Source: Candidatus Sulfopaludibacter sp. SbA3 (GTDB lineage: Bacteria > Acidobacteriota > Terriglobia > Bryobacterales > Bryobacteraceae). From it: a stretch of DNA of 64,000 bases. Positions 1-64,000 of the stretch are shown piece by piece. The stretch spans positions 124,001-188,000 of the forward strand of contig CAMDCN010000002.1 of NCBI GenBank assembly GCA_945890485.1, written 5' to 3'. A program made the translations under genes and the position numbers. Within the stretch, counting starts at the first letter, position 1. Each line of letters starts with the position of its first letter. The notes under the pieces are model-generated. The model was not told the origin of the DNA and ran no database searches. It saw only the letters and a program-made list of their open reading frames with translations.

Positions 1-577
1 CAAAAAAAGGAGCCACCCGTTGCACTGCACGGCGAACTTGCAGTAGGGACTCCGGATAGCGCTCCTGCATCAGATAGAGAATAGACGCCAAGTTCGATCC
101 ATCGCCCCGGAAATACGAATTGTTGTCAACATCGACGGTCTTTCGCATCAAAGAGGAGACGCCTGCGTCCGCAAAGTGAAAGGTCTCCCACCGGTACATC
201 GCCAAGTACGTCAATACCGAGCGCAGACCAGGGGTGTCTAAACGCTTGGACAAGCGTAATGTATCGCCCGACGTAGCCACGAGTGCAAAATCGAGCGGAA
301 GGCGGAACTCGCTCAGCGAAGCCGCTAAGTCGATTTCCTTGGTCACCTTTGATCCGAAATGGAGCAAACTCTCGGCGCCGCCCGCTCGAGCCACATACTC
401 CTCAAGCCTTACCTCCACGATCGCGCGAAAGAGCCCGAACACCCCCAAAAAATTGGACTTTCCCGCCCCATTCGCCCCAATCAACACATTCAGCGGCCGA
501 AGCTCCAGGTTCTCCAACGCCCGGATCCCCTTAAACCCCCGCACCGTGATCGTCTTTATCGCATTGTTCCCCAGCAC
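1..577 (-). CDS. AAA family ATPase (RecF/OLD-like), C-terminal part cut off by the window edge
   Basis: Reading the minus strand from a GTG at 577 gives 192 open codons that run off the left edge. Residues 34-41 are a perfect Walker A loop (GANGAGKS), placed after the opening RGFKGI that is typical of AAA_21/RecF/OLD-type predicted ATPases. An in-frame TAG at 587-589 and a GGGAG just before the GTG fix the start. Proteins of this family couple ATP hydrolysis to DNA repair or to defence and toxin functions; any C-terminal nuclease domain would lie outside the window, so the role is open. It starts 16 bases after the GtrA gene on the same strand and is probably cotranscribed with it. Confidence 0.8.
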   Translation of the reverse strand, partial: MLGNNAIKTITVRGFKGIRALENLELRPLNVLIGANGAGKSNFLGVFGLFRAIVEVRLEEYVARAGGAESLLHFGSKVTKEIDLAASLSEFRLPLDFALVATSGDTLRLSKRLDTPGLRSVLTYLAMYRWETFHFADAGVSSLMRKTVDVDNNSYFRGDGSNLASILYLMQERYPESLLQVRRAVQRVAPFF

Positions 578-593
578 GCTCCCAGTCTACCCC

Positions 594-995
594 TCACCGT
601 GATCCCGGCAGCAGAACCTTCTTAAACACCAAAAACTGCCCAATCACGAAGTTAATCCCCCCCGACCCCACAATCGCCAACGGCGTCGCCACCAACGTCG
701 GCAATCCAAACACCCCGACCAACACCCGCATCGCAAACAAATTCGCCAACAAAGCCACCGTTCCCGTCCCCAACTGATACTTCCAAGCCCGCGTGCCCCA
801 ATACGGCTGCCCCGCCGTCTTCCACGTCCAATGCTCATGCCAAACGAAGTTGTGCGCTAGCGTCACCTCCACCGCCAACACCGTCGCCACCAGGTAATGC
901 AGGCCCGCCACATCCCGCCCCAAGTACAGCGCCACCGTCTGCACCACCGACCCCAACACCCCCACCACACAAAATCGCAGCCAAAGTTTGAACAC
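594..995 (-). CDS. GtrA-like membrane protein
   Basis: 133 residues, the usual GtrA size. There are four hydrophobic segments (about 5-25, 30-50, 78-98, 102-122) and the family hallmark HNFVWHEHWTW (about residues 48-58) after the second helix. GtrA proteins are thought to move or position polyprenyl-phosphate-linked sugars for a GT2 partner during cell-surface glycosylation. The nearest GT2 gene is 3 kb away (3983-5374), not adjacent, so partnership is only a possibility. The start is a GTG preceded by GAGGGTG at a good spacing. The downstream AAA ATPase is unlikely to be functionally related. Confidence 0.85.
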   Translation of the reverse strand: MFKLWLRFCVVGVLGSVVQTVALYLGRDVAGLHYLVATVLAVEVTLAHNFVWHEHWTWKTAGQPYWGTRAWKYQLGTGTVALLANLFAMRVLVGVFGLPTLVATPLAIVGSGGINFVIGQFLVFKKVLLPGSR

Positions 996-1030
996 GGCAC
1001 CCTCAGTGTAGCCGTTTAGAATAGAAGTTT

Positions 1031-2392
1031 ATGTCCAGAACCTACGACCTCACCCCACGCCCCGTCCCCCGCGTGGAAACATCCCTCCGCCGCATCGTGA
1101 CGGACTTCCCCGTCCCCGAGTCCATCCCGATCCTCAAACAACTCGCCGAGTACGAGCCCGCCGCCATGCAGGGCCAACCCCCCGTCGTCTGGGACTCCGC
1201 CCTCAACACCACCGTCCGCGACCGCTGGGGCAACCAGTGGATCGACTGGTCCTCCGGCGTCCTCATCACCAACGCCGGCCACGGCCGCCCCGAAATCGTA
1301 GACGCCATCGTCAAACAGGCCCAGCACGGCCTCCTCACCAACTACTGCTTCCCCAACGAGGTCCGCGCCAACTTCGTCAAGCGCCTCTCCGACCTCATGC
1401 CGGAACCCCACAAGAAGGTGTTCCTCCTTACTGTCGGCTCGGAAACCGTCGAATGCGCCATCAAGCTCTCCCGCGCCCACGGCGTTAAGGTCGGCGGCCC
1501 CAACAAGAACGTCATCGTCTCCTATGAAAAGGCCTTCCACGGCCGCACCCTCGGCTCCCAGCAGGCCGGTGGCATCCCCGCGCTCAAAGAGTGGATCGTC
1601 AATCTCGACCCCGGGTTCGTCCAGGTTCCTTTCCCCGATGGCTTCCGCACGGAAGACACCTCCTTTGAGTTCTTCCTCAAGTCCCTCGAAGCCCGCAACG
1701 TCACCGCCGGGCAAGTCGCCGGCGTCATCATGGAGACCTACCAGGGCGGCTCCGCCTCCTTCGCCCCCGTCGAGTACATGCAGCGGATGCGCCAGTGGTG
1801 TACCGAAAACGACATCCTCCTCACCTGCGACGAAGTCCAGGCCGGCTTCGGCCGCACCGGCACCTTCTCCGGCTTCGAACACTATGGCATCGTCCCGGAC
1901 CTCTCCACCTGGGGAAAGGGCATCTCCAGCTCCCTCCCCATCGCCTGCATCATCGGCTCCCGCGAAGTCATGGACCTCTTCCCTCCGGGCTCGATGACCT
2001 CCACGCATTCCGGCAACCCCGTTTGCGCCGCCGCCGCCCTCGCCTCGCTCGACCTGATCCTCAACGAGAATCTCGTCGAAAATGCTCGCGTGATGGGCGA
2101 CCGCATGTTGAACTACTTCCGCAACATGAAGGCCAAGTACCCGCAGATCGGCTGGGTCGATGGCAAAGGCCTCGTCGCCGGCATCGCCTGCGTCAAGCCC
2201 GGCACCAAGGACCCCGATCCAGACCTCGCCTGGAATGCCATCCGCGCCTCCATTGAGCGGGGCGTCCTCATGTTCTCCCCCGTCGGCTTTGGCGGCGGCA
2301 CCATCAAGGTCTGCCCGCCGCTCAATATCACCCAGGAAGCCGTCGACGAATCGCTGGCCGTGTTCGAGGAAGCCTTCGTCTCATGCCTCTAA
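1031..2392 (+). CDS. Class III pyridoxal-phosphate aminotransferase
   Basis: 453 residues, standard for class III (omega/4-aminobutyrate/acetylornithine type) transaminases. The cofactor signature is clear: CDEVQAGFGRTG (Asp contacts the pyridine nitrogen) followed by DLSTWGKGISS, in which Lys296 should form the Schiff base. The enzyme moves an amino group between an omega-amino compound or amino acid and a 2-oxo acid in the cytoplasm. The next gene, a Gfo/Idh/MocA dehydrogenase, starts 10 bases before this stop, so the two are translationally linked. This suggests an amino-sugar or amino-polyol route rather than plain 4-aminobutyrate breakdown. The exact substrate cannot be read from sequence. 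Confidence 0.9.
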   Translation: MSRTYDLTPRPVPRVETSLRRIVTDFPVPESIPILKQLAEYEPAAMQGQPPVVWDSALNTTVRDRWGNQWIDWSSGVLITNAGHGRPEIVDAIVKQAQHGLLTNYCFPNEVRANFVKRLSDLMPEPHKKVFLLTVGSETVECAIKLSRAHGVKVGGPNKNVIVSYEKAFHGRTLGSQQAGGIPALKEWIVNLDPGFVQVPFPDGFRTEDTSFEFFLKSLEARNVTAGQVAGVIMETYQGGSASFAPVEYMQRMRQWCTENDILLTCDEVQAGFGRTGTFSGFEHYGIVPDLSTWGKGISSSLPIACIIGSREVMDLFPPGSMTSTHSGNPVCAAAALASLDLILNENLVENARVMGDRMLNYFRNMKAKYPQIGWVDGKGLVAGIACVKPGTKDPDPDLAWNAIRASIERGVLMFSPVGFGGGTIKVCPPLNITQEAVDESLAVFEEAFVSCL

Positions 2393-3600
2393 CGCCCACC
2401 CTCGTCATTGGAGGAGGCATGATCACGCACGATCAGCTCCTCCCGGCGCTCTACCACCGCCAGCGCCAGGGCCGTCTCGGCGAAATCACCATCTGCGCCC
2501 AACACCAGCGCACCGTGGCCGCCCTCGCCAGCGCCCCGGCGATTCTCAAAGCCTTCCCGGGCCAGTCCTTCCGTGCCTTCCCCACCACGGAAGGCGCCCA
2601 GCCCCATCTCTATAAGGATCTCCTCAAAGAGCTCCCGCCGTTCTCGACGGTTCTCGTCGCCCTCCCCGATCAGCTCCACTTCGCCGCCGTCATGGACGCC
2701 CTCGAAGCTAACCAGCACGTCCTCTGCGTCAAGCCCCTCGTTCTCACGGCGAAGGAAGCGGAAACCATCGCCGAAACCGCCCAAGCTAAGGGCCTCCTCG
2801 TCGCCGTCGAATACCACAAGCGCTTCGACGACCGCGCCCACAAAGCCCGCAGCTTCTACCGCGACGGCCGCCTCGGCGACTTCAAGCTCGGCACCGCCCG
2901 CCTGATGGAGAAGTGGTACTACCGCGACTCCAACTTCCAAAACTGGTGTACGAAGGAAAACACAGACACCTTCACCTACATCGGCTGCCACTACGTCGAC
3001 CTCGTCCACTTCATCACGGGGCTGCTGCCGGTCGCCGTTTCGAACTACGGCATCGTCGACACGTATCCCAACGGCCGCGAAGGCTACCTTTGGTGTGATA
3101 CCCGCGTCCGCTGGAACAACGGCGCCGTGCTGAACGTCCAGACCTCGCTCTGCTACCCCAATGAGGCCGCCGGGCCCAACACCCAGGGCATTACGCTGTA
3201 TTGCAGCGGCCCCTCCGGCGCCATGCTCGATCACTCCGATCAGTACCGCGGCCTGGCCTACTCGCTGACGTCGAAAGCCAGTTCCCCCGGCGCCACGTTC
3301 TACACCGAACCCAGTCCGGACTACTTCCAGTACAACGACCTCGGCGGCCCCGGCCTCGTCCCCGTCGGCTACGGCGTCCGCAGCGTCGACTACATTCTCG
3401 ATACCATCGACTCGCTCGCCGGCCTCGACCTCCCCGCCCGCCAGGCGGCTCTCCAGGCCATCGACGAGAAGGGCATCCTCGCCACGCCATCGAATTCGCG
3501 CTACAACGAACTCGTCGTCGAGGCCGGCCGCCTGTCGATCCTCAGCGGCGGCCGCGAAGCCGTCATCGATTACAATTCCCACACCGTCGCGCTCGCATGA
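2383..3600 (+). CDS. Gfo/Idh/MocA-family NAD(P)-dependent oxidoreductase
   Basis: 405 residues. The N-terminal Rossmann fold begins VIGGGMIT (residues 7-14), and the family Lys-Pro appears in CVKPLVLTAKEA (about 108-119) where most relatives have EKP. A GCHYVDLVHF stretch near residue 205 supplies the conserved His/Asp of the C-terminal substrate domain. Members oxidise or reduce sugars, inositols and their amino derivatives. The start overlaps the aminotransferase by 10 bases, and the stop overlaps the next start (ATGA), so the three genes form one transcription unit. The substrate is unknown; an oxidation/transamination pair acting on one sugar is a reasonable inference. Confidence 0.88.
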   Translation: MPLTPTLVIGGGMITHDQLLPALYHRQRQGRLGEITICAQHQRTVAALASAPAILKAFPGQSFRAFPTTEGAQPHLYKDLLKELPPFSTVLVALPDQLHFAAVMDALEANQHVLCVKPLVLTAKEAETIAETAQAKGLLVAVEYHKRFDDRAHKARSFYRDGRLGDFKLGTARLMEKWYYRDSNFQNWCTKENTDTFTYIGCHYVDLVHFITGLLPVAVSNYGIVDTYPNGREGYLWCDTRVRWNNGAVLNVQTSLCYPNEAAGPNTQGITLYCSGPSGAMLDHSDQYRGLAYSLTSKASSPGATFYTEPSPDYFQYNDLGGPGLVPVGYGVRSVDYILDTIDSLAGLDLPARQAALQAIDEKGILATPSNSRYNELVVEAGRLSILSGGREAVIDYNSHTVALA

Positions 3601-3953
3601 CCAACGAAGAAGTTCAGTCCTACCTCGACGACAACGGCTACCCAGCCCACGTCGTCGAGGCCGGCGCGCCCGGTCTCATCCAACGCTGGAACGCCTTCGT
3701 CGCCGAAGTCGAATCCGGCTACCCCTACCGCCTTCGCGATTACCGCTACGACCTCGATCTCCGCGGCGTTATCGACCTTGCGGGCTTGGCGTTCGAAGTC
3801 GCCGACGCCGATGCCCGACTCGCCGCCCTCCTCACGGAAACCGAACTCCGCATCTGGGAGTCTTCTTCCACCAACCCCTGGTGGGACTACGGCTATCCAC
3901 GCAACGCCGGCCGCGATTTTCTCCGCGACCTAAAGAACGAACTGCAAGCGTAG
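3597..3953 (+). CDS. Small conserved protein of unknown function, third gene of a sugar-catabolic operon
   Basis: 118 residues starting at the ATG inside the ATGA overlap with the dehydrogenase stop. It is acidic and Tyr/Asp/Arg-rich, mostly helical by eye, with no signal peptide or membrane segment and no motif I recognise. A WESSSTNPWWDYGYP stretch near residue 87 is distinctive. Four-base overlap and the same C-ending codon style as its neighbours support a real gene translated with the aminotransferase and dehydrogenase. It might be a small accessory or regulatory partner of those enzymes; no function can be assigned. Confidence 0.75.
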   Translation: MTNEEVQSYLDDNGYPAHVVEAGAPGLIQRWNAFVAEVESGYPYRLRDYRYDLDLRGVIDLAGLAFEVADADARLAALLTETELRIWESSSTNPWWDYGYPRNAGRDFLRDLKNELQA

Positions 3954-3982
3954 CCCCCCTGCCATTGCCTCCCCTACCAGGT

Positions 3983-5374
3983 TTACCGGCACTTGATCCT
4001 AAAGAACCCGATGATCGTCATTCGCAGCAACTCGAACCCATGGCGGAACCGGCTGATATTGGTCGACCCGTACGTTCGGGCCGCATACCGGATCGGAACA
4101 TTCACCACGCCCAATTGCAATACGGACGCCGGAAACAACAGTTCGAAATCTCCAAATGGATCAAAGTCGCCGAAATCGCGCCGCCAAACCCTCAGCCTTT
4201 CGTAGTCGTGACGAGCCAACAACTTCGTCCCGCACAGCGAATCCCCCAGCCGGGTACTGAGAACATAGCTCAAACTAGCGGCAAAGAACACATTGCCGAG
4301 ATGGTTCAGGAACCGCATCGCCCCTCCTTCCATCGGGTACAACAATCGCGAACCGTTGATGAAGTCTCCGTGCCCACCAACATACGCGTCATAAAAGCGC
4401 CGCAGCATCTCCGGTGGCATCGTCAGGTCCGCATCCAGAATCGTCAATAGCGGCATCGTCGCCATCGAAAACCCTAGCCGCACCGCATCCGCCTTCCCCT
4501 TACCCGTCTGCTTAGCCGAAAGGATTCGCATCTTGCCCCTATAGCTCTGGCGCACCCGCTCAATCTCTTCCCACGTCCCGTCCGAAGAATGTCCCTCGAT
4601 GAAGATCACCTCCATCGGACAATCCAAATCAGGCATCCGCTGCAGCGCCGCCCCGATGTTTCCAAACTCGTTCCGCGCCGGAACTACCACCGTCAGGCCT
4701 GGCCGCCCCGTCGAAGTTACTGTTGGTCGCATCACGAGGACACAACCAAAGGCCAGCCAACGTAAACCCGGGAGCAGCGGGAACACCCGGTTGACCACCC
4801 AGCCCAGGCCCGCGAACCGTATCGGTGCATAGCCGCACGGCGAACAACTCAACAGTTCATACCCGCTCAGCCGCGCTAGCCCCTCAGCGTCGACCATCCG
4901 AAAAAACGTCTTTGGCATGGGGCCCTTCCGCAGGCCCAATGAGGTCCCCAACGCATAAATGACCTTCAGGTACGGGTTGTAGGCCACAGCCACCACCCGA
5001 TCATTGCGACCTAACTTCGGCCTCAGTTCCTCGAGCATCCCTTGAATATCCAAGGAGTAGTTAAACGTGCCGTTGATCAACACCGCTCGCCGTTTGTCCG
5101 GCGATGGCTCCGTCTCCAGCGTCTCCTGGCCCACCTTCTTCGCGCAAACGATCATCTCCAGCAACTTGCCCCGGTCATGCTCCAAGCGCGAATGCTGCAC
5201 CAATTCGTCGTAGTAGCGCGTGATCGTCGAGATGCGCTCTGCGATCGCCTGATGTATGTAGTGGCTTCGAATCCCAGCACGTTCCAACGCACTCCTCCGG
5301 AAATCCAAGTTAGCAACTTCCGCCCAGCCTCGCGTCCCGTCCCCGATTCCGATAAACTCCCTCCATCGGAGCAC
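3983..5374 (-). CDS. GT2-family glycosyltransferase with a degenerate methyltransferase-like N-terminal domain
   Basis: 463 residues from a GTG at 5374. Residues about 222-445 are a GT2/DPM1-like transferase: TVVVPARNEFGNIG at the nucleotide-binding start, DADLTMP as the metal-binding DxD-type motif, and NGSRLLYP and GDSLCGTKLL further on. The first ~215 residues resemble the C-terminal half of class I SAM methyltransferases (an INGTFNYSLD strand region and an AYNPYLK stretch), but the glycine-rich SAM motif is missing. No transmembrane anchor is obvious. It probably transfers a sugar to a polyprenyl phosphate or surface glycan. The start lies only 2 bases from the divergent aldo/keto reductase start, so a later start is possible. 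Confidence 0.82.
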   Translation of the reverse strand: MLRWREFIGIGDGTRGWAEVANLDFRRSALERAGIRSHYIHQAIAERISTITRYYDELVQHSRLEHDRGKLLEMIVCAKKVGQETLETEPSPDKRRAVLINGTFNYSLDIQGMLEELRPKLGRNDRVVAVAYNPYLKVIYALGTSLGLRKGPMPKTFFRMVDAEGLARLSGYELLSCSPCGYAPIRFAGLGWVVNRVFPLLPGLRWLAFGCVLVMRPTVTSTGRPGLTVVVPARNEFGNIGAALQRMPDLDCPMEVIFIEGHSSDGTWEEIERVRQSYRGKMRILSAKQTGKGKADAVRLGFSMATMPLLTILDADLTMPPEMLRRFYDAYVGGHGDFINGSRLLYPMEGGAMRFLNHLGNVFFAASLSYVLSTRLGDSLCGTKLLARHDYERLRVWRRDFGDFDPFGDFELLFPASVLQLGVVNVPIRYAARTYGSTNISRFRHGFELLRMTIIGFFRIKCR

Positions 5375-5376
5375 CT

Positions 5377-6381
5377 ATGCCAACCACCTCGAAATCCCGT
5401 CGTCACTTCCTTCAGGCCGCCTCGCTCGCCGCCCTCGCCGATCAGGCCATGGCCCAGTCCTCCGGCGCCGGCCTTCCCCAACGGACCCTCGGTCGCACCG
5501 GCGTCAAAGTCTCCATCGCCTGCCTCGGCGGCTGGCACATCGGCAGCGTCAAGGACGACGCCGAATCCATCCGCATTATGCACGCCGCCATCGACGAAGG
5601 CCTCACTTTCTTCGATAACGCCTGGGACTATCACAACGGCCACTCCGAAGAGGTCATGGGCAAAGCCCTCAAGATGGACAACCGCCGCAGCAAGGTCTTC
5701 CTCATGACCAAGAACTGCGAACGCGACTACGCCGGGTCCATGCGCAACCTCGACGAATCCCTTCGCCGTCTCCAAACCGACCACCTCGACCTCTGGCAGT
5801 TCCACGAAATGGTCTACGATAACGATCCCGACTGGGTCTTCGAAAAGGGCGGCCTCAAGGCCGCTCTCGAAGCCAAGAAGGCCGGCAAGGTCCGCTTCAT
5901 CGGCTTCACCGGCCACAAAGATCCCCAGATCCACCTGAAGATGCTCGGTAAACCCCACGCGTGGGACACCGCTCAGATGCCCATCAACGTCTGCGACGCC
6001 TACTACCGCAGCTTCCAGAAGACTGTCGTCCCGGTCTGCTTGCAGAAGAACGTTGGCGTCATCGGCATGAAGGGCCTCGGCGGTGGCAACACCCAGGGCC
6101 GTCTGCTCGAAACGCTCGGCCTTACGGCGGACGAGTGCTACCGCTATTGCCTCAGCCTCCCCATCGCCACCCAGGTTATGGGCATCACGTCGATGGCGCA
6201 GCTCAAAGCCGACGTCGCCCTCGCCCGCAACTTCAAACCTATGTCCCCCGCCGAAATGGAAGCCCTCCGCGCCCGAGTCAAGGACCAGGCCGGCGACGGC
6301 CGCCATGAACTCTTTAAGAGCTCGAAGATGTACGACGGCCCCCACCACCGCAAGCAGCACGGCTTCTCCACCGAAGGCTAA
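5377..6381 (+). CDS. Tat-exported aldo/keto reductase
   Basis: 334 residues. The N-terminus has a twin-arginine signal (SRRHFLQAASLAAL, residues 7-20) ending near AMA-QS, so the enzyme should fold with its cofactor before export. The (β/α)8 AKR core shows FFDNAWDY (catalytic Asp and Tyr), MTKN (catalytic Lys) and WQFHEM (catalytic His), and ends with a C-terminal cofactor-binding region. It would reduce or oxidise carbonyl or sugar substrates using NADP. GGAG sits 5 bases before the ATG. It faces the glycosyltransferase divergently and is followed by a strong hairpin terminator. Tat-exported AKRs are common in Acidobacteria and Planctomycetes; the substrate is unknown. Confidence 0.88.
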   Translation: MPTTSKSRRHFLQAASLAALADQAMAQSSGAGLPQRTLGRTGVKVSIACLGGWHIGSVKDDAESIRIMHAAIDEGLTFFDNAWDYHNGHSEEVMGKALKMDNRRSKVFLMTKNCERDYAGSMRNLDESLRRLQTDHLDLWQFHEMVYDNDPDWVFEKGGLKAALEAKKAGKVRFIGFTGHKDPQIHLKMLGKPHAWDTAQMPINVCDAYYRSFQKTVVPVCLQKNVGVIGMKGLGGGNTQGRLLETLGLTADECYRYCLSLPIATQVMGITSMAQLKADVALARNFKPMSPAEMEALRARVKDQAGDGRHELFKSSKMYDGPHHRKQHGFSTEG

Positions 6382-6388
6382 AAACAAA

Positions 6389-6414
6389 AAGGGCGCCCGT
6401 TTCGGGGCGCCCTT
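6389..6414. terminator. Bidirectional rho-independent terminator
   Basis: Perfect 10-bp stem (AAGGGCGCCC / GGGCGCCCTT) with a 6-base loop GTTTCG, between the convergent aldo/keto reductase and the TonB-dependent receptor. On the minus strand the stem is followed by TTTTTGTTTTT, a strong U-tract. On the plus strand only CTCGTTTT follows. It therefore chiefly ends the receptor transcript and more weakly the reductase transcript. Confidence 0.85.
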
Positions 6415-6437
6415 CTCGTTTTCGGTTACTGCCTTCT

Positions 6438-9400
6438 TTACCAGAGGAACTTCAACCGCACCTGCATCGTGCGCGGGCTGAAGTTCTGGTTCGACGTCAA
6501 CGCCGGGAACAGCGTCCCGAAGTTGGCGTCGTTCGGGTTCGTGTTGAAGTTGTCGTTGCGGCCAAAGTAGTACTTGTTGATCGCATTGAACGCTTCAAAC
6601 CCGAACTGGAAGCGATACCGCTCGCCGAAGCGCGTCGTCTTCAGGAGCGATGCGTCCAGCGTCGGAACCCGGTGTTTCCGCAGGCTCGGCTGCCGGTTCG
6701 GCGTCTGCCGGCCCGGAGCCGTCTGGCCCGGCGAGTAGTCGCCGACCCACAGCCAGTCGTACTTCGTCAGGTCCGTACCGCAACCCGCCGCTGTCGAATA
6801 CGGCATTGGCGTCTGCGTACCGTTGTTGTTCTGACGCACCACGCAGTTGCCCCAGCCCCGCACCTGGTGCTGGTTCCAGTTGATATCCTGCACGCTCGAA
6901 TCCCGCAGCGGCAGCACGTTCGCCGGATAGTCGGTCGGTTCGCCCGAAGCCCACTGGAAGAAGCTGGTAACCTGCCAACCGCCAATGAACTTGTCGGCCA
7001 GTCCGCTCGCGCCGGCGCCGAACTTCTTGCCTTTGCCGAACGGCAGATCGTAAGAGCCCGTCAGCTTGAACACGTGCGGCCGGTCGTTGAAGTACAAGCT
7101 CCGCTGTTCCACCCGGTTGAATGGATCGGTGAAGCCCCACTGTTCGAGCATCCGCGACCAGGTGTAGTTGGTCGTGATCGTCAGCCCGCTCATGCGAACG
7201 TTGTAGTTGATCTGCAGCGAGTTGTAGCTGATGTTGCCGTCGTTCAAACCCTGCTGCAGCAGGTTCCCATTGAACTGCGGGAAGGGCCGGTTCAGTTGGT
7301 AACGCGACAGCGTCGAAGCCGTGAAGAACGGGGTGCCCGTAAAGGCAGTGTTTCCCCGGAACGGATTCGGCAACTGTTCGTTACAGAAGTTCGGCAAGCC
7401 GCCCTGCAACGCGTCGCATTGCCGCATAAACGAAGCATTCGGGATATTGAGTGGGATCTCGGTCTCATGGTCGCGCGTCCGGCTGCCAATGTAGCTGACA
7501 TCCAACACGCTCCGCGGATTCACCTGATACTGGAACCCGATCGAGAACTGATCGATGCTCGGCAGTTTGAAGTCCGTAGTCCAGTGGTTAAAATCGCGGC
7601 CTACGAAGGTCGCGGAACCCAACCCCGCACCAGCGGGCCGCGAGAAGCCGTTCGGCAACGGATTGCTCAGCAAGCCGGTAATCGGCGTCCGCCCGTCGTC
7701 GAGACTCGTCACGATCGGCGTGTTCGTCTCAAAGCCCAGGCTCCGCAGATTGTTGTTGCTTGGGTTCATATAGTAACGGCCGAAGCCGCCGCGCAGCACC
7801 AGGCGGTCGCTGACCTGGTAGGCCACGCCGATGCGCGGCTGCCAGGTGTTCTTGTAGAGCGTCCCGGAGTTAGCCGGGTTGCTCCCCACGCCCGCGAACT
7901 GAAGGCCGCCGCGCAGATTCATTCCCGGAACCGTGATCGACGAAGCCGCCGGGTCAAAGCCCCGGTTAATCCGGTTGTACTTCTCGCCGGCAGGGGCGTT
8001 GATGTCATACCGCAACCCCAGGTTTAGAGTCAGCTTCCGGCTCACCTTCCAATCGTCCTGGAAGTACAGCGCCGTGTACCAGTTCTGGTAGAACGGATAC
8101 AGCGGGAAGAACTGCTGACCGCCGAGCGTACGGTCGCTCGAGAACCCACCCGGCATGCCCAGCAGGAAGCTGGCGAACGAATCGCCGGAGTCGGCTTCCG
8201 CCTGGTTCCAGTTCCGCCGCGTCCACTGGTCGCTGAAGGTGAACTCCAGGATGTTGCCGCTATTCTGCTGGATGAAGTGGATCCGGCGCAGGTCGACGCC
8301 ACCCTTCAAAGTATGGCTCCGCCAGTTCTTCGTAAGGCCGCCGGTAATGCTGTAGTTGTTCGTGATGTTGATGCTCTGGCCACGTCCCAGCGGGCTATAG
8401 CCGTTGATGTTCCACCGGCCGAAGTACGCCGGGGAAGGCAACTGGCTCGCCAGCGATGACGGCAGACCCAGACTGGTCAGGTCGAAGTTGTCGTTGTCCC
8501 GGCCAAAGCCCTTTTCGATAAACCGGTTGTACGAAGCACGGATGTTCATTACAGTCGTCGGGTTCAACGTGGACACCCAGTCGATCACGTAGGCATCGTT
8601 AATGCGCTGGAACGGCTGCTGCCCGTCCATGCCCGGACCAGAGCAGATGCCGTTCGCGCAGCGCTCTTCCGTACGGTCGTTCGATGCGTGCCGGATAAAG
8701 CTCCTGTGCTTGTCGCCGAAGTTCCAGTCAAATTTCAGAATCAGGTTGTAGAAGTCGTCCTGGTTCACATATGTGGGCAGGATGAAGTTGGTCGTCGAAT
8801 ACCGCTGGCCGGGTTCGATATTGTTCGGCGTCGGCATGAACGCCATTACGCGCCGGGCCACCGGGTCAATCCGGCTCGCGGGAATCTGGTTGTTCGGGAA
8901 CTGCAACCGCACCGGGTTGCCACTCGCGTCCAACGTGGTGTTCATCGGATCGTAGATCCGGATCGCCTGTCCATTCGCCTGGGTCAGCCGGCTGAAATCG
9001 CCTGTCCGCATCTCCGGCTGCGCAAAGCTGTTCCGCAGCGGATTCGGCGTCCCTTCCCGGTAGCCTTCATAGGCGCCCATATAGAACAGCTTCACGGGGC
9101 CGTCTTTCTTCAGCAGCTTCGGGAAGTAGATCGGGCCGTCCACCTGAACCCCGTACTGGTCCATGTTGCCGTTCGGCCGCGGCGCGTTCTCAATACCGTT
9201 CGTCCGTCCGCGCGCATTGTTCTGGAACGAGTTCGCGTTCAGCGGCGCCCGCCGCAAGAACTCAAACGCCGAACCATGATGCTTCGCCCCGCCCGATTTC
9301 AGAATTACGTTCACCACGCCCCCGCCCGTGCGGCCATACGCCGCATCGTACGAGTTCGTCTGAATCGCAAACTCCTGCACCGCGTCCACCACCGGCACGT

Positions 9401-10031
9401 AGGCAATGTTGTTCCCGCCCAACTGCGCGTTGTTCGGCGCGCCGTCCATCAGGAACTCGTTGCGGCTCTGTTGACCGCCGTTAATCGACCATTCCGCAAT
9501 CGCGCCGTTGTCAAACGGCCGCTGCCAAATGGCCGCCCCGCGGAACGTCACGCCCGCCTGCGTCGCACCCAGCATAAACGGGTTGCGCGCATTCAGCGGC
9601 AAGTCAGCAATCGTTTTAGTGTCGATAACGCCCGAACGCGAAGCGGTCTGCGTTTCGAGCACAGCCGCGTTGGCTTCCACCGTGATTGAGTCGCTCAACT
9701 GGCCGACTTCCATAGTGATATCGATACCCGCCACCTGGCTGATAGCCAAGTTAATATTGCTACGCACCGCGGTCTTAAATCCTGACTGAGTTACCGTTAC
9801 TGTGTACTGTCCTGGACGCAGAAACGGAATGGAATAGACGCCGGAAGCGTCCGTCGTTACAGTGTTTGTTTCATTCGTGCCGGCGTTGACTGCTTTCACG
9901 GTAGCGCCGGAAATCAGCGCCCCGGAACCGTCAAGCACCCGGCCCGTAATGGTTGCGCGAAACTCTTGGGCCCATCCGGCCAAAGAGCAGAGCGCAGCCA
10001 GAGAGGCGATCTGCAAGGATCGTTTCATCAT
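6438..10031 (-). CDS. Oar-like TonB-dependent receptor with N-terminal carboxypeptidase-regulatory-like domain
   Basis: 1197 residues. It has a signal peptide (1-21, cleaved after GWA), then a CarboxypepD_reg/CnaB-like β-sandwich (about 25-105, with ITGRVLDGSGALISGATV), a plug-like domain (about 125-250, SINGGQQSRNEFLMDG) and a long β-barrel ending in KFLW, an aromatic outer-membrane C-terminus. Such receptors are the hallmark expanded family of Acidobacteria and are thought to take up large or complex ligands, or to act in outer-membrane protease/adhesion functions as in Oar of Myxococcus. AAAGGGG precedes paired ATG codons (10031 and 10028). No partner gene adjoins it, so the ligand is unknown. 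Confidence 0.9.
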   Translation of the reverse strand: MMKRSLQIASLAALCSLAGWAQEFRATITGRVLDGSGALISGATVKAVNAGTNETNTVTTDASGVYSIPFLRPGQYTVTVTQSGFKTAVRSNINLAISQVAGIDITMEVGQLSDSITVEANAAVLETQTASRSGVIDTKTIADLPLNARNPFMLGATQAGVTFRGAAIWQRPFDNGAIAEWSINGGQQSRNEFLMDGAPNNAQLGGNNIAYVPVVDAVQEFAIQTNSYDAAYGRTGGGVVNVILKSGGAKHHGSAFEFLRRAPLNANSFQNNARGRTNGIENAPRPNGNMDQYGVQVDGPIYFPKLLKKDGPVKLFYMGAYEGYREGTPNPLRNSFAQPEMRTGDFSRLTQANGQAIRIYDPMNTTLDASGNPVRLQFPNNQIPASRIDPVARRVMAFMPTPNNIEPGQRYSTTNFILPTYVNQDDFYNLILKFDWNFGDKHRSFIRHASNDRTEERCANGICSGPGMDGQQPFQRINDAYVIDWVSTLNPTTVMNIRASYNRFIEKGFGRDNDNFDLTSLGLPSSLASQLPSPAYFGRWNINGYSPLGRGQSINITNNYSITGGLTKNWRSHTLKGGVDLRRIHFIQQNSGNILEFTFSDQWTRRNWNQAEADSGDSFASFLLGMPGGFSSDRTLGGQQFFPLYPFYQNWYTALYFQDDWKVSRKLTLNLGLRYDINAPAGEKYNRINRGFDPAASSITVPGMNLRGGLQFAGVGSNPANSGTLYKNTWQPRIGVAYQVSDRLVLRGGFGRYYMNPSNNNLRSLGFETNTPIVTSLDDGRTPITGLLSNPLPNGFSRPAGAGLGSATFVGRDFNHWTTDFKLPSIDQFSIGFQYQVNPRSVLDVSYIGSRTRDHETEIPLNIPNASFMRQCDALQGGLPNFCNEQLPNPFRGNTAFTGTPFFTASTLSRYQLNRPFPQFNGNLLQQGLNDGNISYNSLQINYNVRMSGLTITTNYTWSRMLEQWGFTDPFNRVEQRSLYFNDRPHVFKLTGSYDLPFGKGKKFGAGASGLADKFIGGWQVTSFFQWASGEPTDYPANVLPLRDSSVQDINWNQHQVRGWGNCVVRQNNNGTQTPMPYSTAAGCGTDLTKYDWLWVGDYSPGQTAPGRQTPNRQPSLRKHRVPTLDASLLKTTRFGERYRFQFGFEAFNAINKYYFGRNDNFNTNPNDANFGTLFPALTSNQNFSPRTMQVRLKFLW

Positions 10032-10211
10032 GGAAAACCCCTTTCTGAATAATTGGGCGTACTGTGCGAAGCAGAGACAACCCGCCCGTTGCGAGGCATA
10101 TTATCACGGACAAACACGATCCGTTTTAACGCTACTTAACAAAACTATACAGAGGTCTCCAGCCCCCCCCCAACACATCCCCTCCGCTTCTGATACCTTC
10201 TAGGAAGACAC
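10032..10211. promoter_or_regulatory. Divergent control region between the receptor and the anti-sigma gene
   Basis: 180 bases, markedly more AT-rich than the flanks. It must hold promoters for both directions. On the minus strand a GATAATAT stretch (around 10098-10105) lies a plausible distance upstream of the receptor start, but no clear -35 goes with it. On the plus strand an ACTATACAG near 10144-10152 could be a -10. A run of nine C residues at 10163-10171 lies upstream of the anti-sigma gene. Confidence 0.35.
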
Positions 10212-10637
10212 ATGACCGGAATAACGGACACGCTTCTCGCGTCCACCCTCGCCAGCGTCGATTCAGCCGAAGCCATGGTTGTCGAATCCGCCGCCGCCCT
10301 CGGGCTCGATGAAGACGCGCGCATGGATCTCGGCCTCGCTATCCGCGAAGCGATGGTCAACGCTGTCGCCCACGGAAACGCTTACAGCCCCGAGAAGCAG
10401 GTGCGCCTCATCCTCGAGACCCGCGCCGACGCTGTCCGGATCACGATCATTGATCAGGGCGAAGGCTTCGACCTCAATAAAGTCCCCGACCCCACCCAGG
10501 GCGAAAATCTCATGCGCGAATCCGGCCGCGGTCTCTTGCTCATGCAAGCCTTCGTCGACGAGTTCAGCGTCAAACGCTCCGCCACTGGCGGCGCTGAAGT
10601 GGTCCTCGTCAAATACGCGTCCGATACAGGGAGATAA
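10212..10637 (+). CDS. RsbW-like anti-sigma factor / serine kinase (HATPase_c_2)
   Basis: 141 residues, the typical length for GHKL-fold anti-sigma kinases. The N box is seen in EAMVNAVAHGN (about 46-56), the G1 box in DQGEGFD (about 83-89) and the G2 region in GRGLLLM (about 104-110). These proteins bind a sigma factor, or phosphorylate a STAS-domain antagonist, to set partner switching. The STAS antagonist is the next gene, 6 bases away, which confirms the pairing. AGGAAG lies just before the ATG. No sigma factor is in the immediate cluster, so the target is elsewhere or is not a sigma factor. Confidence 0.9.
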   Translation: MTGITDTLLASTLASVDSAEAMVVESAAALGLDEDARMDLGLAIREAMVNAVAHGNAYSPEKQVRLILETRADAVRITIIDQGEGFDLNKVPDPTQGENLMRESGRGLLLMQAFVDEFSVKRSATGGAEVVLVKYASDTGR

Positions 10638-10643
10638 TTTCAC

Positions 10644-10988
10644 GTGAGTGCTCGATTAACCACCCGCCAGGTTGGCGATGTCACCGTTATTGATGCGGTC
10701 GGCCGCATCACCCTCGGCGAAGGGTCCGCTCTTCTCCGCGATACCGTCAAGAATCTTGTCGCCGCCGGCAATAAGAAGCTTCTCCTCAACCTCGGAGAGG
10801 TTAGCTACATCGACTCCTCCGGCGTTGGCGAACTGGTCTACAGCTACACGACCGTCACCAGCCAACAGGGCCAGTTCAAGCTCCTCAACCTCACCAAACG
10901 CGTCGAGGATTTGCTCCAGATCACCAAGCTATATACTGTCTTCGAAGTTCACGACGACGAAACTCGAGCCGTCCGCAGTTTTTCCTGA
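10644..10988 (+). CDS. STAS-domain anti-anti-sigma factor (RsbV/SpoIIAA-like)
   Basis: 114 residues from a GTG six bases after the anti-sigma gene. The SpoIIAA signature LGEVSYIDSSGVGELV (about 49-64) includes the serine that a partner kinase phosphorylates. It should bind the RsbW-like protein when unphosphorylated and so free that protein's target. The cytoplasmic partner-switch pair is followed after 39 bases by a LuxR-type regulator, so the three genes may be one signalling unit. Confidence 0.9.
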   Translation: MSARLTTRQVGDVTVIDAVGRITLGEGSALLRDTVKNLVAAGNKKLLLNLGEVSYIDSSGVGELVYSYTTVTSQQGQFKLLNLTKRVEDLLQITKLYTVFEVHDDETRAVRSFS

Positions 10989-11027
10989 GATTATTTAACG
11001 CCAACCCCTACTATCTCGCGTAGGGTC

Positions 11028-11765
11028 ATGCTAGATCGAAAACCAATCCGCGTCCTCATCGCCGAACCGCAGCAGCTTCTTCGCGAAGCCCTCGTTGCCC
11101 TCTGCGAACGCAACCCCGATCTCGAGGTTGCTGATCATTGTGCCGATGGCGCCGCCGCCCTCCGGCTCATCCTCCAGAAACTTCCAGACGTGGCGTTGCT
11201 CGAACTCGATCTCCCCGAGCTCCACACCCTCGAGCTTCTCAACCAGGCGAGAGAGCAGCACTGTCCCACGCGCATCGTCCTCATGACCGCACGCAGCGAT
11301 CGCAAGACGGTCATCGAGGCGCTGCGTTGCGGGGCGCATGGCATCATTCTCAAGACAGGCCCGTCGCGCCATCTCATGGATGCGCTCCTGCAGGTCACTG
11401 CCGGTGGCGTATACATCTCCCCGGCCGTTGAAGTCGATAAGATCTTCGCCGCTCACCGCAATCGCAAAGAAAACGAAGATCCCTTTGAAACCCTCTCCGC
11501 CCGTGAACACCAGGTGTTCACGATGCTCGTCGAGGGTCACCGCGCCAAGGAAATCGCCGCTCGCTTAGCGGTTAGCCCCAAGACCATCGACACCTACCGC
11601 GCCAGCATGATGCGGAAACTCGATATCCACGACGTCGCCGGGCTTGTGAAGTTCGCGATCACTCGCAACCTCACCAGCCTCCCCGCCGCGGAATACAACG
11701 GCAATGGGAGCGGACACGGCTCCGCCGCCATCACCCCTCACGCCCTCGCGAAGGCCGCCAGCTAG
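11028..11765 (+). CDS. NarL/FixJ-type response regulator with a non-canonical receiver
   Basis: 245 residues: receiver domain (about 7-123), linker, then a LuxR-type helix-turn-helix (about 150-210; LSAREHQVFTMLVEG, KEIAARLAVSPKTIDTY). The phospho-acceptor position carries Glu59 (LLELDLPE, where LLD is expected), and the usual acidic pair is Glu13-Pro14 instead of Asp-Asp. The conserved Lys (ILKTG) and Thr (LMTA) remain. It probably does not use ordinary Asp phosphorylation. No histidine kinase adjoins; it follows the anti-sigma/anti-anti-sigma pair, so its activity may be set by protein contact. The C-terminal tail (~35 residues) is Gly/Ser/Ala-rich and likely disordered. Confidence 0.87.
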   Translation: MLDRKPIRVLIAEPQQLLREALVALCERNPDLEVADHCADGAAALRLILQKLPDVALLELDLPELHTLELLNQAREQHCPTRIVLMTARSDRKTVIEALRCGAHGIILKTGPSRHLMDALLQVTAGGVYISPAVEVDKIFAAHRNRKENEDPFETLSAREHQVFTMLVEGHRAKEIAARLAVSPKTIDTYRASMMRKLDIHDVAGLVKFAITRNLTSLPAAEYNGNGSGHGSAAITPHALAKAAS

Positions 11766-11899
11766 GCGGCCCGCCGGGCGGAGCCAATTCCGTCAGTCTC
11801 CGTGAGGCGCGCGCGTGCTTCCACAGCATCGGTGTCAGCTCGCCAGAAGGAGCACTCCGTCGGAAGCGGGAAGACCCCAAACGGCTCCCCCCGTAACCC

Positions 11900-12328
11900 C
11901 TACCGCACAATCTTCCCAAACAACTGCCCACCCCGCCCCGGACCCAACCACGTCCCCGCGTACTGATCCTTGTACAGCAGCACTCGTGCCGAATACGGTC
12001 CCCCCGGCATCGCCACATCCGTCAATTGGATCATCGGCGTATCCCCCGCCCACTCAATCGTCACCGGCACCGGCAGTGGAACCTCCGTCCCCCCCAGCTT
12101 CATCCGCGTCCGCAACAACCAAGTCTTCCCCGTTACCTTCGTCATCCCGTCAATCGAGTACCGTTCCTCCCCCGACAGACCCTGCTTCTTCCACGTCGTC
12201 GACTGCCCCACCAGCGCCGCCCCCGTCAACATCGCCGACAACTGCGCGTCCAACTGCTCCTGCGGCGTCGCCACTTTCGTCCCGCCACATCCCGCCACCA
12301 ACAAACAAACGCAGAGCAGCTTCTTCAT
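11900..12328 (-). CDS. Small lipoprotein of unknown function
   Basis: 142 residues with a clean lipoprotein signal (MKKLLCVCLLVAGC, lipobox LVAGC; Cys at 14), so it should be lipid-anchored on the periplasmic face of a membrane. The mature part is mostly β by eye (STTWKKQGLSG, PVPVTIEW), with no family I recognise. Its ATG overlaps the stop of the MFS transporter by four bases, so the two are translated together. It may be an envelope accessory of that transporter; this is only an inference from linkage. Confidence 0.75.
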   Translation of the reverse strand: MKKLLCVCLLVAGCGGTKVATPQEQLDAQLSAMLTGAALVGQSTTWKKQGLSGEERYSIDGMTKVTGKTWLLRTRMKLGGTEVPLPVPVTIEWAGDTPMIQLTDVAMPGGPYSARVLLYKDQYAGTWLGPGRGGQLFGKIVR

Positions 12329-13491
12329 ACCGGCATCCTAACGCGCCAACACGCCAAACCCAAACCCGCCGTCAGCCCAGCCAACACCCAGAACATCAAA
12401 TCGTACGATCCCGTCCGCTCGAGCGTCGAAGCCAGCAGCACCGGCCCCACCGCCGACGCCACCACCGTCATCATCTGCGCCGCCCCCTGTATGCGCCCCA
12501 ACTCTAACCGCCCGAACACCTGGCTCCATACCGAGAAGAACACCACCGTCACCACTCCGCCCGCTACACCCATTGCCACCCCATACCCCATCACGCCCGT
12601 CATCGTCGTCACCAGCGGCAGCGCCACCAGCGCCCCCGCCAGCACCGCCATGCCCAGCCCCATCAGCCGCTGAATCGGCCATCGCATCGCCAACCAACCA
12701 CCCCCGAAATTCGCGAGCAAACCCAACAACGTGCTCACCACCAGCACCATCTGATACACATTGGCATCAAACCCCCGCTGCTCCAGAATCGACTGGTTGA
12801 ACAACGCAATCCCCGAATACACTAGGCCAAACATCGCGCTCGCCAACCCAAACACCCAGAACGCCGGCGTCCGTAACGCGTCCCGGAACGGCATCCCGTC
12901 CGCCGCACCGGCCACTTCTTCCTCCGTCGGCGGAGCCTCCCGCACAATCGCCCACGCCAGCGGCGCAAATACCGCGACCAACGCCACCCCTACCCCCAGC
13001 CACGCCGCCCGCCAGCCATATTTCAAAATCGCCTGCCCCACGCTCGGGAACGCCGCGATAAACCCCATCCCGACCAGCAGCGCATACACTCCCATCGCCA
13101 GGTTAATCCGCCGCGCGAACCACTTCCCCGCCAAGGCCAAACTCACGACCGAAAGCGCGCTCTGCCCCAATCCCCGCGTCAACGTAATCGCCACCGCCAG
13201 CACAGCCAAGCTCCCCGTCCCCGCCATCGCCAGCACCGTCAGGCCCAGCAGCACCAGCAACCCGGTCATCACTGTCCGCGCCCCCCACCGGTCTACCAGA
13301 TGCCCGCACGGCACATTGAACCCCGCCCCAATCAACGTCGCCCACAAGTTGATCGTCGCGTAGGAAACCCGGTCCAATCCGAAGTCTCGCAGCAGCGGCT
13401 CCGTCACAAGTCCCAACCCCTGCGTCCGCCCCGGCAGCGTACCCACCATGGCCAGCGCCGCCATCCCTAACACCACCCAGCCACGGTACAT
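12325..13491 (-). CDS. MFS transporter
   Basis: 388 residues with about twelve hydrophobic segments. The family loop 2-3 motif is seen as GHLVDRWGARTV (about 62-73), and a proline/glycine-rich substrate half follows. The RGWVVLGMAALAM opening and overall layout resemble OxlT/monocarboxylate-type carriers, but substrate assignment by eye is not safe. It is an inner-membrane proton-coupled or exchange carrier. It is translationally coupled to the downstream lipoprotein gene and diverges from a small membrane protein at 13509 with only 17 bases between the starts. Confidence 0.88.
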   Translation of the reverse strand: MYRGWVVLGMAALAMVGTLPGRTQGLGLVTEPLLRDFGLDRVSYATINLWATLIGAGFNVPCGHLVDRWGARTVMTGLLVLLGLTVLAMAGTGSLAVLAVAITLTRGLGQSALSVVSLALAGKWFARRINLAMGVYALLVGMGFIAAFPSVGQAILKYGWRAAWLGVGVALVAVFAPLAWAIVREAPPTEEEVAGAADGMPFRDALRTPAFWVFGLASAMFGLVYSGIALFNQSILEQRGFDANVYQMVLVVSTLLGLLANFGGGWLAMRWPIQRLMGLGMAVLAGALVALPLVTTMTGVMGYGVAMGVAGGVVTVVFFSVWSQVFGRLELGRIQGAAQMMTVVASAVGPVLLASTLERTGSYDLMFWVLAGLTAGLGLACWRVRMPV

Positions 13492-13508
13492 GGAACAATA
13501 GTAGCCCA

Positions 13509-13865
13509 GTGCTCTGGACCATCCGCCTCAGCGCCCTCCTCTACGCCGGCGCCCTCTTCGCCTACTGGCGCCGCCACCCCAGCGCCCGTTGGGTCTCCCT
13601 CGCCGCCTACCTCCTCTATCTCGCCCACGTCTATCTCGCCTTCGACCAGCGCTACGCCTGGAGCCACGCCGCCGCCTACGCCGAAACCGCCCGCCAAACC
13701 CGCGACCTCTTCGGCCTCGACTGGGGCGGCGGCATCTACTTCAACTACGCCTTCACCATCCTCTGGCCCCTTGATTTCTTCTACCCGCGACGGCTATGGC
13801 TCCATGCCTTCCTCATCTTCATGTTCCTGAATGGAGTCCTCGTCTTTGGCAAATGGTGGCGCTAA
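13509..13865 (+). CDS. Small four-helix membrane protein of unknown function
   Basis: 118 residues from a GTG (MLWTIRLSALL). Four hydrophobic stretches (about 3-20, 28-45, 78-92, 97-113) make it an integral inner-membrane protein. The sequence is rich in Trp and Tyr, with GGGIYFNYAFTILWPLDFF in the third segment. No known family is recognisable. The start is only 17 bases from the divergent MFS gene start and the stop is 4 bases from the stop of the convergent dehydratase gene, so it is tightly packed between them. Confidence 0.7.
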   Translation: MLWTIRLSALLYAGALFAYWRRHPSARWVSLAAYLLYLAHVYLAFDQRYAWSHAAAYAETARQTRDLFGLDWGGGIYFNYAFTILWPLDFFYPRRLWLHAFLIFMFLNGVLVFGKWWR

Positions 13866-13869
13866 AGCC

Positions 13870-15147
13870 TCACTGTTTCACAATTGTCCCGTCCCGCCGC
13901 CGTACTTCTCCCCATCCCCCATGCAGCCGCTGACGCTCTCCGCTCTCCCCGTAGCCGAACGGATACTTCGCCGCCGCCTTTTCATTCACCTCAATTCCCC
14001 AACCCGGCGCCTCCGTCGCGTACAAGTACCCGCCCTTTGAAACCGGCGCCCCCGGAAACACCTCCTGCACCGGCTCACTGAACGCCACAAACTCCCGGAT
14101 CCCAAAATTTGGGCAGGCCAGATCCAGCGCCAGATTCGCCGCATGCCCAATCGGCGAAACATCCCCCGGACCGTGCCAAGCGGTCTTCACGCCGAACGCC
14201 TCCGTCAAGGCCGCCAGCTTCCAGGCCGGCGTCAGCCCGCCCACCTGCGACAAATGGATCCGCAAGAAATCGATCAACCGCTCCCGCACCAACTCGCCCC
14301 ACTCCGCCGGATGGTTGAACAGCTCACCCATCGCCAAAGGCGTCGAGGTCAACTTGCGCGCCAACCGGAAATACCCAATGTCCTCCGGAGCAAACACATC
14401 CTCGAGAAAGAACAGCCGGAATCGCTCGACGTCCTTCGCGAACTGCAATCCCAACCGCGCCGGCAATCGTTCGTGCGCGTCATGCAGCAACTCGATCTCC
14501 TCCCCCAGCTTCTCCCGGCATGCCTCGAACATCTGCAATGTCCGCCGCGCATACACCGCCGGTTCGAACATCGGCCCATCATGCAGCGCCCCCGTGGCCG
14601 CCCGGCCCAACGCCGCGGGCGCCCGGCCACCTCCATAGGTCCGCCCACCTCCCGAGCTATACGCCGCCTGGTTCGGCACCCCCACCTGCACCCGGATGTA
14701 CTGAAACCCCTCCGCCCGTAGCTTTTCGGCACTCGCAATCACCGCCGCAACTTCGTCCCCACCCGCATGTACGTAGCAAGCCGCCGCCTCCCGGCACTTC
14801 CCGCCCAGCAACTGGTACACCGGCAACCCGGCCATCCGTCCCTTGATATCCCACAGCGCCAAGTCCACCCCGCTCAAGGCGTTGTTCAACACCGGATCAT
14901 TCCGCCAGTACGAACTCTGCATCCCCGCGTGCCAAATGTCGCCAATCCGGTCCACCTCCTTCCCCAGCAGCAACGGCCGCAAATACCTCGTCACCGCCGG
15001 CCTCACCAGCTCCGCCCGTTGTGTAAAGGTTCCGCATCCGTACCCATATAAACCCGCCTGGTCGGTCACCACCTTCACTACCGTCAGCCGAAGTCCCACC
15101 GGGGCCGTCTCGATCACTTGAATATCCCGAATCTTCGGAGTCGCCAT
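13870..15147 (-). CDS. Enolase-superfamily sugar-acid dehydratase (ManD/RspA type)
   Basis: Mandelate-racemase/muconate-lactonising fold, about 425 residues. The N-terminal capping domain ends near LLGGKCREA. The barrel carries the metal ligands expected for mannonate/gluconate dehydratases: Asp in HDAHERL, Glu in FLEDVFAPED and Glu in GELFNHPAEW. A catalytic His lies in AWHGPGDVSP, followed by the RspA/ManD-like CPNFGIREF. It should dehydrate a hexonate to a 2-keto-3-deoxy sugar acid in the cytoplasm. I chose the ATG at 15147 (MATPKIRDIQV) because that is where the family fold begins; an upstream ATG at 15165 would add six residues. No Shine-Dalgarno is obvious for either. Confidence 0.85.
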   Translation of the reverse strand: MATPKIRDIQVIETAPVGLRLTVVKVVTDQAGLYGYGCGTFTQRAELVRPAVTRYLRPLLLGKEVDRIGDIWHAGMQSSYWRNDPVLNNALSGVDLALWDIKGRMAGLPVYQLLGGKCREAAACYVHAGGDEVAAVIASAEKLRAEGFQYIRVQVGVPNQAAYSSGGGRTYGGGRAPAALGRAATGALHDGPMFEPAVYARRTLQMFEACREKLGEEIELLHDAHERLPARLGLQFAKDVERFRLFFLEDVFAPEDIGYFRLARKLTSTPLAMGELFNHPAEWGELVRERLIDFLRIHLSQVGGLTPAWKLAALTEAFGVKTAWHGPGDVSPIGHAANLALDLACPNFGIREFVAFSEPVQEVFPGAPVSKGGYLYATEAPGWGIEVNEKAAAKYPFGYGESGERQRLHGGWGEVRRRDGTIVKQ

Positions 15148-15180
15148 GCAATAATCCACGACCATTTTAGTCGCACTATG

Positions 15181-15213
15181 CTACGATTCGTAGATTGCAA
15201 GCAACTTGCATCT
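15181..15213. promoter_or_regulatory. Two adjacent palindromes upstream of the PepSY gene
   Basis: CTACGA-T-TCGTAG (15181-15193) is a perfect 13-bp palindrome. It is directly followed by TGCAAG-CAA-CTTGCA (15196-15210), another perfect inverted repeat, which ends 7 bases before the PepSY ATG. The first has the CTACnnnnnGTAG form of BlaI/MecI-type operators. The second would mask the ribosome-binding region if it folds in RNA. The region is the only space between this gene and the divergent dehydratase, so a repressor here could control both. Confidence 0.5.
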
Positions 15214-15217
15214 AATC

Positions 15218-16258
15218 ATGCGTCGTTTCCTCTTTTGGCCCCACCTCGTCGCCGGCGTCCTCGCTGGCCTCGTTATCCTTTTGATGTGCGTCACCGGGGT
15301 CCTTCTCACCTATGAAAAGCAGCTTCTCGCGTGGGCAGACCGGGCCGTCAACACGGTCCCCATCGCCCCTGGCGCAAGTCGCTTGCCAATAGACCAGCTC
15401 CTCGGCGCCGCCGCCAAGCCCATCGCCCTCACCCTGATCAACCGTCCGGACGCCGCCGCCCAGCTCACGCTCCCCGGCAACAAACTCGTCTACGTCGATC
15501 CGTACACCGGCCGCGTCACTGGCGAGACCTCCGCAGCCGCCCGCAACTTCTTCCGCCAAGTCACGCTCTGGCATCGCTGGCTGGGCGAGAACACCCCCAC
15601 CAGCAAGGCCATTACCGGCGCCTCCAACCTCGCCTTTCTCTTCCTCCTGCTCACCGGTGTGCCTATGTGGATCCAGCGCCCCATCGCTTGGTTCCGCCGC
15701 GGCCTCTCCCCCAAGGCCCGCCACTACAACTGGCATCACGTCCTCGGCATCTGGTCCTCCGTGCCGCTACTACTGATCGTCGTCACCGCCGTCTTTTTCT
15801 CCTATTCCTGGTCCACCCCGCTTCTCTATACCCTCACCGGCGAAAAGCCCCCTGGCGAAACCAAAGCCTTGCCCGCCGGCCCTGGACCCTATGAGCCCCT
15901 TCTGCGCCAGATCGACGCCCCGGATTGGCAGGTCATCGCGTTCCGCCCCGCCGCCGGCGCCTTCGCCGTCGAAGAGGGGTCCTGGGGTCGCGTCGATCTC
16001 AAAAGCACCTGGACCATTAGTGGCGACACGCTTATCCGCTCCGACCACTTTGAGACGCTCCCCCTCGCCCGCCGCCTCCGCTTTTGGGTCCGCACCGTCC
16101 ACACCGGCGAGGCCGCCGGACTCATTGGCCAAACCCTCGCCGGCCTCGCCTCGGCCGCTGGCGCGGTGCTCGTCTATACCGGCTTGGCCCTCTCCTGGCG
16201 CCGCCTTCGTTTGAGCCGGCGGCGCGTCGATAGCGAACTGAGCGCGGAACTTCGTTGA
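15218..16258 (+). CDS. PepSY-domain transmembrane protein
   Basis: 346 residues from the ATG at 15218 (MRRFLFWPHL). Transmembrane helices lie near residues 5-28, 135-152, 175-198 and 305-325, with two periplasmic PepSY-like segments between them; LWHRWLGE before the second helix is typical of the PepSY_TM family. Members are linked to siderophore/iron uptake and flavin-dependent reduction across the inner membrane. The last ~14 codons, including the stop, overlap a decayed copy of the gene at 17487-17888, so the natural C-terminus may have been replaced. Two palindromes precede the start. Confidence 0.85.
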   Translation: MRRFLFWPHLVAGVLAGLVILLMCVTGVLLTYEKQLLAWADRAVNTVPIAPGASRLPIDQLLGAAAKPIALTLINRPDAAAQLTLPGNKLVYVDPYTGRVTGETSAAARNFFRQVTLWHRWLGENTPTSKAITGASNLAFLFLLLTGVPMWIQRPIAWFRRGLSPKARHYNWHHVLGIWSSVPLLLIVVTAVFFSYSWSTPLLYTLTGEKPPGETKALPAGPGPYEPLLRQIDAPDWQVIAFRPAAGAFAVEEGSWGRVDLKSTWTISGDTLIRSDHFETLPLARRLRFWVRTVHTGEAAGLIGQTLAGLASAAGAVLVYTGLALSWRRLRLSRRRVDSELSAELR

Positions 16259-16355
16259 ACGAAAGCAGGTACCCCGGAGCCCGGATCCGGAGCGACGTTC
16301 CGCAAAACTGATTGCGTACCGTCTGGATCGCCTTCAATTCGCTCTCCAGCGTCAA
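16255..16355 (-). pseudogene. Internally deleted, decayed copy of the coiled-coil gene at 17487-17888
   Basis: Two blocks match the coiled-coil gene at about 80% by hand alignment: 16216-16290 against 17464-17538, and 16298-16352 against 17747-17801. The offset changes from 1248 to 1449, so this copy lacks 201 bases (67 codons, in frame). The minus-strand reading LESELKAIQ...LRIRAPGYLLSF parallels LESELKAMQ...LRIRIRDLEYRLSF of the intact protein. There is no start region and no stop at the expected place; the frame runs on into the antisense of the PepSY gene. This is a relic of a local duplication. Confidence 0.7.
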
Positions 16356-16519
16356 TTGGAACGCGAACGTTTGGGATACGGCTGCTTTGTCAACACTGAG
16401 GCCTTCATTCCCGCCGCTGGAGCTGCGGAAGGACTCTTCAGGGAGTTAGCCCTCCCGAATAGCACCGCGACCGCAGCCCCCGAAGCGAGGCGGAAAGCCA
16501 TCCGTTCCAGATCCAAGCT
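16356..16519. other. Gene-less spacer between relic and helical protein gene
   Basis: No convincing coding frame. It contains a small inverted repeat, GGGAG-TTAGCC-CTCCC near 16440-16455, without a U-tract. Composition is close to even in C and G, unlike its flanks, which fits decayed sequence. Confidence 0.4.
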
Positions 16520-16936
16520 TTAGCCGCCAATCTTGGCCGCGGTCTTTGCAATCCATCCCGCCCGCGTCGCCAAGTTCCGCGCCGACGCCTTCAGCGCCTC
16601 CCGGTCCTTCGCCGTCGCGTTCTGCGCCACGTTCAGCTTGCTCTCGGTCAACACTTTCATGATCTCCGCCGCATCCTGCACCTTAGCTATATCCGCATTG
16701 GACCGCTCCAACGCTGCCGCCACTTGATGCAACTCGATCGCCTGATCGTGCAGCAGACTTGCCTTCTCCGCTACCTTCGCCGCATCCAATTGCTTCGCTT
16801 TCAGCAACACCTGAATCTCCTCGGCTTGCTGTTTCGCTGCCCGCGCCTTCTCGGCCACGGAACCCATGCTCGCGTGCGCGCCCACGGCTAGGGCGAGCGT
16901 CAGGGAGAGGGCAACGACAGTTTGATTCACGTTCAC
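16520..16936 (-). CDS. Small secreted helical protein of unknown function
   Basis: 138 residues from a GTG at 16936, chosen because AAGGAG lies 8 bases upstream and the reading then begins directly with a signal peptide (cleavage after AHA, about residue 22). A longer upstream extension lacks such signals. The mature protein is almost wholly α-helical, Ala/Lys/Glu-rich (VAEKARAAKQQAEEIQ, ALERSNADIAK), like a short periplasmic helical bundle. No family is recognised. It lies between a decayed and an intact copy of a coiled-coil gene, but its own sequence is unrelated to them. Confidence 0.75.
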   Translation of the reverse strand: MNVNQTVVALSLTLALAVGAHASMGSVAEKARAAKQQAEEIQVLLKAKQLDAAKVAEKASLLHDQAIELHQVAAALERSNADIAKVQDAAEIMKVLTESKLNVAQNATAKDREALKASARNLATRAGWIAKTAAKIGG

Positions 16937-17036
16937 TGGTTTTCTCCTTTGTGCGCTTGGCACACCCTGTCGTATGCAAACACCTTGCCAGATCGAATGG
17001 TGCTCTAGATACATCCGCTGCGGCGTGCGTGCCCCG

Positions 17037-17486
17037 CGAACATTTCTTCCTCTACCCACTCCGCCAGGCCGTCGAATCGCCCGTCCAGTCTTGCCAGCTT
17101 AGTGTTTGAGCCCGTTCAACTTACGCAACGAGGTCTATGGCCCAATCTCTTTTCCCCTGTTCCCCTGGTTTCGGGCGCCTGCTCGTCACCACCTTCAAAG
17201 CCAAGCGCGGAAAACTGCCCCAATTCCGGCACCGCTCCCCCCAAAACCGACAGTCCGCTCCTCTCGATGCGAGAACCCGCTGCCGCAGCGACTCGCCGGA
17301 GGCAGAGGCAAAGCCGCTTACTGGTTCTGCTGGCGCGGGGGCTTCGTCATGGCCGGCGAAGAGTCCCTGGTCAAAGCCGTTGACCACTTCCTCCGCGACA
17401 CTACCCGAGCGGTCTGCCTTGCCTACCACCATGTAGGCACTATCTGGAACACCTGGGTTGAGGCCGGCGGCGCGGCGGCAGCGAAC
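17037..17486. other. 450-base region without a recognisable gene
   Basis: All frames give low-complexity or proline/arginine-rich readings without family resemblance, start signals or consistent codon choice. One plus-strand stretch (about 17300-17460; GKAAYWFCWRGGFVMAG, then VKAVDHFL) reads less randomly and could be the remnant of a gene. The right end (17464 onward) is where similarity to the relic at 16216 begins. The promoter of the minus-strand gene at 16936 must lie in or just left of this region. Confidence 0.4.
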
Positions 17487-17888
17487 TTACCGCAGATCTT
17501 CCTTGAACGAAAGCCGGTACTCCAAATCCCGAATCCGGATCCGCAACTGCTCGTTGTCTCCCTCCACCCGCTCCAGCCGCCGCAGCTTATCGCGGTCCCG
17601 GTCCCGTTCCGCCAGCAGCGAGTCACGGTCCCGCCACCAGCTTTCGCGCGAGGCCTCCTGCATCTCCAGGTTCATCTTGTGGATCCCGTCCAGGTTCTCG
17701 TAGGCGTTCCGCGCGTCTTGGGCGGCAATCTCCAGCGATTGCATCTTTCCGGAAAGCTGATTAACGAGCGCCTGCATCGCCTTCAACTCGCTCTCCAGCG
17801 CCTCTATCTTCATCTGCTTGGCCGCCAGTGTCGCCTGCAGTGACGCCACTGCAGTCAATAGATCCCTCTCTCGCTCCTCGGCACTCAT
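17487..17888 (-). CDS. Cytoplasmic coiled-coil protein of unknown function
   Basis: 133 residues from the ATG at 17888 (MSAEERER). It is almost continuous α-helix with heptad-like spacing: LQATLAAKQMKIEALESEL, then a Trp-Trp break (SWWRDRD) and LRRLERVEGDNEQLRIRIRDLEY. There is no signal peptide or membrane helix. It resembles a self-associating spacer or scaffold; no specific function can be given. A decayed, internally deleted copy lies 1.2 kb away at 16255-16355. It diverges from the YfgM-like gene with 17 bases between the starts. Confidence 0.7.
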   Translation of the reverse strand: MSAEERERDLLTAVASLQATLAAKQMKIEALESELKAMQALVNQLSGKMQSLEIAAQDARNAYENLDGIHKMNLEMQEASRESWWRDRDSLLAERDRDRDKLRRLERVEGDNEQLRIRIRDLEYRLSFKEDLR

Positions 17889-17905
17889 GACTGACAAATG
17901 CTACC

Positions 17906-18634
17906 ATGGCAGATTGGAAGAGTATTGCTGTGGATAAAGTAGAACGCGAACATTTGAAGCACGACCGCTTCGTCGAAGAAGTCACTCACTCCGTTGAGTA
18001 CGCCGTCGGACACAAGAAGCAGGTCACCCTCTACGGTGGCATCGCTGCCGCCATTCTGGTGGTCGGTGTCGGCGCTTGGTTCTTCATGGGCAAGCAGGCG
18101 GAAGCCCGTCAAGCCGATCTCAGAGCCGCCATTCTGATCCAGGACGCCTCCGTAGGACCGGGCTCAAACCCCTACCTCAAGACGTTCCCCACCCAGGCGG
18201 AGAAAGAGGCTGCGGCCCTCAAGGCCTTCAGCGATCTTGCCGCGAAGCACGGTTCGAGTGAAGTCGGCGCCGTCGCCAAGTACTACCAGGGCGTCATTTA
18301 TGCCGACCAGGGCAAGTATGCCGAAGCCGAAACGAACTTCAAGGCTGCGGTCGACACCGGAGACAAGGATTACGGCTCCCTAGCCAAGTACTCCCTCGCT
18401 CAGATGTACGCTCGTCAGAACAAGAAGGACGAAGCCGAAAAGCTCCTTCGCTCGCTCTTGGCTTCGCCCACCATCCTGGTCTCTAAAGAGCAGGCAGAAA
18501 TCGAACTCGCCAAGCTGATCGCGCCCACCAAGCCCGACGAAGCCAAAAAGCTTCTCGAGCCGCTCCGCACCTCGGAGCGCAGCACGGTCTCCCGTTGGGC
18601 CGTTACCGCCTACGGCGACGCCAAACTGAAGTAG
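17906..18634 (+). CDS. YfgM-like single-span membrane protein with TPR domain
   Basis: 242 residues. A cytoplasmic N-terminus (about 1-42), one transmembrane helix (about 43-63; LYGGIAAAILVVGVGAWFF) and a large periplasmic helical repeat region (TPR_21 type) with units such as AKYYQGVIYADQGKYAEAE and AKYSLAQMYARQNKKDEAE. This is the layout of YfgM, an ancillary SecYEG-associated factor that hands proteins to periplasmic chaperones. The next gene (dGTPase-like) begins in the last base of this stop codon, so the two are cotranscribed. Confidence 0.82.
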   Translation: MADWKSIAVDKVEREHLKHDRFVEEVTHSVEYAVGHKKQVTLYGGIAAAILVVGVGAWFFMGKQAEARQADLRAAILIQDASVGPGSNPYLKTFPTQAEKEAAALKAFSDLAAKHGSSEVGAVAKYYQGVIYADQGKYAEAETNFKAAVDTGDKDYGSLAKYSLAQMYARQNKKDEAEKLLRSLLASPTILVSKEQAEIELAKLIAPTKPDEAKKLLEPLRTSERSTVSRWAVTAYGDAKLK

Positions 18635-19770
18635 TGACCTCAGCCGGCTCCGACAAACCGTTCGCCTCCCTCCGGCTTCGGCCGGAGATGAGCCGCGGGC
18701 GGCGCTATCCGGAACTGGCCCATCCTTACCGCACCGAGTTCCAGCGCGACCGCGACCGCGTAATTCACGCCCGTGCCTTCCGACGTCTTGAAAACAAGAC
18801 GCAAGTCTTCCCTGCCGGCGTCTCCGATCACTTCCGCAACCGCCTCACGCACACGATGGAAGTGGCGCAGATCGCCCGCACCGTCGCCGCTACGCTAGGC
18901 CTCGACGAAGACCTCACGGAGACCCTGGCCCTGGTCCACGACGTCGGCCATCCGCCGTTCGCTCATGCGGGAGAGGACGAACTCCGCCGCCAGATGCAGC
19001 GGTTCGGCGAGACGTTCGACCACAACCTCCACGGCCTCCGCATCGTCGAAAGCTTCGAAGCTCGCTACGCCCGCTTCCCAGGCCTCAACCTCACCTTCGA
19101 AGTCCGCGAAGGCATCGTCAAGCACTCGCGAGATCTCACCCCCGGCGAGTCGCCCGAGCTTGATGTCTATCTCCCGGACCAGCGTCCTCCGCTCGAAGCC
19201 CAGATCATCGACCTCGCCGACGAAGTCGCCTACAACACCGCCGACCTCGACGACGCCTACTCCGCCGGATTCTTCACGATCAACGAAATTCGCGAGGCAG
19301 TTCCGGCTTTCTCCGACATTTGGGAAGCGATCGAGATGCAGTTCCCCGGCGCCGAGGAGAGAGTGCAGTTCCTCGAAACCCTCCGACAGGTGATCAACCT
19401 GCTCGTTTCCGGCCTTTTGGACGGAACGGCCTCCGCAATCCAAGCGGCAGGAGTCACGACGGTTGACGAAGTCCGCCTGTATCCCCACCGCCTCGTCCGC
19501 CTGACCGAAGCTGCCGCAACGACCGGCCGCGAGCTGAAGCGATTCCTTCACCGGACGGTCTACAACTCCGACGAACTCCTCAAGGAGCGCAACCGCTCCG
19601 TCCGCATGATCGCCGAGTTGTTCGCATATTACGATACGAACCCAGATCGTCTCCCCCAGCCTTATCGGGACCAGGCGGAAGACGGCCATCCTCACCGCGT
19701 AATCTGCGCCTATGTCGCCGGCATGACCGACGGCTACTGCCAGCGCGTTTACAACGACTTGCTCAGCTAG
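18634..19770 (+). CDS. dGTPase-like HD-domain deoxynucleotide triphosphohydrolase
   Basis: 378 residues if translation starts at the GTG overlapping the preceding stop by one base. Family motifs are strong: RAFRRLENKTQVF near the start, then the HD metal site in RLTHTMEV (His), LVHDVGHPPFAHAGED (His-Asp and His) and, further on, LADEVAYNTADLDD (Asp). These cytoplasmic enzymes cleave dNTPs to nucleoside and triphosphate and affect dNTP pools. The length and the short N-terminus match the dGTPase-like (type 2) group, not E. coli Dgt. Coupling to a YfgM-like gene is probably operonic convenience. Confidence 0.9.
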   Translation: MTSAGSDKPFASLRLRPEMSRGRRYPELAHPYRTEFQRDRDRVIHARAFRRLENKTQVFPAGVSDHFRNRLTHTMEVAQIARTVAATLGLDEDLTETLALVHDVGHPPFAHAGEDELRRQMQRFGETFDHNLHGLRIVESFEARYARFPGLNLTFEVREGIVKHSRDLTPGESPELDVYLPDQRPPLEAQIIDLADEVAYNTADLDDAYSAGFFTINEIREAVPAFSDIWEAIEMQFPGAEERVQFLETLRQVINLLVSGLLDGTASAIQAAGVTTVDEVRLYPHRLVRLTEAAATTGRELKRFLHRTVYNSDELLKERNRSVRMIAELFAYYDTNPDRLPQPYRDQAEDGHPHRVICAYVAGMTDGYCQRVYNDLLS

Positions 19771-20000
19771 AACGCAAGTCGATTACTCGCCGCGGCCCAC
19801 CAGGATCATCGAGACCGGGACGGCTCCCATTTTCCGCATCAGGACCCAGTCGTGCTCGCCTTGCTTCTCGATCTGGCCTTCCTTGAAGTATTTCGGATCC
19901 TCTTTCCAGATACTGAAAACCGCCGGATGGGGCGTGCCGGAAGCCTTGCGGCTTAGGGTCAACAGCGCATCGAAGGTGGGCGCGGAGCCGCCCTCGGTGT
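19771..20000. other. Switch point of strand-wide GC skew
   Basis: Left of here the + strand is C-rich in genes of both orientations (for example 30 C to 12 G in 13201-13260, inside a minus-strand gene). Right of here it is G-rich in genes of both orientations (9 C to 35 G in 24721-24780; 11 C to 26 G in 60001-60060, inside a minus-strand gene). By counting lines the change falls between about 19860 and 19980. It contains no AT-rich tract or clear DnaA boxes. Confidence 0.55.
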
Positions 20001-20418
20001 CACCAGCGGCTTGAACCAACAGCAGGAAGTCGCGCTGGGGGGCTGCCCCCTGATGGGTTCCATTTTCGGGGAAGTAGCTGTACCGCATCGTGTAGGTGCC
20101 GGGCTGCACGGTTTGGCCGCGGCGGTCTTCATGCTTCTGCGCGAACTGAATCACCGCGAGCAGGGAGCCGTGGGGGACGTTGGGCATCGTTAAGTTCGCT
20201 TCGGCGCTCGCAGGACCGGCGGGGACCTCGGCGCGATACCAGACCTCGGCGAGCAACTGGCCGTCCTTCATCACCTTCGTGCCTTCCTTGTTCAACAACG
20301 CAGTGACACTGGGGGCGAGGTCGGCGGGCGGCGCTCCGCCGGGGGCGACCTTATAGTCGTCGGCGAGCAGGGCGGCGGCGGTGAGGAACAGGGTCAGGAT
20401 AGGTCGCATGGTTCTCAT
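19783..20418 (-). CDS. Secreted protein of unknown function
   Basis: 211 residues with a signal peptide (MRPILTLFLTAAALLA; an ATG at 20409 would start exactly there). The mature part is β-rich, with EVWYRAEVPAG, NVPHGSLLAVIQF and GTYTMRYSYFPENG, and closes HDWVLMRKMGAVPVSMILVG. The pattern suggests a periplasmic sandwich-fold protein of a kind common in Acidobacteria; I do not know its role. It is convergent with the dGTPase-like gene (12-base gap) and diverges from the response regulator at 20481. Confidence 0.75.
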   Translation of the reverse strand: MRTMRPILTLFLTAAALLADDYKVAPGGAPPADLAPSVTALLNKEGTKVMKDGQLLAEVWYRAEVPAGPASAEANLTMPNVPHGSLLAVIQFAQKHEDRRGQTVQPGTYTMRYSYFPENGTHQGAAPQRDFLLLVQAAGDTEGGSAPTFDALLTLSRKASGTPHPAVFSIWKEDPKYFKEGQIEKQGEHDWVLMRKMGAVPVSMILVGRGE

Positions 20419-20480
20419 AGTAGGGATGATCGGAGCGGGGTGTTCGTTGCTGGTTTCGGTACAATTTCCTATCGGCTTCC

Positions 20481-21155
20481 ATGCAGACCATACTCGTAAT
20501 CGACGATGACGACAGCTTGCGAGACACGATCGGGCTGATGTTGGAGCAGGAATCGTTCCGGGTTCACCTCAGCGGAAACGGACGGGATGGCTACGAAAAG
20601 GCGCTGAGTCTACAGCCGGACCTGATTCTGGTGGATCTACGGTTGCCAGGGATGAGCGGCGTGGAGATCTGCCGCCAACTGCGCACGGACAAGGTGCAAA
20701 CTCCCATTATTGTACTGAGCGCGCTGGGCGATGAAATCGACAAGGTGTTGCTGCTCGAGATTGGCGCCGACGATTATGTCGTGAAACCGTTCGGGCGGCG
20801 CGAACTGATCGCGCGGATCCGGGCGCTGCTGCGGCGGAGCGGGGGCGAGGCGCACCACGTTTTAAAATTCTCCGATACCGAAGTGAACATCGAGCGGCGA
20901 ATGGTGGAGCGCGCGGGGCAGGAGGTGAAACTGACTCCGGCGGAGTACAGTTTGCTCGTGTTCTTCCTGCAGAATCCGGACCGGCCGTTGACGCGGGACG
21001 TGATACTGAACTCGGTCTGGGGGTACAACTCGTTTCCGCATACGCGGACAGTGGACGCCCACATCGTGAAGCTGCGGCAAAAATTTGAGGCAGACCCGGC
21101 CATTCCGCGCCATTTCCTGACCGTTCACGGGGTCGGCTACCGGTTTCTGCCATGA
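20481..21155 (+). CDS. OmpR/PhoB-family response regulator
   Basis: 224 residues. The receiver (1-118) has the acidic triplet IDDDDS, the phospho-acceptor Asp in LILVDLRLPGMSG and the conserved Lys in YVVKPFGRREL. The DNA-binding winged helix (about 128-222) shows LTPAEYSLLVFFL, VILNSVWGY and TVDAHIVKLRQKFE. It is the first gene of a long array. Its kinase is probably the one at 23384-24976, four genes downstream. A TACAAT near 20460 could be a -10 element, but no clear Shine-Dalgarno precedes the ATG. Confidence 0.93.
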   Translation: MQTILVIDDDDSLRDTIGLMLEQESFRVHLSGNGRDGYEKALSLQPDLILVDLRLPGMSGVEICRQLRTDKVQTPIIVLSALGDEIDKVLLLEIGADDYVVKPFGRRELIARIRALLRRSGGEAHHVLKFSDTEVNIERRMVERAGQEVKLTPAEYSLLVFFLQNPDRPLTRDVILNSVWGYNSFPHTRTVDAHIVKLRQKFEADPAIPRHFLTVHGVGYRFLP

Positions 21156-21490
21156 GGTGGACGGTGCTGGTGGTGGAAGATAACCGGGCGCTGGCGGATA
21201 CGCTGGCCGTGGCGCTGGGGCTGCTGCCGGATACGGAAGTGCTGGTGGCTTACGACGGGGCGGAGGGCCGGAAGCTGCTGCCGCAGGCGGACGCTTTGTG
21301 CACCGATCTCGATTTGCCGCGGGTGCACGGCGAAGTCCTGATCCGGGAGTTCCGGGCGCTGAAGCCGGGGGCGCCGGTGATCGCAATGTCGGCGGGGCCG
21401 GGCGAACGGGCGGGGGCGGATCGATTTTTCCCGAAGCCGTACTCGACGCTGGTGGTGCGGGAAACCTTGAAGGGGATGCTTTATGGGTAA
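21152..21490 (+). CDS. Stand-alone receiver-domain protein
   Basis: 112 residues, receiver only. The acidic pair is VVEDN, the acceptor Asp lies in LCTDLDLPRVHG and the Lys in FFPKPYS, so phosphorylation chemistry looks intact. There is no output domain. The ATG overlaps the preceding regulator stop (ATGA) and its own end overlaps the porin start by eight bases. Such proteins work as phosphate shuttles, sinks or protein-contact regulators, probably under the sensor kinase encoded in the same array. Confidence 0.88.
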   Translation: MRWTVLVVEDNRALADTLAVALGLLPDTEVLVAYDGAEGRKLLPQADALCTDLDLPRVHGEVLIREFRALKPGAPVIAMSAGPGERAGADRFFPKPYSTLVVRETLKGMLYG

Positions 21491-22730
21491 GTGGCTGTTG
21501 GTTTTTTGTCTTCCGGTGCTGAGTTGGGGGCAGGCGGATATTCTGGCGCGGCTCGAAAAGCTGGAGGCGGAGAACGCGAAGCTGCGCGGTGAGGTAGCCG
21601 AGCTGCGGGCGAAGGTGGACCAATTGGTGCCGGAACGGCTGGAGATCGCCGAACGCCGGATTGAGGAGCAGGCCCAGACCAAGGTGGAGGCGGCGAGTAA
21701 GTTCCCGGTGGAGCTGTCAGGGATGGCGCTTTTCAACGTGTTCGTGAATACCAAGGGCGCGGGGGGCGTGGACACGCCGAACCAGGCGAGCGCGGGGCTG
21801 GACCGGCGGGCCGGTGGGCTCTCGTTTCGGCAGTCAATTGTGGGGCTGCGGTTTCATGGGCCGGTGACATTTTTCGGCGCCAAGGTTTCCGGCGAGGCCT
21901 ACGGCGACTTCTGGGACGGGACGACGGAAGGGACGGGGAACCTGGCGTTCCGGCTGCGGACAGCGGAGGCGCGCCTCGATTGGGAGCGGCGGTCGGTCTC
22001 GATCGGGCTCATGAAACCGCTGATTTCGCCGCGGAACCCGACCTCGTTTGCAACGATGGGCGTGACGCCTCTGACGAGCTCCGGGAACTTGTGGCGCTGG
22101 CAGCCGCAGGTTCGGTACGAGGAACGGGTCGGGGAGTTTAAGCTGCAAGGGGCATTGATGCAGACTTCGGAGCAGTCGGGAACGCCGAATGTCGCGCTGG
22201 TGGCTCTGCGGCGGCCCTCGCTCGAACTGCGGGGGGCCTGGGGCCGGGGAGAGCGGTTTGAGTTTGGCGTGGGCGGGCACGTTTCGACTTCGCATGTCTC
22301 GGGGCAGAGCGTGCCGTCGCGGATTGTCAGCGTTGATTGGCTCGCGACGCCTTGGGAAAAGCTGGAGCTGTCCGGGTTCCTTTTTAACGGGGAGAACGTT
22401 CACCATTTGGGCTCGCTGCGGCAGAGCTTCCGCTTCTTGGCGGATGGACGGGTGTTGGCGGTGCGGAGTAAGGGGGGATGGGCGCAGGCGGCGGTGCCGC
22501 TGACGGGGCGCGTGACGGTAAACCTGTTTGGAGGCATTCATGACGACCGGGACTCCGACTTGGTGCGGGGGCAGAACGGACGGAACCGGGCGGGCGGCGC
22601 GAACGTGATGGTGCGGGTGGCGCCGAACGTGGTGTTGGGCTTTGAGGGGCTGCAGATCCGTTCGAACTTCCTGGGGACGGGGGAGAGGAGGGTGAATCGG
22701 TATGATCTTTCGCTGGCTTATATTTTTTAG
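21483..22730 (+). CDS. Porin-like outer-membrane β-barrel with N-terminal coiled coil
   Basis: 415 residues. Signal peptide (1-17, after SWG), then a heptad stretch (about 20-75; ILARLEKLEAENAKLRGEVAEL) and a β-barrel with alternating aromatic strands ending in LSLAYIF, a typical outer-membrane C-terminal Phe. The coiled-coil-then-barrel plan resembles phosphate-selective (OprP/DcaP-like) porins, in which an N-terminal helix aids trimerisation or peptidoglycan contact. It should provide substrate entry for the ABC importer encoded downstream. It overlaps both neighbouring genes. Confidence 0.8.
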   Translation: MGKWLLVFCLPVLSWGQADILARLEKLEAENAKLRGEVAELRAKVDQLVPERLEIAERRIEEQAQTKVEAASKFPVELSGMALFNVFVNTKGAGGVDTPNQASAGLDRRAGGLSFRQSIVGLRFHGPVTFFGAKVSGEAYGDFWDGTTEGTGNLAFRLRTAEARLDWERRSVSIGLMKPLISPRNPTSFATMGVTPLTSSGNLWRWQPQVRYEERVGEFKLQGALMQTSEQSGTPNVALVALRRPSLELRGAWGRGERFEFGVGGHVSTSHVSGQSVPSRIVSVDWLATPWEKLELSGFLFNGENVHHLGSLRQSFRFLADGRVLAVRSKGGWAQAAVPLTGRVTVNLFGGIHDDRDSDLVRGQNGRNRAGGANVMVRVAPNVVLGFEGLQIRSNFLGTGERRVNRYDLSLAYIF

Positions 22731-23382
22731 CTGCTGGCCAGCGCTGGCGGCCACGGTGGGAGGCACCGTGGAGCTGACGCAGGCGAAGAGCAAAAGTTGG
22801 GACGGGGTGGTGGTCTGGCTGGAGCCCATCGGCGGGAAGCCGCCGTTGACGCCTGTGCGGTTCACGCTCGATCAGAAGAATAAGAAGTTCGCCCCGCATG
22901 TACTGGCCGTTCCGGTGGGCGCGACGGTGGACTTTCCGAACCACGACCCAATTTTTCATAACGCATTTTCAAATTTCGCCGGGCAACCGTTTGACACGGG
23001 GTTGTATGCCCCGGGGACGTCGCAGAGGATTACGTTCCGGCGGGAGGGGTTCGTGCGGGTGTTCTGCAACATCCACGCGAACATGAGCGCCGTGATTGTG
23101 GTGGTGCCAACGCCGTACTATGCGGTCTCGCTCGCCAATGGGACTTGGCAGATTCCGAACGTGCCGCCGGGGGAGTACCGGCTGCGGCTGTTCCATGAAC
23201 GGGCGACGGAGGAGACGCTGCGGAAGCTGGAGATGCGCGTGAAGGTGGGGGATGGGATGATGACGATGCCTCGGCTGGCGGTATCGGAGTCGGGGTATTT
23301 GCAGGTGCCGCATCAGAATAAGCATGGCCGGCCGTATCCGGCTAAACCGCAGGAGAGTGGGCTGTACATAGGGGGTAAGTGA
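22702..23382 (+). CDS. Secreted cupredoxin-domain copper protein
   Basis: 226 residues with a signal peptide (1-16). A plastocyanin/amicyanin-like fold is shown by the copper ligands: His in PNHDPIFHNAF (about 80-90) and the compact FCNIHANM (CxxHxxM, as in amicyanin; about 121-128). A second β domain follows (NVPPGEYRLRLFHER), like a carboxypeptidase-regulatory repeat. It is probably a periplasmic electron carrier or copper-binding protein, which is notable in an array ending with the SoxCD pair. Its start overlaps the porin gene by 29 bases, and the next gene begins one base after its stop. Confidence 0.82.
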   Translation: MIFRWLIFFSCWPALAATVGGTVELTQAKSKSWDGVVVWLEPIGGKPPLTPVRFTLDQKNKKFAPHVLAVPVGATVDFPNHDPIFHNAFSNFAGQPFDTGLYAPGTSQRITFRREGFVRVFCNIHANMSAVIVVVPTPYYAVSLANGTWQIPNVPPGEYRLRLFHERATEETLRKLEMRVKVGDGMMTMPRLAVSESGYLQVPHQNKHGRPYPAKPQESGLYIGGK

Positions 23383-23383
23383 G

Positions 23384-24976
23384 ATGTCCCTCCGTTGGAA
23401 GATCTGGCTGGCGGTGTTTGGCAGTGTGACGCTGCTGTTCGGGGTGACGGGGTGGATTCTGCAGCGGCACGCGATCGACAGCGCGACGCGATCGCTCGAA
23501 GAAGAGATGCGAGGGAGTGTACGGGCTTACGAGACCGTATGGCAGGCGCGGCAGGAGGGGTTGGGCACTGCGGCCCTGTTGCTGAGCAGTTTGCCGAATG
23601 TGCGGGCGGCGTTTGGCACGCAGGACGCGGCGACGGTTCGGGACTCGGCGGCGGAGTTGCGGGGGCTTTTGTCGGAAGGGTTGCGGACGCGGTCGTTCTT
23701 CGTGGTCTGCGATCCGCGGGGCGGGCCGATTGCAACGATTGCGGGGGAACCGCCGGCGATGGGGACCTGGCCAACTGTAGAGGCCGGGGTGCGGCAGAAG
23801 TCAGGATTCTTCGTGAGGGGGCGGGAGATTTATCAGTTGGTGTTGACCCCGGTGATGGTGGATTCGGCACGCGGACCGGCGATGATCAGCTTGCTGGTGG
23901 CTGGGTACGCCGAAGGGGAGCGGCCGGAGCAGTTGACGGGGGGCGAGTTTGTATTTTCGGTGGCGGGAGAGAAGGTGGATCGGCCGGGGGTGCGGCTGGA
24001 CCGGCCGTTGTTGGGCCTGGAAGGGCAGCCAGTGGGGACGTTGAGCATCTTCCGGACTCCGGGGCCGGCGGAGCGGGAGTTAGAGGATTTGCAGAAGGAA
24101 CTGATTTGGATGTGGGCGGCGGCGATGGGGCTGAGCGTGGTGTTGAGCTTTTTTCTCGCGCGGCGGATCGTGGAGCCGATCGGGGCGCTGGACCGGGCGG
24201 CCACGGCGATTGGCGAGCAGCGATACGGGGAGCGGTTGCCGGTGACGAGTAACGATGAGCTGGGACGGTTGGCGGCGACCTTTAACTCGATGAGCGAGAG
24301 CTTGGAGGCGGCGCGGGGGGAGCTAATCCGGCAGGAGCGGATCTCAACGGTGGGGCGGATGGCGTCGAGCATTGTCCATGATTTGCGGAATCCGCTGGCG
24401 GCGATCTATGGCGGCGCGGAGATGTTGATTGACTCCGACAATCTAGCGCCGGCGCAGACGAAGCGGTTGGCCGGGAATATTTATTCGGCGAGCCGGAGAG
24501 TATTGGAGATGCTGCAGGAGTTGCTGGACGCGGCGAAGGGGAAGACGGGGGAGTTCGAAGTTTGCCGGTTGCGCGAGGTGGTGGACGCAGCGGTGGAGAG
24601 CCAGGAGACGGAGCATATCCGGTTCCGCGTGGAGATTCCGGAGGAGTTGGAGCTGCCGATGGATCGGGCGCGGATGGAGCGGGTATTCGTAAATCTGCTG
24701 GCGAATGCGATTGAGGTGATGCCGGAGGGGGGTGAGGTCGCCGTGGTGGCACGGGCGGAGGGGAAAGGCGTGGTGGTAGAGGTGCGGGATCAGGGGCCTG
24801 GGATTGCCGAAGAGGTTCGGGGACGGTTGTTTCAGCCGTTCACGAGCTTTGGGAAGCGGAACGGATTGGGGCTGGGATTGGCGCTGAGCCGGCAGACGGT
24901 GTTGGAGCATGGCGGGGACCTGACGGCGGCGAATGCGCCGGGCGGGGCGGTGTTTTCGGTGAAGCTCCATGGATGA
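23384..24976 (+). CDS. Membrane sensor histidine kinase (HAMP, HisKA, HATPase)
   Basis: 530 residues. TM1 at about 7-25, a ~200-residue extracytoplasmic sensor, and TM2 at about 243-263 (LIWMWAAAMGLSVVLSFFLA). HAMP follows (about 264-315; RRIVEPIGALDRAA), then HisKA with the phospho-His in SSIVHDLRNPLAA (about 330), then HATPase with NLLANAIEV (N box), DQGPGIAEE (G1) and GLGLGLALSR (G2). It should sense a periplasmic signal and phosphorylate the OmpR-type regulator and possibly the lone receiver of the same array. The sensor part has no family I can name. Its last codons overlap the permease start by 8 bases. Confidence 0.92.
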   Translation: MSLRWKIWLAVFGSVTLLFGVTGWILQRHAIDSATRSLEEEMRGSVRAYETVWQARQEGLGTAALLLSSLPNVRAAFGTQDAATVRDSAAELRGLLSEGLRTRSFFVVCDPRGGPIATIAGEPPAMGTWPTVEAGVRQKSGFFVRGREIYQLVLTPVMVDSARGPAMISLLVAGYAEGERPEQLTGGEFVFSVAGEKVDRPGVRLDRPLLGLEGQPVGTLSIFRTPGPAERELEDLQKELIWMWAAAMGLSVVLSFFLARRIVEPIGALDRAATAIGEQRYGERLPVTSNDELGRLAATFNSMSESLEAARGELIRQERISTVGRMASSIVHDLRNPLAAIYGGAEMLIDSDNLAPAQTKRLAGNIYSASRRVLEMLQELLDAAKGKTGEFEVCRLREVVDAAVESQETEHIRFRVEIPEELELPMDRARMERVFVNLLANAIEVMPEGGEVAVVARAEGKGVVVEVRDQGPGIAEEVRGRLFQPFTSFGKRNGLGLGLALSRQTVLEHGGDLTAANAPGGAVFSVKLHG

Positions 24977-25613
24977 GATCTGGGGGGCAGTCGGGTTTTC
25001 GTTATGGGTGGCGGGGGCGTCTACCTTGTTGGCCTTGGCAACGGGTATTTTCTTCGCGGTTCGGGGGACGAAGGTGATGTGGCAGGTGCCGTTGGCGATG
25101 CCGCATTTAACGATGGCGGTAGTGGTGCTGCACCTGTTGGCTCCGAGCGGGTTGGTGGCGCGGGTGGTCTACGGGATGGGCGGGATTGGGGGGCCGGGGG
25201 AGTTTCCGGATGTGGTGCAGGACCGGTGGGGACTGGGAATTGTGTTGGTTTATTGGATCAAGGAGACGCCGTTTTTCGCGTTGTTGGCCAGGACGGTATT
25301 GGAGCGATTGAGCGGGGAATATGACGCCGTGGCGGCCACCTTGGGGGCGGGGCGATGGCAGCGATTCCGGTATGTGACCGGGCCGCTATTGCTACCGGCT
25401 TTGGGGCCGGCGGTGGTGCTGGTGTTTGGGTTCGTTTTCGCGAGTTTTGATGTGGCGTTTCTTCTGGGGCGGACCTATCCGGCGATGCTGAGCGTGGTGG
25501 CGCAGCGGTACTTCGTGAGTGACCGGGAGACGGCGCTGGCGATTTCGGCAGGGATGGGTCTGTTCAGCGCGGCGCTGGCTTGGGGATACGTGAGGCTGCG
25601 GACGCAATGGTGA
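24969..25613 (+). CDS. ABC transporter permease, first half of a YnjC-like pair
   Basis: 214 residues with about six transmembrane segments. The cytoplasmic coupling loop (EAA-type) is DAVAATLGAGRWQRFRYV at about 119-136. It overlaps the sensor kinase gene by 8 bases and the second permease by 7. The substrate-binding protein downstream looks like YnjB, whose E. coli partner YnjC is one long two-domain permease; here that permease is split into two genes. It forms the importer channel in the inner membrane. Confidence 0.88.
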   Translation: MDEIWGAVGFSLWVAGASTLLALATGIFFAVRGTKVMWQVPLAMPHLTMAVVVLHLLAPSGLVARVVYGMGGIGGPGEFPDVVQDRWGLGIVLVYWIKETPFFALLARTVLERLSGEYDAVAATLGAGRWQRFRYVTGPLLLPALGPAVVLVFGFVFASFDVAFLLGRTYPAMLSVVAQRYFVSDRETALAISAGMGLFSAALAWGYVRLRTQW

Positions 25614-26311
25614 GGTGGCTGGTTTGGTTGCCGGTTTTGTTTCTACTGGTGAGGAGCCTGGCGACTCGCTGGTTCTGGCCGACGGTGTGGCCGGGGGAGT
25701 GGAGCGAGCGGGCGTGGGGGGCCGTGCGGGGGGAGCCGGTTTGGAATTCGTTGACGTTGGCTTTGGCGGTGATGGCCGGGGCCGTGGTAATCGCTGTTCT
25801 GCTGGCGGGTTCGTTCCGGCGGAGCGGATGGGTTCGGTGGGGGGTCATGACGCTGGCGTTGCTGCCTCCGCTGGCGGCAAGCGTAGGGCTCCATGGGCTG
25901 TTCCTGCGGTTGGGATGGACCGATTCGTGGTGGGGGGTGGCGCTGGTGCATCTCATTCCGGCGACGCCGTATGCGGTGATGGCGGTGGCGGGGAGTCTGT
26001 CGCGGTTTGACGAAGACCTGGTGGCGCAGGCGCGGACGTTGGGGGCGGGGCGGTGGGCGATCTGGCGGTATGTGAAAGGGCCAGCGCTGGCGCCGGGGTT
26101 GGCGACGGGGGCAGTATTTGCGTTCGTGGTTTCGTGGAGCCAATACGTCTCGACGGCGTTGATTGGCGGGGGGCGGGTGGTAACGTTGCCGATGGCGCTG
26201 GTGGGGTATCAGCAGAGCGGGGACGAGGCGGTGGCGGCGGCGGTGAGTCTGGTGTTTCTGGGGGCTCCGGTTATGCTTTCTGTATGGGTCGAGCGTGGCT
26301 GGGAATCTTAG
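25607..26311 (+). CDS. ABC transporter permease, second half of a YnjC-like pair
   Basis: 234 residues from the ATG at 25607 (MVRWLVWLPVLFLLV), which overlaps the previous stop by 7 bases; an upstream start would run deep into that gene. Six hydrophobic segments and the EAA-type loop DLVAQARTLGAGRWAIWRYV. It pairs with the preceding permease, and together they match the two halves of YnjC. The next gene starts 28 bases before this stop. Confidence 0.88.
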   Translation: MVRWLVWLPVLFLLVRSLATRWFWPTVWPGEWSERAWGAVRGEPVWNSLTLALAVMAGAVVIAVLLAGSFRRSGWVRWGVMTLALLPPLAASVGLHGLFLRLGWTDSWWGVALVHLIPATPYAVMAVAGSLSRFDEDLVAQARTLGAGRWAIWRYVKGPALAPGLATGAVFAFVVSWSQYVSTALIGGGRVVTLPMALVGYQQSGDEAVAAAVSLVFLGAPVMLSVWVERGWES

Positions 26312-27336
26312 TACTGCTGGCGGGGTGTGCGAAGCCGCGCGAAGTGAGCTTTGCGATGTGGGCGGGGGATGAGGCGCGGAACCGGTATTTCGAAACCGTG
26401 GTGCGGGAGGAGGTTCGGGCCAAGCACGGGCTGGAACTACGGATTGTGCCGTATGGGCATACGGGCGAGGTGGTGAGTAAGCTTGTGACGGAGAAGGGCG
26501 CGGGGAAAACGACCGGGGGAAGTGTCGACGTGGTTTGGATCAACGGGGAGAATTTCCGGGCGGCGAAGAAGGCGGGGGTTTTGTGGGGGCCGATTGAGAT
26601 GCCGCGGCTTTATCCGGCCGAGGCGTACGAGAAAGATTTCGGGACGCCGATTGAGGGGATGGAGACGCCTTGGCAGAACGCGCAGTTTGTGATGGCCTGG
26701 GATACGGCGCGGTTTGCAGAGCCGCCGCGGACGTTGGATGGTTTGATGGCATGGGTGAAGGCGCATCCGGGGCGGTTCACGTACCCGGCTCCGCCGGAGT
26801 TTTCGGGGAGCGTGTTTACGCGGCATTTTCTGTTGGGGAAAGGGTTTGATGGTGGGCTGGCGGCTCTGCGGGAGATGAAGCCCTATCTGTGGAAGCAGGG
26901 CGAGACGTACCCGGCGACGATTGCCGAGTTGGACCGGCTGTTCGCGAACAATGAGATCGACTTCGCAATGAGCTACGGGCCTAGCTTTGCGAGTGAACGG
27001 ATTGCGCGGGGAACATTTCCGAATACCGTGCGGACGTTCGTTTTTGATAGCGGGACGATTGGGAATTTTAACTATCTAGCGGTGCCGTTCAATGCGAACG
27101 ACCGGCAGGCCGCGCTGACGTTGATCCGGGATTTGACGTCGCGGGAGCGGTTGCTGGATATGGCGCGGAAGCTGGGGAACACGTTTCCGCAGGTGGGGCC
27201 GGATCCGGGTTTGGAGCGGGGGGTAGCGACGTTGCCGCTGGAGTTGCTGCGGGCGAAGTTTCTGCCGGAACCGGATGCGGATGATCTGGTTCGTTTCGAG
27301 AAGGCTTGGCGGGAACGGGTGTTGTTGGGGAGATGA
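26284..27336 (+). CDS. ABC transporter substrate-binding lipoprotein (YnjB-like)
   Basis: 350 residues from the ATG at 26284, chosen because it gives an immediate lipoprotein signal (MGRAWLGILVLLAGC, Cys at 15). The mature protein has the periplasmic binding fold. GSVDVVWINGENFRAAK (about 80-96) is the most telling stretch and fits the uncharacterised YnjB family; PWQNAQFVMAWDTARF and AMSYGPSFASER follow. It captures the substrate for the two permeases. The ligand is unknown; related proteins bind thiamine, iron or polyamines. It overlaps the permease upstream by 28 bases and the ATPase gene by four (ATGA). Confidence 0.85.
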   Translation: MGRAWLGILVLLAGCAKPREVSFAMWAGDEARNRYFETVVREEVRAKHGLELRIVPYGHTGEVVSKLVTEKGAGKTTGGSVDVVWINGENFRAAKKAGVLWGPIEMPRLYPAEAYEKDFGTPIEGMETPWQNAQFVMAWDTARFAEPPRTLDGLMAWVKAHPGRFTYPAPPEFSGSVFTRHFLLGKGFDGGLAALREMKPYLWKQGETYPATIAELDRLFANNEIDFAMSYGPSFASERIARGTFPNTVRTFVFDSGTIGNFNYLAVPFNANDRQAALTLIRDLTSRERLLDMARKLGNTFPQVGPDPGLERGVATLPLELLRAKFLPEPDADDLVRFEKAWRERVLLGR

Positions 27337-28244
27337 CGAAGGTCGAAGTGGTGGGGGTGAAAGCGGGGTATGGCTCGTTGGTGTTGCGCGAGGTGTCCGC
27401 GGAGTTCCGCGCGGGAGAGTTGACGGCAGTGCTGGGGCCTTCGGGGTGCGGGAAGACGACGCTGTTGAAAGTGGTGGCTGGGCTGTTGGCGGCGGAAGGG
27501 CAAGTGCTGTTTGACGGGGAGGAGATGGGCGGGGTGGCGGCGGAGCGGCGGGAAGTGGCGATGGTATTTCAGAAGCCGCTGTTGTTTCCCCATCTGGACG
27601 TGCGGGGCAACGTCGAGTTTGGGCTGAAGATGCGGGGACGAGCGGGCGATGTGGCGGGGATGATGGAGATGGTGGGGGTGGGGGAGTTAGCGGGGCGAAA
27701 AGTGGGGACGCTGTCCGGCGGGCAGGAGCAGCGGGTGGCGTTGGCTAGAGCACTGGTAACGCGGCCTCGGGTGCTGTTGCTGGACGAGCCGTTTTCGGCG
27801 TTGGACGAGGCGTTGCGGGGAGAGATGCGGGGGTTGGTGCGGCGGCTGCAACGGGAGTTGCGGACGACGACGGTGTTCGTGACGCATGACCAGGAGGAGG
27901 CGTCGCTGGTGGCGGACCGGATCGTGCTGCTGCTGGAGGGGAAGGTGGAGCAGGCGGGGACGGCGGGGGAACTTTATGGCCGACCGGCGACGGCCGCGGC
28001 GGCACGTTTCTTTGGGTGGCAGGTGCTGCGGGACGGGCGGGCGTTCCGGCCGGAGGAGGCGCGGTTAGGCGCGGCGGAAGGATTGGCCGGGGAAGTGAAA
28101 GACGTGGTGCGGTGGGCACGGGGGACACGGTATACGGTGGGGTTGGAGACGGGGGAAACGGTGACGGTGGATGAGGCGGGGTATGCGGCGGAGCGGCGGG
28201 GGCCGGTGAGAGTGGAGCTTTTGCGATATCTTGAGTTTTCATGA
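27333..28244 (+). CDS. ABC transporter ATP-binding protein (YnjD-like)
   Basis: 303 residues from the ATG in the ATGA overlap. Walker A GPSGCGKTT (about 34-42), signature LSGGQEQR (about 129-136), Walker B VLLLDEP (about 148-154) and the switch His in FVTHDQEE. A ~70-residue C-terminal extension resembles a TOBE-like regulatory domain (EVKDVVRWARGTRYTVGLETGE), typical of CUT1/molybdate/thiamine-type importers. It powers the importer made by the three preceding genes. Its last base pairs overlap the sulfatase start. Confidence 0.92.
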   Translation: MTKVEVVGVKAGYGSLVLREVSAEFRAGELTAVLGPSGCGKTTLLKVVAGLLAAEGQVLFDGEEMGGVAAERREVAMVFQKPLLFPHLDVRGNVEFGLKMRGRAGDVAGMMEMVGVGELAGRKVGTLSGGQEQRVALARALVTRPRVLLLDEPFSALDEALRGEMRGLVRRLQRELRTTTVFVTHDQEEASLVADRIVLLLEGKVEQAGTAGELYGRPATAAAARFFGWQVLRDGRAFRPEEARLGAAEGLAGEVKDVVRWARGTRYTVGLETGETVTVDEAGYAAERRGPVRVELLRYLEFS

Positions 28245-29713
28245 TGACTCGACGGGGATTTCTGAGCGCGGCGGCGGCTGCGATGACGGCGGGGGCGCAA
28301 ACAGCGAAGCGGCCGAACATACTGTTCATCATCTTCGACGACTGGGGCTACGGGCACGCGAGCGCGTACGGGGCCAAGTGGGTGAAGACCCCGGGCTTCG
28401 ACCGGGTGGCGAAAGAGGGCGCGTTGTTCACGCACGCCTTTACGTCGAACCCGAAGTGCAGCCCCTGCCGGGCGACGATTCTGACGGGACGGAACTCCTG
28501 GCAGACGAAAGAAGCCGTGAGCCATTTCAGCTTGTTTCCCAATGAATTCGCGGTGTACCCGGCGGAGCTCGAGAAGGCCGGATACTTTGTAGGGCTGACG
28601 GGCAAGGGCTGGGGGCCGGGGGACTTCCTGTCGACGGGGTGGAAACATAACCCAGCCGGGAAGAGTTACGACACGAAGAAGACGAAGCCGCCGTTTTCGG
28701 GCATGGGGCTGAACGACTACGCGGCCAACTTCGACGACTTTCTGAGCCAGCGGCCGAAGGACACGCCGTTCTGTTTTTGGATGGGGTTCCAGGAGCCGCA
28801 CCGGGTGTATGAAGACGGATCGGGCGTGCGGAGCGGGAAGAAGCTCGAAGACGTGACGGTGCCGGCTTACTATCCCGACGTGAAAACGGTGCGGAGCGAC
28901 ATGCTCGACTATGCCGTGGAAGTAGAGTACGCGGACGCGCACATCACGCGAGCGCTGGATAAGCTGGCGGCGATGGGAGAGCTGGAGAACACGCTGGTGA
29001 TTGCAACCTCCGACCACGGGATGCCGTTTCCGCGGGTGAAGGGCCAGGTCTATGAAGACGGATTCCATATCCCGCTGGCCATCCGGTGGGGCAACGCGAT
29101 GAAGGGAGGGCGGACCATCAACGATTTCATCACCACGCGGGACTTCGCGCCGACAATTCTTGAAGCCGCGGGGGTGAAGGCGGGGGAGACGTTTACGGGG
29201 AAGAGCTTTGTTGATGTGTTGAAGAGTGGCAAAGAGGGCGTCGTGGACCCCTCGCGGGAGTTCGTGTTGGTGGCCAAGGAGCGGCACGACATCGGACGGC
29301 CGAACGACGCGGGGTATCCGGTGCGGGCGATCCGAACGCGGCAGTATCTGTACATTCGAAACTACACCCCGGACGTGTGGCCGGCGGGGATGCCGCAGAC
29401 GGGGTATCGGGATGTCGACGATAGCCCGACGAAGACCTTGTTGATTTCGAGTTTCGACCAGTACTACCGGATGTCGTTTGGGAAGCGTGCAGCGGAGGAG
29501 CTTTACGACATTGAAGCCGATCCGGGCTGTATGAAGAATCTGTTCGCGGAGCCGTCGATGACGATGGTGAAGCGAAATTTGCGGGACAAGATGGAGAAGG
29601 TATTAAAGGACGAGGGCGATCCGCGAATGAACGGGAACGCAGCGTTTTTCGATACTATCCAATACGTAGGTCCGAAGAAGCATTCTTACGAGACCTGGCT
29701 GAAGAACCAGTAG
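28241..29713 (+). CDS. Tat-exported type I sulfatase (Cys-type)
   Basis: 490 residues. Twin-arginine signal TRRGFLSAAAAAM (about 3-15) cleaved near AGA-QT. The alkaline-phosphatase-like sulfatase fold begins FIIFDDWGYGHASAYG (metal-binding Asp-Asp), followed by the formylglycine site CSPCRATILTGR (Cys to be oxidised, C-x-P-x-R), then TSDHGMPFPR with further metal ligands. The layout resembles heparan N-sulfatase-like enzymes. It should cleave sulfate esters or sulfamates outside the cytoplasm. It overlaps the ABC ATPase gene by four bases and is followed after 8 bases by the SoxC gene, so substrate import, desulfation and sulfur oxidation are physically linked. Confidence 0.9.
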   Translation: MMTRRGFLSAAAAAMTAGAQTAKRPNILFIIFDDWGYGHASAYGAKWVKTPGFDRVAKEGALFTHAFTSNPKCSPCRATILTGRNSWQTKEAVSHFSLFPNEFAVYPAELEKAGYFVGLTGKGWGPGDFLSTGWKHNPAGKSYDTKKTKPPFSGMGLNDYAANFDDFLSQRPKDTPFCFWMGFQEPHRVYEDGSGVRSGKKLEDVTVPAYYPDVKTVRSDMLDYAVEVEYADAHITRALDKLAAMGELENTLVIATSDHGMPFPRVKGQVYEDGFHIPLAIRWGNAMKGGRTINDFITTRDFAPTILEAAGVKAGETFTGKSFVDVLKSGKEGVVDPSREFVLVAKERHDIGRPNDAGYPVRAIRTRQYLYIRNYTPDVWPAGMPQTGYRDVDDSPTKTLLISSFDQYYRMSFGKRAAEELYDIEADPGCMKNLFAEPSMTMVKRNLRDKMEKVLKDEGDPRMNGNAAFFDTIQYVGPKKHSYETWLKNQ

Positions 29714-29721
29714 GAGAGGAC

Positions 29722-30900
29722 ATGGCAGACCGGCGAGCATTCTTGGGGTTAGCGGCAGTGTTGACGGCTTGTACGAAGTCGTCGAAGGCGCCGAGCGTAG
29801 TGGAGCAGAGCATGGCTCCCTATGGCGAACGGGCCGCGACGGAGACGATTGCGCGGACCGCGACCGAGCGGACGGCAAGCGTGGGCGTGGGGTCGAGCAC
29901 GACTCCGCTGCAGGAGCTGCACGGGGTGATTACGCCGTCGGCGCTGCACTTTGAACGGCACCATGCGGGGATTCCGAAGATTGATCCGGCGAAGCATACG
30001 CTGCTGGTGCACGGGCTGGTGGACCAGCCGATGGAGTTTACGCTCGACGATTTGAAGCGGTTGCCGACGGTGACGCGGACGCACTTCATCGAGTGTTCGG
30101 GGAACGGCGGCGCGGAGTTGCGCGGGATTGCAGGTGGAACGGTGGAGAAGAGCCACGGGCTGCTGAGTTGTTCGGAATGGACGGGGGTGCCTCTGAAGGT
30201 GCTGCTCGAACAGGCGGGCGTGAAGCCGGAGGCGAAGTGGGTGATCGCCGAAGGAGCGGACGCGTGCCGGATGGCGCGGAGCATTCCGATGGCGAAGTGT
30301 ATGGAAGACGCGCTGGTGGTCTATGGGCAGAATGGCGAGGCGCTGCGGCCGGGGCAGGGGTATCCGCTGCGGCTGCTGTTGCCAGGGTTTGAAGGCAATT
30401 CGAGCGTGAAGTGGCTGGAGCGGCTGCACGTGACGGAAGAGCCGGCGCAAACGAACCAGGAGACGGCGCACTATACGGACCTGCTGCCGGACGGGAAGGC
30501 GCGGCAGTTTTCGTTTGTGATGGACACGAATTCGGTGATCACGCGGCCGTCGGGCGGGCAAAAGATCGCGGGCGGCGCCGGGTTTGTCGAGATCAGCGGG
30601 ATTGCGTGGACCGGGAACGGAAAGATCAAGCGCGTCGAGGTTTCGACCGACGGCGGGAAGACCTGGGTGGATGCAGCGCTCGAAGAGCCGGTGCTTTCGC
30701 GGAGCCTGGTGCGTTTCCGGGCGCCTTGGGTTTGGGACGGGAAGGATGCCGTGATTCAGTCGCGGGCGACGGATGAGACGGGCTACCTGCAGCCGACGCG
30801 GGACGAGATTGTGGAGGCGCGCGGGATGAACAGCCAGTACCACTATCACGGGGTGAAACCGTGGGCGGTGAAGGCCGATGGGAGTGTTACGAATGTTTAG
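29722..30900 (+). CDS. soxC: Sulfur-oxidising molybdopterin enzyme (SoxC / sulfite dehydrogenase type)
   Basis: 392 residues. The signal combines a twin arginine (DRRAFLGLAA) with a lipobox (VLTAC, Cys17), so it could be a Tat-exported lipoprotein. The sulfite-oxidase fold carries the molybdenum-binding Cys in THFIECSGNGGAE (about 116-128), and the C-terminal dimerisation domain begins near ITRPSGGQKI. The best match by feel is SoxC, the sulfane dehydrogenase molybdoprotein, which normally works with the dihaem cytochrome SoxD. A cytochrome gene overlaps its end by eight bases. No other sox genes (XYZ, A, B) are in the window. Confidence 0.87.
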   Translation: MADRRAFLGLAAVLTACTKSSKAPSVVEQSMAPYGERAATETIARTATERTASVGVGSSTTPLQELHGVITPSALHFERHHAGIPKIDPAKHTLLVHGLVDQPMEFTLDDLKRLPTVTRTHFIECSGNGGAELRGIAGGTVEKSHGLLSCSEWTGVPLKVLLEQAGVKPEAKWVIAEGADACRMARSIPMAKCMEDALVVYGQNGEALRPGQGYPLRLLLPGFEGNSSVKWLERLHVTEEPAQTNQETAHYTDLLPDGKARQFSFVMDTNSVITRPSGGQKIAGGAGFVEISGIAWTGNGKIKRVEVSTDGGKTWVDAALEEPVLSRSLVRFRAPWVWDGKDAVIQSRATDETGYLQPTRDEIVEARGMNSQYHYHGVKPWAVKADGSVTNV

Positions 30901-31423
30901 GATCGTGTTATTGCTTTGCGCGGTGAGCGCGTTTGGACAGACGAAGTATCCGGGCGTGGGGAAGCCGGCTGCGGCCGAACGCGTGAAGGCCGCGGACAAG
31001 ACCGTGATGGCGGACGGGCGCGGATTGCCAGCCGGGAAAGGAAATGTGGAGATGGGCCGAGGGCTGTATAAGACCCATTGCGCCGAGTGCCACAACGAAG
31101 CGGGCGAGGGCCGGGATAAGCAGTGGCCCGCGTTGGTGGGGGGCACGGGGACGTTGGCGACGAAGTCGGCGAAGAAGACGGTGGGCAGTTACTGGCCGTA
31201 TGCGACGACGGTGTGGGATACGATTGCGCGGTCGATGCCGTATAACAACCCGGGGACTTTGAAGGCCGATGAGGTGTATGCGATTACGGCGTTTGTGCTG
31301 CATTTGAATGGGATTGTGCCGGCAGGGCAGGAGTTGGACGAGAAATCGCTGCCGCAGGTGAAGATGCCGAATCGGGATGGGTTTATTCCGACGGTGCATC
31401 CGGATGTGAAGGCTAAGCGGTAG
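30893..31423 (+). CDS. c-type cytochrome, SoxD-like partner
   Basis: 176 residues from the ATG at 30893, chosen for GGGAG 8 bases upstream. Signal peptide (1-16, after AFG). One haem site, THCAECHNEAGEG (about 57-69), and a C-terminal axial Met candidate in ARSMPYNNPGTL. The long stretch MPYNNPGTLKADEVYAITAF is typical of SoxD-type cytochromes. It should accept electrons from the preceding molybdoenzyme in the periplasm and pass them to the respiratory chain, perhaps through the cupredoxin of the same array. Classical SoxD carries two haem domains; here only one is present. Confidence 0.85.
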   Translation: MFRIVLLLCAVSAFGQTKYPGVGKPAAAERVKAADKTVMADGRGLPAGKGNVEMGRGLYKTHCAECHNEAGEGRDKQWPALVGGTGTLATKSAKKTVGSYWPYATTVWDTIARSMPYNNPGTLKADEVYAITAFVLHLNGIVPAGQELDEKSLPQVKMPNRDGFIPTVHPDVKAKR

Positions 31424-31427
31424 GGAG

Positions 31428-32195
31428 ATGAAGCCGGCGCTGCTGGCGCTGTTGTTCACCGGTGGAGCCTGGGCTCAGGCTCTGCCGGTGGTTCCGTTCC
31501 GGTTGGATCCGGAACAGGTGTTGCGGAGTTTGCGGGACCGCAGGCCGGTTATGTCCGAGTCGGAGTGCGGTGCTTTGGCCCTTTCCGGGTGCCGCTCGGA
31601 AGAGCCAACGCGGATTCGAGGCATCTCGCTGCGATGGGTGCAACTCGACACAGACGAACAGCTCGAGGCGATCCTAGTCTTGACGGGCGAAGCGGAAGAT
31701 TCTCATATCGCCTACGTGTTTGACCGCCAAGCGCAATGGAATCTCATTGGATCTTTCGAGTGCCGACGACATCGATGCGAGTTAGATCGGATGGTCCGGG
31801 TTCAGCAACTTACCAAGGACGCTCCGCCGTTGCTGTTTTGCTATCGCGATCGGGGAGGGAGCGGCACGGTTAACTGGTACAACGAGAGCTTTCACCTCCG
31901 CGCGGGGCGATTGTGGCCTTCGTTTCAGGTGATCACGTATGAATACATGCCCTTTCGCGGACCATACTCGCTAGTTCGGCGGGTCCGGGCGTCCGATGAC
32001 CGCCTTGTGATCCACACGATTCGGGAGCAGCCGCCGGGAACGAAACCACAGCATTCCTGCGAGGTATTGCGATGGGACGCGGAGAGGTTCACCTATCGCC
32101 CAGTCGCCGCGGAACAAGCGAAATACTGCGATAGCCGGAACGGACAGCCGCTGGCGGATAAATCCTTCCCTGCTGTCCTCTCCCTACTTCGGTAG
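31428..32195 (+). CDS. Secreted protein of unknown function
   Basis: 255 residues with a signal peptide (1-16, after AWA). It is Cys-containing (pairs in ESECGALALSGC and FECRRHRCELD suggest disulfides) and β-rich. GSGTVNWYNESFHLRAGRLW and FQVITYEY point to a single periplasmic β domain. No family is recognised. GGGAG precedes the ATG, which lies 4 bases after the cytochrome stop, so it may be the last gene of the sulfur array. Its base composition is milder than that of the genes before it (less extreme G preference), which may mean a different history. Confidence 0.72.
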   Translation: MKPALLALLFTGGAWAQALPVVPFRLDPEQVLRSLRDRRPVMSESECGALALSGCRSEEPTRIRGISLRWVQLDTDEQLEAILVLTGEAEDSHIAYVFDRQAQWNLIGSFECRRHRCELDRMVRVQQLTKDAPPLLFCYRDRGGSGTVNWYNESFHLRAGRLWPSFQVITYEYMPFRGPYSLVRRVRASDDRLVIHTIREQPPGTKPQHSCEVLRWDAERFTYRPVAAEQAKYCDSRNGQPLADKSFPAVLSLLR

Positions 32196-32223
32196 CAGCG
32201 CCGCGGCCACCCACTGGCGCGAG

Positions 32224-34008
32224 CTATTCCTTGATAAAGCCTAGATAGCGCCCCATGTAATAGGGCAGGAGATACGATGTCCCATCCGCAAGGGTCGCGC
32301 CGTCTCCGCCATAGTCGAGACGGAAGGGGTCATGGTTCCAGTGGAAAACCTGGCGTTCATCGACCGGGAGCACCCGGCCGGTTAGCTTGAAACCGCGGGA
32401 GTTGCCGAGGCGGCGGAGATCGCTGCGATGGCTGTTCGAAAGCGCGTAGTTATGGAGATCGAGCGGGAAACGGCGAAGTGTATCCAGCGATCGCTCCAAC
32501 CAGTTTCCAATCGGAGTCAAGTCGTACATCCGGTGGGGGTCGTCGAATCGCTTGCCCTTCAATTGCGAAGCCGCGACGAAGTTGAAAAATGGGTTTATCT
32601 CCGGGCGGTCCAACGTCCAGTACCGATTGAGAGAGAAGGCATAGCGTTCCACCAGTTCGGGGTCGGTCTCGTATTGCAGAAGCCCCCAGTAGTCCATATA
32701 GGCCATTTCGTCGTCGCTCTGGTTACCGTCGCCGACGCCCTGCGCGAGTTTGGCGAACATCGCATTCTGCGCGTAACCATGTTCACTGATGAGCCACCGG
32801 GCTACGTCGTGATACTTCTTGTCGCCGCTGACATGGTGGGCCACCTTGAGATACGACAGGATGCTGAGCGAGTTGAGACCGCGCTCGGCCCACCAGTCCT
32901 TGTCCCGATTGAGCTGGGCGGGAGAGAAGATAGCCCAGCGGGTGGGCTTGCCATCCCAGTCGATCATGTTGAAATCGTGCTTGACGAGGTGGTCGGTAAT
33001 GCGGCGGACAACCTTGCGAACTTCATTCTTTTCGGCGGGCGTTTGGGCGACGAGGTCGTAATAGAGGCCGTAAAAGTAATAGTGGCCGTCGAGCTCGTCC
33101 GAAGAGACGTCGGCTTTCCAATACCATTTGCCGTCGGCGCTTTTGGGCCAACGCGGGACCAGGGTTTTCCACTTGCGATCCCGCTTCTGCATGGCCGCGT
33201 CGGTTTCGCGCGTGTAGGCCTTGGCGTTGGGATCCGGGCCGGAGGTGGGGAGGATGGTCCGAGCGACGAGGCCGGGGAGCGCGTTAGGGGTACCACCTTG
33301 GGTGACTTCACTCAAGAAAGCGAGGGCGCGGAAGGCCTTGCGGGCGTTGGCGAGTGAGGTGGCGTCCTTCTTCACGGCATAAGCGAAGCATTGGGACGCG
33401 CCGTACATGGCGGTCCAGAGTCCGTCGTTGTCACTATCGCGGACGCCGCGGGGCCCACGCTCGAGAACGAAGCCGTATTCGGTGCGGCGGTGGTACTTGT
33501 CGATCGCCTCCTCATACAGCCGAGCCTTTTCGGCGAACGAGATTTCTCGAATCTGGATGAGCCCTACGCCAGCGGCCGTGCCCACGGCGACATCGCCACG
33601 GGCGTTGACGGCAACCGCGAGGACCTCATCATTGGGGAGCCAGCGCTGGCCTTGGCGGTACTCCCAATCTTTGCCGATCTGATGGAGCAGGCCTTTGGAG
33701 GTGCCAAACCAGAGTGAGCCGTCGGCCTGCTTGGCGGAGGCGGTGGCGGGCTTTACAGGGAGGCCGGCGGGGGCTGGCAGCAGCGGAGCAGACCAGGATT
33801 CCGTGGTGGGCGTGGGCGGCGCCCAACGGCCGTGGGAGTAGATGTATAACTGGCCTTCGCAGATGGCGCGGATCCCGCCGTCGTCACTGATCTGGATTGC
33901 CGTGACGCGCCGAGTGGGTTGATTCGCGTCCCCATCGAACCGCTTGCGGACCTGCTGCGGGAATGCCTGGAGCAGGCTGGCAACGAGAACGAGAAGGACC
34001 AGGGGCAT
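32224..34008 (-). CDS. Large secreted two-domain protein: propeller-like N-terminus and helical toroid-like C-terminus
   Basis: 594 residues with a signal peptide (1-17). Residues about 25-165 read like two-component-regulator propeller blades (DGSLWFGTSKGLLHQ, LPNDEVLAVAVNARGDVAVGTAAGV). Residues about 170-590 are helical and aromatic-rich, with FAYAVKKDATSLANARKAF, HYYFYGLYYDLVA and MAYMDYWGLLQYETDP, like an (α/α) toroid of glycan-acting proteins. No catalytic motif can be named. It is probably periplasmic and glycan-binding; this is tentative. Only 21 bases separate its start from the divergent phosphatase start, and no Shine-Dalgarno is visible. Confidence 0.75.
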   Translation of the reverse strand: MPLVLLVLVASLLQAFPQQVRKRFDGDANQPTRRVTAIQISDDGGIRAICEGQLYIYSHGRWAPPTPTTESWSAPLLPAPAGLPVKPATASAKQADGSLWFGTSKGLLHQIGKDWEYRQGQRWLPNDEVLAVAVNARGDVAVGTAAGVGLIQIREISFAEKARLYEEAIDKYHRRTEYGFVLERGPRGVRDSDNDGLWTAMYGASQCFAYAVKKDATSLANARKAFRALAFLSEVTQGGTPNALPGLVARTILPTSGPDPNAKAYTRETDAAMQKRDRKWKTLVPRWPKSADGKWYWKADVSSDELDGHYYFYGLYYDLVAQTPAEKNEVRKVVRRITDHLVKHDFNMIDWDGKPTRWAIFSPAQLNRDKDWWAERGLNSLSILSYLKVAHHVSGDKKYHDVARWLISEHGYAQNAMFAKLAQGVGDGNQSDDEMAYMDYWGLLQYETDPELVERYAFSLNRYWTLDRPEINPFFNFVAASQLKGKRFDDPHRMYDLTPIGNWLERSLDTLRRFPLDLHNYALSNSHRSDLRRLGNSRGFKLTGRVLPVDERQVFHWNHDPFRLDYGGDGATLADGTSYLLPYYMGRYLGFIKE

Positions 34009-34029
34009 CTATGGCAGTATATAGGCCAA

Positions 34030-34611
34030 ATGAACTTTTCTGCAGAAATCTGGCTCGCGCGGCATGGAGAGACGGCTTGGAGTTTGTCTGGGCAGCATAC
34101 GGGGCGGACCGATATTCCGTTGACGGCCCATGGGGAAGAGCAGGCGGCATCGTTGGGGCGGCTGCTGGGAGGCAAGCAGTTTGGGCTGGTATTGACGAGC
34201 CCACTGCAAAGAGCGGCGGAGACATGCCGGATTGCCGGATACGGAGAGGTGGCAGAGGTGGAACCGGACTTGGCGGAGTGGCACTACGGGAAACTGGAAG
34301 GCCGGTTGACGGCGGAGCTGACTGCGGAGCGTCCGGGTTGGACCCTGTGGAAGGACGGTCCGCCGGAGGGGGAGGCGATTGAAGAAGTGGCGGCGCGCGC
34401 GGGACGCGTAATTGAACGGTGCCTAGAAGCGGAAGGCCCGGTGCTGTTGTTCGCGCACGGGCATTTGCTGCGAATTCTGGCTTCCGTCTGGATCGAGGCG
34501 GAGCCGCGGGAGATGGCGCAACGGCTGGCCCTGAGTACAGCATCCCTCAGCATTTTGACGCGGGAGAAGCAGACGCGGGTGATCGGCAGTTGGAACCGGA
34601 TGGAGCGCTAG
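34030..34611 (+). CDS. Histidine phosphatase family protein
   Basis: 193 residues. The RHG motif WLARHGETAWS (about 8-18) holds the phosphorylated His; LTSPLQRAAETC (about 57-68) and the second His in LFAHGHLLRILA (about 138-149) complete the active site. It is a cytoplasmic phosphatase of the phosphoglycerate-mutase-like branch, which includes α-ribazole phosphatase (CobC-like) and general metabolite phosphatases. No cobalamin genes are nearby, so a specific name is not justified. The stop lies in a CTAG shared with the convergent patatin gene. Confidence 0.87.
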   Translation: MNFSAEIWLARHGETAWSLSGQHTGRTDIPLTAHGEEQAASLGRLLGGKQFGLVLTSPLQRAAETCRIAGYGEVAEVEPDLAEWHYGKLEGRLTAELTAERPGWTLWKDGPPEGEAIEEVAARAGRVIERCLEAEGPVLLFAHGHLLRILASVWIEAEPREMAQRLALSTASLSILTREKQTRVIGSWNRMER

Positions 34612-36737
34612 AAGAAGCGCCCGACGCCGACAAAGGCCCGGCCGTGACCACGGTCGCCCCAGGCTCCACCGAGGTAGACCGGGCCGATGAAGGTACGAAT
34701 GATCATGGCCCCGGCAGCGCTGGCGGCGACGCCGGGGTAGCCGGGCTGGCCGTACATCTTGCCCATCTGGGCCCAGGCGGCTCCGTAGAGCCGGGTGCCC
34801 AGGATCGATAGGCCGGGGCGAATTTCACGAAGGTAGCCCGCGGTGCCCAGCCAGTACTGGTTGCCGAGTAGCTCGTTGGTGGCGTAGGCCGGAAGGCGGA
34901 GCGGGCCACCGAGGGAGAAGCTGCCGAAATCGAGGGAGCGGGTATCGAACGCCGTGCCTCCGGCCGCGGCGGCGAACAGAGAGGCGTTGGCGGAGACACG
35001 GAAGAAGCGGTTGGCTTGCACTTCGGCTTGGGGGCCGCGGGTGAGTACGTAGGCGAAGCTGGCCTCGACGCGGCTGCCTTCGCGGGGGACGATGGGATCG
35101 TCATAGTCGAGCAGGCGGAAGCGAAGGTTAGGGACGTTGAGATGGTCCTTGACGTTGGGGAGGATGGGGTCACCGATGCGGCGGCGGGCGGCGTACCAGG
35201 TGGTGGTGTAACCGGCGCGGAGTTCCGCGATGCGCCCGAACTGGTAGCCGAGGTCGGCGCCGAAGCCGGTATCGCGGAGACGATAGTTGGCGACCTGGGC
35301 GCGGCCGAGATAGATGGGGAAGGCGGCATCGCCGGCGAAGGCGCGGGCGGCGGCGAAGAAACGGGTGCGTTCTCCGAGGGGGACCCAATATTCGGAAGCG
35401 AAGCGGTAGCGGGAGCCAAGGATAATATCGTTGCGCCATTCGGCGCGCGGGGTGCCAACGCCCATCCAGGTGAGGCGGGCGCCGGCCGAGACGCGGAAGT
35501 TCTCGATGTCGCTGCCGTCAATCTCTAGTAAGGGAAGGAGAAAGGGCGGGGCGTAGGCGCGTTGCTCGGCTTGGACGAGGAGTTCGCTGCCTCGAACGGA
35601 GTAGCGCAGGGAGGCAAGGCGGCCGGTACCGACGGCGCGGGAGAGTTCGCGTTCGAGGGTAGCGGAGTTCCAAGGTTTGGCGGTGAGGGGGGCGAGGGTG
35701 TCCGCGACGAGGCGGGCTTGGCGCGGGTCTTCAGCCTCGACTTTGACCGTCGAGATCTGCGTAGGCTCCGGGCGGCGGCGGGCGGCGCGCGCCTTTTGGA
35801 ACTCGGCCCATTCGGCTTCGGGCAGGGCGAAGGTCTCGAGGATATTTTTCTTCTGGGCGGTGGCGGCATTCCCGGCGTCGGCGAGTTCGGCGCTCTTGGG
35901 GTAGTCGCTGGCATTGAAGCCGGCCAGATTGACAGTAACGACGATGTCGGCGCGTTCCATCATGCGCATCTCGTTGGCGGAGACGACGATGCCGATGGAC
36001 CGGTCGATGACGCCGGGGAAGGAGTTGAGGGTTTTGGGGTCCACGGGCGGCTTGGCGAGATGGACGGCGATAACGATGTCGGCGCCCATTTGGCGGGCGA
36101 TATCGACGGGAAGATTTTGGAGAACCGCGCCATCGACGTAGAGCTTGCCGCCGCGGTTGGCGGGTTTGAAGACGCCGGGGAGGGACATGGTGGCGCGGAG
36201 GGCGTCGGCGAGGACGCCTTTGCGGAAGACCTCCTCTTCGCCGGAGACAAGATTCGTGGCGACACAGCGGAAGGGGGTGGGGAGGTCGTCGAAGGAGTCG
36301 AGTTCAGGGTAGGCGAGGGTCCAACGGCTGAGGAGGAGGCCGATTTCGTGGCCGAGATTGAGGCCGGAGGGGAGGGAGACGCCACCTTTGAGGCCGAGTT
36401 CGAGGAGGTTGGGAACGGCGGTGCGGTCTTCGCGGCGGCGGTAGGATAGGTCGCGGAAGGCGATGGAGCCTCCGAGGAGTTTATCCCACGGGGCGTCTTT
36501 GACGATGGCGCGGAGATCGGCGGGGGAGCGGCCGGTAGCATAGAGGCCACCGACGAGGCCACCCATGCTCGTGCCGGCGATGTAGTCGACGGGGATGCGG
36601 TGCTGCTCCAGCCATTCGAGGACACCGATGTGGGCAATCCCGAGGGCGCTGCCTCCTTCGAGGGCGACGGCAATTTTCTTGCGGGGCTCGGCGGAGAGAG
36701 CGAGTGCGGCCACGAGGACGAGCAGGAGTAGCCGCAT
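34608..36737 (-). CDS. Patatin-like phospholipase with C-terminal outer-membrane barrel (PlpD-like, type Vd)
   Basis: 709 residues. Signal peptide (1-16), then a patatin domain (about 20-300) with nucleophile Ser in AGTSMGGLVGG and catalytic Asp in YVDGAVLQNLP. The oxyanion region reads LEGGSALG instead of the common GGGxRG. A POTRA-like segment (about 330-400) leads into a barrel ending in VGVGRFF (Phe C-terminus). This is the plan of type Vd autotransporters, which place a lipase on the cell surface. It is convergent with the phosphatase and diverges from the cytochrome operon. Confidence 0.87.
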   Translation of the reverse strand: MRLLLLVLVAALALSAEPRKKIAVALEGGSALGIAHIGVLEWLEQHRIPVDYIAGTSMGGLVGGLYATGRSPADLRAIVKDAPWDKLLGGSIAFRDLSYRRREDRTAVPNLLELGLKGGVSLPSGLNLGHEIGLLLSRWTLAYPELDSFDDLPTPFRCVATNLVSGEEEVFRKGVLADALRATMSLPGVFKPANRGGKLYVDGAVLQNLPVDIARQMGADIVIAVHLAKPPVDPKTLNSFPGVIDRSIGIVVSANEMRMMERADIVVTVNLAGFNASDYPKSAELADAGNAATAQKKNILETFALPEAEWAEFQKARAARRRPEPTQISTVKVEAEDPRQARLVADTLAPLTAKPWNSATLERELSRAVGTGRLASLRYSVRGSELLVQAEQRAYAPPFLLPLLEIDGSDIENFRVSAGARLTWMGVGTPRAEWRNDIILGSRYRFASEYWVPLGERTRFFAAARAFAGDAAFPIYLGRAQVANYRLRDTGFGADLGYQFGRIAELRAGYTTTWYAARRRIGDPILPNVKDHLNVPNLRFRLLDYDDPIVPREGSRVEASFAYVLTRGPQAEVQANRFFRVSANASLFAAAAGGTAFDTRSLDFGSFSLGGPLRLPAYATNELLGNQYWLGTAGYLREIRPGLSILGTRLYGAAWAQMGKMYGQPGYPGVAASAAGAMIIRTFIGPVYLGGAWGDRGHGRAFVGVGRFF

Positions 36738-36754
36738 CGTTTCAGTGTATCGAA

Positions 36755-36768
36755 TACAATCTGGAGGG
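36755..36768 (+). promoter_or_regulatory. Putative -10 (TACAAT) and Shine-Dalgarno (GGAGGG) for the cytochrome operon
   Basis: TACAAT at 36755-36760 and GGAGGG at 36763-36768 lie 15 and 7 bases before the ATG at 36776. The ribosome-binding site is convincing. The promoter element is weaker because no good -35 is found at the usual distance. Confidence 0.4.
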
Positions 36769-36775
36769 CTGAGTT

Positions 36776-37531
36776 ATGCGAATCCTTCTATGGTTGATGG
36801 TTGGGGCCGTGGCGTTGGCGCAGCGCGCTCCGTTGAAACAGGAAGACGTGGCGGCGGGGCGGCAACTCTATATGAGTTCCTGCGCGGGCTGCCATGGGCT
36901 ATCCGGAGAGGGCGGCCGGGGGCCGAACCTGATGACCGGGCGGGCGGTTTCGCGATCGACCGATGACGTGCTGTTTCAGGCGCTGAAGTTTGGGTTGGCG
37001 GGGACGGATATGCCGCCGACGAACCTGCCGGACGAAAAGCTTTGGCAGATTATGGCTTACGTCCGGGGGCTTTCGGCGCCGGCATACGAGATTCCGGTGG
37101 AAGGGGATGAGAAGGCCGGGGCGGCGGTTTACTTCGGGAAGGGCGGATGTACGAAGTGCCATGCGATTGCGGGGAAAGGCGGGGTGTTTGGGTCGGACCT
37201 GACGAGCATTGGGCATCAACGGCCGTTGAACCTGATTCGCGAGGCGGTGCTGGACCCCGGGCGGCGGATTGCGCCGGGGTATCAACGGGCGACGCTGCAT
37301 TTGAAATCGGGCAAGACATTGGAAGGGGTTCTGCGGGACTACACGACGTACAACTACACGCTGCAGGACGGGACGGGGGAGCTGCATTTTGTGAAGGCGG
37401 TGGACGTGGCGGACCAGCGGATTCTGCCCGGGAGCCCGATGCCGGGGAACTATCGGGAGACGTTGACGGCGGCGGAACGGCGCGATTTGATCAAGTTTTT
37501 GAGCCGGCAATCGGCGCGGGGAGAACAGTGA
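36776..37531 (+). CDS. Dihaem c-type cytochrome
   Basis: 251 residues with a signal peptide (1-15). Two haem attachment sites: SSCAGCHGLSG (about 38-48) and GGCTKCHAIAG (about 121-131), each followed by possible Met ligands (MPPTNL; SPMPGNY). The second half also resembles the haem domain of membrane-dehydrogenase cytochromes (RRIAPGYQRATLHLKSGKTL). It sits in the periplasm, and the PQQ-dehydrogenase gene that follows overlaps its stop by one base, so it is probably that enzyme's electron acceptor. Confidence 0.9.
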   Translation: MRILLWLMVGAVALAQRAPLKQEDVAAGRQLYMSSCAGCHGLSGEGGRGPNLMTGRAVSRSTDDVLFQALKFGLAGTDMPPTNLPDEKLWQIMAYVRGLSAPAYEIPVEGDEKAGAAVYFGKGGCTKCHAIAGKGGVFGSDLTSIGHQRPLNLIREAVLDPGRRIAPGYQRATLHLKSGKTLEGVLRDYTTYNYTLQDGTGELHFVKAVDVADQRILPGSPMPGNYRETLTAAERRDLIKFLSRQSARGEQ

Positions 37532-39108
37532 TGCGAGTGCTTCTGATGGTTGCGTTGGCGGCGATGGCCGCGACGGCACAGGTGAAGTACGAGGACATTC
37601 TGGCGGGGCCGGGGGCGAACTGGCTGACCTACGCGGGGAGCTACTCCGGACAGCGGCATAGCCCGTTGACGCAGATCAATACGGAAACGGCGAAGAACCT
37701 GACAGCGAAGTGGGTTTACCACGTGCCGGACGCGAAGAAGTTGGAAGCGGTGCCGATTGTCTATGACGGCATTCTGTATGTGACGAATTCGAACCAGCTT
37801 CATGCGTTGGACGCACGGACCGGACGGAAGATCTGGGTATACCGGGATGAGCAGGCCGAGGGGTCGCGAGTGAACCGTGGGCCGGCGATTCTAGGGGATA
37901 AGGTCTACTTCGTCACGACGGATTGCCGCCTGGTCGCGCTACATCGAAAGACTGGGGCCGTGCTGTGGCATAAGAAGTATGCGGAGACGAAGGACGGGTA
38001 CTTCGCGACGATGGCTCCGTTTGCCGTGAAGGACAAGATCGTCGTGGGGATGGGCGGCGGGGATAGCGGAGCACGGGGGTTTCTCAAGGCGCTATCGGCA
38101 GAGACGGGCGAAGAGATGTGGAACTTCTGGACGGTGCCGGCGAAGGGAGAGCCGGGAGCCGAGACGTGGAGCAAGGACGAGACGCTGAAGTGGGGCGGAG
38201 CAGCGACTTGGCTTTCGGGGACCTACGATCCGGCGCTGAATCTGCTGTATTGGACGACGGGGAACCCGTGGCCGGACTTCTACGGCGGGGACCGGCTGGG
38301 GGCCAACCTGTATTCGGATTCGCTGATTGCGTTGGACGTGGATACGGGGAAATTGAAGTGGCATTTCCAGTTCACGCCGCACGATACGCATGATTGGGAC
38401 GCGCAGTCCTGGCCGGTGCTGCTGGATATGGAATGGGCGGGGAAGATGCGGAAGGTGGTGGTGCATCCGAACCGGAACGGCTTCTTCTATGTTCTCGATC
38501 GGGTGACGGGCGAGTTTCTACGGGCTACGCAGTTCGCGGACAAGGTGGACTGGGCGAAAGGGATTGATGCCAAAGGTGTGCCGATCCTGGTTCCAGGAAA
38601 GGATCCAACGCCGGGCGGGACGCGGGCGTGCCCGGCGGTGCGCGGGGCGGCGAACTGGATGTCTCCTTCGTACAACCCGGCGACGGGTTTGTTCTATCTG
38701 CCGACTTTAGAGCAATGCGATATCTACTCGTCGTCGGCCAAGGAGCCGAAGCCGATGACCGGGTTTGCCGGGACGGGCGGAGAGCAGATTCCCGCGGAGC
38801 CGGGGCAGATGTTGCTGCGGGCGATTGACCCGAAGACGGGGAAACGGGTTTGGCAGTATCCGATGACGGGGCCGGCGACGGCATGGGCGGGGACGGTGTC
38901 GACGGCGGGGGGCGTGGTGCTGTTCGGCGATGACGCCGGGCACTTGGTGGCGGCGGATGCGAAGAGCGGCAAGCACTTGTGGCATTTCGGCACGAGTCAG
39001 AATGTGACGGCCTCGCCGATTACTTACTTGGTCGATGGGAAGCAGTATGTGACGATTTGTTCGGCCACGCATGTGTTTACCTTTGGGTTGTTTACTCCGG
39101 CAGAATAG
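37531..39108 (+). CDS. PQQ-dependent alcohol/polyol dehydrogenase-like quinoprotein
   Basis: 525 residues from the ATG overlapping the previous stop. Signal peptide (1-16). An eight-bladed propeller is indicated by repeated W-motifs (WVYHVPDAKK, TGRKIWVYRDE, TGAVLWHKKY, TGKLKWHFQF, TGKRVWQYP, SGKHLWHFG). NRGPAILGD and TTGNPWPDFYGGDRLG match the PQQ/calcium region of quinoprotein alcohol dehydrogenases. It lacks a fused cytochrome domain, which the upstream dihaem gene supplies. The vicinal Cys pair of methanol dehydrogenase is absent. It oxidises alcohols or sugars in the periplasm; substrate unknown. Confidence 0.88.
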   Translation: MRVLLMVALAAMAATAQVKYEDILAGPGANWLTYAGSYSGQRHSPLTQINTETAKNLTAKWVYHVPDAKKLEAVPIVYDGILYVTNSNQLHALDARTGRKIWVYRDEQAEGSRVNRGPAILGDKVYFVTTDCRLVALHRKTGAVLWHKKYAETKDGYFATMAPFAVKDKIVVGMGGGDSGARGFLKALSAETGEEMWNFWTVPAKGEPGAETWSKDETLKWGGAATWLSGTYDPALNLLYWTTGNPWPDFYGGDRLGANLYSDSLIALDVDTGKLKWHFQFTPHDTHDWDAQSWPVLLDMEWAGKMRKVVVHPNRNGFFYVLDRVTGEFLRATQFADKVDWAKGIDAKGVPILVPGKDPTPGGTRACPAVRGAANWMSPSYNPATGLFYLPTLEQCDIYSSSAKEPKPMTGFAGTGGEQIPAEPGQMLLRAIDPKTGKRVWQYPMTGPATAWAGTVSTAGGVVLFGDDAGHLVAADAKSGKHLWHFGTSQNVTASPITYLVDGKQYVTICSATHVFTFGLFTPAE

Positions 39109-39113
39109 GGGTC

Positions 39114-40622
39114 ATGCGGCTTCTACTTGGCTTGTTGGCTGGTGTGTTGTGCGCGCAGGGTCCCGATGGGGCGGCAATCCTGCGGGAGCGGGTGGCGGCG
39201 GGAATGATGAAGGACCCGGCGGCGGGGATCGTCAACGCCAAGGGGGAAGTGGCTATCTTCGGCTCAGCCGAGGCGGTCTACGAGATTGGCTCGATTACCA
39301 AGGTGTTTACCGCCGTGCTGCTGGCGGATATGGTGGAGCGGGGTGAGGTGGCGTTGAAAGATCCGGTGGCGAAGTATCTTCCGAAGACGGCTAAGGTGCC
39401 AGAGCGGGGCGGGAAGCAGATTACGCTGCTGGACTTGGCGACGCATAAATCGGGGTTGCCGCGGCTGCCTTCGAATTTGAAGCCGAAGGATGCGGCGAAC
39501 CCTTATGCCGACTACACCGTGGAGGACTTGTACTCGTTTTTGAATGGGTACGTGCTGCCCCGAGAGATCGGAGCGACCTATGAGTACTCGAATCTGGGCG
39601 TCGGGTTGTTGGGTCATGTGCTGGCATTGCGGGCAGGAAAGGATTATGAGGCGCTGCTGCGGGAGCGGGTGTTGACGCCATTGGGGATGGCGGCGACCGG
39701 GATTGTGGTGAAGGGGTCGATCGTGGCGGGGCACGATGAGAAATTGCGGCCAGTGAAGAATTGGGACTTGCCGACGCTGGCGGGGGCGGGCGCGCTGCGG
39801 AGCAACGTGAAGGAGATGCTGCTGTTCGCTGGGGCGGCTTGCGGCAGCCGGAAGACGAAGTTGGAGGCGGCGTTTGCGCGGACGCGGGGGCCGGTGCCGC
39901 TGGTGTGGGCGAAGAACGGAGAGGACGTGTTTACTCACGGCGGGGGGACCGGCGGGTATCGGTCGTTCTTGGCTTGTTCGGTGAAAACGGGGGCGGCATC
40001 CGTGGTGCTTTCGAACGTGGCGATTGGAGTGGAGGACGTGGGGCTGCACTTGCTGGAGCCGGCGAAGTTTGCGTTGAACGCGGTGAAGAGGCCGGTCGTG
40101 GTGGACGCGGCGACGCTTGCGAAGTATGTGGGCCGTTATGAGTTGGCGCCGGGGTTTACGTTGACGGTGACACAGGAGGGGGCGCAATTGCTGGCCCAGG
40201 CTACAGGACAGGGGCGGTTCGAATTGTTTGCGGCGGGGGAGCGGGAATTTTTCGCGCGTGTGGCTCCGATTGAGGTGGTGTTTGCAGCCGACGGAGCGCA
40301 GTTAACGTTGAAGCAGGGCGGGCGAGAGACCGTGGCGAAACGAATCGCGGCGGTGCTGCCGTCGAAGGAGATCGCTTTGCCCGCGGCAGCGCTGGAGGCT
40401 TTCGTGGGGAAGTATGAGCTGGCGCCGGGGTTTATTCTGACGGTAACTCTGGAAGGGACACAGCTACACGTGCAGGCGACGGGGCAGCCGAAGATTCCGG
40501 TGTTCGCGCAGGGGCCAAAAGAGTTCTTCTACAAGGTCGTGGACGCGCAGATTACGTTTACCGATGCGGGGCTGGTGCTGCATCAGAACGGCCGGGAGAT
40601 GCCCGCCAAACGAACGCCCTAG
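39114..40622 (+). CDS. Serine β-lactamase-like hydrolase (AmpC/AmpH-like) with two C-terminal repeats
   Basis: 502 residues. Signal peptide (1-14). Class C/PBP-type active site: SITK (about 59-62, SxxK), YEYSN (YxN) and THGGGTGG (KTG-like). After residue ~325 come two similar ~85-residue repeats, each starting (Y/F)VG(R/K)YELAPGF and ending QNGRE or QGGRE, of the DUF3471 type. It acts on peptides or esters in the periplasm. A 5-base gap puts it in the cytochrome/quinoprotein operon. Class A/C resistance activity should not be assumed. Confidence 0.85.
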   Translation: MRLLLGLLAGVLCAQGPDGAAILRERVAAGMMKDPAAGIVNAKGEVAIFGSAEAVYEIGSITKVFTAVLLADMVERGEVALKDPVAKYLPKTAKVPERGGKQITLLDLATHKSGLPRLPSNLKPKDAANPYADYTVEDLYSFLNGYVLPREIGATYEYSNLGVGLLGHVLALRAGKDYEALLRERVLTPLGMAATGIVVKGSIVAGHDEKLRPVKNWDLPTLAGAGALRSNVKEMLLFAGAACGSRKTKLEAAFARTRGPVPLVWAKNGEDVFTHGGGTGGYRSFLACSVKTGAASVVLSNVAIGVEDVGLHLLEPAKFALNAVKRPVVVDAATLAKYVGRYELAPGFTLTVTQEGAQLLAQATGQGRFELFAAGEREFFARVAPIEVVFAADGAQLTLKQGGRETVAKRIAAVLPSKEIALPAAALEAFVGKYELAPGFILTVTLEGTQLHVQATGQPKIPVFAQGPKEFFYKVVDAQITFTDAGLVLHQNGREMPAKRTP

Positions 40623-40635
40623 CCACTGAGAATTC

Positions 40636-40980
40636 CTAGTCGACGTGCCACTCCACCTTCATGTAGGAGCCAAAGTCCTCGATGCTGGAAACGATGGCGG
40701 AACGAAAGGTACCTTGCACCACTTCGTTGTTACAGAGGGCCATGGAAATGGGCTGCTTCGAGTCGAAGTGAGCCTTCAGAACTGGGATGGCGGATACTGA
40801 CTGCCGGCTCAGCGGTACGCGCAGCGACACTTTGCCCGACCGCGCGGCACGGGCCTCTTGCGTGAGACCCGAGACTTCACTGAAGTTCATGCCGGCGACA
40901 TCGCCGGGCGCGGTAAACTGCGCCGGCAGGTGGTGCAGGGTACTACCCGCACGGAAGTAGAGATGAACAGTTTCAGCCAT
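40636..40980 (-). CDS. Small protein of unknown function with a consensus ribosome-binding site
   Basis: 114 residues. No signal peptide or membrane helix. The predicted pattern is mostly β (VHLYFRAG, GKVSLRVPLS, GSYMKVEWHVD). It shows some resemblance in shape to small tube-like β-barrel proteins such as Hcp, but no diagnostic motif, so this remains unassigned. A full AGGAGG sits 8 bases before the ATG, one of the best ribosome-binding sites in the window, which suggests strong translation. It lies 47 bases downstream of the DUF4139 gene on the same strand. Confidence 0.68.
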   Translation of the reverse strand: MAETVHLYFRAGSTLHHLPAQFTAPGDVAGMNFSEVSGLTQEARAARSGKVSLRVPLSRQSVSAIPVLKAHFDSKQPISMALCNNEVVQGTFRSAIVSSIEDFGSYMKVEWHVD

Positions 40981-41027
40981 GGAACAGGCCTCCTGTGGTC
41001 AATCTCGGAATTGGCAGGCGAGCCGTA

Positions 41028-43319
41028 TCACAGGGTGACGTCGAAGCGCAATTTGCCGATTTCGTCGTTGAGTTCACGCTGGGCGGCGTCGATTTTGGCT
41101 TCGAGTTCGGCGTTCTGCTTTTCCAGTTCGGCGATGCGGGTTTCCTGCTCTTCGAGTTGCCGGGTGTACCGCTGGACGAGCGCCTTCTCTTCCGCGGAGC
41201 CTTTGAGCGCTTTCATGTTCTCGCGGAGGCGCTCCTGGCTCTTGGTAATGCGTTCCAGTTCAGCGGCTAGGTTCTCTGCCTGAGTGTTGTGCATATCGAC
41301 AACGGTCTTGCTGGCCAGGATCTGACGAAGGGCGTTCTCCACAGCGGGCCCAAGGCTGCCTTCGGATGCAAAGTGCGCGACTTCGCCGGGGGTAAGGGCG
41401 CTGATGGTGTACGTGGAGGCCAGTGGACGGGTCTCGGCGATGGGGACAGCGACGGTCTGCCGGGCCGGGACCGGGACGCGGAAACGCATGACCGTCCCGG
41501 TGGTCTCGGCGGGTTCGGCCGAGTTGGTGAGCCGGTAGCCGGAGCGGACAGGATGTTCGAGGAGAAGCGTGCGGGGCTCGGCGTCGTTGTTACGGATGGT
41601 GTAGTTCCGCGTTTCGTTGACGGCGCGGTGGTGCGTCAGAATGCCATTGGCAACAACAACCCGCGCGATGCGCTGGCTTTCGCTGCCGAAGGCGGTGGTG
41701 ACGGCGACGCCGAGGTCGGTGGCGTAGGAGAGAAGGCGTTTTTCGGCGGGCCGGATGGGTTCGAGGATTCCCTCCCCGGCGAAGGCTTCCGCTTCGAGGA
41801 CGCTGAACGTGCCGGCGTCGAGAGTGAGGTCGGTGGAGTTGGTGAGCCAGAGGGCGCGCTGGGGGCGGCCGCCGGTGGACTGGCTCCACACGGAGACCTT
41901 CTCGACGGTGATGGGGGCTTGGAGAATGGGGACTAGGGCGGAGCGGTTGCGGGCGATGGAGACGGGTTGGGAGATTTTGTATTCGAAGAGGTCGCCGAGG
42001 TCCTGGGCCTGGACGTTGACGGGCGCTTGGGCGCGCGCTTCGGTGACGGTGACGGTGGGAGCTTTCTGCTGTTGGGAATATTGCCGCAGGCGCTCGAACT
42101 GGTTCACGCGGCCGACTGCGCTACTCGTTTCGGTGTTGAGGTCCGGCGGCGCAGTGGAGACGTCGACCATATTGGCGACTTGGCCCACCTGGAGACGCAC
42201 GTCCCGCCGGGCGACGCCACCCGCCTGCAAGGCAATTCCGTCGAGGCGGCCCATCGCGAAGCCGGGCTTGCTGATGACGAGGCGGAATTCGCCTTCGGGC
42301 AGACCGGCAAAGGAGTAATCGCCGTTGGCGTCGGTGCCGCCACGGCGGACGGGGGCGTTGTTGGCGTCGACGAGTTCGACGAGAGCATCGACGATTGCCG
42401 CTCCGGTGGGGTCCGTGATCTTCCCCGCCAGACGGGCGCGGCCGCCGATGATGCCGCTCTCAAACGTCTGTGGGGCGCGATTGACGGATTCGGCCAGCGC
42501 GACGACCGGTCGGCGGGCGTATTGCGGCTGCGAGAGATTCTGGATGAACGACTGAGGCGCCCCGGCGACAAGCGAAAGCGAGACATTCTCCCAATCCTGG
42601 CCGACCGTATTGTCAACGATGGCCCATCCCTGCAGCAGCGGCTTGGCGCCAAGGACCACCCGGTAAGTCGCCTTCCAAACAGGCACCTCGCTGATGTAGC
42701 TGACGAACAGGTTCCGCGCGCCAGCGCCGTCGGCCGAGATCAGCATCTTGCGCTCATCGGCGGCGCGGTCGGCGGAGAGGACGTCAAGATACTTTCCTAG
42801 CTTGTTGGCAAGGCCGGGTTCGAGTAGCCGGACGGAGAATGCGGGAGAGACCTCGGCCGTACGGAGTTCGCCGGTCTCGGTAAGCAGCGAAACGTAGTCG
42901 ACTTCGAGCGTAGCCCCAGCGCCCGAGCGGGTTTTGCGCTCGACGCTGACGAGACGGCCCGTGAGCGGCAAGCCGCCGTTGCGGACTTCGATGCGGGCGC
43001 CGCGCATCGCGCCGAGGAAATCGGTGAGGGTGCCTTTGTCCCCGACGGGGAGGCGGAGTTCATTGAGCTTGCGATCGGAAGGCAGCGAGGCGTCGTAGCC
43101 GATAGCGGCGATTCGGCCGCCATTGAGATCAAGAACGGTCAGGGATTTGAGCACGTCGTTAAGCTGGCCGGAGGTGAAGGAAACAGTGACGTCCTGCTTG
43201 CCTTGCACCGGACCTTGGTGCTCGAAGTAGCCAACGCCGTTCTTATAGAGGACGACTCGCTTTACCGGAATCTGAGCGAATGCTAAAGATACACAAGTAA
43301 AAAGCAGGACCAGTTTCAT
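41028..43319 (-). CDS. DUF4139 protein with an inserted carboxypeptidase-regulatory-like domain
   Basis: 763 residues with a signal peptide (1-15). The N-terminal part (VKRVVLYKNGVGYFEHQG) and the central/C-terminal β-rich part (ISEVPVWKATYRVVL, NETRNYTIRNNDAEPRTLLLEHP) are typical of DUF4139/mucoidy-inhibitor-A-like proteins. Between them, about residues 295-385, sits a CarboxypepD_reg-like insert (LAGKITDPTGAAIVDALVE, FRLVISKPGF). The last ~110 residues are a coiled coil (LAAELERITKSQERLRENM, LEEQETRIAELEKQNAEL). It is probably a periplasmic or cell-surface protein. It starts 11 bases after the kinase stop and may share its transcript. Confidence 0.82.
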   Translation of the reverse strand: MKLVLLFTCVSLAFAQIPVKRVVLYKNGVGYFEHQGPVQGKQDVTVSFTSGQLNDVLKSLTVLDLNGGRIAAIGYDASLPSDRKLNELRLPVGDKGTLTDFLGAMRGARIEVRNGGLPLTGRLVSVERKTRSGAGATLEVDYVSLLTETGELRTAEVSPAFSVRLLEPGLANKLGKYLDVLSADRAADERKMLISADGAGARNLFVSYISEVPVWKATYRVVLGAKPLLQGWAIVDNTVGQDWENVSLSLVAGAPQSFIQNLSQPQYARRPVVALAESVNRAPQTFESGIIGGRARLAGKITDPTGAAIVDALVELVDANNAPVRRGGTDANGDYSFAGLPEGEFRLVISKPGFAMGRLDGIALQAGGVARRDVRLQVGQVANMVDVSTAPPDLNTETSSAVGRVNQFERLRQYSQQQKAPTVTVTEARAQAPVNVQAQDLGDLFEYKISQPVSIARNRSALVPILQAPITVEKVSVWSQSTGGRPQRALWLTNSTDLTLDAGTFSVLEAEAFAGEGILEPIRPAEKRLLSYATDLGVAVTTAFGSESQRIARVVVANGILTHHRAVNETRNYTIRNNDAEPRTLLLEHPVRSGYRLTNSAEPAETTGTVMRFRVPVPARQTVAVPIAETRPLASTYTISALTPGEVAHFASEGSLGPAVENALRQILASKTVVDMHNTQAENLAAELERITKSQERLRENMKALKGSAEEKALVQRYTRQLEEQETRIAELEKQNAELEAKIDAAQRELNDEIGKLRFDVTL

Positions 43320-43330
43320 AACTGAGGATA

Positions 43331-44947
43331 TTACGGATTTCGAGCGCAGCGGAAACCGAGATCAGGAGCAGAGTAACTGGCAGGGACGGGCTCGACGGCG
43401 AATGCGATGGCTTCAACGAGACGGTTTTGATAGGAGCCGCCTTTCACGGCGAACCAAGTTTCTTCCTCGGTGGCAAAGGCACGAATCGCGAGAGCCGTTG
43501 GCGTCGCGCGGTCCGCAGTGAACTCCTTCACGTTCCCGATCATCTGATAGATCCCGAAGGGGCTGCGGCCTGAGCGGTAGGCATCCGCGGAGACCACATG
43601 CTGCCAATTGTCATCGGGGTTGTCGCGAAGGTTGGCGTGCTGGGGCTGGTGCTCTTGGCCCCACGGGAAGTGGCGCCCATCGTCACCGCGCGCCGCACGC
43701 TCCCACTCGAGTGCGGTAGGAAGTCTCTTCTTTGCCCACGTAGCGAACGCTTGGGCGTCCGCGAAAGTGACATTGACCACGGGGAGGCCGGGCTGACCAG
43801 CCGGAAAGTCTTTCGGCAGGGGCCGGCCAGTCGCCTTGCAGAAGTCCGCGTACTCTTCGTTCGTCACCTCCGTGAGATCGAGGTAGAACGCGGGCACAGC
43901 GACGCGAGTATTCTCAGGGCCAAAGCTGGTCTGACCTGCCGGAATTAGGACCATATCACCCGCGGGGTCTTCAACGCGCTGGTGCTGTTCGAGACGAGCC
44001 TCCGCCTTACCACTATTGACGAGGAGGTAGCCGAGCCCGAGGGCCAGAACGGCCGCCAGCGCCGCGGCGCCACCGAGCATGCGGCCATCGAGTTGAACGC
44101 GGCGCCTGCCGGGCAGTGGATTCGCCTGCGTGGGATTCTCGTGCAGCCAATCTTCGAGATCGGCCGCCACCTCCCCCATACTTTGGGTTCGTTTCGCCGG
44201 ATCCCGTTCCATACTCGCGCGGACGATCTCGATGAGACGGTCCGGTACTCCGGCGGCCGTCAACGGTTCGAGCGGAATGGGCTCGTGGAGAATGAGGTAG
44301 AAGATGCGTTCGACGGTGTCTGCCTGGATGGCCCGGCGGCCGGTGAGAATCTCGTAAAGCAGCACGCCATAGGAATACACATCGACCAAGGGCGTAACCG
44401 GTTGGCCCATAACCAGCTCCGGAGCGACATAGTGAGGCGTGCCAAGGGCGAAGCCGGCCTGTGTCAGCGTCACGTCTTCCGTCTTGACGATGCCGAAGTC
44501 CATCAGCTTCACGCGACCCTGCGGGTCGACATGAATATTGTCCGGCTTCACGTCGCGGTGGACGAACTTACGCGAATGGACGTACTCGAGAGCCCGCGCA
44601 ATTTGGAGAGCGATGGAGACGCGCTTGCGTAATGTTAAGCCGGTCTCCTCAGCGAGAAAATCCTTCAGCGTCCGGCCGGTGAGGAATTCAAGCACTAAAT
44701 AGGGAATGCCGTCCTCTTCGCCATAGTCGTACGTCGTAATGATGTTCTCGTGGACGACGGAACTAGAAACCTGGGCTTCAAGAAGGAAGCGGGCCCGCGT
44801 TTCCGCGTTCTGGGCGGCCTGCGGCGTCAGCAGCTTGACGGCCACCGTACGGCCGAGGACAGTATCGCGGGAGCGATACACCTCCGACATGCCACCGCCG
44901 AGGAAGTGCTGGAGCTCGTATTTACTGATGCGCGCGGGAAGTTTCAC
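43331..44947 (-). CDS. Membrane Ser/Thr protein kinase fused to a sulfatase-modifying-factor-like domain
   Basis: 538 residues from a GTG. Kinase domain 9-270: Gly loop FLGGGMSEVY, VAVKLL (Lys), VHRDVKPDN (catalytic loop), LMDFGIVK and YVAPELVMG. A TM helix at about 291-311 is followed by an extracytoplasmic FGE/SUMF1-like domain (about 330-535; AFYLDLTEVTNEEYADFC, LPTALEWERAARG, LGFRCARNP). The catalytic Cys pair of true formylglycine-generating enzymes is absent, so this domain probably senses or binds. It diverges from the ECF sigma gene at 45015 with 67 bases between starts. Confidence 0.88.
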   Translation of the reverse strand: MKLPARISKYELQHFLGGGMSEVYRSRDTVLGRTVAVKLLTPQAAQNAETRARFLLEAQVSSSVVHENIITTYDYGEEDGIPYLVLEFLTGRTLKDFLAEETGLTLRKRVSIALQIARALEYVHSRKFVHRDVKPDNIHVDPQGRVKLMDFGIVKTEDVTLTQAGFALGTPHYVAPELVMGQPVTPLVDVYSYGVLLYEILTGRRAIQADTVERIFYLILHEPIPLEPLTAAGVPDRLIEIVRASMERDPAKRTQSMGEVAADLEDWLHENPTQANPLPGRRRVQLDGRMLGGAAALAAVLALGLGYLLVNSGKAEARLEQHQRVEDPAGDMVLIPAGQTSFGPENTRVAVPAFYLDLTEVTNEEYADFCKATGRPLPKDFPAGQPGLPVVNVTFADAQAFATWAKKRLPTALEWERAARGDDGRHFPWGQEHQPQHANLRDNPDDNWQHVVSADAYRSGRSPFGIYQMIGNVKEFTADRATPTALAIRAFATEEETWFAVKGGSYQNRLVEAIAFAVEPVPASYSAPDLGFRCARNP

Positions 44948-44975
44948 CCATCACCTGCAACAACTATCGGCAGAT

Positions 44976-45005
44976 TTGAGCGATTCTTTACCGAGACAGT
45001 ATAAT
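44976..45005 (+). promoter_or_regulatory. Putative σ70-type promoter of the first ECF sigma gene
   Basis: TTGAGC at 44976-44981 and TATAAT at 45000-45005 with an 18-base spacer. The ATG of the sigma gene is at 45015, so transcription would begin about 3 bases before it and no Shine-Dalgarno is present. That would make a leaderless mRNA. Confidence 0.45.
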
Positions 45006-45014
45006 GTTTCACTG

Positions 45015-45587
45015 ATGAGCGCTGACGGACAAGTGACGAACTTACTGGCTCGTTGGAAAGACGGCGATAAGGCAGCCCTGGACTTGCTGACTCCGCTGAT
45101 CTACGACGAGCTGCGCCGGCTGGCGGCCCACTACCTGCGCGATGAACGGAACGCCCCGACGCTGCAGCCGACGGTGCTTGTCCATGAGGCGTATTTGAAG
45201 CTGGCGGGCGGGGAGTTGCCGGATTGGGAGAGCAGGGCGCACTTCTTCGGTGTCGCGGCGCACCGGATGCGGCAGATTCTGGTGGACCATGCGCGGAAGC
45301 ACGTGGCGGGGAAGCGCGGCGGAGGACAGCGGGCCGCGTCGCTCGACGAAGCCTTGAATTTCGCGCCGGAACGGAGCGCGGGCATCATCGCGCTGGACGA
45401 TGCCTTAGGCGGGCTGGCGGCGTTCGACGAACGGAAAGCGAAAGTTATCGAGCTACGGTATTTTGGGGGCATGAGCATTGAAGAGACGGCGCAGGCGCTG
45501 GGGATCTCCGTGGCGACCGTGGGCCGGGAGCAGCGGTTTGCCGAGGCTTGGCTGCAAAAATACATGACGGAGAGCTCGGCGCCATGA
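45015..45587 (+). CDS. ECF RNA polymerase sigma factor (acidobacterial Sig-70_AcidoB type)
   Basis: 190 residues. Region 2 is at about 25-95 (LRRLAAHYLRDERNAPTLQPTVLVHEAYLKL, RAHFFGVAAHRMRQILVDHARK) and region 4 at about 130-180 (KAKVIELRYFGGMSIEETAQALGISVATV). The TLQPTVLVHEAYLKL stretch is the mark of this ECF group, which is abundant in Acidobacteria and Planctomycetes and is usually encoded beside a Ser/Thr kinase. The next gene, a kinase, starts in an ATGA overlap, so phosphorylation-based control (as in EcfP/PknT) is likely. No anti-sigma gene adjoins it. Confidence 0.92.
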   Translation: MSADGQVTNLLARWKDGDKAALDLLTPLIYDELRRLAAHYLRDERNAPTLQPTVLVHEAYLKLAGGELPDWESRAHFFGVAAHRMRQILVDHARKHVAGKRGGGQRAASLDEALNFAPERSAGIIALDDALGGLAAFDERKAKVIELRYFGGMSIEETAQALGISVATVGREQRFAEAWLQKYMTESSAP

Positions 45588-48277
45588 CGCCGGAGCGGTG
45601 GAGGCAGGCGGAAGACCTGTTTAACCGGGCGATTGAAGAGCCTGTCACCGCTCGCGAAGCCTGGCTCGAACGGGAGTGCGCCGGCGACGAGGAGATGAAG
45701 CGCGAGGTGGCCGGACTGCTGGCCAGCGACGCCCAAACGAAATCGAATCTGGCCGGAAGCGTGAAGAGCGCGGTGCTGGATTTGGAAACAACGCCACGGA
45801 CGCGGTTCGTGGGTCCCTACGAGTTGGTGCGGGAATTGGGCCGGGGCGGGATGGGCACGGTATACCTGGGCAAGCGGACGGACGAAGTCTACGACAAAGA
45901 CGTCGCCATTAAGCTGGTGACGCCGGGCATGGATACGGACTTCCTGCTGGCGCGGTTCAAGCGGGAACGGCAGGTGCTGGCGAGTCTGGAGCATCCCAAC
46001 ATCGCGCGCTTGTTGGACGGCGGTACGTCGCAGACCGGGGAACCGTACTTCGTGATGGAGTACATTCCGGGCGTGCCAATTACGCAGTATTGCCAGGAGA
46101 AGGATCTTTCGGTCGCCGACCGGCTGCGGCTATTTTTGCCGGTGTGCGCGGCGGTGACTTACGCGCATAGCCGGTTCGTGGTGCATCGGGACCTGAAGCC
46201 GGGCAACATCCTGGTTGAGGAGAACGGAACGCCGCGGCTGCTGGATTTTGGCATCTGCAAGCTGCTGCTGGCGAACCCCATGGAAGCCGCCGAGACGATG
46301 ACCCAGGGCATGGGCATGATGACGCCGGACTACGCGAGCCCGGAGCAGGTGCGGGGCGAGCCGGTGACGGTGGCGAGCGATACGTACTCTCTGGGCGCCG
46401 TGCTGTACGAGCTCTTGACCGGGACGCGGCCGCACAAGATTGGGAAGTATACGCCGCTGGAACTGGAGCGGGCCATTTGCGAAACGCCGACGGTGCGGGC
46501 GAGCGCGGCGCGGCCGGAGCTGCGCGGCGACATCGACAACATCCTGATGCGGGCGATGGCGAAGGATCCGGCACGGCGGTACGGAACCGTGGAACAGTTC
46601 GCTGAGGACATCCGGCGGCATCTGGACAACCGGCCGGTGGTGGCGGCGCCGGATTCGATGCTCTACCGGAGCCGGAAGTTCGTCGAGCGGCATCAGCGCC
46701 TGGTGCTGGCGACGGCGGTGACGGTGATGGTGCTGGCCGGGGGCTTGTTGTACGCCGAGCGGCAGCGGCGGTTAGCCGAGCAAAGGTTGCAGGAGGTGCG
46801 TCAGCTAGCTAACCGGTTCGTGTTTGACGTGCATGACGCGGTACGGGAACTACCTGGTTCGACAGAGGCCCGGCGGTTGATTGTGTCGACGGCGCTCGAG
46901 TATCTGGAACGGCTATCGGCGGACGCCAAGGGCGACCCGTCGCTGGCACGGGACTTGGCGGCGGGCTGGTTGCGCATTGGCGACGTGCAGGGCTGGGTGC
47001 TGGGTTCGAATCTGGGAGACACGGAGGGTGCGCAGAGGAGCTACCTGCGAGCGAGAGAGTTGGCCGACGCGGGGGGCGCGACGGCGACGGCAATTGAAGC
47101 GATTCGGCACCAAGGCGACGTGGCGGCGTATACGGGCAAGTTGAGCGTGGCGCAGGAGCACTTTGACGAGGCGACACGGCGGGTGAGAAAGGCGCTCGAA
47201 GAGGGCGGCGATCGGCAACTGTTGAGCCACTTGGCGGGTGTCGAGCTGGCATCGAGCCGGAACCAGCGGCTGCTCGATAACGTGGACGCTTCGCTGGTGA
47301 GTGCGCGGCAAGCGGCAGCGGTATACGCTTCATTGGCGTCTGCGGAGCCGGACAAGATGGAGTGGCAGATGTCACGGGCATCGGCGGCGTCCGGGGTAGG
47401 AATGGCGTTGGCACGGAAGGGGCAATTGGAAGAGGCGCGAGACCAGTACCTGGGTGCGGTGGAAGCGCTCAAAAGGGCGCTGGAGCAGGAGCCGAACAGC
47501 AGCCGGACGAAGCGGGAATTGATGTTGGCGTGGAGCCACGTGGGCGACGTGGAGGGGAGCCCGACATCGTCCAGCATGGGAAACCGGACGAAGGCGCTGG
47601 CCGCCTACGCGGAGATGACGCGGATCGCTGAGGAGTTATTGGCCGCCGACAGCGATGACCAGCGGGCGCTGGGCGACCTGGGTATTGCGCGGATGCGTGT
47701 GGCGGCGGTGACGGACGGTCCGGCGCGGCTGGACCGTTTTCGCGAAGCTCTCGCCACGATTGGAAAGGCGGTTGAGAAAAACCCGAAGAACCATACGATG
47801 CGCATGAACTTTGCTTACACGCAATGGCAGTATGGCAATGCGCTCAAGGAAGAGAAGCGCACGCCGGAGGCGATGGCGAGTTGGCGAGAGGCGGCGGCGA
47901 ACGCGCGGGCGATCTTGTCAACGCAGCAGAGTAACGTGGCGCGGCTGCTGATGGAGGCGCTGGGGCGGATCGCCGTAACCCTGCGGGAAGCTGGCCAGGA
48001 TTCGGCAGCGATAGAAACCGAGATTGCGGCAACGGCGCAGAGGGAGAAGCCGGAGTCGATGTCGGGTGGCGTAAACCGAGCGAAGGGAGCGCTCATTGGC
48101 TTGGAGATTGCCTTGGCGGGCAAACCGCTGCCGCAGACCGAAGTCGCGAAGCGGGCGGCGGAAGTAAAAGCGGCATGGGACCGCGTGCGGGGTAAACCCG
48201 GCTGGCAGCCTACGTTTGAAAGAGACTATTTGCGCTTTGTCGAGTTGGCGAAGCGCCGGGGAGTAACCATCGAGTGA
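45584..48277 (+). CDS. Membrane Ser/Thr protein kinase with repeat-rich C-terminal domain
   Basis: 897 residues. The N-terminal helical module (about 1-60; RWRQAEDLFNRAIE, DEEMKREVAGLLASD) is common in kinases paired with this ECF group. Kinase domain about 77-345: RELGRGGMGTVYLG, VAIKLV, VHRDLKPGN, LLDFGICK, YASPEQVRG. A TM helix at about 372-390 (LVLATAVTVMVLAGGLLYA) leads to a periplasmic region of TPR-like helices (about 395-890). It overlaps the sigma gene by four bases and the globin gene by four. It probably phosphorylates the sigma factor in response to an envelope signal. Confidence 0.9.
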   Translation: MTPERWRQAEDLFNRAIEEPVTAREAWLERECAGDEEMKREVAGLLASDAQTKSNLAGSVKSAVLDLETTPRTRFVGPYELVRELGRGGMGTVYLGKRTDEVYDKDVAIKLVTPGMDTDFLLARFKRERQVLASLEHPNIARLLDGGTSQTGEPYFVMEYIPGVPITQYCQEKDLSVADRLRLFLPVCAAVTYAHSRFVVHRDLKPGNILVEENGTPRLLDFGICKLLLANPMEAAETMTQGMGMMTPDYASPEQVRGEPVTVASDTYSLGAVLYELLTGTRPHKIGKYTPLELERAICETPTVRASAARPELRGDIDNILMRAMAKDPARRYGTVEQFAEDIRRHLDNRPVVAAPDSMLYRSRKFVERHQRLVLATAVTVMVLAGGLLYAERQRRLAEQRLQEVRQLANRFVFDVHDAVRELPGSTEARRLIVSTALEYLERLSADAKGDPSLARDLAAGWLRIGDVQGWVLGSNLGDTEGAQRSYLRARELADAGGATATAIEAIRHQGDVAAYTGKLSVAQEHFDEATRRVRKALEEGGDRQLLSHLAGVELASSRNQRLLDNVDASLVSARQAAAVYASLASAEPDKMEWQMSRASAASGVGMALARKGQLEEARDQYLGAVEALKRALEQEPNSSRTKRELMLAWSHVGDVEGSPTSSSMGNRTKALAAYAEMTRIAEELLAADSDDQRALGDLGIARMRVAAVTDGPARLDRFREALATIGKAVEKNPKNHTMRMNFAYTQWQYGNALKEEKRTPEAMASWREAAANARAILSTQQSNVARLLMEALGRIAVTLREAGQDSAAIETEIAATAQREKPESMSGGVNRAKGALIGLEIALAGKPLPQTEVAKRAAEVKAAWDRVRGKPGWQPTFERDYLRFVELAKRRGVTIE

Positions 48278-48678
48278 CGCGAGAGGAAAAGCAGCTGGTG
48301 CAGAACAGCTTTGAGGCGCTGCACGATGTGGCGCAGCCGATGGTGATGCTGTTCTACGGACGCTTGTTCGAGTTGGATCCGAGTTTGCGCGCCATGTTCA
48401 AGGCTCCAATGAAGGAGCAGGCGGCGAAGCTGGTGGCGACGTTGCAAGTGGCGGTGGATAGCCTGGACAATTTGGACGCCTTGCTGCCGAAGTTACGGGA
48501 CCTGGGAAGACGTCACGCCGAATTGGGCGTGGAGGCGCGGCACTACACGCTGGTGGAGCAGGCGCTGTTATGGGCGATTACGCGGGCCCTTGAAGGAGGC
48601 TGTTCGGCGGCAACCCGAGAGGCTTGGCAGAAGCTGTTACGCACCATCAGCGGGGAGATGATCGCGGGCGCGGGCTGA
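48274..48678 (+). CDS. Single-domain bacterial globin
   Basis: 134 residues from a GTG overlapping the kinase stop by four bases. Features of the flavohaemoglobin/protoglobin-like single-domain type: Tyr in MLFYGRLFELDP (B10 position), Phe in LRAMFK (CD1), Gln in KEQAAKL (E7) and proximal His in LGRRHAELGV (F8). No reductase domain follows. It could bind oxygen or nitric oxide in the cytoplasm. Coupling to a kinase/sigma module suggests that it senses a gas or redox state, or that the response includes NO handling. Confidence 0.88.
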   Translation: MTREEKQLVQNSFEALHDVAQPMVMLFYGRLFELDPSLRAMFKAPMKEQAAKLVATLQVAVDSLDNLDALLPKLRDLGRRHAELGVEARHYTLVEQALLWAITRALEGGCSAATREAWQKLLRTISGEMIAGAG

Positions 48679-48726
48679 TGGCGTTCCCGCCGGAAATCCG
48701 CGTGAATCGGTGTCTGGTAACCTTTC

Positions 48727-49269
48727 GTGTTAGATCAACTGCCTATGCCGGCTTCGGACCCACAGTCGCTTGACCTGCCCGATCTGTACTCTGAGTTGCG
48801 GAAGTTGGCCGCCATTCAGTTGTACCGGTCGCGGGCTGGCGAACATATGCTGCAGCCAACGGCGCTTGTGAACGAGGCGTGGGTGAAGCTGTCGGGCGGG
48901 CACTGGAAATCAAAGACCCACTTCCTGGCCCTGGCGGGGCATGCGATGCGGTTAATTCTGGTGGATGCGACCCGGGCGCGGCTGGCATCGAAACGGAACG
49001 GGGGCGTGGATCCCATATCGATCGACGATTCGATGCAAGTGGTCTCTGGGGACATGACCCTGCGGCCGGAAGAGTTGCTGGACCTGGACCGCGCGATGGA
49101 GAAGCTCTCGACGGTGAGCGAACGAAAGGCGCAAGTGGTGGAGATGCGGTTCTTTGGCGGGATGGAGTTTCCGGAGATTGCCGAGGCACTGGACGTTTCG
49201 CTGGTGACCGTAAAACGGGATTGGAACTATGCCCGGACCTGGCTGTACCGGGAGCTGAGCGGGGCGTGA
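48727..49269 (+). CDS. Second ECF sigma factor of the Sig-70_AcidoB type
   Basis: 180 residues if begun at the GTG at 48727; the ATG at 48745 would give 174. Region 2 contains MLQPTALVNEAWVKL and HFLALAGHAMRLILVDATR; region 4 contains KAQVVEMRFFGGMEFPEIAEALDVSLVTV. It is clearly a paralogue of the sigma factor at 45015 but has diverged substantially. Its stop overlaps the next kinase start by four bases, repeating the sigma-kinase plan. No ribosome-binding site is obvious. Confidence 0.9.
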   Translation: MLDQLPMPASDPQSLDLPDLYSELRKLAAIQLYRSRAGEHMLQPTALVNEAWVKLSGGHWKSKTHFLALAGHAMRLILVDATRARLASKRNGGVDPISIDDSMQVVSGDMTLRPEELLDLDRAMEKLSTVSERKAQVVEMRFFGGMEFPEIAEALDVSLVTVKRDWNYARTWLYRELSGA

Positions 49270-51803
49270 CGCCTCCGCTGAGCACCGAAGAGCAGCGACA
49301 GGCCGCCGCGGCTTTTGAGGAGTGGGCGGAGCTTGCGCCCGGAGAGCGAGCGGTGCGATTGGCGTCCTTGAGCGAGCGGGTACGGGCCGAAGTGGAATCA
49401 CTTCTGGCGGCGGAAGCGAAGGCGGACGGATTCCTGGAAACTCCTCTGCTACAGGCTCGACGGCTGGGGCCAGGGCAGCGGCTGGGCGTTTGGCTGCTGC
49501 AGGAGGTTCTGGGGCAGGGCGGGATGAGCGTGGTGCATCACGCCGAGCGGATGGAAGGCGGATACACGCAGCGGGCGGCGATCAAACTCATCGCGCTGCC
49601 GGCGCTATTGCCGGAGGAGTTGCAGCGGCAGATTCTGAGCCGGTTCGAGAGCGAACGGCAGATCATCGCGAAGCTGGAGCATCCGAATATCTGCCGCTTG
49701 CTCGATGGGGGGATCTCGGACGAGGGCGTTCCGTATTTGGTTTTGGAGTATGTCGAAGGCGTCGATCTGGTAACGTACGGCGCGAAGCAGCCGATGCGGG
49801 AGCGCGTCCGGCTGATGGCGGACGTGGCGCGGGTGGTGCACTTCGCGCACCAGCGTCTGCTGGTGCATCGGGACTTGAAGCCATCGAACATTTTGGTGAC
49901 CGCGGAAGGAACGGTGAAGCTGTTGGACTTCGGCATCGCCAAACCGCTCGACCCCGGCGAGTGGGGGCTGCCGGGCGACCGGACGGCTACGTTGTTCCGG
50001 GCCGCGACACCAGCCTACGCGAGCCCCGAACAGATGGGCGGCGGGGCGGTGACGACGGCGGCGGATTTGTATTCTCTCGGCGTGGTGTGGCGGGAACTGG
50101 CTGGGGCGGAGGCGGACGAGGATTTGCGGGCAATTGCCGCCAAGGCGACACGGGAGGAGCCGGAGCAGCGGTACGAATCAGCGGCAGAGATGGCTCTGGA
50201 TCTGGAGCGGTGGCTGAGCGGATTGCCCGTGGCGGCGCGGCAGGGGAACTGGCGGTACCTGGCAGGCAAGTTTATCCGGCGGAATCGCGTGGCCGTGGGG
50301 GCAGGGGCGCTGGCGGCGCTGATGCTGGTGGCGTTCGCCGCGGTGACATATCAGCAGAAGCGGCAAGTGGAGGAGGAGCGGCAGCGCGCCGAAACGGTGG
50401 CGGGATTTTTGCGCGGGTTGTTCCGGGCGTCGGATCCGGAACAGAACCAGGGCAATCGGGTGACGACGCGGGAGCTGCTGGACGCGGGAGCACGGCGGAT
50501 TCGGGAGTCGCAGATGGAAGAAGCGACACGGCTGGATCTGCTGGAGACCATGGCGGAGGCATACTTCGGCTTGGGCTTGTACGAGAAGGCCAACGCGTTG
50601 TTCGCCGAAATGGCGGAGACGTATGCGGCGCAAGGCGAAGCTGAACGCGCCAGCAACGCGTATGGGTATCTGGCTGAGGGGCAGAGCCAGATGGGGCAGA
50701 CCGCGGCGGCGACGGCGAGTGGCGAGAAGGCGGTCGCCTTTGCTCGCGGGCGGCGGCCGGGAGTGTTGGCCGGGGCGCTGGAGCATCAATGTCTGGCGCT
50801 GCATCAGGCGGCGAAAGTGGCCGCCGCCGTGTCAGCCTGCCGGGAGGCAGCGGTGCTGTTGCCGGCTAGCGGCCTTGATAGCCAGGCCCGCGCCCGGATT
50901 CTCCGGAGCTATGGGATGACGCTGGGGGATAGCAATGAGTATGCGAGCGCGGAGACGGCGTATCGGGAGTCTCTGACGCTGGCGCGGAGCGGCGGCCAAG
51001 CGACGACGATTGCCGAAACGCTGGAGGCGTTGGGAAGCCTGTACTTCCGGCAGGGACGGTTTCCGGAAAGCGAGGCCGCGTTCCGGGAAGCGTTGGCACT
51101 GCAGCGGAAACTCTATCCGGAGGGCCACGCGAAGCTTGCGCGGACGCTGAACAATCTGGCTAACACCGTGGGAAGTTTGAAGCGGTTCGATGAGGCAGGC
51201 AAAGCGTACCGGGAGGCGCACGCGCTCTACGCGAAGTTTCTGGGCGAGGATAGCCGCGAGCTGTTGGTTTCGATTTCCAACTACGCCGTGGCGCAGCAGG
51301 CGGCCGGAGACTTGAACGCGGCCGGGGAGACGTTGCAGTTTCTGAAGGAAAAACAACTGCAGTTGGCAGGACGCGAAAGCCTGACGTACCAACGGGTGCT
51401 GGTGAAGTTGGCTTCCGTCCGGTTGGAGCAGGAGCGGTATCCGGAGGCAGCGGACTTGGCCCGGGAAGCCGTGGCCGGGCTGGACAAGCAGTTGCCGCCC
51501 CCGCGGATCGAACGGGGCTACAGCCGGGTGATCCTGGCCGCAGCGCAGGTGGAGCTGGCGCGTGGACGGGAGGCGCTAGAGACAGCGCGGGCCGGCCGCG
51601 AGTTGGTGGCCGGGGTCATGAAGCCGACGCACTGGATGAGCCAATTTGCGGAGTCCGCAGTGGGTGCGGCTTTGGCGTGCGCGGGGCAGAAGGCGGAGGC
51701 TCGGCGGACGTTGGAACCGCTGCAGGCGCTCTTTGAGAAGAACCGGGCGGGGGGATGGCGGGCGGAATGGGTGAAGCGTTGGACGAAGAGGGCTCAACAA
51801 TGA
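49266..51803 (+). CDS. Second membrane Ser/Thr protein kinase with TPR C-terminal domain
   Basis: 845 residues from a GTG overlapping the sigma stop. N-terminal helical module (about 1-55; EEWAELAPGERAVRLASL), kinase domain about 74-330 with VLGQGGMSVVHHA, AAIKLI, VHRDLKPSN, LLDFGIAK and YASPEQMGG. A TM helix (about 345-362) is followed by an extracytoplasmic region of at least eight TPR-like units (AETAYRESLTLARSGG, SEAAFREALALQRKLYPEGHAKLART, AGKAYREAHALYAKFLG). It is paired with the second sigma factor. Its C-terminal repeats are regular TPRs, unlike the looser repeats of the first kinase. The DUF4105 gene follows by ATGA overlap. Confidence 0.9.
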   Translation: MTPPLSTEEQRQAAAAFEEWAELAPGERAVRLASLSERVRAEVESLLAAEAKADGFLETPLLQARRLGPGQRLGVWLLQEVLGQGGMSVVHHAERMEGGYTQRAAIKLIALPALLPEELQRQILSRFESERQIIAKLEHPNICRLLDGGISDEGVPYLVLEYVEGVDLVTYGAKQPMRERVRLMADVARVVHFAHQRLLVHRDLKPSNILVTAEGTVKLLDFGIAKPLDPGEWGLPGDRTATLFRAATPAYASPEQMGGGAVTTAADLYSLGVVWRELAGAEADEDLRAIAAKATREEPEQRYESAAEMALDLERWLSGLPVAARQGNWRYLAGKFIRRNRVAVGAGALAALMLVAFAAVTYQQKRQVEEERQRAETVAGFLRGLFRASDPEQNQGNRVTTRELLDAGARRIRESQMEEATRLDLLETMAEAYFGLGLYEKANALFAEMAETYAAQGEAERASNAYGYLAEGQSQMGQTAAATASGEKAVAFARGRRPGVLAGALEHQCLALHQAAKVAAAVSACREAAVLLPASGLDSQARARILRSYGMTLGDSNEYASAETAYRESLTLARSGGQATTIAETLEALGSLYFRQGRFPESEAAFREALALQRKLYPEGHAKLARTLNNLANTVGSLKRFDEAGKAYREAHALYAKFLGEDSRELLVSISNYAVAQQAAGDLNAAGETLQFLKEKQLQLAGRESLTYQRVLVKLASVRLEQERYPEAADLAREAVAGLDKQLPPPRIERGYSRVILAAAQVELARGREALETARAGRELVAGVMKPTHWMSQFAESAVGAALACAGQKAEARRTLEPLQALFEKNRAGGWRAEWVKRWTKRAQQ

Positions 51804-52624
51804 AGATTCGACTTGGGTTGGCAGTTCTGGTGATTGCCGCCGGGGCATGGTGGGTGAGCCGGGTACCGTCGAACGACCGGAACTGGCAGCCGGACGTGGC
51901 GCAGACGGCGTGGGCGGAAGTGGACGGCGATACGGTGCGGCTGCACAATGTGCGGAATTTCCACTACCGGACGGAGACGGACTTCGACGCGCGCTGGGAG
52001 GACCGGACGGTGAAGATCAGCGACCTGAAGGGAGTCGACCTCTTCGTTTCGCACTGGGGATCGCCGTGGATTGCGCATGCGTTGGTGAGCTTCGACTTTG
52101 GACCGGGAGGGTACCTGACGGCCTCGGTGGAGGCGCGGAAGGAGGTGGGCGAGAGCTACTCGGCAATCTGGGGGTTCTTTCGGCAGTACGAGCGGATCTT
52201 CCTCCTGGCCGATGAGCGGGACGTGATCCGGCTGCGGACGAATATTCGGACGGATGAGGAGGTGCGGCTGTACCGGACGCGGTTGACGCGGGCGGATACG
52301 GAGGCGCTGTTTCGGGAGTATCTCGGCTGGATGAATTCTTCGCGACAGCAGGCGGAATGGTACAACGCGCTGACGGCGAACTGCACGAGTTCGTTTACGG
52401 ACTTTCTGGTGGCGCGGGGCATAGGCGGGGTGGCGCGGTGGGATTGGCGCCAAATTGCGAACGGGAAGGGCGAGGAGATGCTGTATGAATTGGGCAATTT
52501 TGAGGCAGCTGGGTTGAGTTTTGCGGAATTACAGACGAAGAGCCTGATCAACAGCCGGGCGAGGGCCGCGGACGGTTCGGCGGACTTCTCGCGTCGAATT
52601 CGCGAGGGAATACCTGGTTTCTAA
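51800..52624 (+). CDS. DUF4105 (Lnb N-terminal-like) secreted/membrane-anchored protein
   Basis: 274 residues. An N-terminal hydrophobic helix (about 4-18) is followed by the DUF4105 core. The possible thiol-hydrolase residues are His in LFVSHWGSPWIAHALVSF (about 88-105) and Cys in NALTANCTSSFTDFL (about 190-204). The fold resembles papain-like amidases that act on N-acyl groups or lipids; the function is not established for most bacterial members. It is coupled to the second kinase gene by four-base overlap, so it may be an effector or target of the kinase/sigma module. Confidence 0.82.
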   Translation: MKIRLGLAVLVIAAGAWWVSRVPSNDRNWQPDVAQTAWAEVDGDTVRLHNVRNFHYRTETDFDARWEDRTVKISDLKGVDLFVSHWGSPWIAHALVSFDFGPGGYLTASVEARKEVGESYSAIWGFFRQYERIFLLADERDVIRLRTNIRTDEEVRLYRTRLTRADTEALFREYLGWMNSSRQQAEWYNALTANCTSSFTDFLVARGIGGVARWDWRQIANGKGEEMLYELGNFEAAGLSFAELQTKSLINSRARAADGSADFSRRIREGIPGF

Positions 52625-52633
52625 CCGGATTGT

Positions 52634-52662
52634 CAGCGGTTGCTGATCGTTGTGTAACGATC
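52634..52662. promoter_or_regulatory. Two abutting small inverted repeats before the second TonB-dependent receptor
   Basis: CAGC-GGTT-GCTG at 52634-52645 and GATCGTT-GTGT-AACGATC at 52645-52662, in the 58-base space between the DUF4105 gene and the receptor. The second is a perfect 7-bp stem with a 4-base loop. No U-tract follows, so it is more likely an operator or RNA structure than a simple terminator. Confidence 0.4.
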
Positions 52663-52682
52663 GGCTGTCTACGCTGGCCGGT

Positions 52683-55520
52683 ATGAAGCTGATTGGATTT
52701 CTGCTTGTTCCGCTGGGTCTGTGGGCGCAATCGAACGCGACGGACGCGGCATTGAACGGATATGTGCGAGACGAATCCGGGGCGTCGGTGCCGGCGGCGA
52801 AGGTGACCGCGCGAAACTTGGCGACGAACGCGGAGGTGGTGGGTGCGTCGAACCAGGAAGGCTACTTCCGGTTTCCATTGCTGCGCGTGGGCGAGTACGA
52901 GCTGCGGGCTTCGGCCGCGGGATTTTCGGAGTATCAGCAGACGGGCATCCGGCTGACGGTGGGCCAGCAGGGGCGCATCGACATTACGTTGAAAGTGGGA
53001 TCGTCGGCCGAGAGCGTAACCGTGAATGCGGACGCCGCACTGGTGACGGTGGGCGACGTGGCGCAGGGCGAAGTGCTGAACGAACGAGCAGTGCGGACGC
53101 TGCCGATCACTTCGCGGAATGTCTACAATTTTCATTTGTTGGGGCCGGGCGTGAAAGGGATTCCGTCGACGGGCTTCGGCACGACGCAGTTCACCTTTGG
53201 CGGCCACAACCGCTCTACGTGGACGGTCGATGGCCTCGACAACTCCCAACGGCGGACCAACCGCCAGATCCGGCTCGTGATCTCAACGCCGGAATCGGTG
53301 CAGGAGATGCAGGTGCTTTCGGGGGCGTATAGCGCCGAGTTTGGCCGCGCGGCGGGCGGGATTATCAACGTGATCAGCCGCTCCGGAACGAACGAACTCC
53401 ACGGCTCCGGCATGGGGCTCTACCGGCCGAACGCGACTTCGGCGCGCGCCCCCTTGGCCGCACGGAAAGCGGAGCAGACCTGGTGGATGGTGGCCGGCAA
53501 TCTCTCTGGCACGCTCAAGAAAGACAAACTCTTTTTCTTCATCAACGATGAGTTCAACCCGCTGAAGACGCCGCAGCCGGTGACGATTCTGCCGGCCAAC
53601 GCGCAGGCGCTGGGACTGGCCGCTGCCGACCTTGTGGACTCGCCCTTCGGCGAAACCTTCCACACGCCCAGTGCTAAGTTGAACTTCAATTTGAACTCGA
53701 AGAACAGCGGCTTCCTGCGCTACAACCGGTTCACCAACGACCAGCCGGGCGGCGGCGGCGGGCTAACGGCCATCAGCCGGAGCTTGACGTTCGAGGACCG
53801 CATGAACGGCGGTGCCGGACAGTTGGCGACCGTGATTTCGCCGACATTGCTGAACGAACTGCGCTTCGGCATCAACCGGCGAGCGGAGACGCGAAACACC
53901 TACGTGCCGGGGCAAGCAAACGGCGCGCAGATCAACATTACCGGCGTGGCAAACTTTGGCGTGAACCCGCTGGCCGGTTCGGCTAGCGTCGAGACTTCGA
54001 CGCAGATCATTGACAACCTAACCTGGTCGGTTGGACGGCACACGGTGAAGGCCGGGGTGGACTTTCAATCGACAGGCTTCCAGATCACGAGCGCGTTGAA
54101 TCGGCTGTTCACGTTCGGCGGGCTGTCGGCGACGCCGGCGCGGCCGGCGGTGACGCCGCTGGACCAATACCTGCGGACGGTGGCGGGGACGATTGACCCG
54201 GCAACTTCGCGCCCGTACACCTACACCCAACTGGCCCAGCAGTTGGGCGAGAACTCGGTGCCGCTGCGATATCACTTCGTGAACTTCTTCCTCCAAGATG
54301 AGTTCCGGATCTCACCCCGGCTGACATTGAACTTCGGATTACGGTACGAAGCGGTGTTGAATCCCGTGCTGGATGAACAGGCGCCGTTTGCTTTGTCCCA
54401 ACGGGTGAACAACGATATGAATAATTGGGCTCCGCGGTTTGGGTTCTCGTGGTCGCCGTTCCAGGACGGGAAGACGGTGGTGCGCGGCGGCTATGGGATC
54501 TTCTTTGATAACCCGAGCTTGGGGACGAGTGCGACGGGCGCGCTGGTGAACGGCCGGCGGGTGCTGAGCTACACGATTCCGGGGACGGACGCTCGGTCGC
54601 CGGTATTTCCAAACCTGCTGGCTTCGGCCGATCCAACATTTCAGACGCCGCCCAGCATTACGGCGTTTGCCCCGGATTACCAGGTGATGTACGGGCACAA
54701 CGGCAGCTTACAGATTCAACGGCAGGTGTTGAAAGACTTGGCGGTGAACGCGCAGTACAGCTACTGGGGGCATCGGTTTGCGCCATATTCGCGGGACATC
54801 AACCTGAGCACGCCAGTAAGCTTCCTGGCCGACGGGCGGCCCGTCTACCGCGGCACCGCCGGGCGGCCGGATTCCCGCTTCCGGGCGATCAATCTGATTG
54901 AGTCCGGGGCAAACAACAACTACCATGGATTGGATTTCACCCTGACGAAGCGATTCAGCGCTGGCTTGCAGCTATCAAGCACCTGGAGCTGGTCGCATGC
55001 CATCTCCGATGGCAACCTCGAAGGGGGAGCGCTGATGGATCCGTCGCTGCGGAGCCGGGATAGGGGAAACTCCAATGCCGACGTCCGACACAACTGGGTG
55101 ATGCAAGGTTTGTGGTCCCCGACGTTCCAAGCCGACGGGATGAAATGGTTCAACGGGTTTGAGATTTCGTCGGTGGTGTTCTTCAACTCGGGCTACATGA
55201 TCAATCCGCTGGCGGGCACGGACCTGAATAACGACCTGGTGCTGAACGACCGGTTGCCCTTCCGGGCGCGGAACTCGTTTAACGGACCGAGCTTCTTCCA
55301 GACGGATCTACGACTGACGCGGCGGATCAAGATTGCGGAACGGCAGACGCTCGAGCTGATCGCCGAGAGCGAGAACTTGACCAACCATCTGAACGCCAGT
55401 TGCTCCATCGCGGGCTGCACCGGCGCAGTGGTCAATCGGGATGGCGCGGCGGACTTCGGACGGATCACGGGCACGCGCGCGGGACGCAACTTCCAGTTCG
55501 GAATGAGGTATGCGTTCTGA
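52683..55520 (+). CDS. Second Oar-like TonB-dependent receptor
   Basis: 945 residues from the ATG at 52683. Signal peptide (1-15), CarboxypepD_reg-like domain (about 20-105; LNGYVRDESGASVPAAKV), plug region (about 110-240; HNRSTWTVDGLDNSQRRTN) and a β-barrel ending in FGMRYAF. It is shorter than the receptor at 6438-10031 and only distantly related along the barrel. It belongs to the expanded acidobacterial family for complex ligands. The nuclease-like gene starts in the last base of its stop, so it may import or process a nucleic-acid- or phospholipid-derived ligand. Confidence 0.9.
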   Translation: MKLIGFLLVPLGLWAQSNATDAALNGYVRDESGASVPAAKVTARNLATNAEVVGASNQEGYFRFPLLRVGEYELRASAAGFSEYQQTGIRLTVGQQGRIDITLKVGSSAESVTVNADAALVTVGDVAQGEVLNERAVRTLPITSRNVYNFHLLGPGVKGIPSTGFGTTQFTFGGHNRSTWTVDGLDNSQRRTNRQIRLVISTPESVQEMQVLSGAYSAEFGRAAGGIINVISRSGTNELHGSGMGLYRPNATSARAPLAARKAEQTWWMVAGNLSGTLKKDKLFFFINDEFNPLKTPQPVTILPANAQALGLAAADLVDSPFGETFHTPSAKLNFNLNSKNSGFLRYNRFTNDQPGGGGGLTAISRSLTFEDRMNGGAGQLATVISPTLLNELRFGINRRAETRNTYVPGQANGAQINITGVANFGVNPLAGSASVETSTQIIDNLTWSVGRHTVKAGVDFQSTGFQITSALNRLFTFGGLSATPARPAVTPLDQYLRTVAGTIDPATSRPYTYTQLAQQLGENSVPLRYHFVNFFLQDEFRISPRLTLNFGLRYEAVLNPVLDEQAPFALSQRVNNDMNNWAPRFGFSWSPFQDGKTVVRGGYGIFFDNPSLGTSATGALVNGRRVLSYTIPGTDARSPVFPNLLASADPTFQTPPSITAFAPDYQVMYGHNGSLQIQRQVLKDLAVNAQYSYWGHRFAPYSRDINLSTPVSFLADGRPVYRGTAGRPDSRFRAINLIESGANNNYHGLDFTLTKRFSAGLQLSSTWSWSHAISDGNLEGGALMDPSLRSRDRGNSNADVRHNWVMQGLWSPTFQADGMKWFNGFEISSVVFFNSGYMINPLAGTDLNNDLVLNDRLPFRARNSFNGPSFFQTDLRLTRRIKIAERQTLELIAESENLTNHLNASCSIAGCTGAVVNRDGAADFGRITGTRAGRNFQFGMRYAF

Positions 55521-56503
55521 TGCGGACCCTGATCGTTTTCGTACTGGCGGCGGCTTCAGCCTTGGGCTGGGGCCTCCGCGGCCATCAGGCCATTAACCGG
55601 GCGGCGGTACTTAGCCTGCCCGACGACGGCCCGTCGTTCCTGCGGGCTCATGAAGATTGGATCGCCTATCTGGCGATCATTCCCGACAGTTGGCGGAGCC
55701 CGTCGGAACCGGCGTTGAAGATTCTGGAGGATCCGAATCACGGCTGGTTCAAAGAGCAATTCGCGATGTTACCTTCGATTCCGCGGTCGCGGTATGAGTT
55801 CGTCCTCGCGCTTTATGAGGCGCAGAAGAAACAGAAGCCGGAAGAGGGCAAGCTGACAAATGTGCGGTGGACGGGTACGCTGCCCTACGCCGCGCAGGAG
55901 AACTTCGAACGGATGCGGGCGGCGATGCGCCGGTACCGCGCGATGAAAGCGGGCGGGCAGGACACGAAGTTCGTCGAGCTTGAGATCGCTGGTTACATGG
56001 GCCGCCTGGGCCACTACACGGGTGACGGCGCGCAACCGTTGCACGACACGATTCATCACGATGGTTGGAGCGGCCTGAATCCGAAGGACTACACGCGGGA
56101 GCCGCGGATCCACGGGCGGATGGAATCAAAGTACGTCGATCTGATCGCTGTGAAGACGGAGGACGTGCTGAAAGAGGTTGCCAAGCCGAAGCGGCTCGCC
56201 GATCCGTTCGCCGCGATCTTGGCGCATCTGGACCTGGCGTCGTCGTACGTCGAAGAGGTGTACCAATTGGACAAGGCCGGCGCCTGGGCGGACAAGGACC
56301 ACAAGCGGGCGAGAGACCTGGTGCATGAGCGGCTGGCGTCTGGCGCGGCGCTGCTGCGGGACTTGGCGTACACTGCGTGGGTGGAAAGCGATCAGCCGTT
56401 CCGGTTCAGCCGGGGGAACAATCCTATCGACCCCAACGGTCCGGCGTATAACCCGGCGACGGGTTCGGCGCCTCCCGGGCCGCCGGTGGTGATTCAGAAA
56501 TGA
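55520..56503 (+). CDS. Zinc-dependent S1/P1-type nuclease or phospholipase C family protein
   Basis: 327 residues. Signal peptide (1-16) leaves a mature N-terminus beginning near WGLRGHQAINRAA, where the Trp and His are zinc ligands in the S1/P1-nuclease and phospholipase C fold. Further ligands lie in MGRLGHYTGDGAQPLHDTIHH (about 156-176: His, Asp, His). Members are secreted trinuclear-zinc phosphodiesterases. The C-terminal 30 residues are Pro-rich and likely flexible. It is translationally coupled to the receptor gene before it and to the DUF218 gene after it (ATGA). Confidence 0.85.
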   Translation: MRTLIVFVLAAASALGWGLRGHQAINRAAVLSLPDDGPSFLRAHEDWIAYLAIIPDSWRSPSEPALKILEDPNHGWFKEQFAMLPSIPRSRYEFVLALYEAQKKQKPEEGKLTNVRWTGTLPYAAQENFERMRAAMRRYRAMKAGGQDTKFVELEIAGYMGRLGHYTGDGAQPLHDTIHHDGWSGLNPKDYTREPRIHGRMESKYVDLIAVKTEDVLKEVAKPKRLADPFAAILAHLDLASSYVEEVYQLDKAGAWADKDHKRARDLVHERLASGAALLRDLAYTAWVESDQPFRFSRGNNPIDPNGPAYNPATGSAPPGPPVVIQK

Positions 56504-57648
56504 GGCTGCTCGGCGCGCTGCTCTTGCCGCTGCTGCTGGCGGGACAGCCGGCGCGGCGGCCATTGGAATTGCGATCTCCGGTGCAGGACAAGGTGTTCTA
56601 CGTTCTGTCGGCACTGGAGCGGGCCCCCGTCAAGGACCCCCGTCTGGAGGTGATCGCGGAACGGAAGCGGGCGGCGTTGCAGCAGCCCGGGAACATCGTC
56701 GAAGCCATGCGGTGGACTCCGGAGGAGATTGCGACAGTCAGCGCGGCGCTTGGGGGCGTGAGCCGTCTGGACAACACTCTTCGCGCGACCGGCCTTTACC
56801 AACGGGACCCACTTCTGCCGTCGGCTTGGGAAGGCGCGGCGGCGGGGATGAACCGGATCTTCGATGTGTATGGTCTGGGTAAAGCGCCGCGGTATCCCGC
56901 AATTGATTCGGTTTCCTTCGATGTGAAGTCGCCGAACTATGCGCGGATGCAGGAGGTGATCCGGGCGGTGATGAGCGAGGAGCCCGATGGGCATCCGCAG
57001 TTCTTCCATGCGCCGATGCGGTTTGCCCTGGAGTTGCTGCGAGCAAACTGGCGCGACGAAACAGGCCGGTTTGAGCCGATGGAGCGCGGCGAGAACCGGG
57101 CGGCGTACGAACGGGCGAAGACGATGGATTGGAGCCGGTACAAGTACTCGGCTATCGTCGTGCCCGGGTCCGGGACCGACCGTCCGGGGCAGGCGATGTC
57201 GCCGTGGGGCAAGGCGCGCGTAACGTTGGCGGCACGGCGGTACAAGGCGGGGTTGGCCCCGTTTCTGATTGTTTCCGGCGGCTATGTACACCCGGCACAG
57301 ACGCCATATTGCGAGGCGCTGGAGATGAAGAAGGCTCTCATGGCCGAGTATGGAATTCCAGCCGAGGCGATCCTGATTGAGCCGCACGCGCGGCATACGA
57401 CAACCAACATCCGAAACGCGGCCCGGTTGCTGTGGCGCTATGGATTCCCTTGGGAGAAGACAGCGCTGATTACGACCGACCAGGGGCAGAGCGCCTACAT
57501 TGAAGCCCCAGCGTTTGCCCAACGCTGCCGCACCGAGATTGGCCATGTGCCGTATGAGGGCCTAAGGCGGATCTCTCAGTTTGATCTGGAGTTCCGGCCT
57601 CGTTTAGATGCATTACAAACGGACCCGCTCGAACCGCTGGACCCTTAG
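56500..57648 (+). CDS. DUF218 (YdcF/SanA/ElyC-like) secreted protein
   Basis: 382 residues with a signal peptide (1-15). An N-terminal helical extension (about 20-215) is followed by the DUF218 α/β domain (about 220-360; YSAIVVPGSGTD, FLIVSGGYVHP, EPHARHTTTNIRNAARLL). DUF218 proteins act in envelope biogenesis and vancomycin-sensitivity phenotypes; their chemistry is unresolved. Its start overlaps the nuclease-like gene by four bases. The last 14 codons are repeated 307 bases downstream in a decayed copy. Confidence 0.85.
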   Translation: MRLLGALLLPLLLAGQPARRPLELRSPVQDKVFYVLSALERAPVKDPRLEVIAERKRAALQQPGNIVEAMRWTPEEIATVSAALGGVSRLDNTLRATGLYQRDPLLPSAWEGAAAGMNRIFDVYGLGKAPRYPAIDSVSFDVKSPNYARMQEVIRAVMSEEPDGHPQFFHAPMRFALELLRANWRDETGRFEPMERGENRAAYERAKTMDWSRYKYSAIVVPGSGTDRPGQAMSPWGKARVTLAARRYKAGLAPFLIVSGGYVHPAQTPYCEALEMKKALMAEYGIPAEAILIEPHARHTTTNIRNAARLLWRYGFPWEKTALITTDQGQSAYIEAPAFAQRCRTEIGHVPYEGLRRISQFDLEFRPRLDALQTDPLEPLDP

Positions 57649-57650
57649 CG
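57602..57650 (+). repeat. Direct repeat, left copy (3' end of the DUF218 gene)
   Basis: 49 bases that recur at 57909-57957 with 42 matches (86%) by hand count. This copy encodes the last 14 residues of the DUF218 protein plus its stop. Confidence 0.8.
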
Positions 57651-57835
57651 CATACGGCAGAATGAGCCAGTCGATCCGGGCGGCTGCGTCAGGCCGCCAT
57701 TCGCTGACAAGACTCGGCGCAATGCCCGGAAGCCTCCGCGCAGACGCCGCACATGCGGCTGTGGAACGCCAGGCCAGTCAGCATGAAGGCCGCGCTTGTT
57801 TGGCGGATCGCCGAACAGGCTTTCAGTAAGCCGAT

Positions 57836-57955
57836 GTGCGGGAGGCAATTCTCGCGGCACTCCCTGGTCTGACTGGTCTACTGTTTTTCTTTGGCCATTA
57901 CGAAGTTTGTTTAGATGCGTTACAGCCGGACCCGCTCAAACGGCTGGACCCGTAA
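57836..57955 (+). pseudogene. Short open frame ending in a copy of the DUF218 C-terminus
   Basis: 39 codons from a GTG, with an in-frame stop just upstream. A hydrophobic stretch (ALPGLTGLLFFFGHY) is followed by CLDALQPDPLKRLDP, which mirrors LDALQTDPLEPLDP at the end of the DUF218 protein. It could be the remnant of a tandem duplicate that lost its body, or a small translated peptide. I favour the remnant. Confidence 0.4.
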
Positions 57956-57957
57956 CG
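57909..57957 (+). repeat. Direct repeat, right copy
   Basis: 86% identical over 49 bases to 57602-57650. It keeps the same reading frame and ends with a stop (TAA instead of TAG). Confidence 0.8.
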
Positions 57958-57972
57958 TATCCTGGAAGAGCG

Positions 57973-58680
57973 ATGCGGTTGCTATGGTTCGCAATTGCCA
58001 GCACGGCGCTGGCGGCGGAGTGGCCCAACAAGGCCTTTCCCGATTGGAGCGACGACACGGTCCGGAAGGTGTTGACGAACTCGGCGTGGAGCCGGGGGCG
58101 GACGGTAAAGCTCGAGTGGACCAAGCGGGACCCGGGGAACGTCAACCTGCGGGACATTCCCGGCGCGCTGCATGCCCCAGCCAATGTGAATCAAGGAGCG
58201 GGGCCGCTAGGGGGCATCGGTCGCGGAAAGAAGGAGTCGCTGCCGGACCGGGCCGATATTCTGGTTCGTTGGGTGGGCGCACTTCCGGTGCGGCAGGCCA
58301 CAGCGCTTTACCGCGTGCGGGACGAGAAGCTCGACGCGGGCAAGTTGAATGAACTGATCGATCCGCCGGAGAGGCATGCCGTCGTCGAGATCTTCGGGCT
58401 GCCGGTAGGGATTGCCCATCAAGGAACGAGCGTTGTCGAAGACATCGCCATGCGGTCGGCGACGTTGCGGATCGGCAATACCGGGACACCCATGAAGGCG
58501 GCGAAAGTGGAGGCGAAGCTGCAAGGCGCCGGGCTGACGATCCGCGTGCATTTTGAACGGACGCCAGAGTTGATGGCGGCCCGGGGGGACATGGAGTTCG
58601 TCGTCGACATGCAGATTTTCGAGGTGCGGGAGTGGTTCCGCACGAACGGCATGCGCTACCGCGGAGCGCTGGAGCTGTGA
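57973..58680 (+). CDS. Secreted protein of unknown function
   Basis: 235 residues from the ATG at 57973 with GGAAGAG upstream. Signal peptide (1-15, after ALA). The mature part contains NKAFPDWSDDTVRKVLTNSAWSRG, typical of small secreted proteins seen in Acidobacteria, then β-rich segments (ADILVRWVGALPVRQAT, GLTIRVHFERTPEL). I cannot name the family. It ends one base before the stop codon of the convergent TamB gene. Confidence 0.75.
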   Translation: MRLLWFAIASTALAAEWPNKAFPDWSDDTVRKVLTNSAWSRGRTVKLEWTKRDPGNVNLRDIPGALHAPANVNQGAGPLGGIGRGKKESLPDRADILVRWVGALPVRQATALYRVRDEKLDAGKLNELIDPPERHAVVEIFGLPVGIAHQGTSVVEDIAMRSATLRIGNTGTPMKAAKVEAKLQGAGLTIRVHFERTPELMAARGDMEFVVDMQIFEVREWFRTNGMRYRGALEL

Positions 58681-58681
58681 G

Positions 58682-61600
58682 CTAGCGAATCTGTTTGCGG
58701 ATCTGGAAGTCGAGGCCGAACGATCCGTTCTCATCGCGCAGGGCGATGACCGACCACTCTTTGCTGAGATTCCATTCGAGACGCACCACCTGCTGCTGCG
58801 AACGGTTGAGCGTGGTGACGAAGGTGAGCGTGATGTCTTTCGACACCTGCTGCTCGACCGTGAGCCGAGCTTGCGGCGTACCTTCGAGACCGGAGATGAG
58901 CGGATCGATCTTGATGCGGCTGACGCCGAAGAAGCGTTGCAGTTGGCTCGAAATGGGCGCCGAGATCGCATTGCCAAGCAGAGTGTTGGCGCCGGTCTGG
59001 AGGAAGCTGCCGCTCTGCTGGTTGCCCTGGCTCGTATAGGAGACCGAATCCGGGCTGCGGCCAACAGTGAGGAGCGCGATGATCTCCGTGGGGGCTAGCG
59101 GCGGGTCGCTGCGATAGGAGACGTTGAGCTTGTTGACCGGGCCGCTGAAGTTGATACCAACGGTGACGGCGCGGATGCGCGTTTCGACGTCCATGTCGAG
59201 GACAGGTTCGATCTTGCTTGTGTTGTAGAAGCTGATCTCGCCGCGCTTGATAGTGTACTTGCTACCGAAGAAGTTGACCTCTCCCTGATTGACGGCGATG
59301 CGGCCTTGCACGACGGGGCGGACGGCGGAGCCACGCACATTCAGGTTGGCATCAGCCTGGAGGTCGCTGGTAAGAGAGGTGATGAACTGCGTATTCGGCG
59401 CGGTAAGAACGCGGATATCGAGCTGCATGTTGCTGAGGAACTCGTTGGTGGAGACCGTGCTGGCACGGCTGGAGGTAGCGTCGGCGAGAAGAGAACCGAG
59501 GTCGGTACGCGGTTGAAAGCCGGAGCGTTGGATGGTGATGTTGCCGGCGAGCAGGCTTTGGGTGGGTGATCCGGTGAGACTGATGGTGCCATCGGCAACG
59601 GTGGAGAGGCCTTCGGGGTAGCGGACGCGGACGCCATCGGCGGTGGCCTGCAGGCGATAGAAGGTTTCGGCGTCGCCGAAATCGACGAACCCGGAAAGCG
59701 CAAGTTCACCGCCGCCGGACTGGGCGGTGAGGCGGTTTTCTATGGTGGCGCGGCGGCGATCGAAGAGGACGCGGCCGTTGACTTTATCGAGGCCGGTGGG
59801 AATATCTTCGACGGAGAGCGACGCGTCGCGGAGGTCGAGGCGGCCGAAGACCTGAGGATTTTCGAGCTCCCCGCGGACATTGGCTTCGAGGGTGGCAATG
59901 CCGCCAGCGAGGATCTCGGGGCTGAACGTTTTCAGGCCAGCGAGATTGAGGCTGCCGTTGATGCGAAGATCCCAGGGACGCCGCTGGGCAAGGGAGAAGG
60001 TGCCGGTGGCGGAGAGGTTCGTATCCTTGGCGACGAAGCGGGCGCGTTTGATGGTGATGACGCCGCGATCGGCCGAGAAGTTAAGCGGGCCGTCATTGCG
60101 GAGCTCGAAGTCTTGGGTGTTCGCAGTGCTGGTAATGCGCTGGGGGCGGGCGGAGCGGATGGCGAGTAAGGGTACTTCGAGTTCGGCTTGCCACTTCTCG
60201 GGTTCAAGGGCTGGTCCGCTGAAGCGGCCTTGCGCAGAGATGACGCCGATGAACGGCAGGGGCTCCGGCTGGAAATCGTTCCAAACATCAAGAGGAAGAT
60301 TGGCGAAGGCGAAGCTCCCGGAGCCGGGATAGCCATCGGCGAGGCGATAGTTTCCCGTGCTTCTGATCTCGGTGTTGCGAAGCTTGCCGAGCGCGTTGAA
60401 GGCAAAATTGCCGGCTTGGCTTTTGCCCTGAAGGGAGACGTCTCCGATGGGCTTCTTGTTGAGCGTGAGCTGACCAAGGGTCGCATCAACCGTGAGACCG
60501 GAAAGCTGGGGCTCGCGATTTCTAAGGACACCGGAGATCTGAGCGGTGCCCCGGAGGAGGCCGGCGAGCCCGGGGGCCTGGTCGCGAACATCCTTCCAAT
60601 CGAGGAGGCTGAGACCCGCAAGAGTGACGTTGGCGGAAAAGGGGCCTTCGTCTAGGGCACGTGCGCTGCCCGTGAGACGCGCGGGCCCACGGGCGATTTC
60701 AAAGGCGGAGACCGTGAGCTCCTTCCCCCGCAGCCGGGCGGTGGCGCGGAGGTAGTCGAAGACTTCGCCGCGGACGATGGGCTTGGGGACATCAATGGTG
60801 GCGGCGACGTCTGGCGATTGCAGGGTGCCCGATATTGTGGCGGAACCGTTGACAAAACCGACGGCGGGAAGGTCCGCGGGGATGAGCTTGAAGTTCACGT
60901 TGCGAGCGGTGAGGCGGGCGGTGAGGGGCGCCGTTTCGACGGGCTTCCAGTCGGCGAGGATGAGAGAGCCGGAGCCTTCAATCGCGGCGCGTTCGACTTC
61001 GGCAGTGAGGCCGGAGACGTCGAGACGCGTGGGGGAGAGGACGATGGTTGCGTTGGCGTTAGCCGCCAGATACTTGTCGTACCGAATATTGCGGGCCGTG
61101 GCGCGGCCGGCGATCTGGGGGCTGCGGACATCGCCGGTGACGGTGCCCTCAAAGGTCACGTCACCTTGCTCGAGAGTAAAGGGAAGATTCTTAACGGGAA
61201 GGTCGGCGAGACGGCTCGTGAAGGCGCGAACGCGGATGGTTTGATTCAACGTTCCGGAAGCCGTGAGGCGGCTCGAAGGGGTGGCGACGTATGAGTCTGT
61301 GAAGGAGAGCAGGTTCTGGCCCTGCTGATAGCGGCCGCGGACGGCGCCTTCGACGGGGATGCCAGTAGAGCCAGGTGCAATGGTGAGATCGCCGGAGGCA
61401 TCGTAGGGGCCCGCCAGTGGACCAGTCACTTCAACTGCGCCGGTGATGGCGCCGGAGTACGGGAGGTCCGAGAGCTTGAAGCGGCTGGTGACGGCGGAGA
61501 GAGAGAGTTCGGCGACCTTGCCTTTGACTTCGAGAGTCCGGAAGCGGGGGAGGTTGACGTCGCCGGAGAAGCGGCCCTCGGGGGAATCGGCTACGACGCT

Positions 61601-62575
61601 CGAGAGGCGCACGCCGTCGGGGGTGAGGAGGATGCGAGAGCGGACGTTGACCCCGGCGATGTAATCCGTGATGAGCCCGCGGCCAGAGGCCTCGCCTTCA
61701 TACCGATAGTCTTCCTCGGCGCTATAGGTGAGGACCCCAGCCGTTGCCACAGGCCCCTGTCCGAGCTTGGTTTCGGCGAGGTCGGAGCGGGCTGATAGCT
61801 TGAGCGTGATCTTGGGATGGAGCAGATCCCGAATCGCGCCGAGGCCATCGACGGAGTGGCGGCCGGCGTCGGCGCGGAACTTGTGGAGAGTGATGCTGTC
61901 TTCGTAGACCGTGACTTCCGTGGAAAGATCGCCGGCGAAGTGAGGGAGAGGGAAGTTCGGGATATCAGCGGTGAAGTTGGTGGAGCGGAGGGCCCCGTCG
62001 TAGCGGTTGGGGTCGGGCGAGAAGGTGAAGCCGAGTTCGAGATCGCGGCCGGAGAAGGCAAAGGGCTCCTGCTTTTGGTTGTAGGTGAAGACACCGTTGT
62101 GGACGGTGAATTCGTCGATGGCAAGAGCGAGGATGACCGCAAGCGGGGCGCCGGTGCGCGGCCGGGCGTTGGCGGGCGAAGGGACGTTGGTAGTGCCATC
62201 GGCGTTGCGAATGAGGTGAAACTCAGGACTGCGGATTTCGACGGACTGGAGGTCCACTTTGCGATTCAGGAAGGAGAGGATCTTGAGGCCGAGGAGGATG
62301 CGGGGAGCGCGGAAAAGCGGGGGGGCGGAGGGAGGTTCAGTGCCATGGAGGACGAAGTCGTCGATGGTGACTTGCCAAGTGGAGGGGTCGAAGTCGAAGC
62401 GGCCCATCTCCGGCCGCCCGCCGGTGGCCTTTGCAATTTCGGTCAGAGCACGGAGGCGGATCTGCTCGCGGAGCCATTGCGATTGGAAGACGAGGAAGCC
62501 AACGGCGAACAGACCGGTGAGGAGCAGAACAAGGACCGCGAGCGAGCGGAGGATGCGGCGGCGCCAGGGACTCAT
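58682..62575 (-). CDS. tamB: TamB/YtfN-like translocation and assembly protein (DUF490)
   Basis: 1297 residues from the ATG at 62575 (MSPWRRRILRSLAVL), which overlaps the stop of the SurA-like gene (ATGA). An N-terminal TM anchor (about 10-30) leads into a very long β-helical lipid-groove-like domain with repeats of the type FSGDVNLPRFRTLEVKG, ISGTLQSPDVAATIDV and SATGTFSLAQRRP. The C-terminal DUF490 domain holds NFFGSKYTIKRGEISFYNTSKIEPVLD. TamB-like proteins bridge inner and outer membranes and move phospholipids or help barrel proteins fold. The length fits the family. The upstream SurA-like and Omp85 genes make a coherent assembly operon. Confidence 0.9.
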   Translation of the reverse strand: MSPWRRRILRSLAVLVLLLTGLFAVGFLVFQSQWLREQIRLRALTEIAKATGGRPEMGRFDFDPSTWQVTIDDFVLHGTEPPSAPPLFRAPRILLGLKILSFLNRKVDLQSVEIRSPEFHLIRNADGTTNVPSPANARPRTGAPLAVILALAIDEFTVHNGVFTYNQKQEPFAFSGRDLELGFTFSPDPNRYDGALRSTNFTADIPNFPLPHFAGDLSTEVTVYEDSITLHKFRADAGRHSVDGLGAIRDLLHPKITLKLSARSDLAETKLGQGPVATAGVLTYSAEEDYRYEGEASGRGLITDYIAGVNVRSRILLTPDGVRLSSVVADSPEGRFSGDVNLPRFRTLEVKGKVAELSLSAVTSRFKLSDLPYSGAITGAVEVTGPLAGPYDASGDLTIAPGSTGIPVEGAVRGRYQQGQNLLSFTDSYVATPSSRLTASGTLNQTIRVRAFTSRLADLPVKNLPFTLEQGDVTFEGTVTGDVRSPQIAGRATARNIRYDKYLAANANATIVLSPTRLDVSGLTAEVERAAIEGSGSLILADWKPVETAPLTARLTARNVNFKLIPADLPAVGFVNGSATISGTLQSPDVAATIDVPKPIVRGEVFDYLRATARLRGKELTVSAFEIARGPARLTGSARALDEGPFSANVTLAGLSLLDWKDVRDQAPGLAGLLRGTAQISGVLRNREPQLSGLTVDATLGQLTLNKKPIGDVSLQGKSQAGNFAFNALGKLRNTEIRSTGNYRLADGYPGSGSFAFANLPLDVWNDFQPEPLPFIGVISAQGRFSGPALEPEKWQAELEVPLLAIRSARPQRITSTANTQDFELRNDGPLNFSADRGVITIKRARFVAKDTNLSATGTFSLAQRRPWDLRINGSLNLAGLKTFSPEILAGGIATLEANVRGELENPQVFGRLDLRDASLSVEDIPTGLDKVNGRVLFDRRRATIENRLTAQSGGGELALSGFVDFGDAETFYRLQATADGVRVRYPEGLSTVADGTISLTGSPTQSLLAGNITIQRSGFQPRTDLGSLLADATSSRASTVSTNEFLSNMQLDIRVLTAPNTQFITSLTSDLQADANLNVRGSAVRPVVQGRIAVNQGEVNFFGSKYTIKRGEISFYNTSKIEPVLDMDVETRIRAVTVGINFSGPVNKLNVSYRSDPPLAPTEIIALLTVGRSPDSVSYTSQGNQQSGSFLQTGANTLLGNAISAPISSQLQRFFGVSRIKIDPLISGLEGTPQARLTVEQQVSKDITLTFVTTLNRSQQQVVRLEWNLSKEWSVIALRDENGSFGLDFQIRKQIR

Positions 62576-63192
62576 GGCTTCAACTCCTCGTAGGTTTCGA
62601 TGTGGGTTTGCTGCCGGACTTCCGAGAGCCATTTCGACAGCAGTACGTTGATCTGCTCGCGGCGCAGGACCGCTTCAATTTGATCACGGACCTCGTCGAA
62701 GGCCGGCTTGGGCTGGGCAGGCAATCGCTGTTCGTAGTAGGCGCGGATCTGGTCGGGGCCGATCTGCACAGCGGGGCGAAAGCGATAGAGCGTGAAGCGG
62801 ACAATGGCTGCCTGATAGCGAAGACTGAGGCGAATGTGCGCTTCCGTGACGCGGTAGCGCGCCAGGAGTTCGGCCCACTTGGCGGGCCCGCCGGCGTCCT
62901 GGATTTCGCGGTCGAGGGCAGGCTGGACTTCGCCGCCTTCGGGAATGGCGTAGCGGCTGATGCGCATCTCTTCGAGAATGAGCAGGCGGTCGATGAGGCG
63001 GTCGCGCATAGCCTCGAATGCCACGTAGGTCTCTTCGGCAGGGACACCTTCGAGCAGGGCGGCGACGCGGATCTGTTGGCGGACCGAAGAGGCCGTGATG
63101 ACTTTGCGGCCGACGGTGGCGACGATGCGGTCGACCACCTCAGCAAATGCGGAGGCGGCGAGGAGCAGGAGAAGAGTGACAAGCCGCATCAT
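62572..63192 (-). CDS. SurA-like periplasmic chaperone without PPIase domain
   Basis: 206 residues. Signal peptide (1-17), then a SurA_N-type helical domain (about 20-130; VVDRIVATVGRKVITASSVRQQI, DRLIDRLLILEEM) and a C-terminal helix (ERYYEQRLPAQ-like region and VLRREQINVLLSKWLSEVR). No parvulin/rotamase insert is present, so it is the chaperone core alone. It should hold unfolded outer-membrane proteins. The start codon overlaps the Omp85 gene stop by one base and the stop overlaps the TamB start. Confidence 0.82.
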   Translation of the reverse strand: MMRLVTLLLLLAASAFAEVVDRIVATVGRKVITASSVRQQIRVAALLEGVPAEETYVAFEAMRDRLIDRLLILEEMRISRYAIPEGGEVQPALDREIQDAGGPAKWAELLARYRVTEAHIRLSLRYQAAIVRFTLYRFRPAVQIGPDQIRAYYEQRLPAQPKPAFDEVRDQIEAVLRREQINVLLSKWLSEVRQQTHIETYEELKP

Positions 63193-64000
63193 CAGAAAGT
63201 TTGCCCCAGGGAGAAGTGGAACTGCAGGCGGTTGATACGCTGGCTGACGGGGCGGCCGCCGCCCTGAATCAACTGGTCGCGGGTGCCTTCATAGCCGAAG
63301 AAGCGGGGCGAATTGAGGCCGTAGGCGAGGTCGAGGCGGACGGGGCCGACGGGCGTCTTGAAGCGAATGCCGAAGCCGACGCCGTGCACCATGTAGTCGA
63401 AGTCGGTGATGTCGCGCTGCTTGAGGCGGAAGGAGATTTTATTGAGGCTGGTGTAGACATTGCCGGCGTCGTGGAAGACGACGCCGCCGAGGGTATCTCC
63501 GAGCAGGGGGAATCGGAGTTCGAGACTCTGGTTGACGAGCGCTTTGCCGCCGAGGGGGAAGCCGGTGGTGAGGTCGCGCGGGCCGGCCTGGTTGTCCGGG
63601 AAAGCGCGGTTCGATGCGCCGCCGCCGGCGAAGAAGCGTTCCGGCAGAGGGACGCTCGCGTCGGGCGAAGTTTCGTTAAACGAATAGATGCTGCCGATGG
63701 TGAGCGACTGGGCGAGGACGAGGTCGCGACGGATGCGGCGATAAATCGAGTTGCGGATCAGGAGGCGGGCGAAGTCAGAACGGGAGCCGAAGGCGCTATA
63801 GGCCAGGCCGGTGTCGACGGTAGTGAAAATGCCTTTGGTGGACTCAATGGGATCGTCGCGGCGGTCGCGAATGAAGGAGCTGGAGAAGATGCCGATGCGG
63901 ACCGGGACCGAGAATACGGGGATGAGCGCAGGGTCGATGTTTAACGTGGACTCGTCGATGTTGACCTGGCGAAAGGCATAGCGATACTGCAAGCTGGTGG
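63192..64000 (-). CDS. Omp85-family outer-membrane assembly protein (BamA/TamA-like), C-terminal part; 5' end beyond the window
   Basis: The frame is open to the right edge, so at least 269 codons of the C-terminal barrel are seen. The L6-type loop is FFAGGGASNRAF (canonical RGF/Y replaced by RAF), then LRFPLLGDTLGGVVFHDAGNVY and GPVRLDLAYGLNSP, and the protein ends LGQTF with a C-terminal Phe. POTRA domains would lie outside the window. Its association with SurA-like and TamB-like genes favours a TamA-type role, although a BamA paralogue is possible. Confidence 0.87.
   Translation of the reverse strand, partial: TSLQYRYAFRQVNIDESTLNIDPALIPVFSVPVRIGIFSSSFIRDRRDDPIESTKGIFTTVDTGLAYSAFGSRSDFARLLIRNSIYRRIRRDLVLAQSLTIGSIYSFNETSPDASVPLPERFFAGGGASNRAFPDNQAGPRDLTTGFPLGGKALVNQSLELRFPLLGDTLGGVVFHDAGNVYTSLNKISFRLKQRDITDFDYMVHGVGFGIRFKTPVGPVRLDLAYGLNSPRFFGYEGTRDQLIQGGGRPVSQRINRLQFHFSLGQTF

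Follow-up and report, generated by a model that had tools for sequence, protein, structure and literature searches.

Lineage-specific joining of a cupredoxin-containing sensing module to a YnjBCD-type importer, a predicted sulfatase and a SoxC/SoxD-like pair in Bryobacteraceae

In the window, i.e. the whole stretch of 64,000 nucleotides from Candidatus Sulfopaludibacter sp. SbA3 that was analysed, twelve genes on the plus strand form an unbroken run from 20481 to 31423, with junctions of 8, 1 or a negative number of bases. The largest gap of 8 bases separates the genes for a sulfatase and a SoxC-like protein. The first-pass annotation had recognized the run and its largest gap, but counted eleven genes, having missed a stand-alone receiver (REC, 21152–21490; PF00072 41.1 bits, cut-off 30.2). 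Upstream of REC, the run starts with the gene for an OmpR-family response regulator (RR, 20481–21155) with matches to PF00072 (101.1 bits) and PF00486 (90.4 bits). Together with the HAMP, HisKA and HATPase domains of the membrane histidine kinase encoded at 23384–24976, these Pfam matches agree with the two-component system proposed earlier. The RR stays below the cut-off of all of the best 25 of 95 NCBIfam models, including those for heavy-metal and copper regulators of the OmpR type (TIGR01387, 163.7 of 279.2 bits; NF007346, 140.6 of 420 bits), and was therefore rejected as a copper OmpR regulator. CusRS and CopRS likewise pair a membrane-bound HAMP kinase with a regulator of the OmpR type. 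The system in the window differs from them by the sub-threshold scores of its RR with the heavy-metal models, by a Cache-like sensor region in the homologues of its kinase and by a built-in cupredoxin and barrel-like gene.

The third gene (21483–22730) encodes a secreted, putative outer-membrane barrel of an unnamed family with an N-terminal coiled coil and a C-terminal F. It had been taken for an OprP-like barrel. Pfam returned coiled coils and no porin for the window's protein, of the 74 families hit by 17 of its homologues, the 25 with the most matches include no porin, and all 32 matches to solved structures up to E 1 fall within the coiled-coil part. An identity as an OprP/OprO-type porin was thus abandoned. 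Such a porin would have a barrel of 16–18 strands; the AlphaFold model, built from a 3-row alignment, is of low quality (pLDDT 32.6).

The adjacent gene (22702–23382) encodes a secreted cupredoxin with a carboxypeptidase-regulatory-like tail and a CxxHxxM motif at residue 122. Residues H86, C122, H125 and M128, the putative copper ligands, are invariant in all 18 aligned sequences, and weak profile matches connect the protein to the blue-copper chains 6hbe (E 2.2e-4) and 5fc9 (E 1.1e-3). Of its former description as an amicyanin-like copper protein, the motif could be retained; methylamine dehydrogenase genes were found neither among the cluster genes nor among the annotated neighbours of those proteobacterial relatives that were read. 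The kinase encoded next carries a Cache-type periplasmic region: dCache_3 (PF14827) was found in 14 of 16 kinase homologues at E ≤ 0.1 and was undetected in the window's own copy, whose N-terminal part was modelled by AlphaFold with a pLDDT of 41.9 from a 3-row alignment. Within its own genome, the sensor profile finds solely this kinase.

The kinase gene is followed by an importer of the YnjBCD type. It comprises two permeases, 214 and 234 aa long (perm1, 24969–25613, PF00528 34.6 bits, cut-off 26.4; perm2, 25607–26311, PF00528 52.6 bits, with the ATG at 25607 read from the sequence), a substrate-binding lipoprotein (SBP, 26284–27336, start from the sequence) and an ATPase (27333–28244, PF00005 123.3 bits, start from the translation). 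The SBP exceeds the cut-off of the YnjB model NF008633 (309.9 vs 203 bits), in line with the original assignment, and was called a lipoprotein by an LAGC motif read by eye. E. coli ynjBCD similarly unites SBP, permease and ATPase, but has a long single YnjC instead of two separate permeases and a gene order different from the permease-permease-SBP-ATPase arrangement in the window. Its neighbours, a sulfurtransferase gene or ydjXYZ, are both lacking beside the window's importer. In E. coli, Klebsiella, Cetobacterium and Ilyobacter, YnjB importers lie beside sulfurtransferase or rhodanese genes; the cluster contains no rhodanese gene. YnjB importers outside the array have other neighbours, with the contexts elsewhere in the phylum read as 4-kb loci. 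In the open-licence part of PubMed Central, no paper on ynjBCD as an ABC transporter was found, and ynjB is not named among the literature matches listed there for ynjB/ynjE.

Downstream of the ATPase, a predicted Tat-exported sulfatase of the formylglycine type is encoded (28241–29713). The earlier assignment to this class is supported by a PF00884 match (128.8 bits) and by the CxPxR motif (CSPCR at residue 73), both expected of S1 formylglycine sulfatases. The closest solved structure is the S1_8A sulfatase 9bb9 (E 1.8e-32). The N-terminus (MMTRRGFLS...) was read by eye as a twin-arginine signal. Among 19 anchored loci of sulfatase orthologues, out of 20 fetched, no neighbour recurs in at least four.

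The last two genes encode a SoxC-type molybdenum sulfite/sulfane dehydrogenase subunit (29722–30900) and a monohaem SoxD-like cytochrome c (30878–31423). This pair had been identified correctly: SoxC passes TIGR04555 (546.8 bits, cut-off 420), and the two proteins are nearest to the subunits of Paracoccus pantotrophus SoxCD, 2xts_A (E 1.5e-106) and 2xts_B (E 7.8e-39), respectively. The SoxC N-terminus (MADRRAFLGLAAVLTAC...) was read by eye as a twin-arginine signal, and the cytochrome likewise as bearing a signal peptide. SoxD of P. pantotrophus is a dihaem protein, unlike the window's cytochrome. A single CxxCH is present in all 61 homologous cytochrome ORFs, including that of the window. By tblastn, soxD follows soxC at 60 of 61 loci, the sole exception ending at a contig edge, compared with 43 of 53 loci by an ORF picker; two genomes are counted twice in this set (L042/L046 and L040/L047 each stem from the same genome). 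No neighbour of soxC-soxD recurs at the 53 loci besides a common TonB-type family, which is found at eight and lies within 2.5 kb at two.

A membership in the Sox system was rejected. SoxY (PF13501) was detected in 0 of 121 genomes of the family, that of the window included, in a search whose positive control, Sinorhizobium meliloti pSymA, scored 91 bits; hence, the array is not a Sox system. The absence of the classical soxXYZAB genes noted before thus extends for SoxY to the family genomes, and holds for the entire set among the cluster's own genes. These absences, together with the monohaem cytochrome, set the array apart from the Sox thiosulfate-oxidation system. A second candidate identity, with the sulfite dehydrogenases SorA or SorT, was dismissed as well, because SoxC stays below both equivalog models (SorA, 148.6 of 600 bits; SorT, 143 of 570 bits) and lacks two active-site counterparts. 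The active site of SorA consists of R55, H57, R109, Y236 and R366 plus the Mo-ligand Cys. The window's SoxC retains R79, H81, C125 and R348, while G130 and S227 replace R109 and Y236. Among 62 SoxC-like ORFs, an arginine stands in the R109 column in three and a tyrosine in the Y236 column in three. Given the two replacements in the window's protein, its natural substrate may not be sulfite.

A precedent from the same family is the Bryobacteraceae MAG CO124, for which SoxC- and SoxD-like genes without soxABYZ have been described (PMC10564751). According to the available excerpts of that paper, no transcription of the SoxC-like gene was observed there, the role of the SoxCD-type enzyme is said to remain unknown, and no sensing module, importer or sulfatase is mentioned beside the pair, in contrast to the array described here.

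The complete gene order is found in relatives at 73–100% protein identity. Five genomes including that of the window carry the array on one contig (with the RR cut by the contig end in one of them), and in three more it is broken by contig ends only. Of 19 genomes available for the genus, 8 carry the importer SBP and 17 the cupredoxin; within the family, the SBP is found in 7 of 121. Array junctions have approximately the same lengths in the four other array genomes that were measured, except for one duplication and the perm1-perm2 junction, which ranges from –34 to 194 among the array genomes measured. In two genomes, this gap contains a 123-bp tandem repeat, with the order unbroken as far as the contig ends tell. 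An ORF 4 bases past the cytochrome gene (31428–32195) was excluded from the array, as it was unmatched in the relatives' loci searched. A scan for promoter- and terminator-like sites (1 vs 1.6 and 14 vs 9.3 expected, respectively) was uninformative and allowed neither element to be placed, and Rfam gave no match above the gathering scores.

Outside of the array, the first five genes constitute a widespread module. Among 68 non-array places in the family with a cupredoxin match of E ≤ 2e-55, 56 were read, and at every one of them a CxxHxxM cupredoxin gene is followed by the kinase gene. A barrel homologue lies 5′ of the cupredoxin gene at 54 of these loci (the remaining two end at a contig edge), an RR near it at 45 and a REC homologue at 44. 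A divergent gene upstream of the array (19783–20418, minus strand), which encodes a secreted protein without a Pfam match, is another frequent neighbour of the module: its homologue is present at 15 of the 56 loci and is always encoded on the opposite strand. Within the genus, eight further loci possess cupredoxin and kinase, with the importer unmatched. A kinase tree places the array kinases from seven of the eight importer-carrying genomes of the genus in a single clade (support 100/99), which is sister to nine non-array kinases.

The array is therefore a lineage-specific concatenation of a family-wide five-gene module with an importer, a sulfatase and a SoxC/SoxD-like pair. As had been suggested, relatives were searched for the gene order: one lineage shares the grouping, and no other genus showed the combination within the stretches that were read. 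The idea of a unit of old standing found no support, and the refuting observation named in the first-pass annotation, relatives of the genes in unrelated contexts, was largely made: the module occurs family-wide without the rest, and soxC-soxD, the sulfatase and YnjB importers largely have unrelated neighbours elsewhere. The conserved order could itself stem from the short age of one clade.

On balance, we consider it probable that the importer, sulfatase and SoxC/SoxD pair were appended to the sensing module as cargo that it controls within one transcription unit. These genes, which stand alone elsewhere, would have been joined to the module in an ancestor of the array-bearing clade, a gain being preferred here over losses elsewhere, and the twelve genes would be co-transcribed. 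The secreted cupredoxin may report the periplasmic copper or redox state to the kinase, which would then activate the RR, while the barrel may serve as the entry for solutes. In the periplasm, the sulfatase could release sulfate from an organosulfate, and SoxCD could oxidize sulfur at the level of sulfite and pass the electrons to its cytochrome. These two enzymes would act in parallel rather than in series, and the importer may serve for the uptake of a sulfur oxyanion or of some small product.

The first-pass annotation had instead envisaged a serial pathway, in which one sulfur substrate is sensed, passes through the barrel and is imported, desulfated and oxidized, with the electrons running via cytochrome and cupredoxin. 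This model would account for the fixed order in which all parts stand in array genomes across the genus and would fit the sulfur-related neighbours of YnjB importers in E. coli and the three other genera. However, the export signals read on sulfatase, SoxC and cytochrome predict that these proteins act in the periplasm, i.e. before import and not after it. Moreover, the product of a sulfatase is sulfate, which cannot be oxidized further, and module, soxC-soxD and sulfatase are found apart elsewhere. Predicted topology and sulfate redox chemistry led us to reject the series, which we now regard as very improbable.

Rather unlikely, in our estimation, is a system mainly devoted to copper and respiratory redox reactions, in which cupredoxin and SoxD-type cytochrome carry electrons and SoxCD guards the periplasm against sulfite, with a minor scavenging role left to importer and sulfatase. 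The conserved CxxHxxM cupredoxin adjoining the kinase at 56 of 56 module loci would speak for such a role, as would the oxidation of sulfite by SoxCD, stated as possible in PMC5336275; the RR, however, falls below the cut-offs of TIGR01387 and NF007346, and no copper-efflux gene is among the twelve. Alternatively, the cargo may simply have landed behind the module promoter in one ancestor, with no functional tie to sensing. An order conserved within a single lineage, with each part in other contexts elsewhere, is what such hitch-hiking predicts. Yet four other array genomes, with proteins down to 73% identity, preserve the lengths of the mostly overlapping junctions, and the order survives the tandem repeat between the permease genes of two genomes, as far as contig ends tell, so that this explanation also appears unlikely. 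We thus continue to favour cargo under the control of the sensing module.

The pairing of cupredoxin and receptor is not confined to the array. At a second class of loci, a related cupredoxin precedes a membrane receptor with kinase or HD-GYP output at all 13 places read, out of 19 with E 5e-42 to 5e-30 (weaker places at 1e-29 to 1e-23 were left out). These sensors are related to the window's kinase by profile comparison only, and a third gene was tentatively assigned as a barrel from its length, a signal peptide read by eye and weak Pfam matches in two of six scanned. On proteobacterial plasmids, the scope of this search, a related cupredoxin annotated as 'methylamine utilization protein' directly precedes a Cache-HAMP receptor with GGDEF-EAL domains at five of five loci read, from 13 records of which nine belong to Caballeronia. 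Similarities to the window are the cupredoxin directly before the receptor and a DUF3034 gene nearby in three of four annotated loci. The pairs differ from the window by their GGDEF-EAL output in place of a kinase, by having no regulator, by another outer-membrane-type family and by a truncated haemoglobin in the same three loci. In total, the window's cupredoxin matches 54 plasmid records, 33 of them from Sinorhizobium. At the one Sinorhizobium locus read, from S. meliloti, an SCO-family gene and a metallophosphoesterase adjoin the cupredoxin gene, and no receptor does. Six distant loci (L281, L294–L298; E 1e-16 to 1e-18) have CxxHxxM and likewise no adjoining receptor, with a kinase-domain gene two genes past the cupredoxin at L298. 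At L299 (E 4e-51), no receptor directly follows the cupredoxin, a barrel homologue lies 5′ of it, and RR and kinase homologues are arranged divergently beside the barrel; this locus is a rearranged module. A second His motif is present at 48 of the 56 loci with the module, at all 13 loci of the second class, at 2 of 5 proteobacterial loci and at 1 of the 7 others including L299, so the ligands may not all be conserved in the proteobacterial proteins.

The occurrence of related cupredoxins before receptors of varying output suggests a cupredoxin-coupled receptor. As a tentative generalization, which we consider possible though somewhat short of probable, a secreted blue-copper protein would be dedicated to feeding periplasmic signals into a Cache-HAMP receptor, which would have a partner of the outer-membrane type and an exchangeable output (histidine kinase, HD-GYP or GGDEF-EAL). 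The more distant cupredoxins with no adjoining receptor speak against it. The cupredoxin would then dock as a signal carrier for the copper or redox state instead of shuttling electrons, and in the window's clade this architecture would be wired to periplasmic sulfur-oxidizing and uptake cargo. Judged by titles and abstract openings, no description of such an arrangement was found in the open-licence part of PubMed Central; PMC11904497 contains none of the cupredoxin-receptor terms sought, and PMC3770913, in the excerpt available, deals with globins and c-di-GMP genes.

Cupredoxins are known chiefly as electron carriers. If the proposed architecture is correct, they would also be receptor inputs in Acidobacteriota and in some Proteobacteria, and the array would provide a regulated context for a SoxCD enzyme without SoxY.

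The window is located in contig 2 of the 7.13-Mb genome of Candidatus Sulfopaludibacter sp. SbA3, and its 20481-31423 stretch holds a run of + strand genes joined by overlaps or by gaps of at most 8 bases, as the first-pass annotation had described. Its count of eleven was short by one, however, because a stand-alone receiver (REC) protein (21152-21490, +) had been omitted. In order, the twelve genes encode an OmpR regulator (RR), this receiver, a secreted protein of no assigned family that has a coiled coil at its N terminus (hereafter barrel-like), a cupredoxin and a HAMP kinase, followed by two permeases, a substrate-binding protein (SBP, over the YnjB model NF008633), an ATPase, a sulfatase, SoxC (over TIGR04555) and a cytochrome c. 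An ORF at 31428-32195 (+), which starts 4 bases past the cytochrome gene, is matchless in the relatives' loci searched.

The array had been read as one serial sulfur pathway of import, desulfation and oxidation. Inspection by eye finds twin-arginine signals at the start of the sulfatase and of SoxC as well as a signal peptide on the cytochrome, and the SBP carries a lipobox. Judging from these export signals, the sulfatase, SoxC and the cytochrome would do their work on the outer side of the inner membrane, ahead of any uptake. As the sulfatase moreover releases sulfate, in which sulfur is already fully oxidised, a serial pathway does not hold up, and sulfatase and SoxCD must operate in parallel, either on separate compounds or on separate groups within a single compound. 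Sulfatase orthologues with 60-70% identity are present in other genera, with no neighbour repeated in at least four of 19 usable loci. Since the 7.1-Mb genome itself contains 50 sulfatase-family matches (some being pieces of one frame), a sulfatase in a cluster is unremarkable by itself.

Searches with the SoxC protein returned relatives including Bryobacteraceae bacterium CoA2 C42 and other acidobacterial MAGs, and 38 of 121 family genomes have a SoxC over the cut-off. soxD follows soxC in 60/61 loci, a set in which two genomes are represented twice and a single locus comes from a Myxococcota MAG. A TonB-type protein is the only other neighbour family in at least five of 53 soxC loci (eight loci, two within 2.5 kb). 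SoxY was found in none of the 121 family genomes, with the positive control detected; given this absence, and to the extent that the model recognises SoxY, the predicted SoxCD of this family cannot act on SoxY-bound sulfur. The closest solved relative of the window's SoxC is SoxC 2xts_A (E 1.5e-106) and not SorA (9e-31). Compared with SorA, the window's SoxC keeps R79, H81, C125 and R348, whereas G130 and S227 replace R109 and Y236 (SorA numbering). At this place, the six array genomes aligned read EGNSSVKW and other sequences differ. In a divergent SoxC-like group of five ORFs (L093-L097, 42-48% identity), the column equivalent to R55 holds A and pocket residues are altered, with cytochrome pairing retained. 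According to PMC5336275, SoxCD is able to oxidise sulfite, and PMC10564751 describes a Bryobacteraceae MAG that lacks soxABYZ and has SoxC/SoxD-like genes, whose role that study gives as unknown and which it found untranscribed.

Members of NF008633 are rare, occurring in 7/121 family genomes and, over the cut-off, in 6/396 phylum genomes. The importer's neighbours differ from those of the array in the four other family loci and the annotated records read; in these stretches, neither soxC nor a cupredoxin of the array kind lies near it (by annotation or tblastn), and the single sulfatase nearby is in L154, ~3 kb from the ATPase. Sulfurtransferase or rhodanese genes adjoin YnjBCD-type importers in E. 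coli, Klebsiella, Cetobacterium and Ilyobacter, CDP-alcohol phosphatidyltransferase genes stand beside the importer in six annotated records, and TVP38/TMEM64 and FAD-oxidoreductase genes occur near some importers, also, by eye, in the acidobacterial locus L307. Rhodanese/sulfurtransferase and TVP38/TMEM64 or DedA genes adjoin the importers of L157, L161, L165 and L166. Such neighbours hint at sulfur chemistry, at no particular substrate.

Among 19 genomes of the genus, the cupredoxin is present in 17 (the two lacking a match are 62% and 58% complete) and the SBP in eight, which are those whose cupredoxin shares 80% identity or more with that of the window; the remaining nine lie at 64-67%. 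Five genomes hold the array on a single contig, i.e. the window's own (G000), G004, G127, G128 and G130, where the contig end cuts the regulator. In G113, G121 and G129, contig ends break it within the stretch from the kinase to permease 2. The break in G113 and G129 falls within a GC-rich tandem repeat of 123-bp units between the permease genes (L265 1-430; L047 10350-10653; L040 1-300), at which assemblies break, and the importer contig of G129 holds the end of permease 1, so the parts are likely adjacent. Junction lengths in G004, G127, G128 and G130 are the same or nearly the same as the window's, save between the permeases (-34 to 194) and, in G128, ahead of the cupredoxin, where there is a duplication. 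At that place (L271 12841-13610), extra barrel-gene and cupredoxin-gene fragments lie between barrel and cupredoxin, as if by partial duplication.

The first five genes occur without an importer match at eight further genus loci (in L274, REC and RR fall beyond the contig end) and in G078. In a tree of 22 kinases, from which G121 was excluded because its kinase is cut, the seven array members form one clade (support 100/99) with nine non-array genus members as sister. As the importer is absent from all 56 family loci read outside the array, the simpler explanation is that the array clade gained it, though the sister clade may instead have lost it. The array is thus a concatenation, a lineage-specific assembly of known parts.

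What is conserved within it, and of greater interest, is the five-gene sensing module. A cupredoxin match is found in 91/121 family genomes (E <= 0.001) and, at E <= 1e-40, in 112/396 genomes of the phylum. Of 68 non-array places with E <= 2e-55, 56 were read: the kinase follows the cupredoxin in all, the barrel-like gene precedes it in 54 (the other two being at contig edges), and RR and REC are nearby in 45 and 44, respectively. A divergent gene, in the window encoding a secreted protein without Pfam family (19783-20418, -), adjoins the module in 15/56 family loci and 7/8 non-array genus loci. L299 (G054:C7, E 4e-51) shows a rearranged module, in which the barrel gene shares a strand with the cupredoxin gene and the homologues of RR and kinase next to this pair are divergently oriented. 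Cupredoxin residues H86, C122, H125 and M128 are invariant in 18/18 sequences, and CxxHxxM is present in all 56 module loci. The kinase sensor region is Cache-like, with dCache_3 detected in 14/16 homologous kinases but not in the copy from the window itself.

Cupredoxins adjoin receptors beyond this module. For a second class in the family (E 5e-42 to 5e-30; 13 of 19 places read), all 13 loci have a membrane receptor gene after the cupredoxin, with HD-GYP (7) or HisKA (6) output, and the gene after that encodes a secreted protein 353-475 aa long, which can at most be called barrel-like. The window's own genome has such a second pair with HD-GYP output (L280, G000:C5:337000-348000). On proteobacterial plasmids, a related cupredoxin, annotated as 'methylamine utilization protein' in three loci, precedes a dCache_3-HAMP-GGDEF-EAL protein in all five loci read of 13 records. 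Three of four annotated plasmid loci carry a DUF3034 gene and a truncated haemoglobin (on the other strand in one), the fourth a DUF4394 gene. The Caballeronia plasmids (L167, L301) have the set DUF3034 - truncated haemoglobin - cupredoxin - GGDEF/EAL, in which the globin hints at a connection to gas or redox state. No receptor adjoins the cupredoxin in the six more distant loci and one S. meliloti locus read. In profile comparisons between receptor classes, the periplasmic parts alone match (E 9.6e-14, 4.9e-10 and 6.5e-7), and a control with the cupredoxin alignment gave 0.2% probability. These observations support, without proving, that the cupredoxin acts as an input to the receptor. Titles, the openings of abstracts and term searches of two papers yielded no description of such a system. 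Tentatively, and at somewhat less than an even chance, the module may represent a cupredoxin-coupled receptor with exchangeable outputs.
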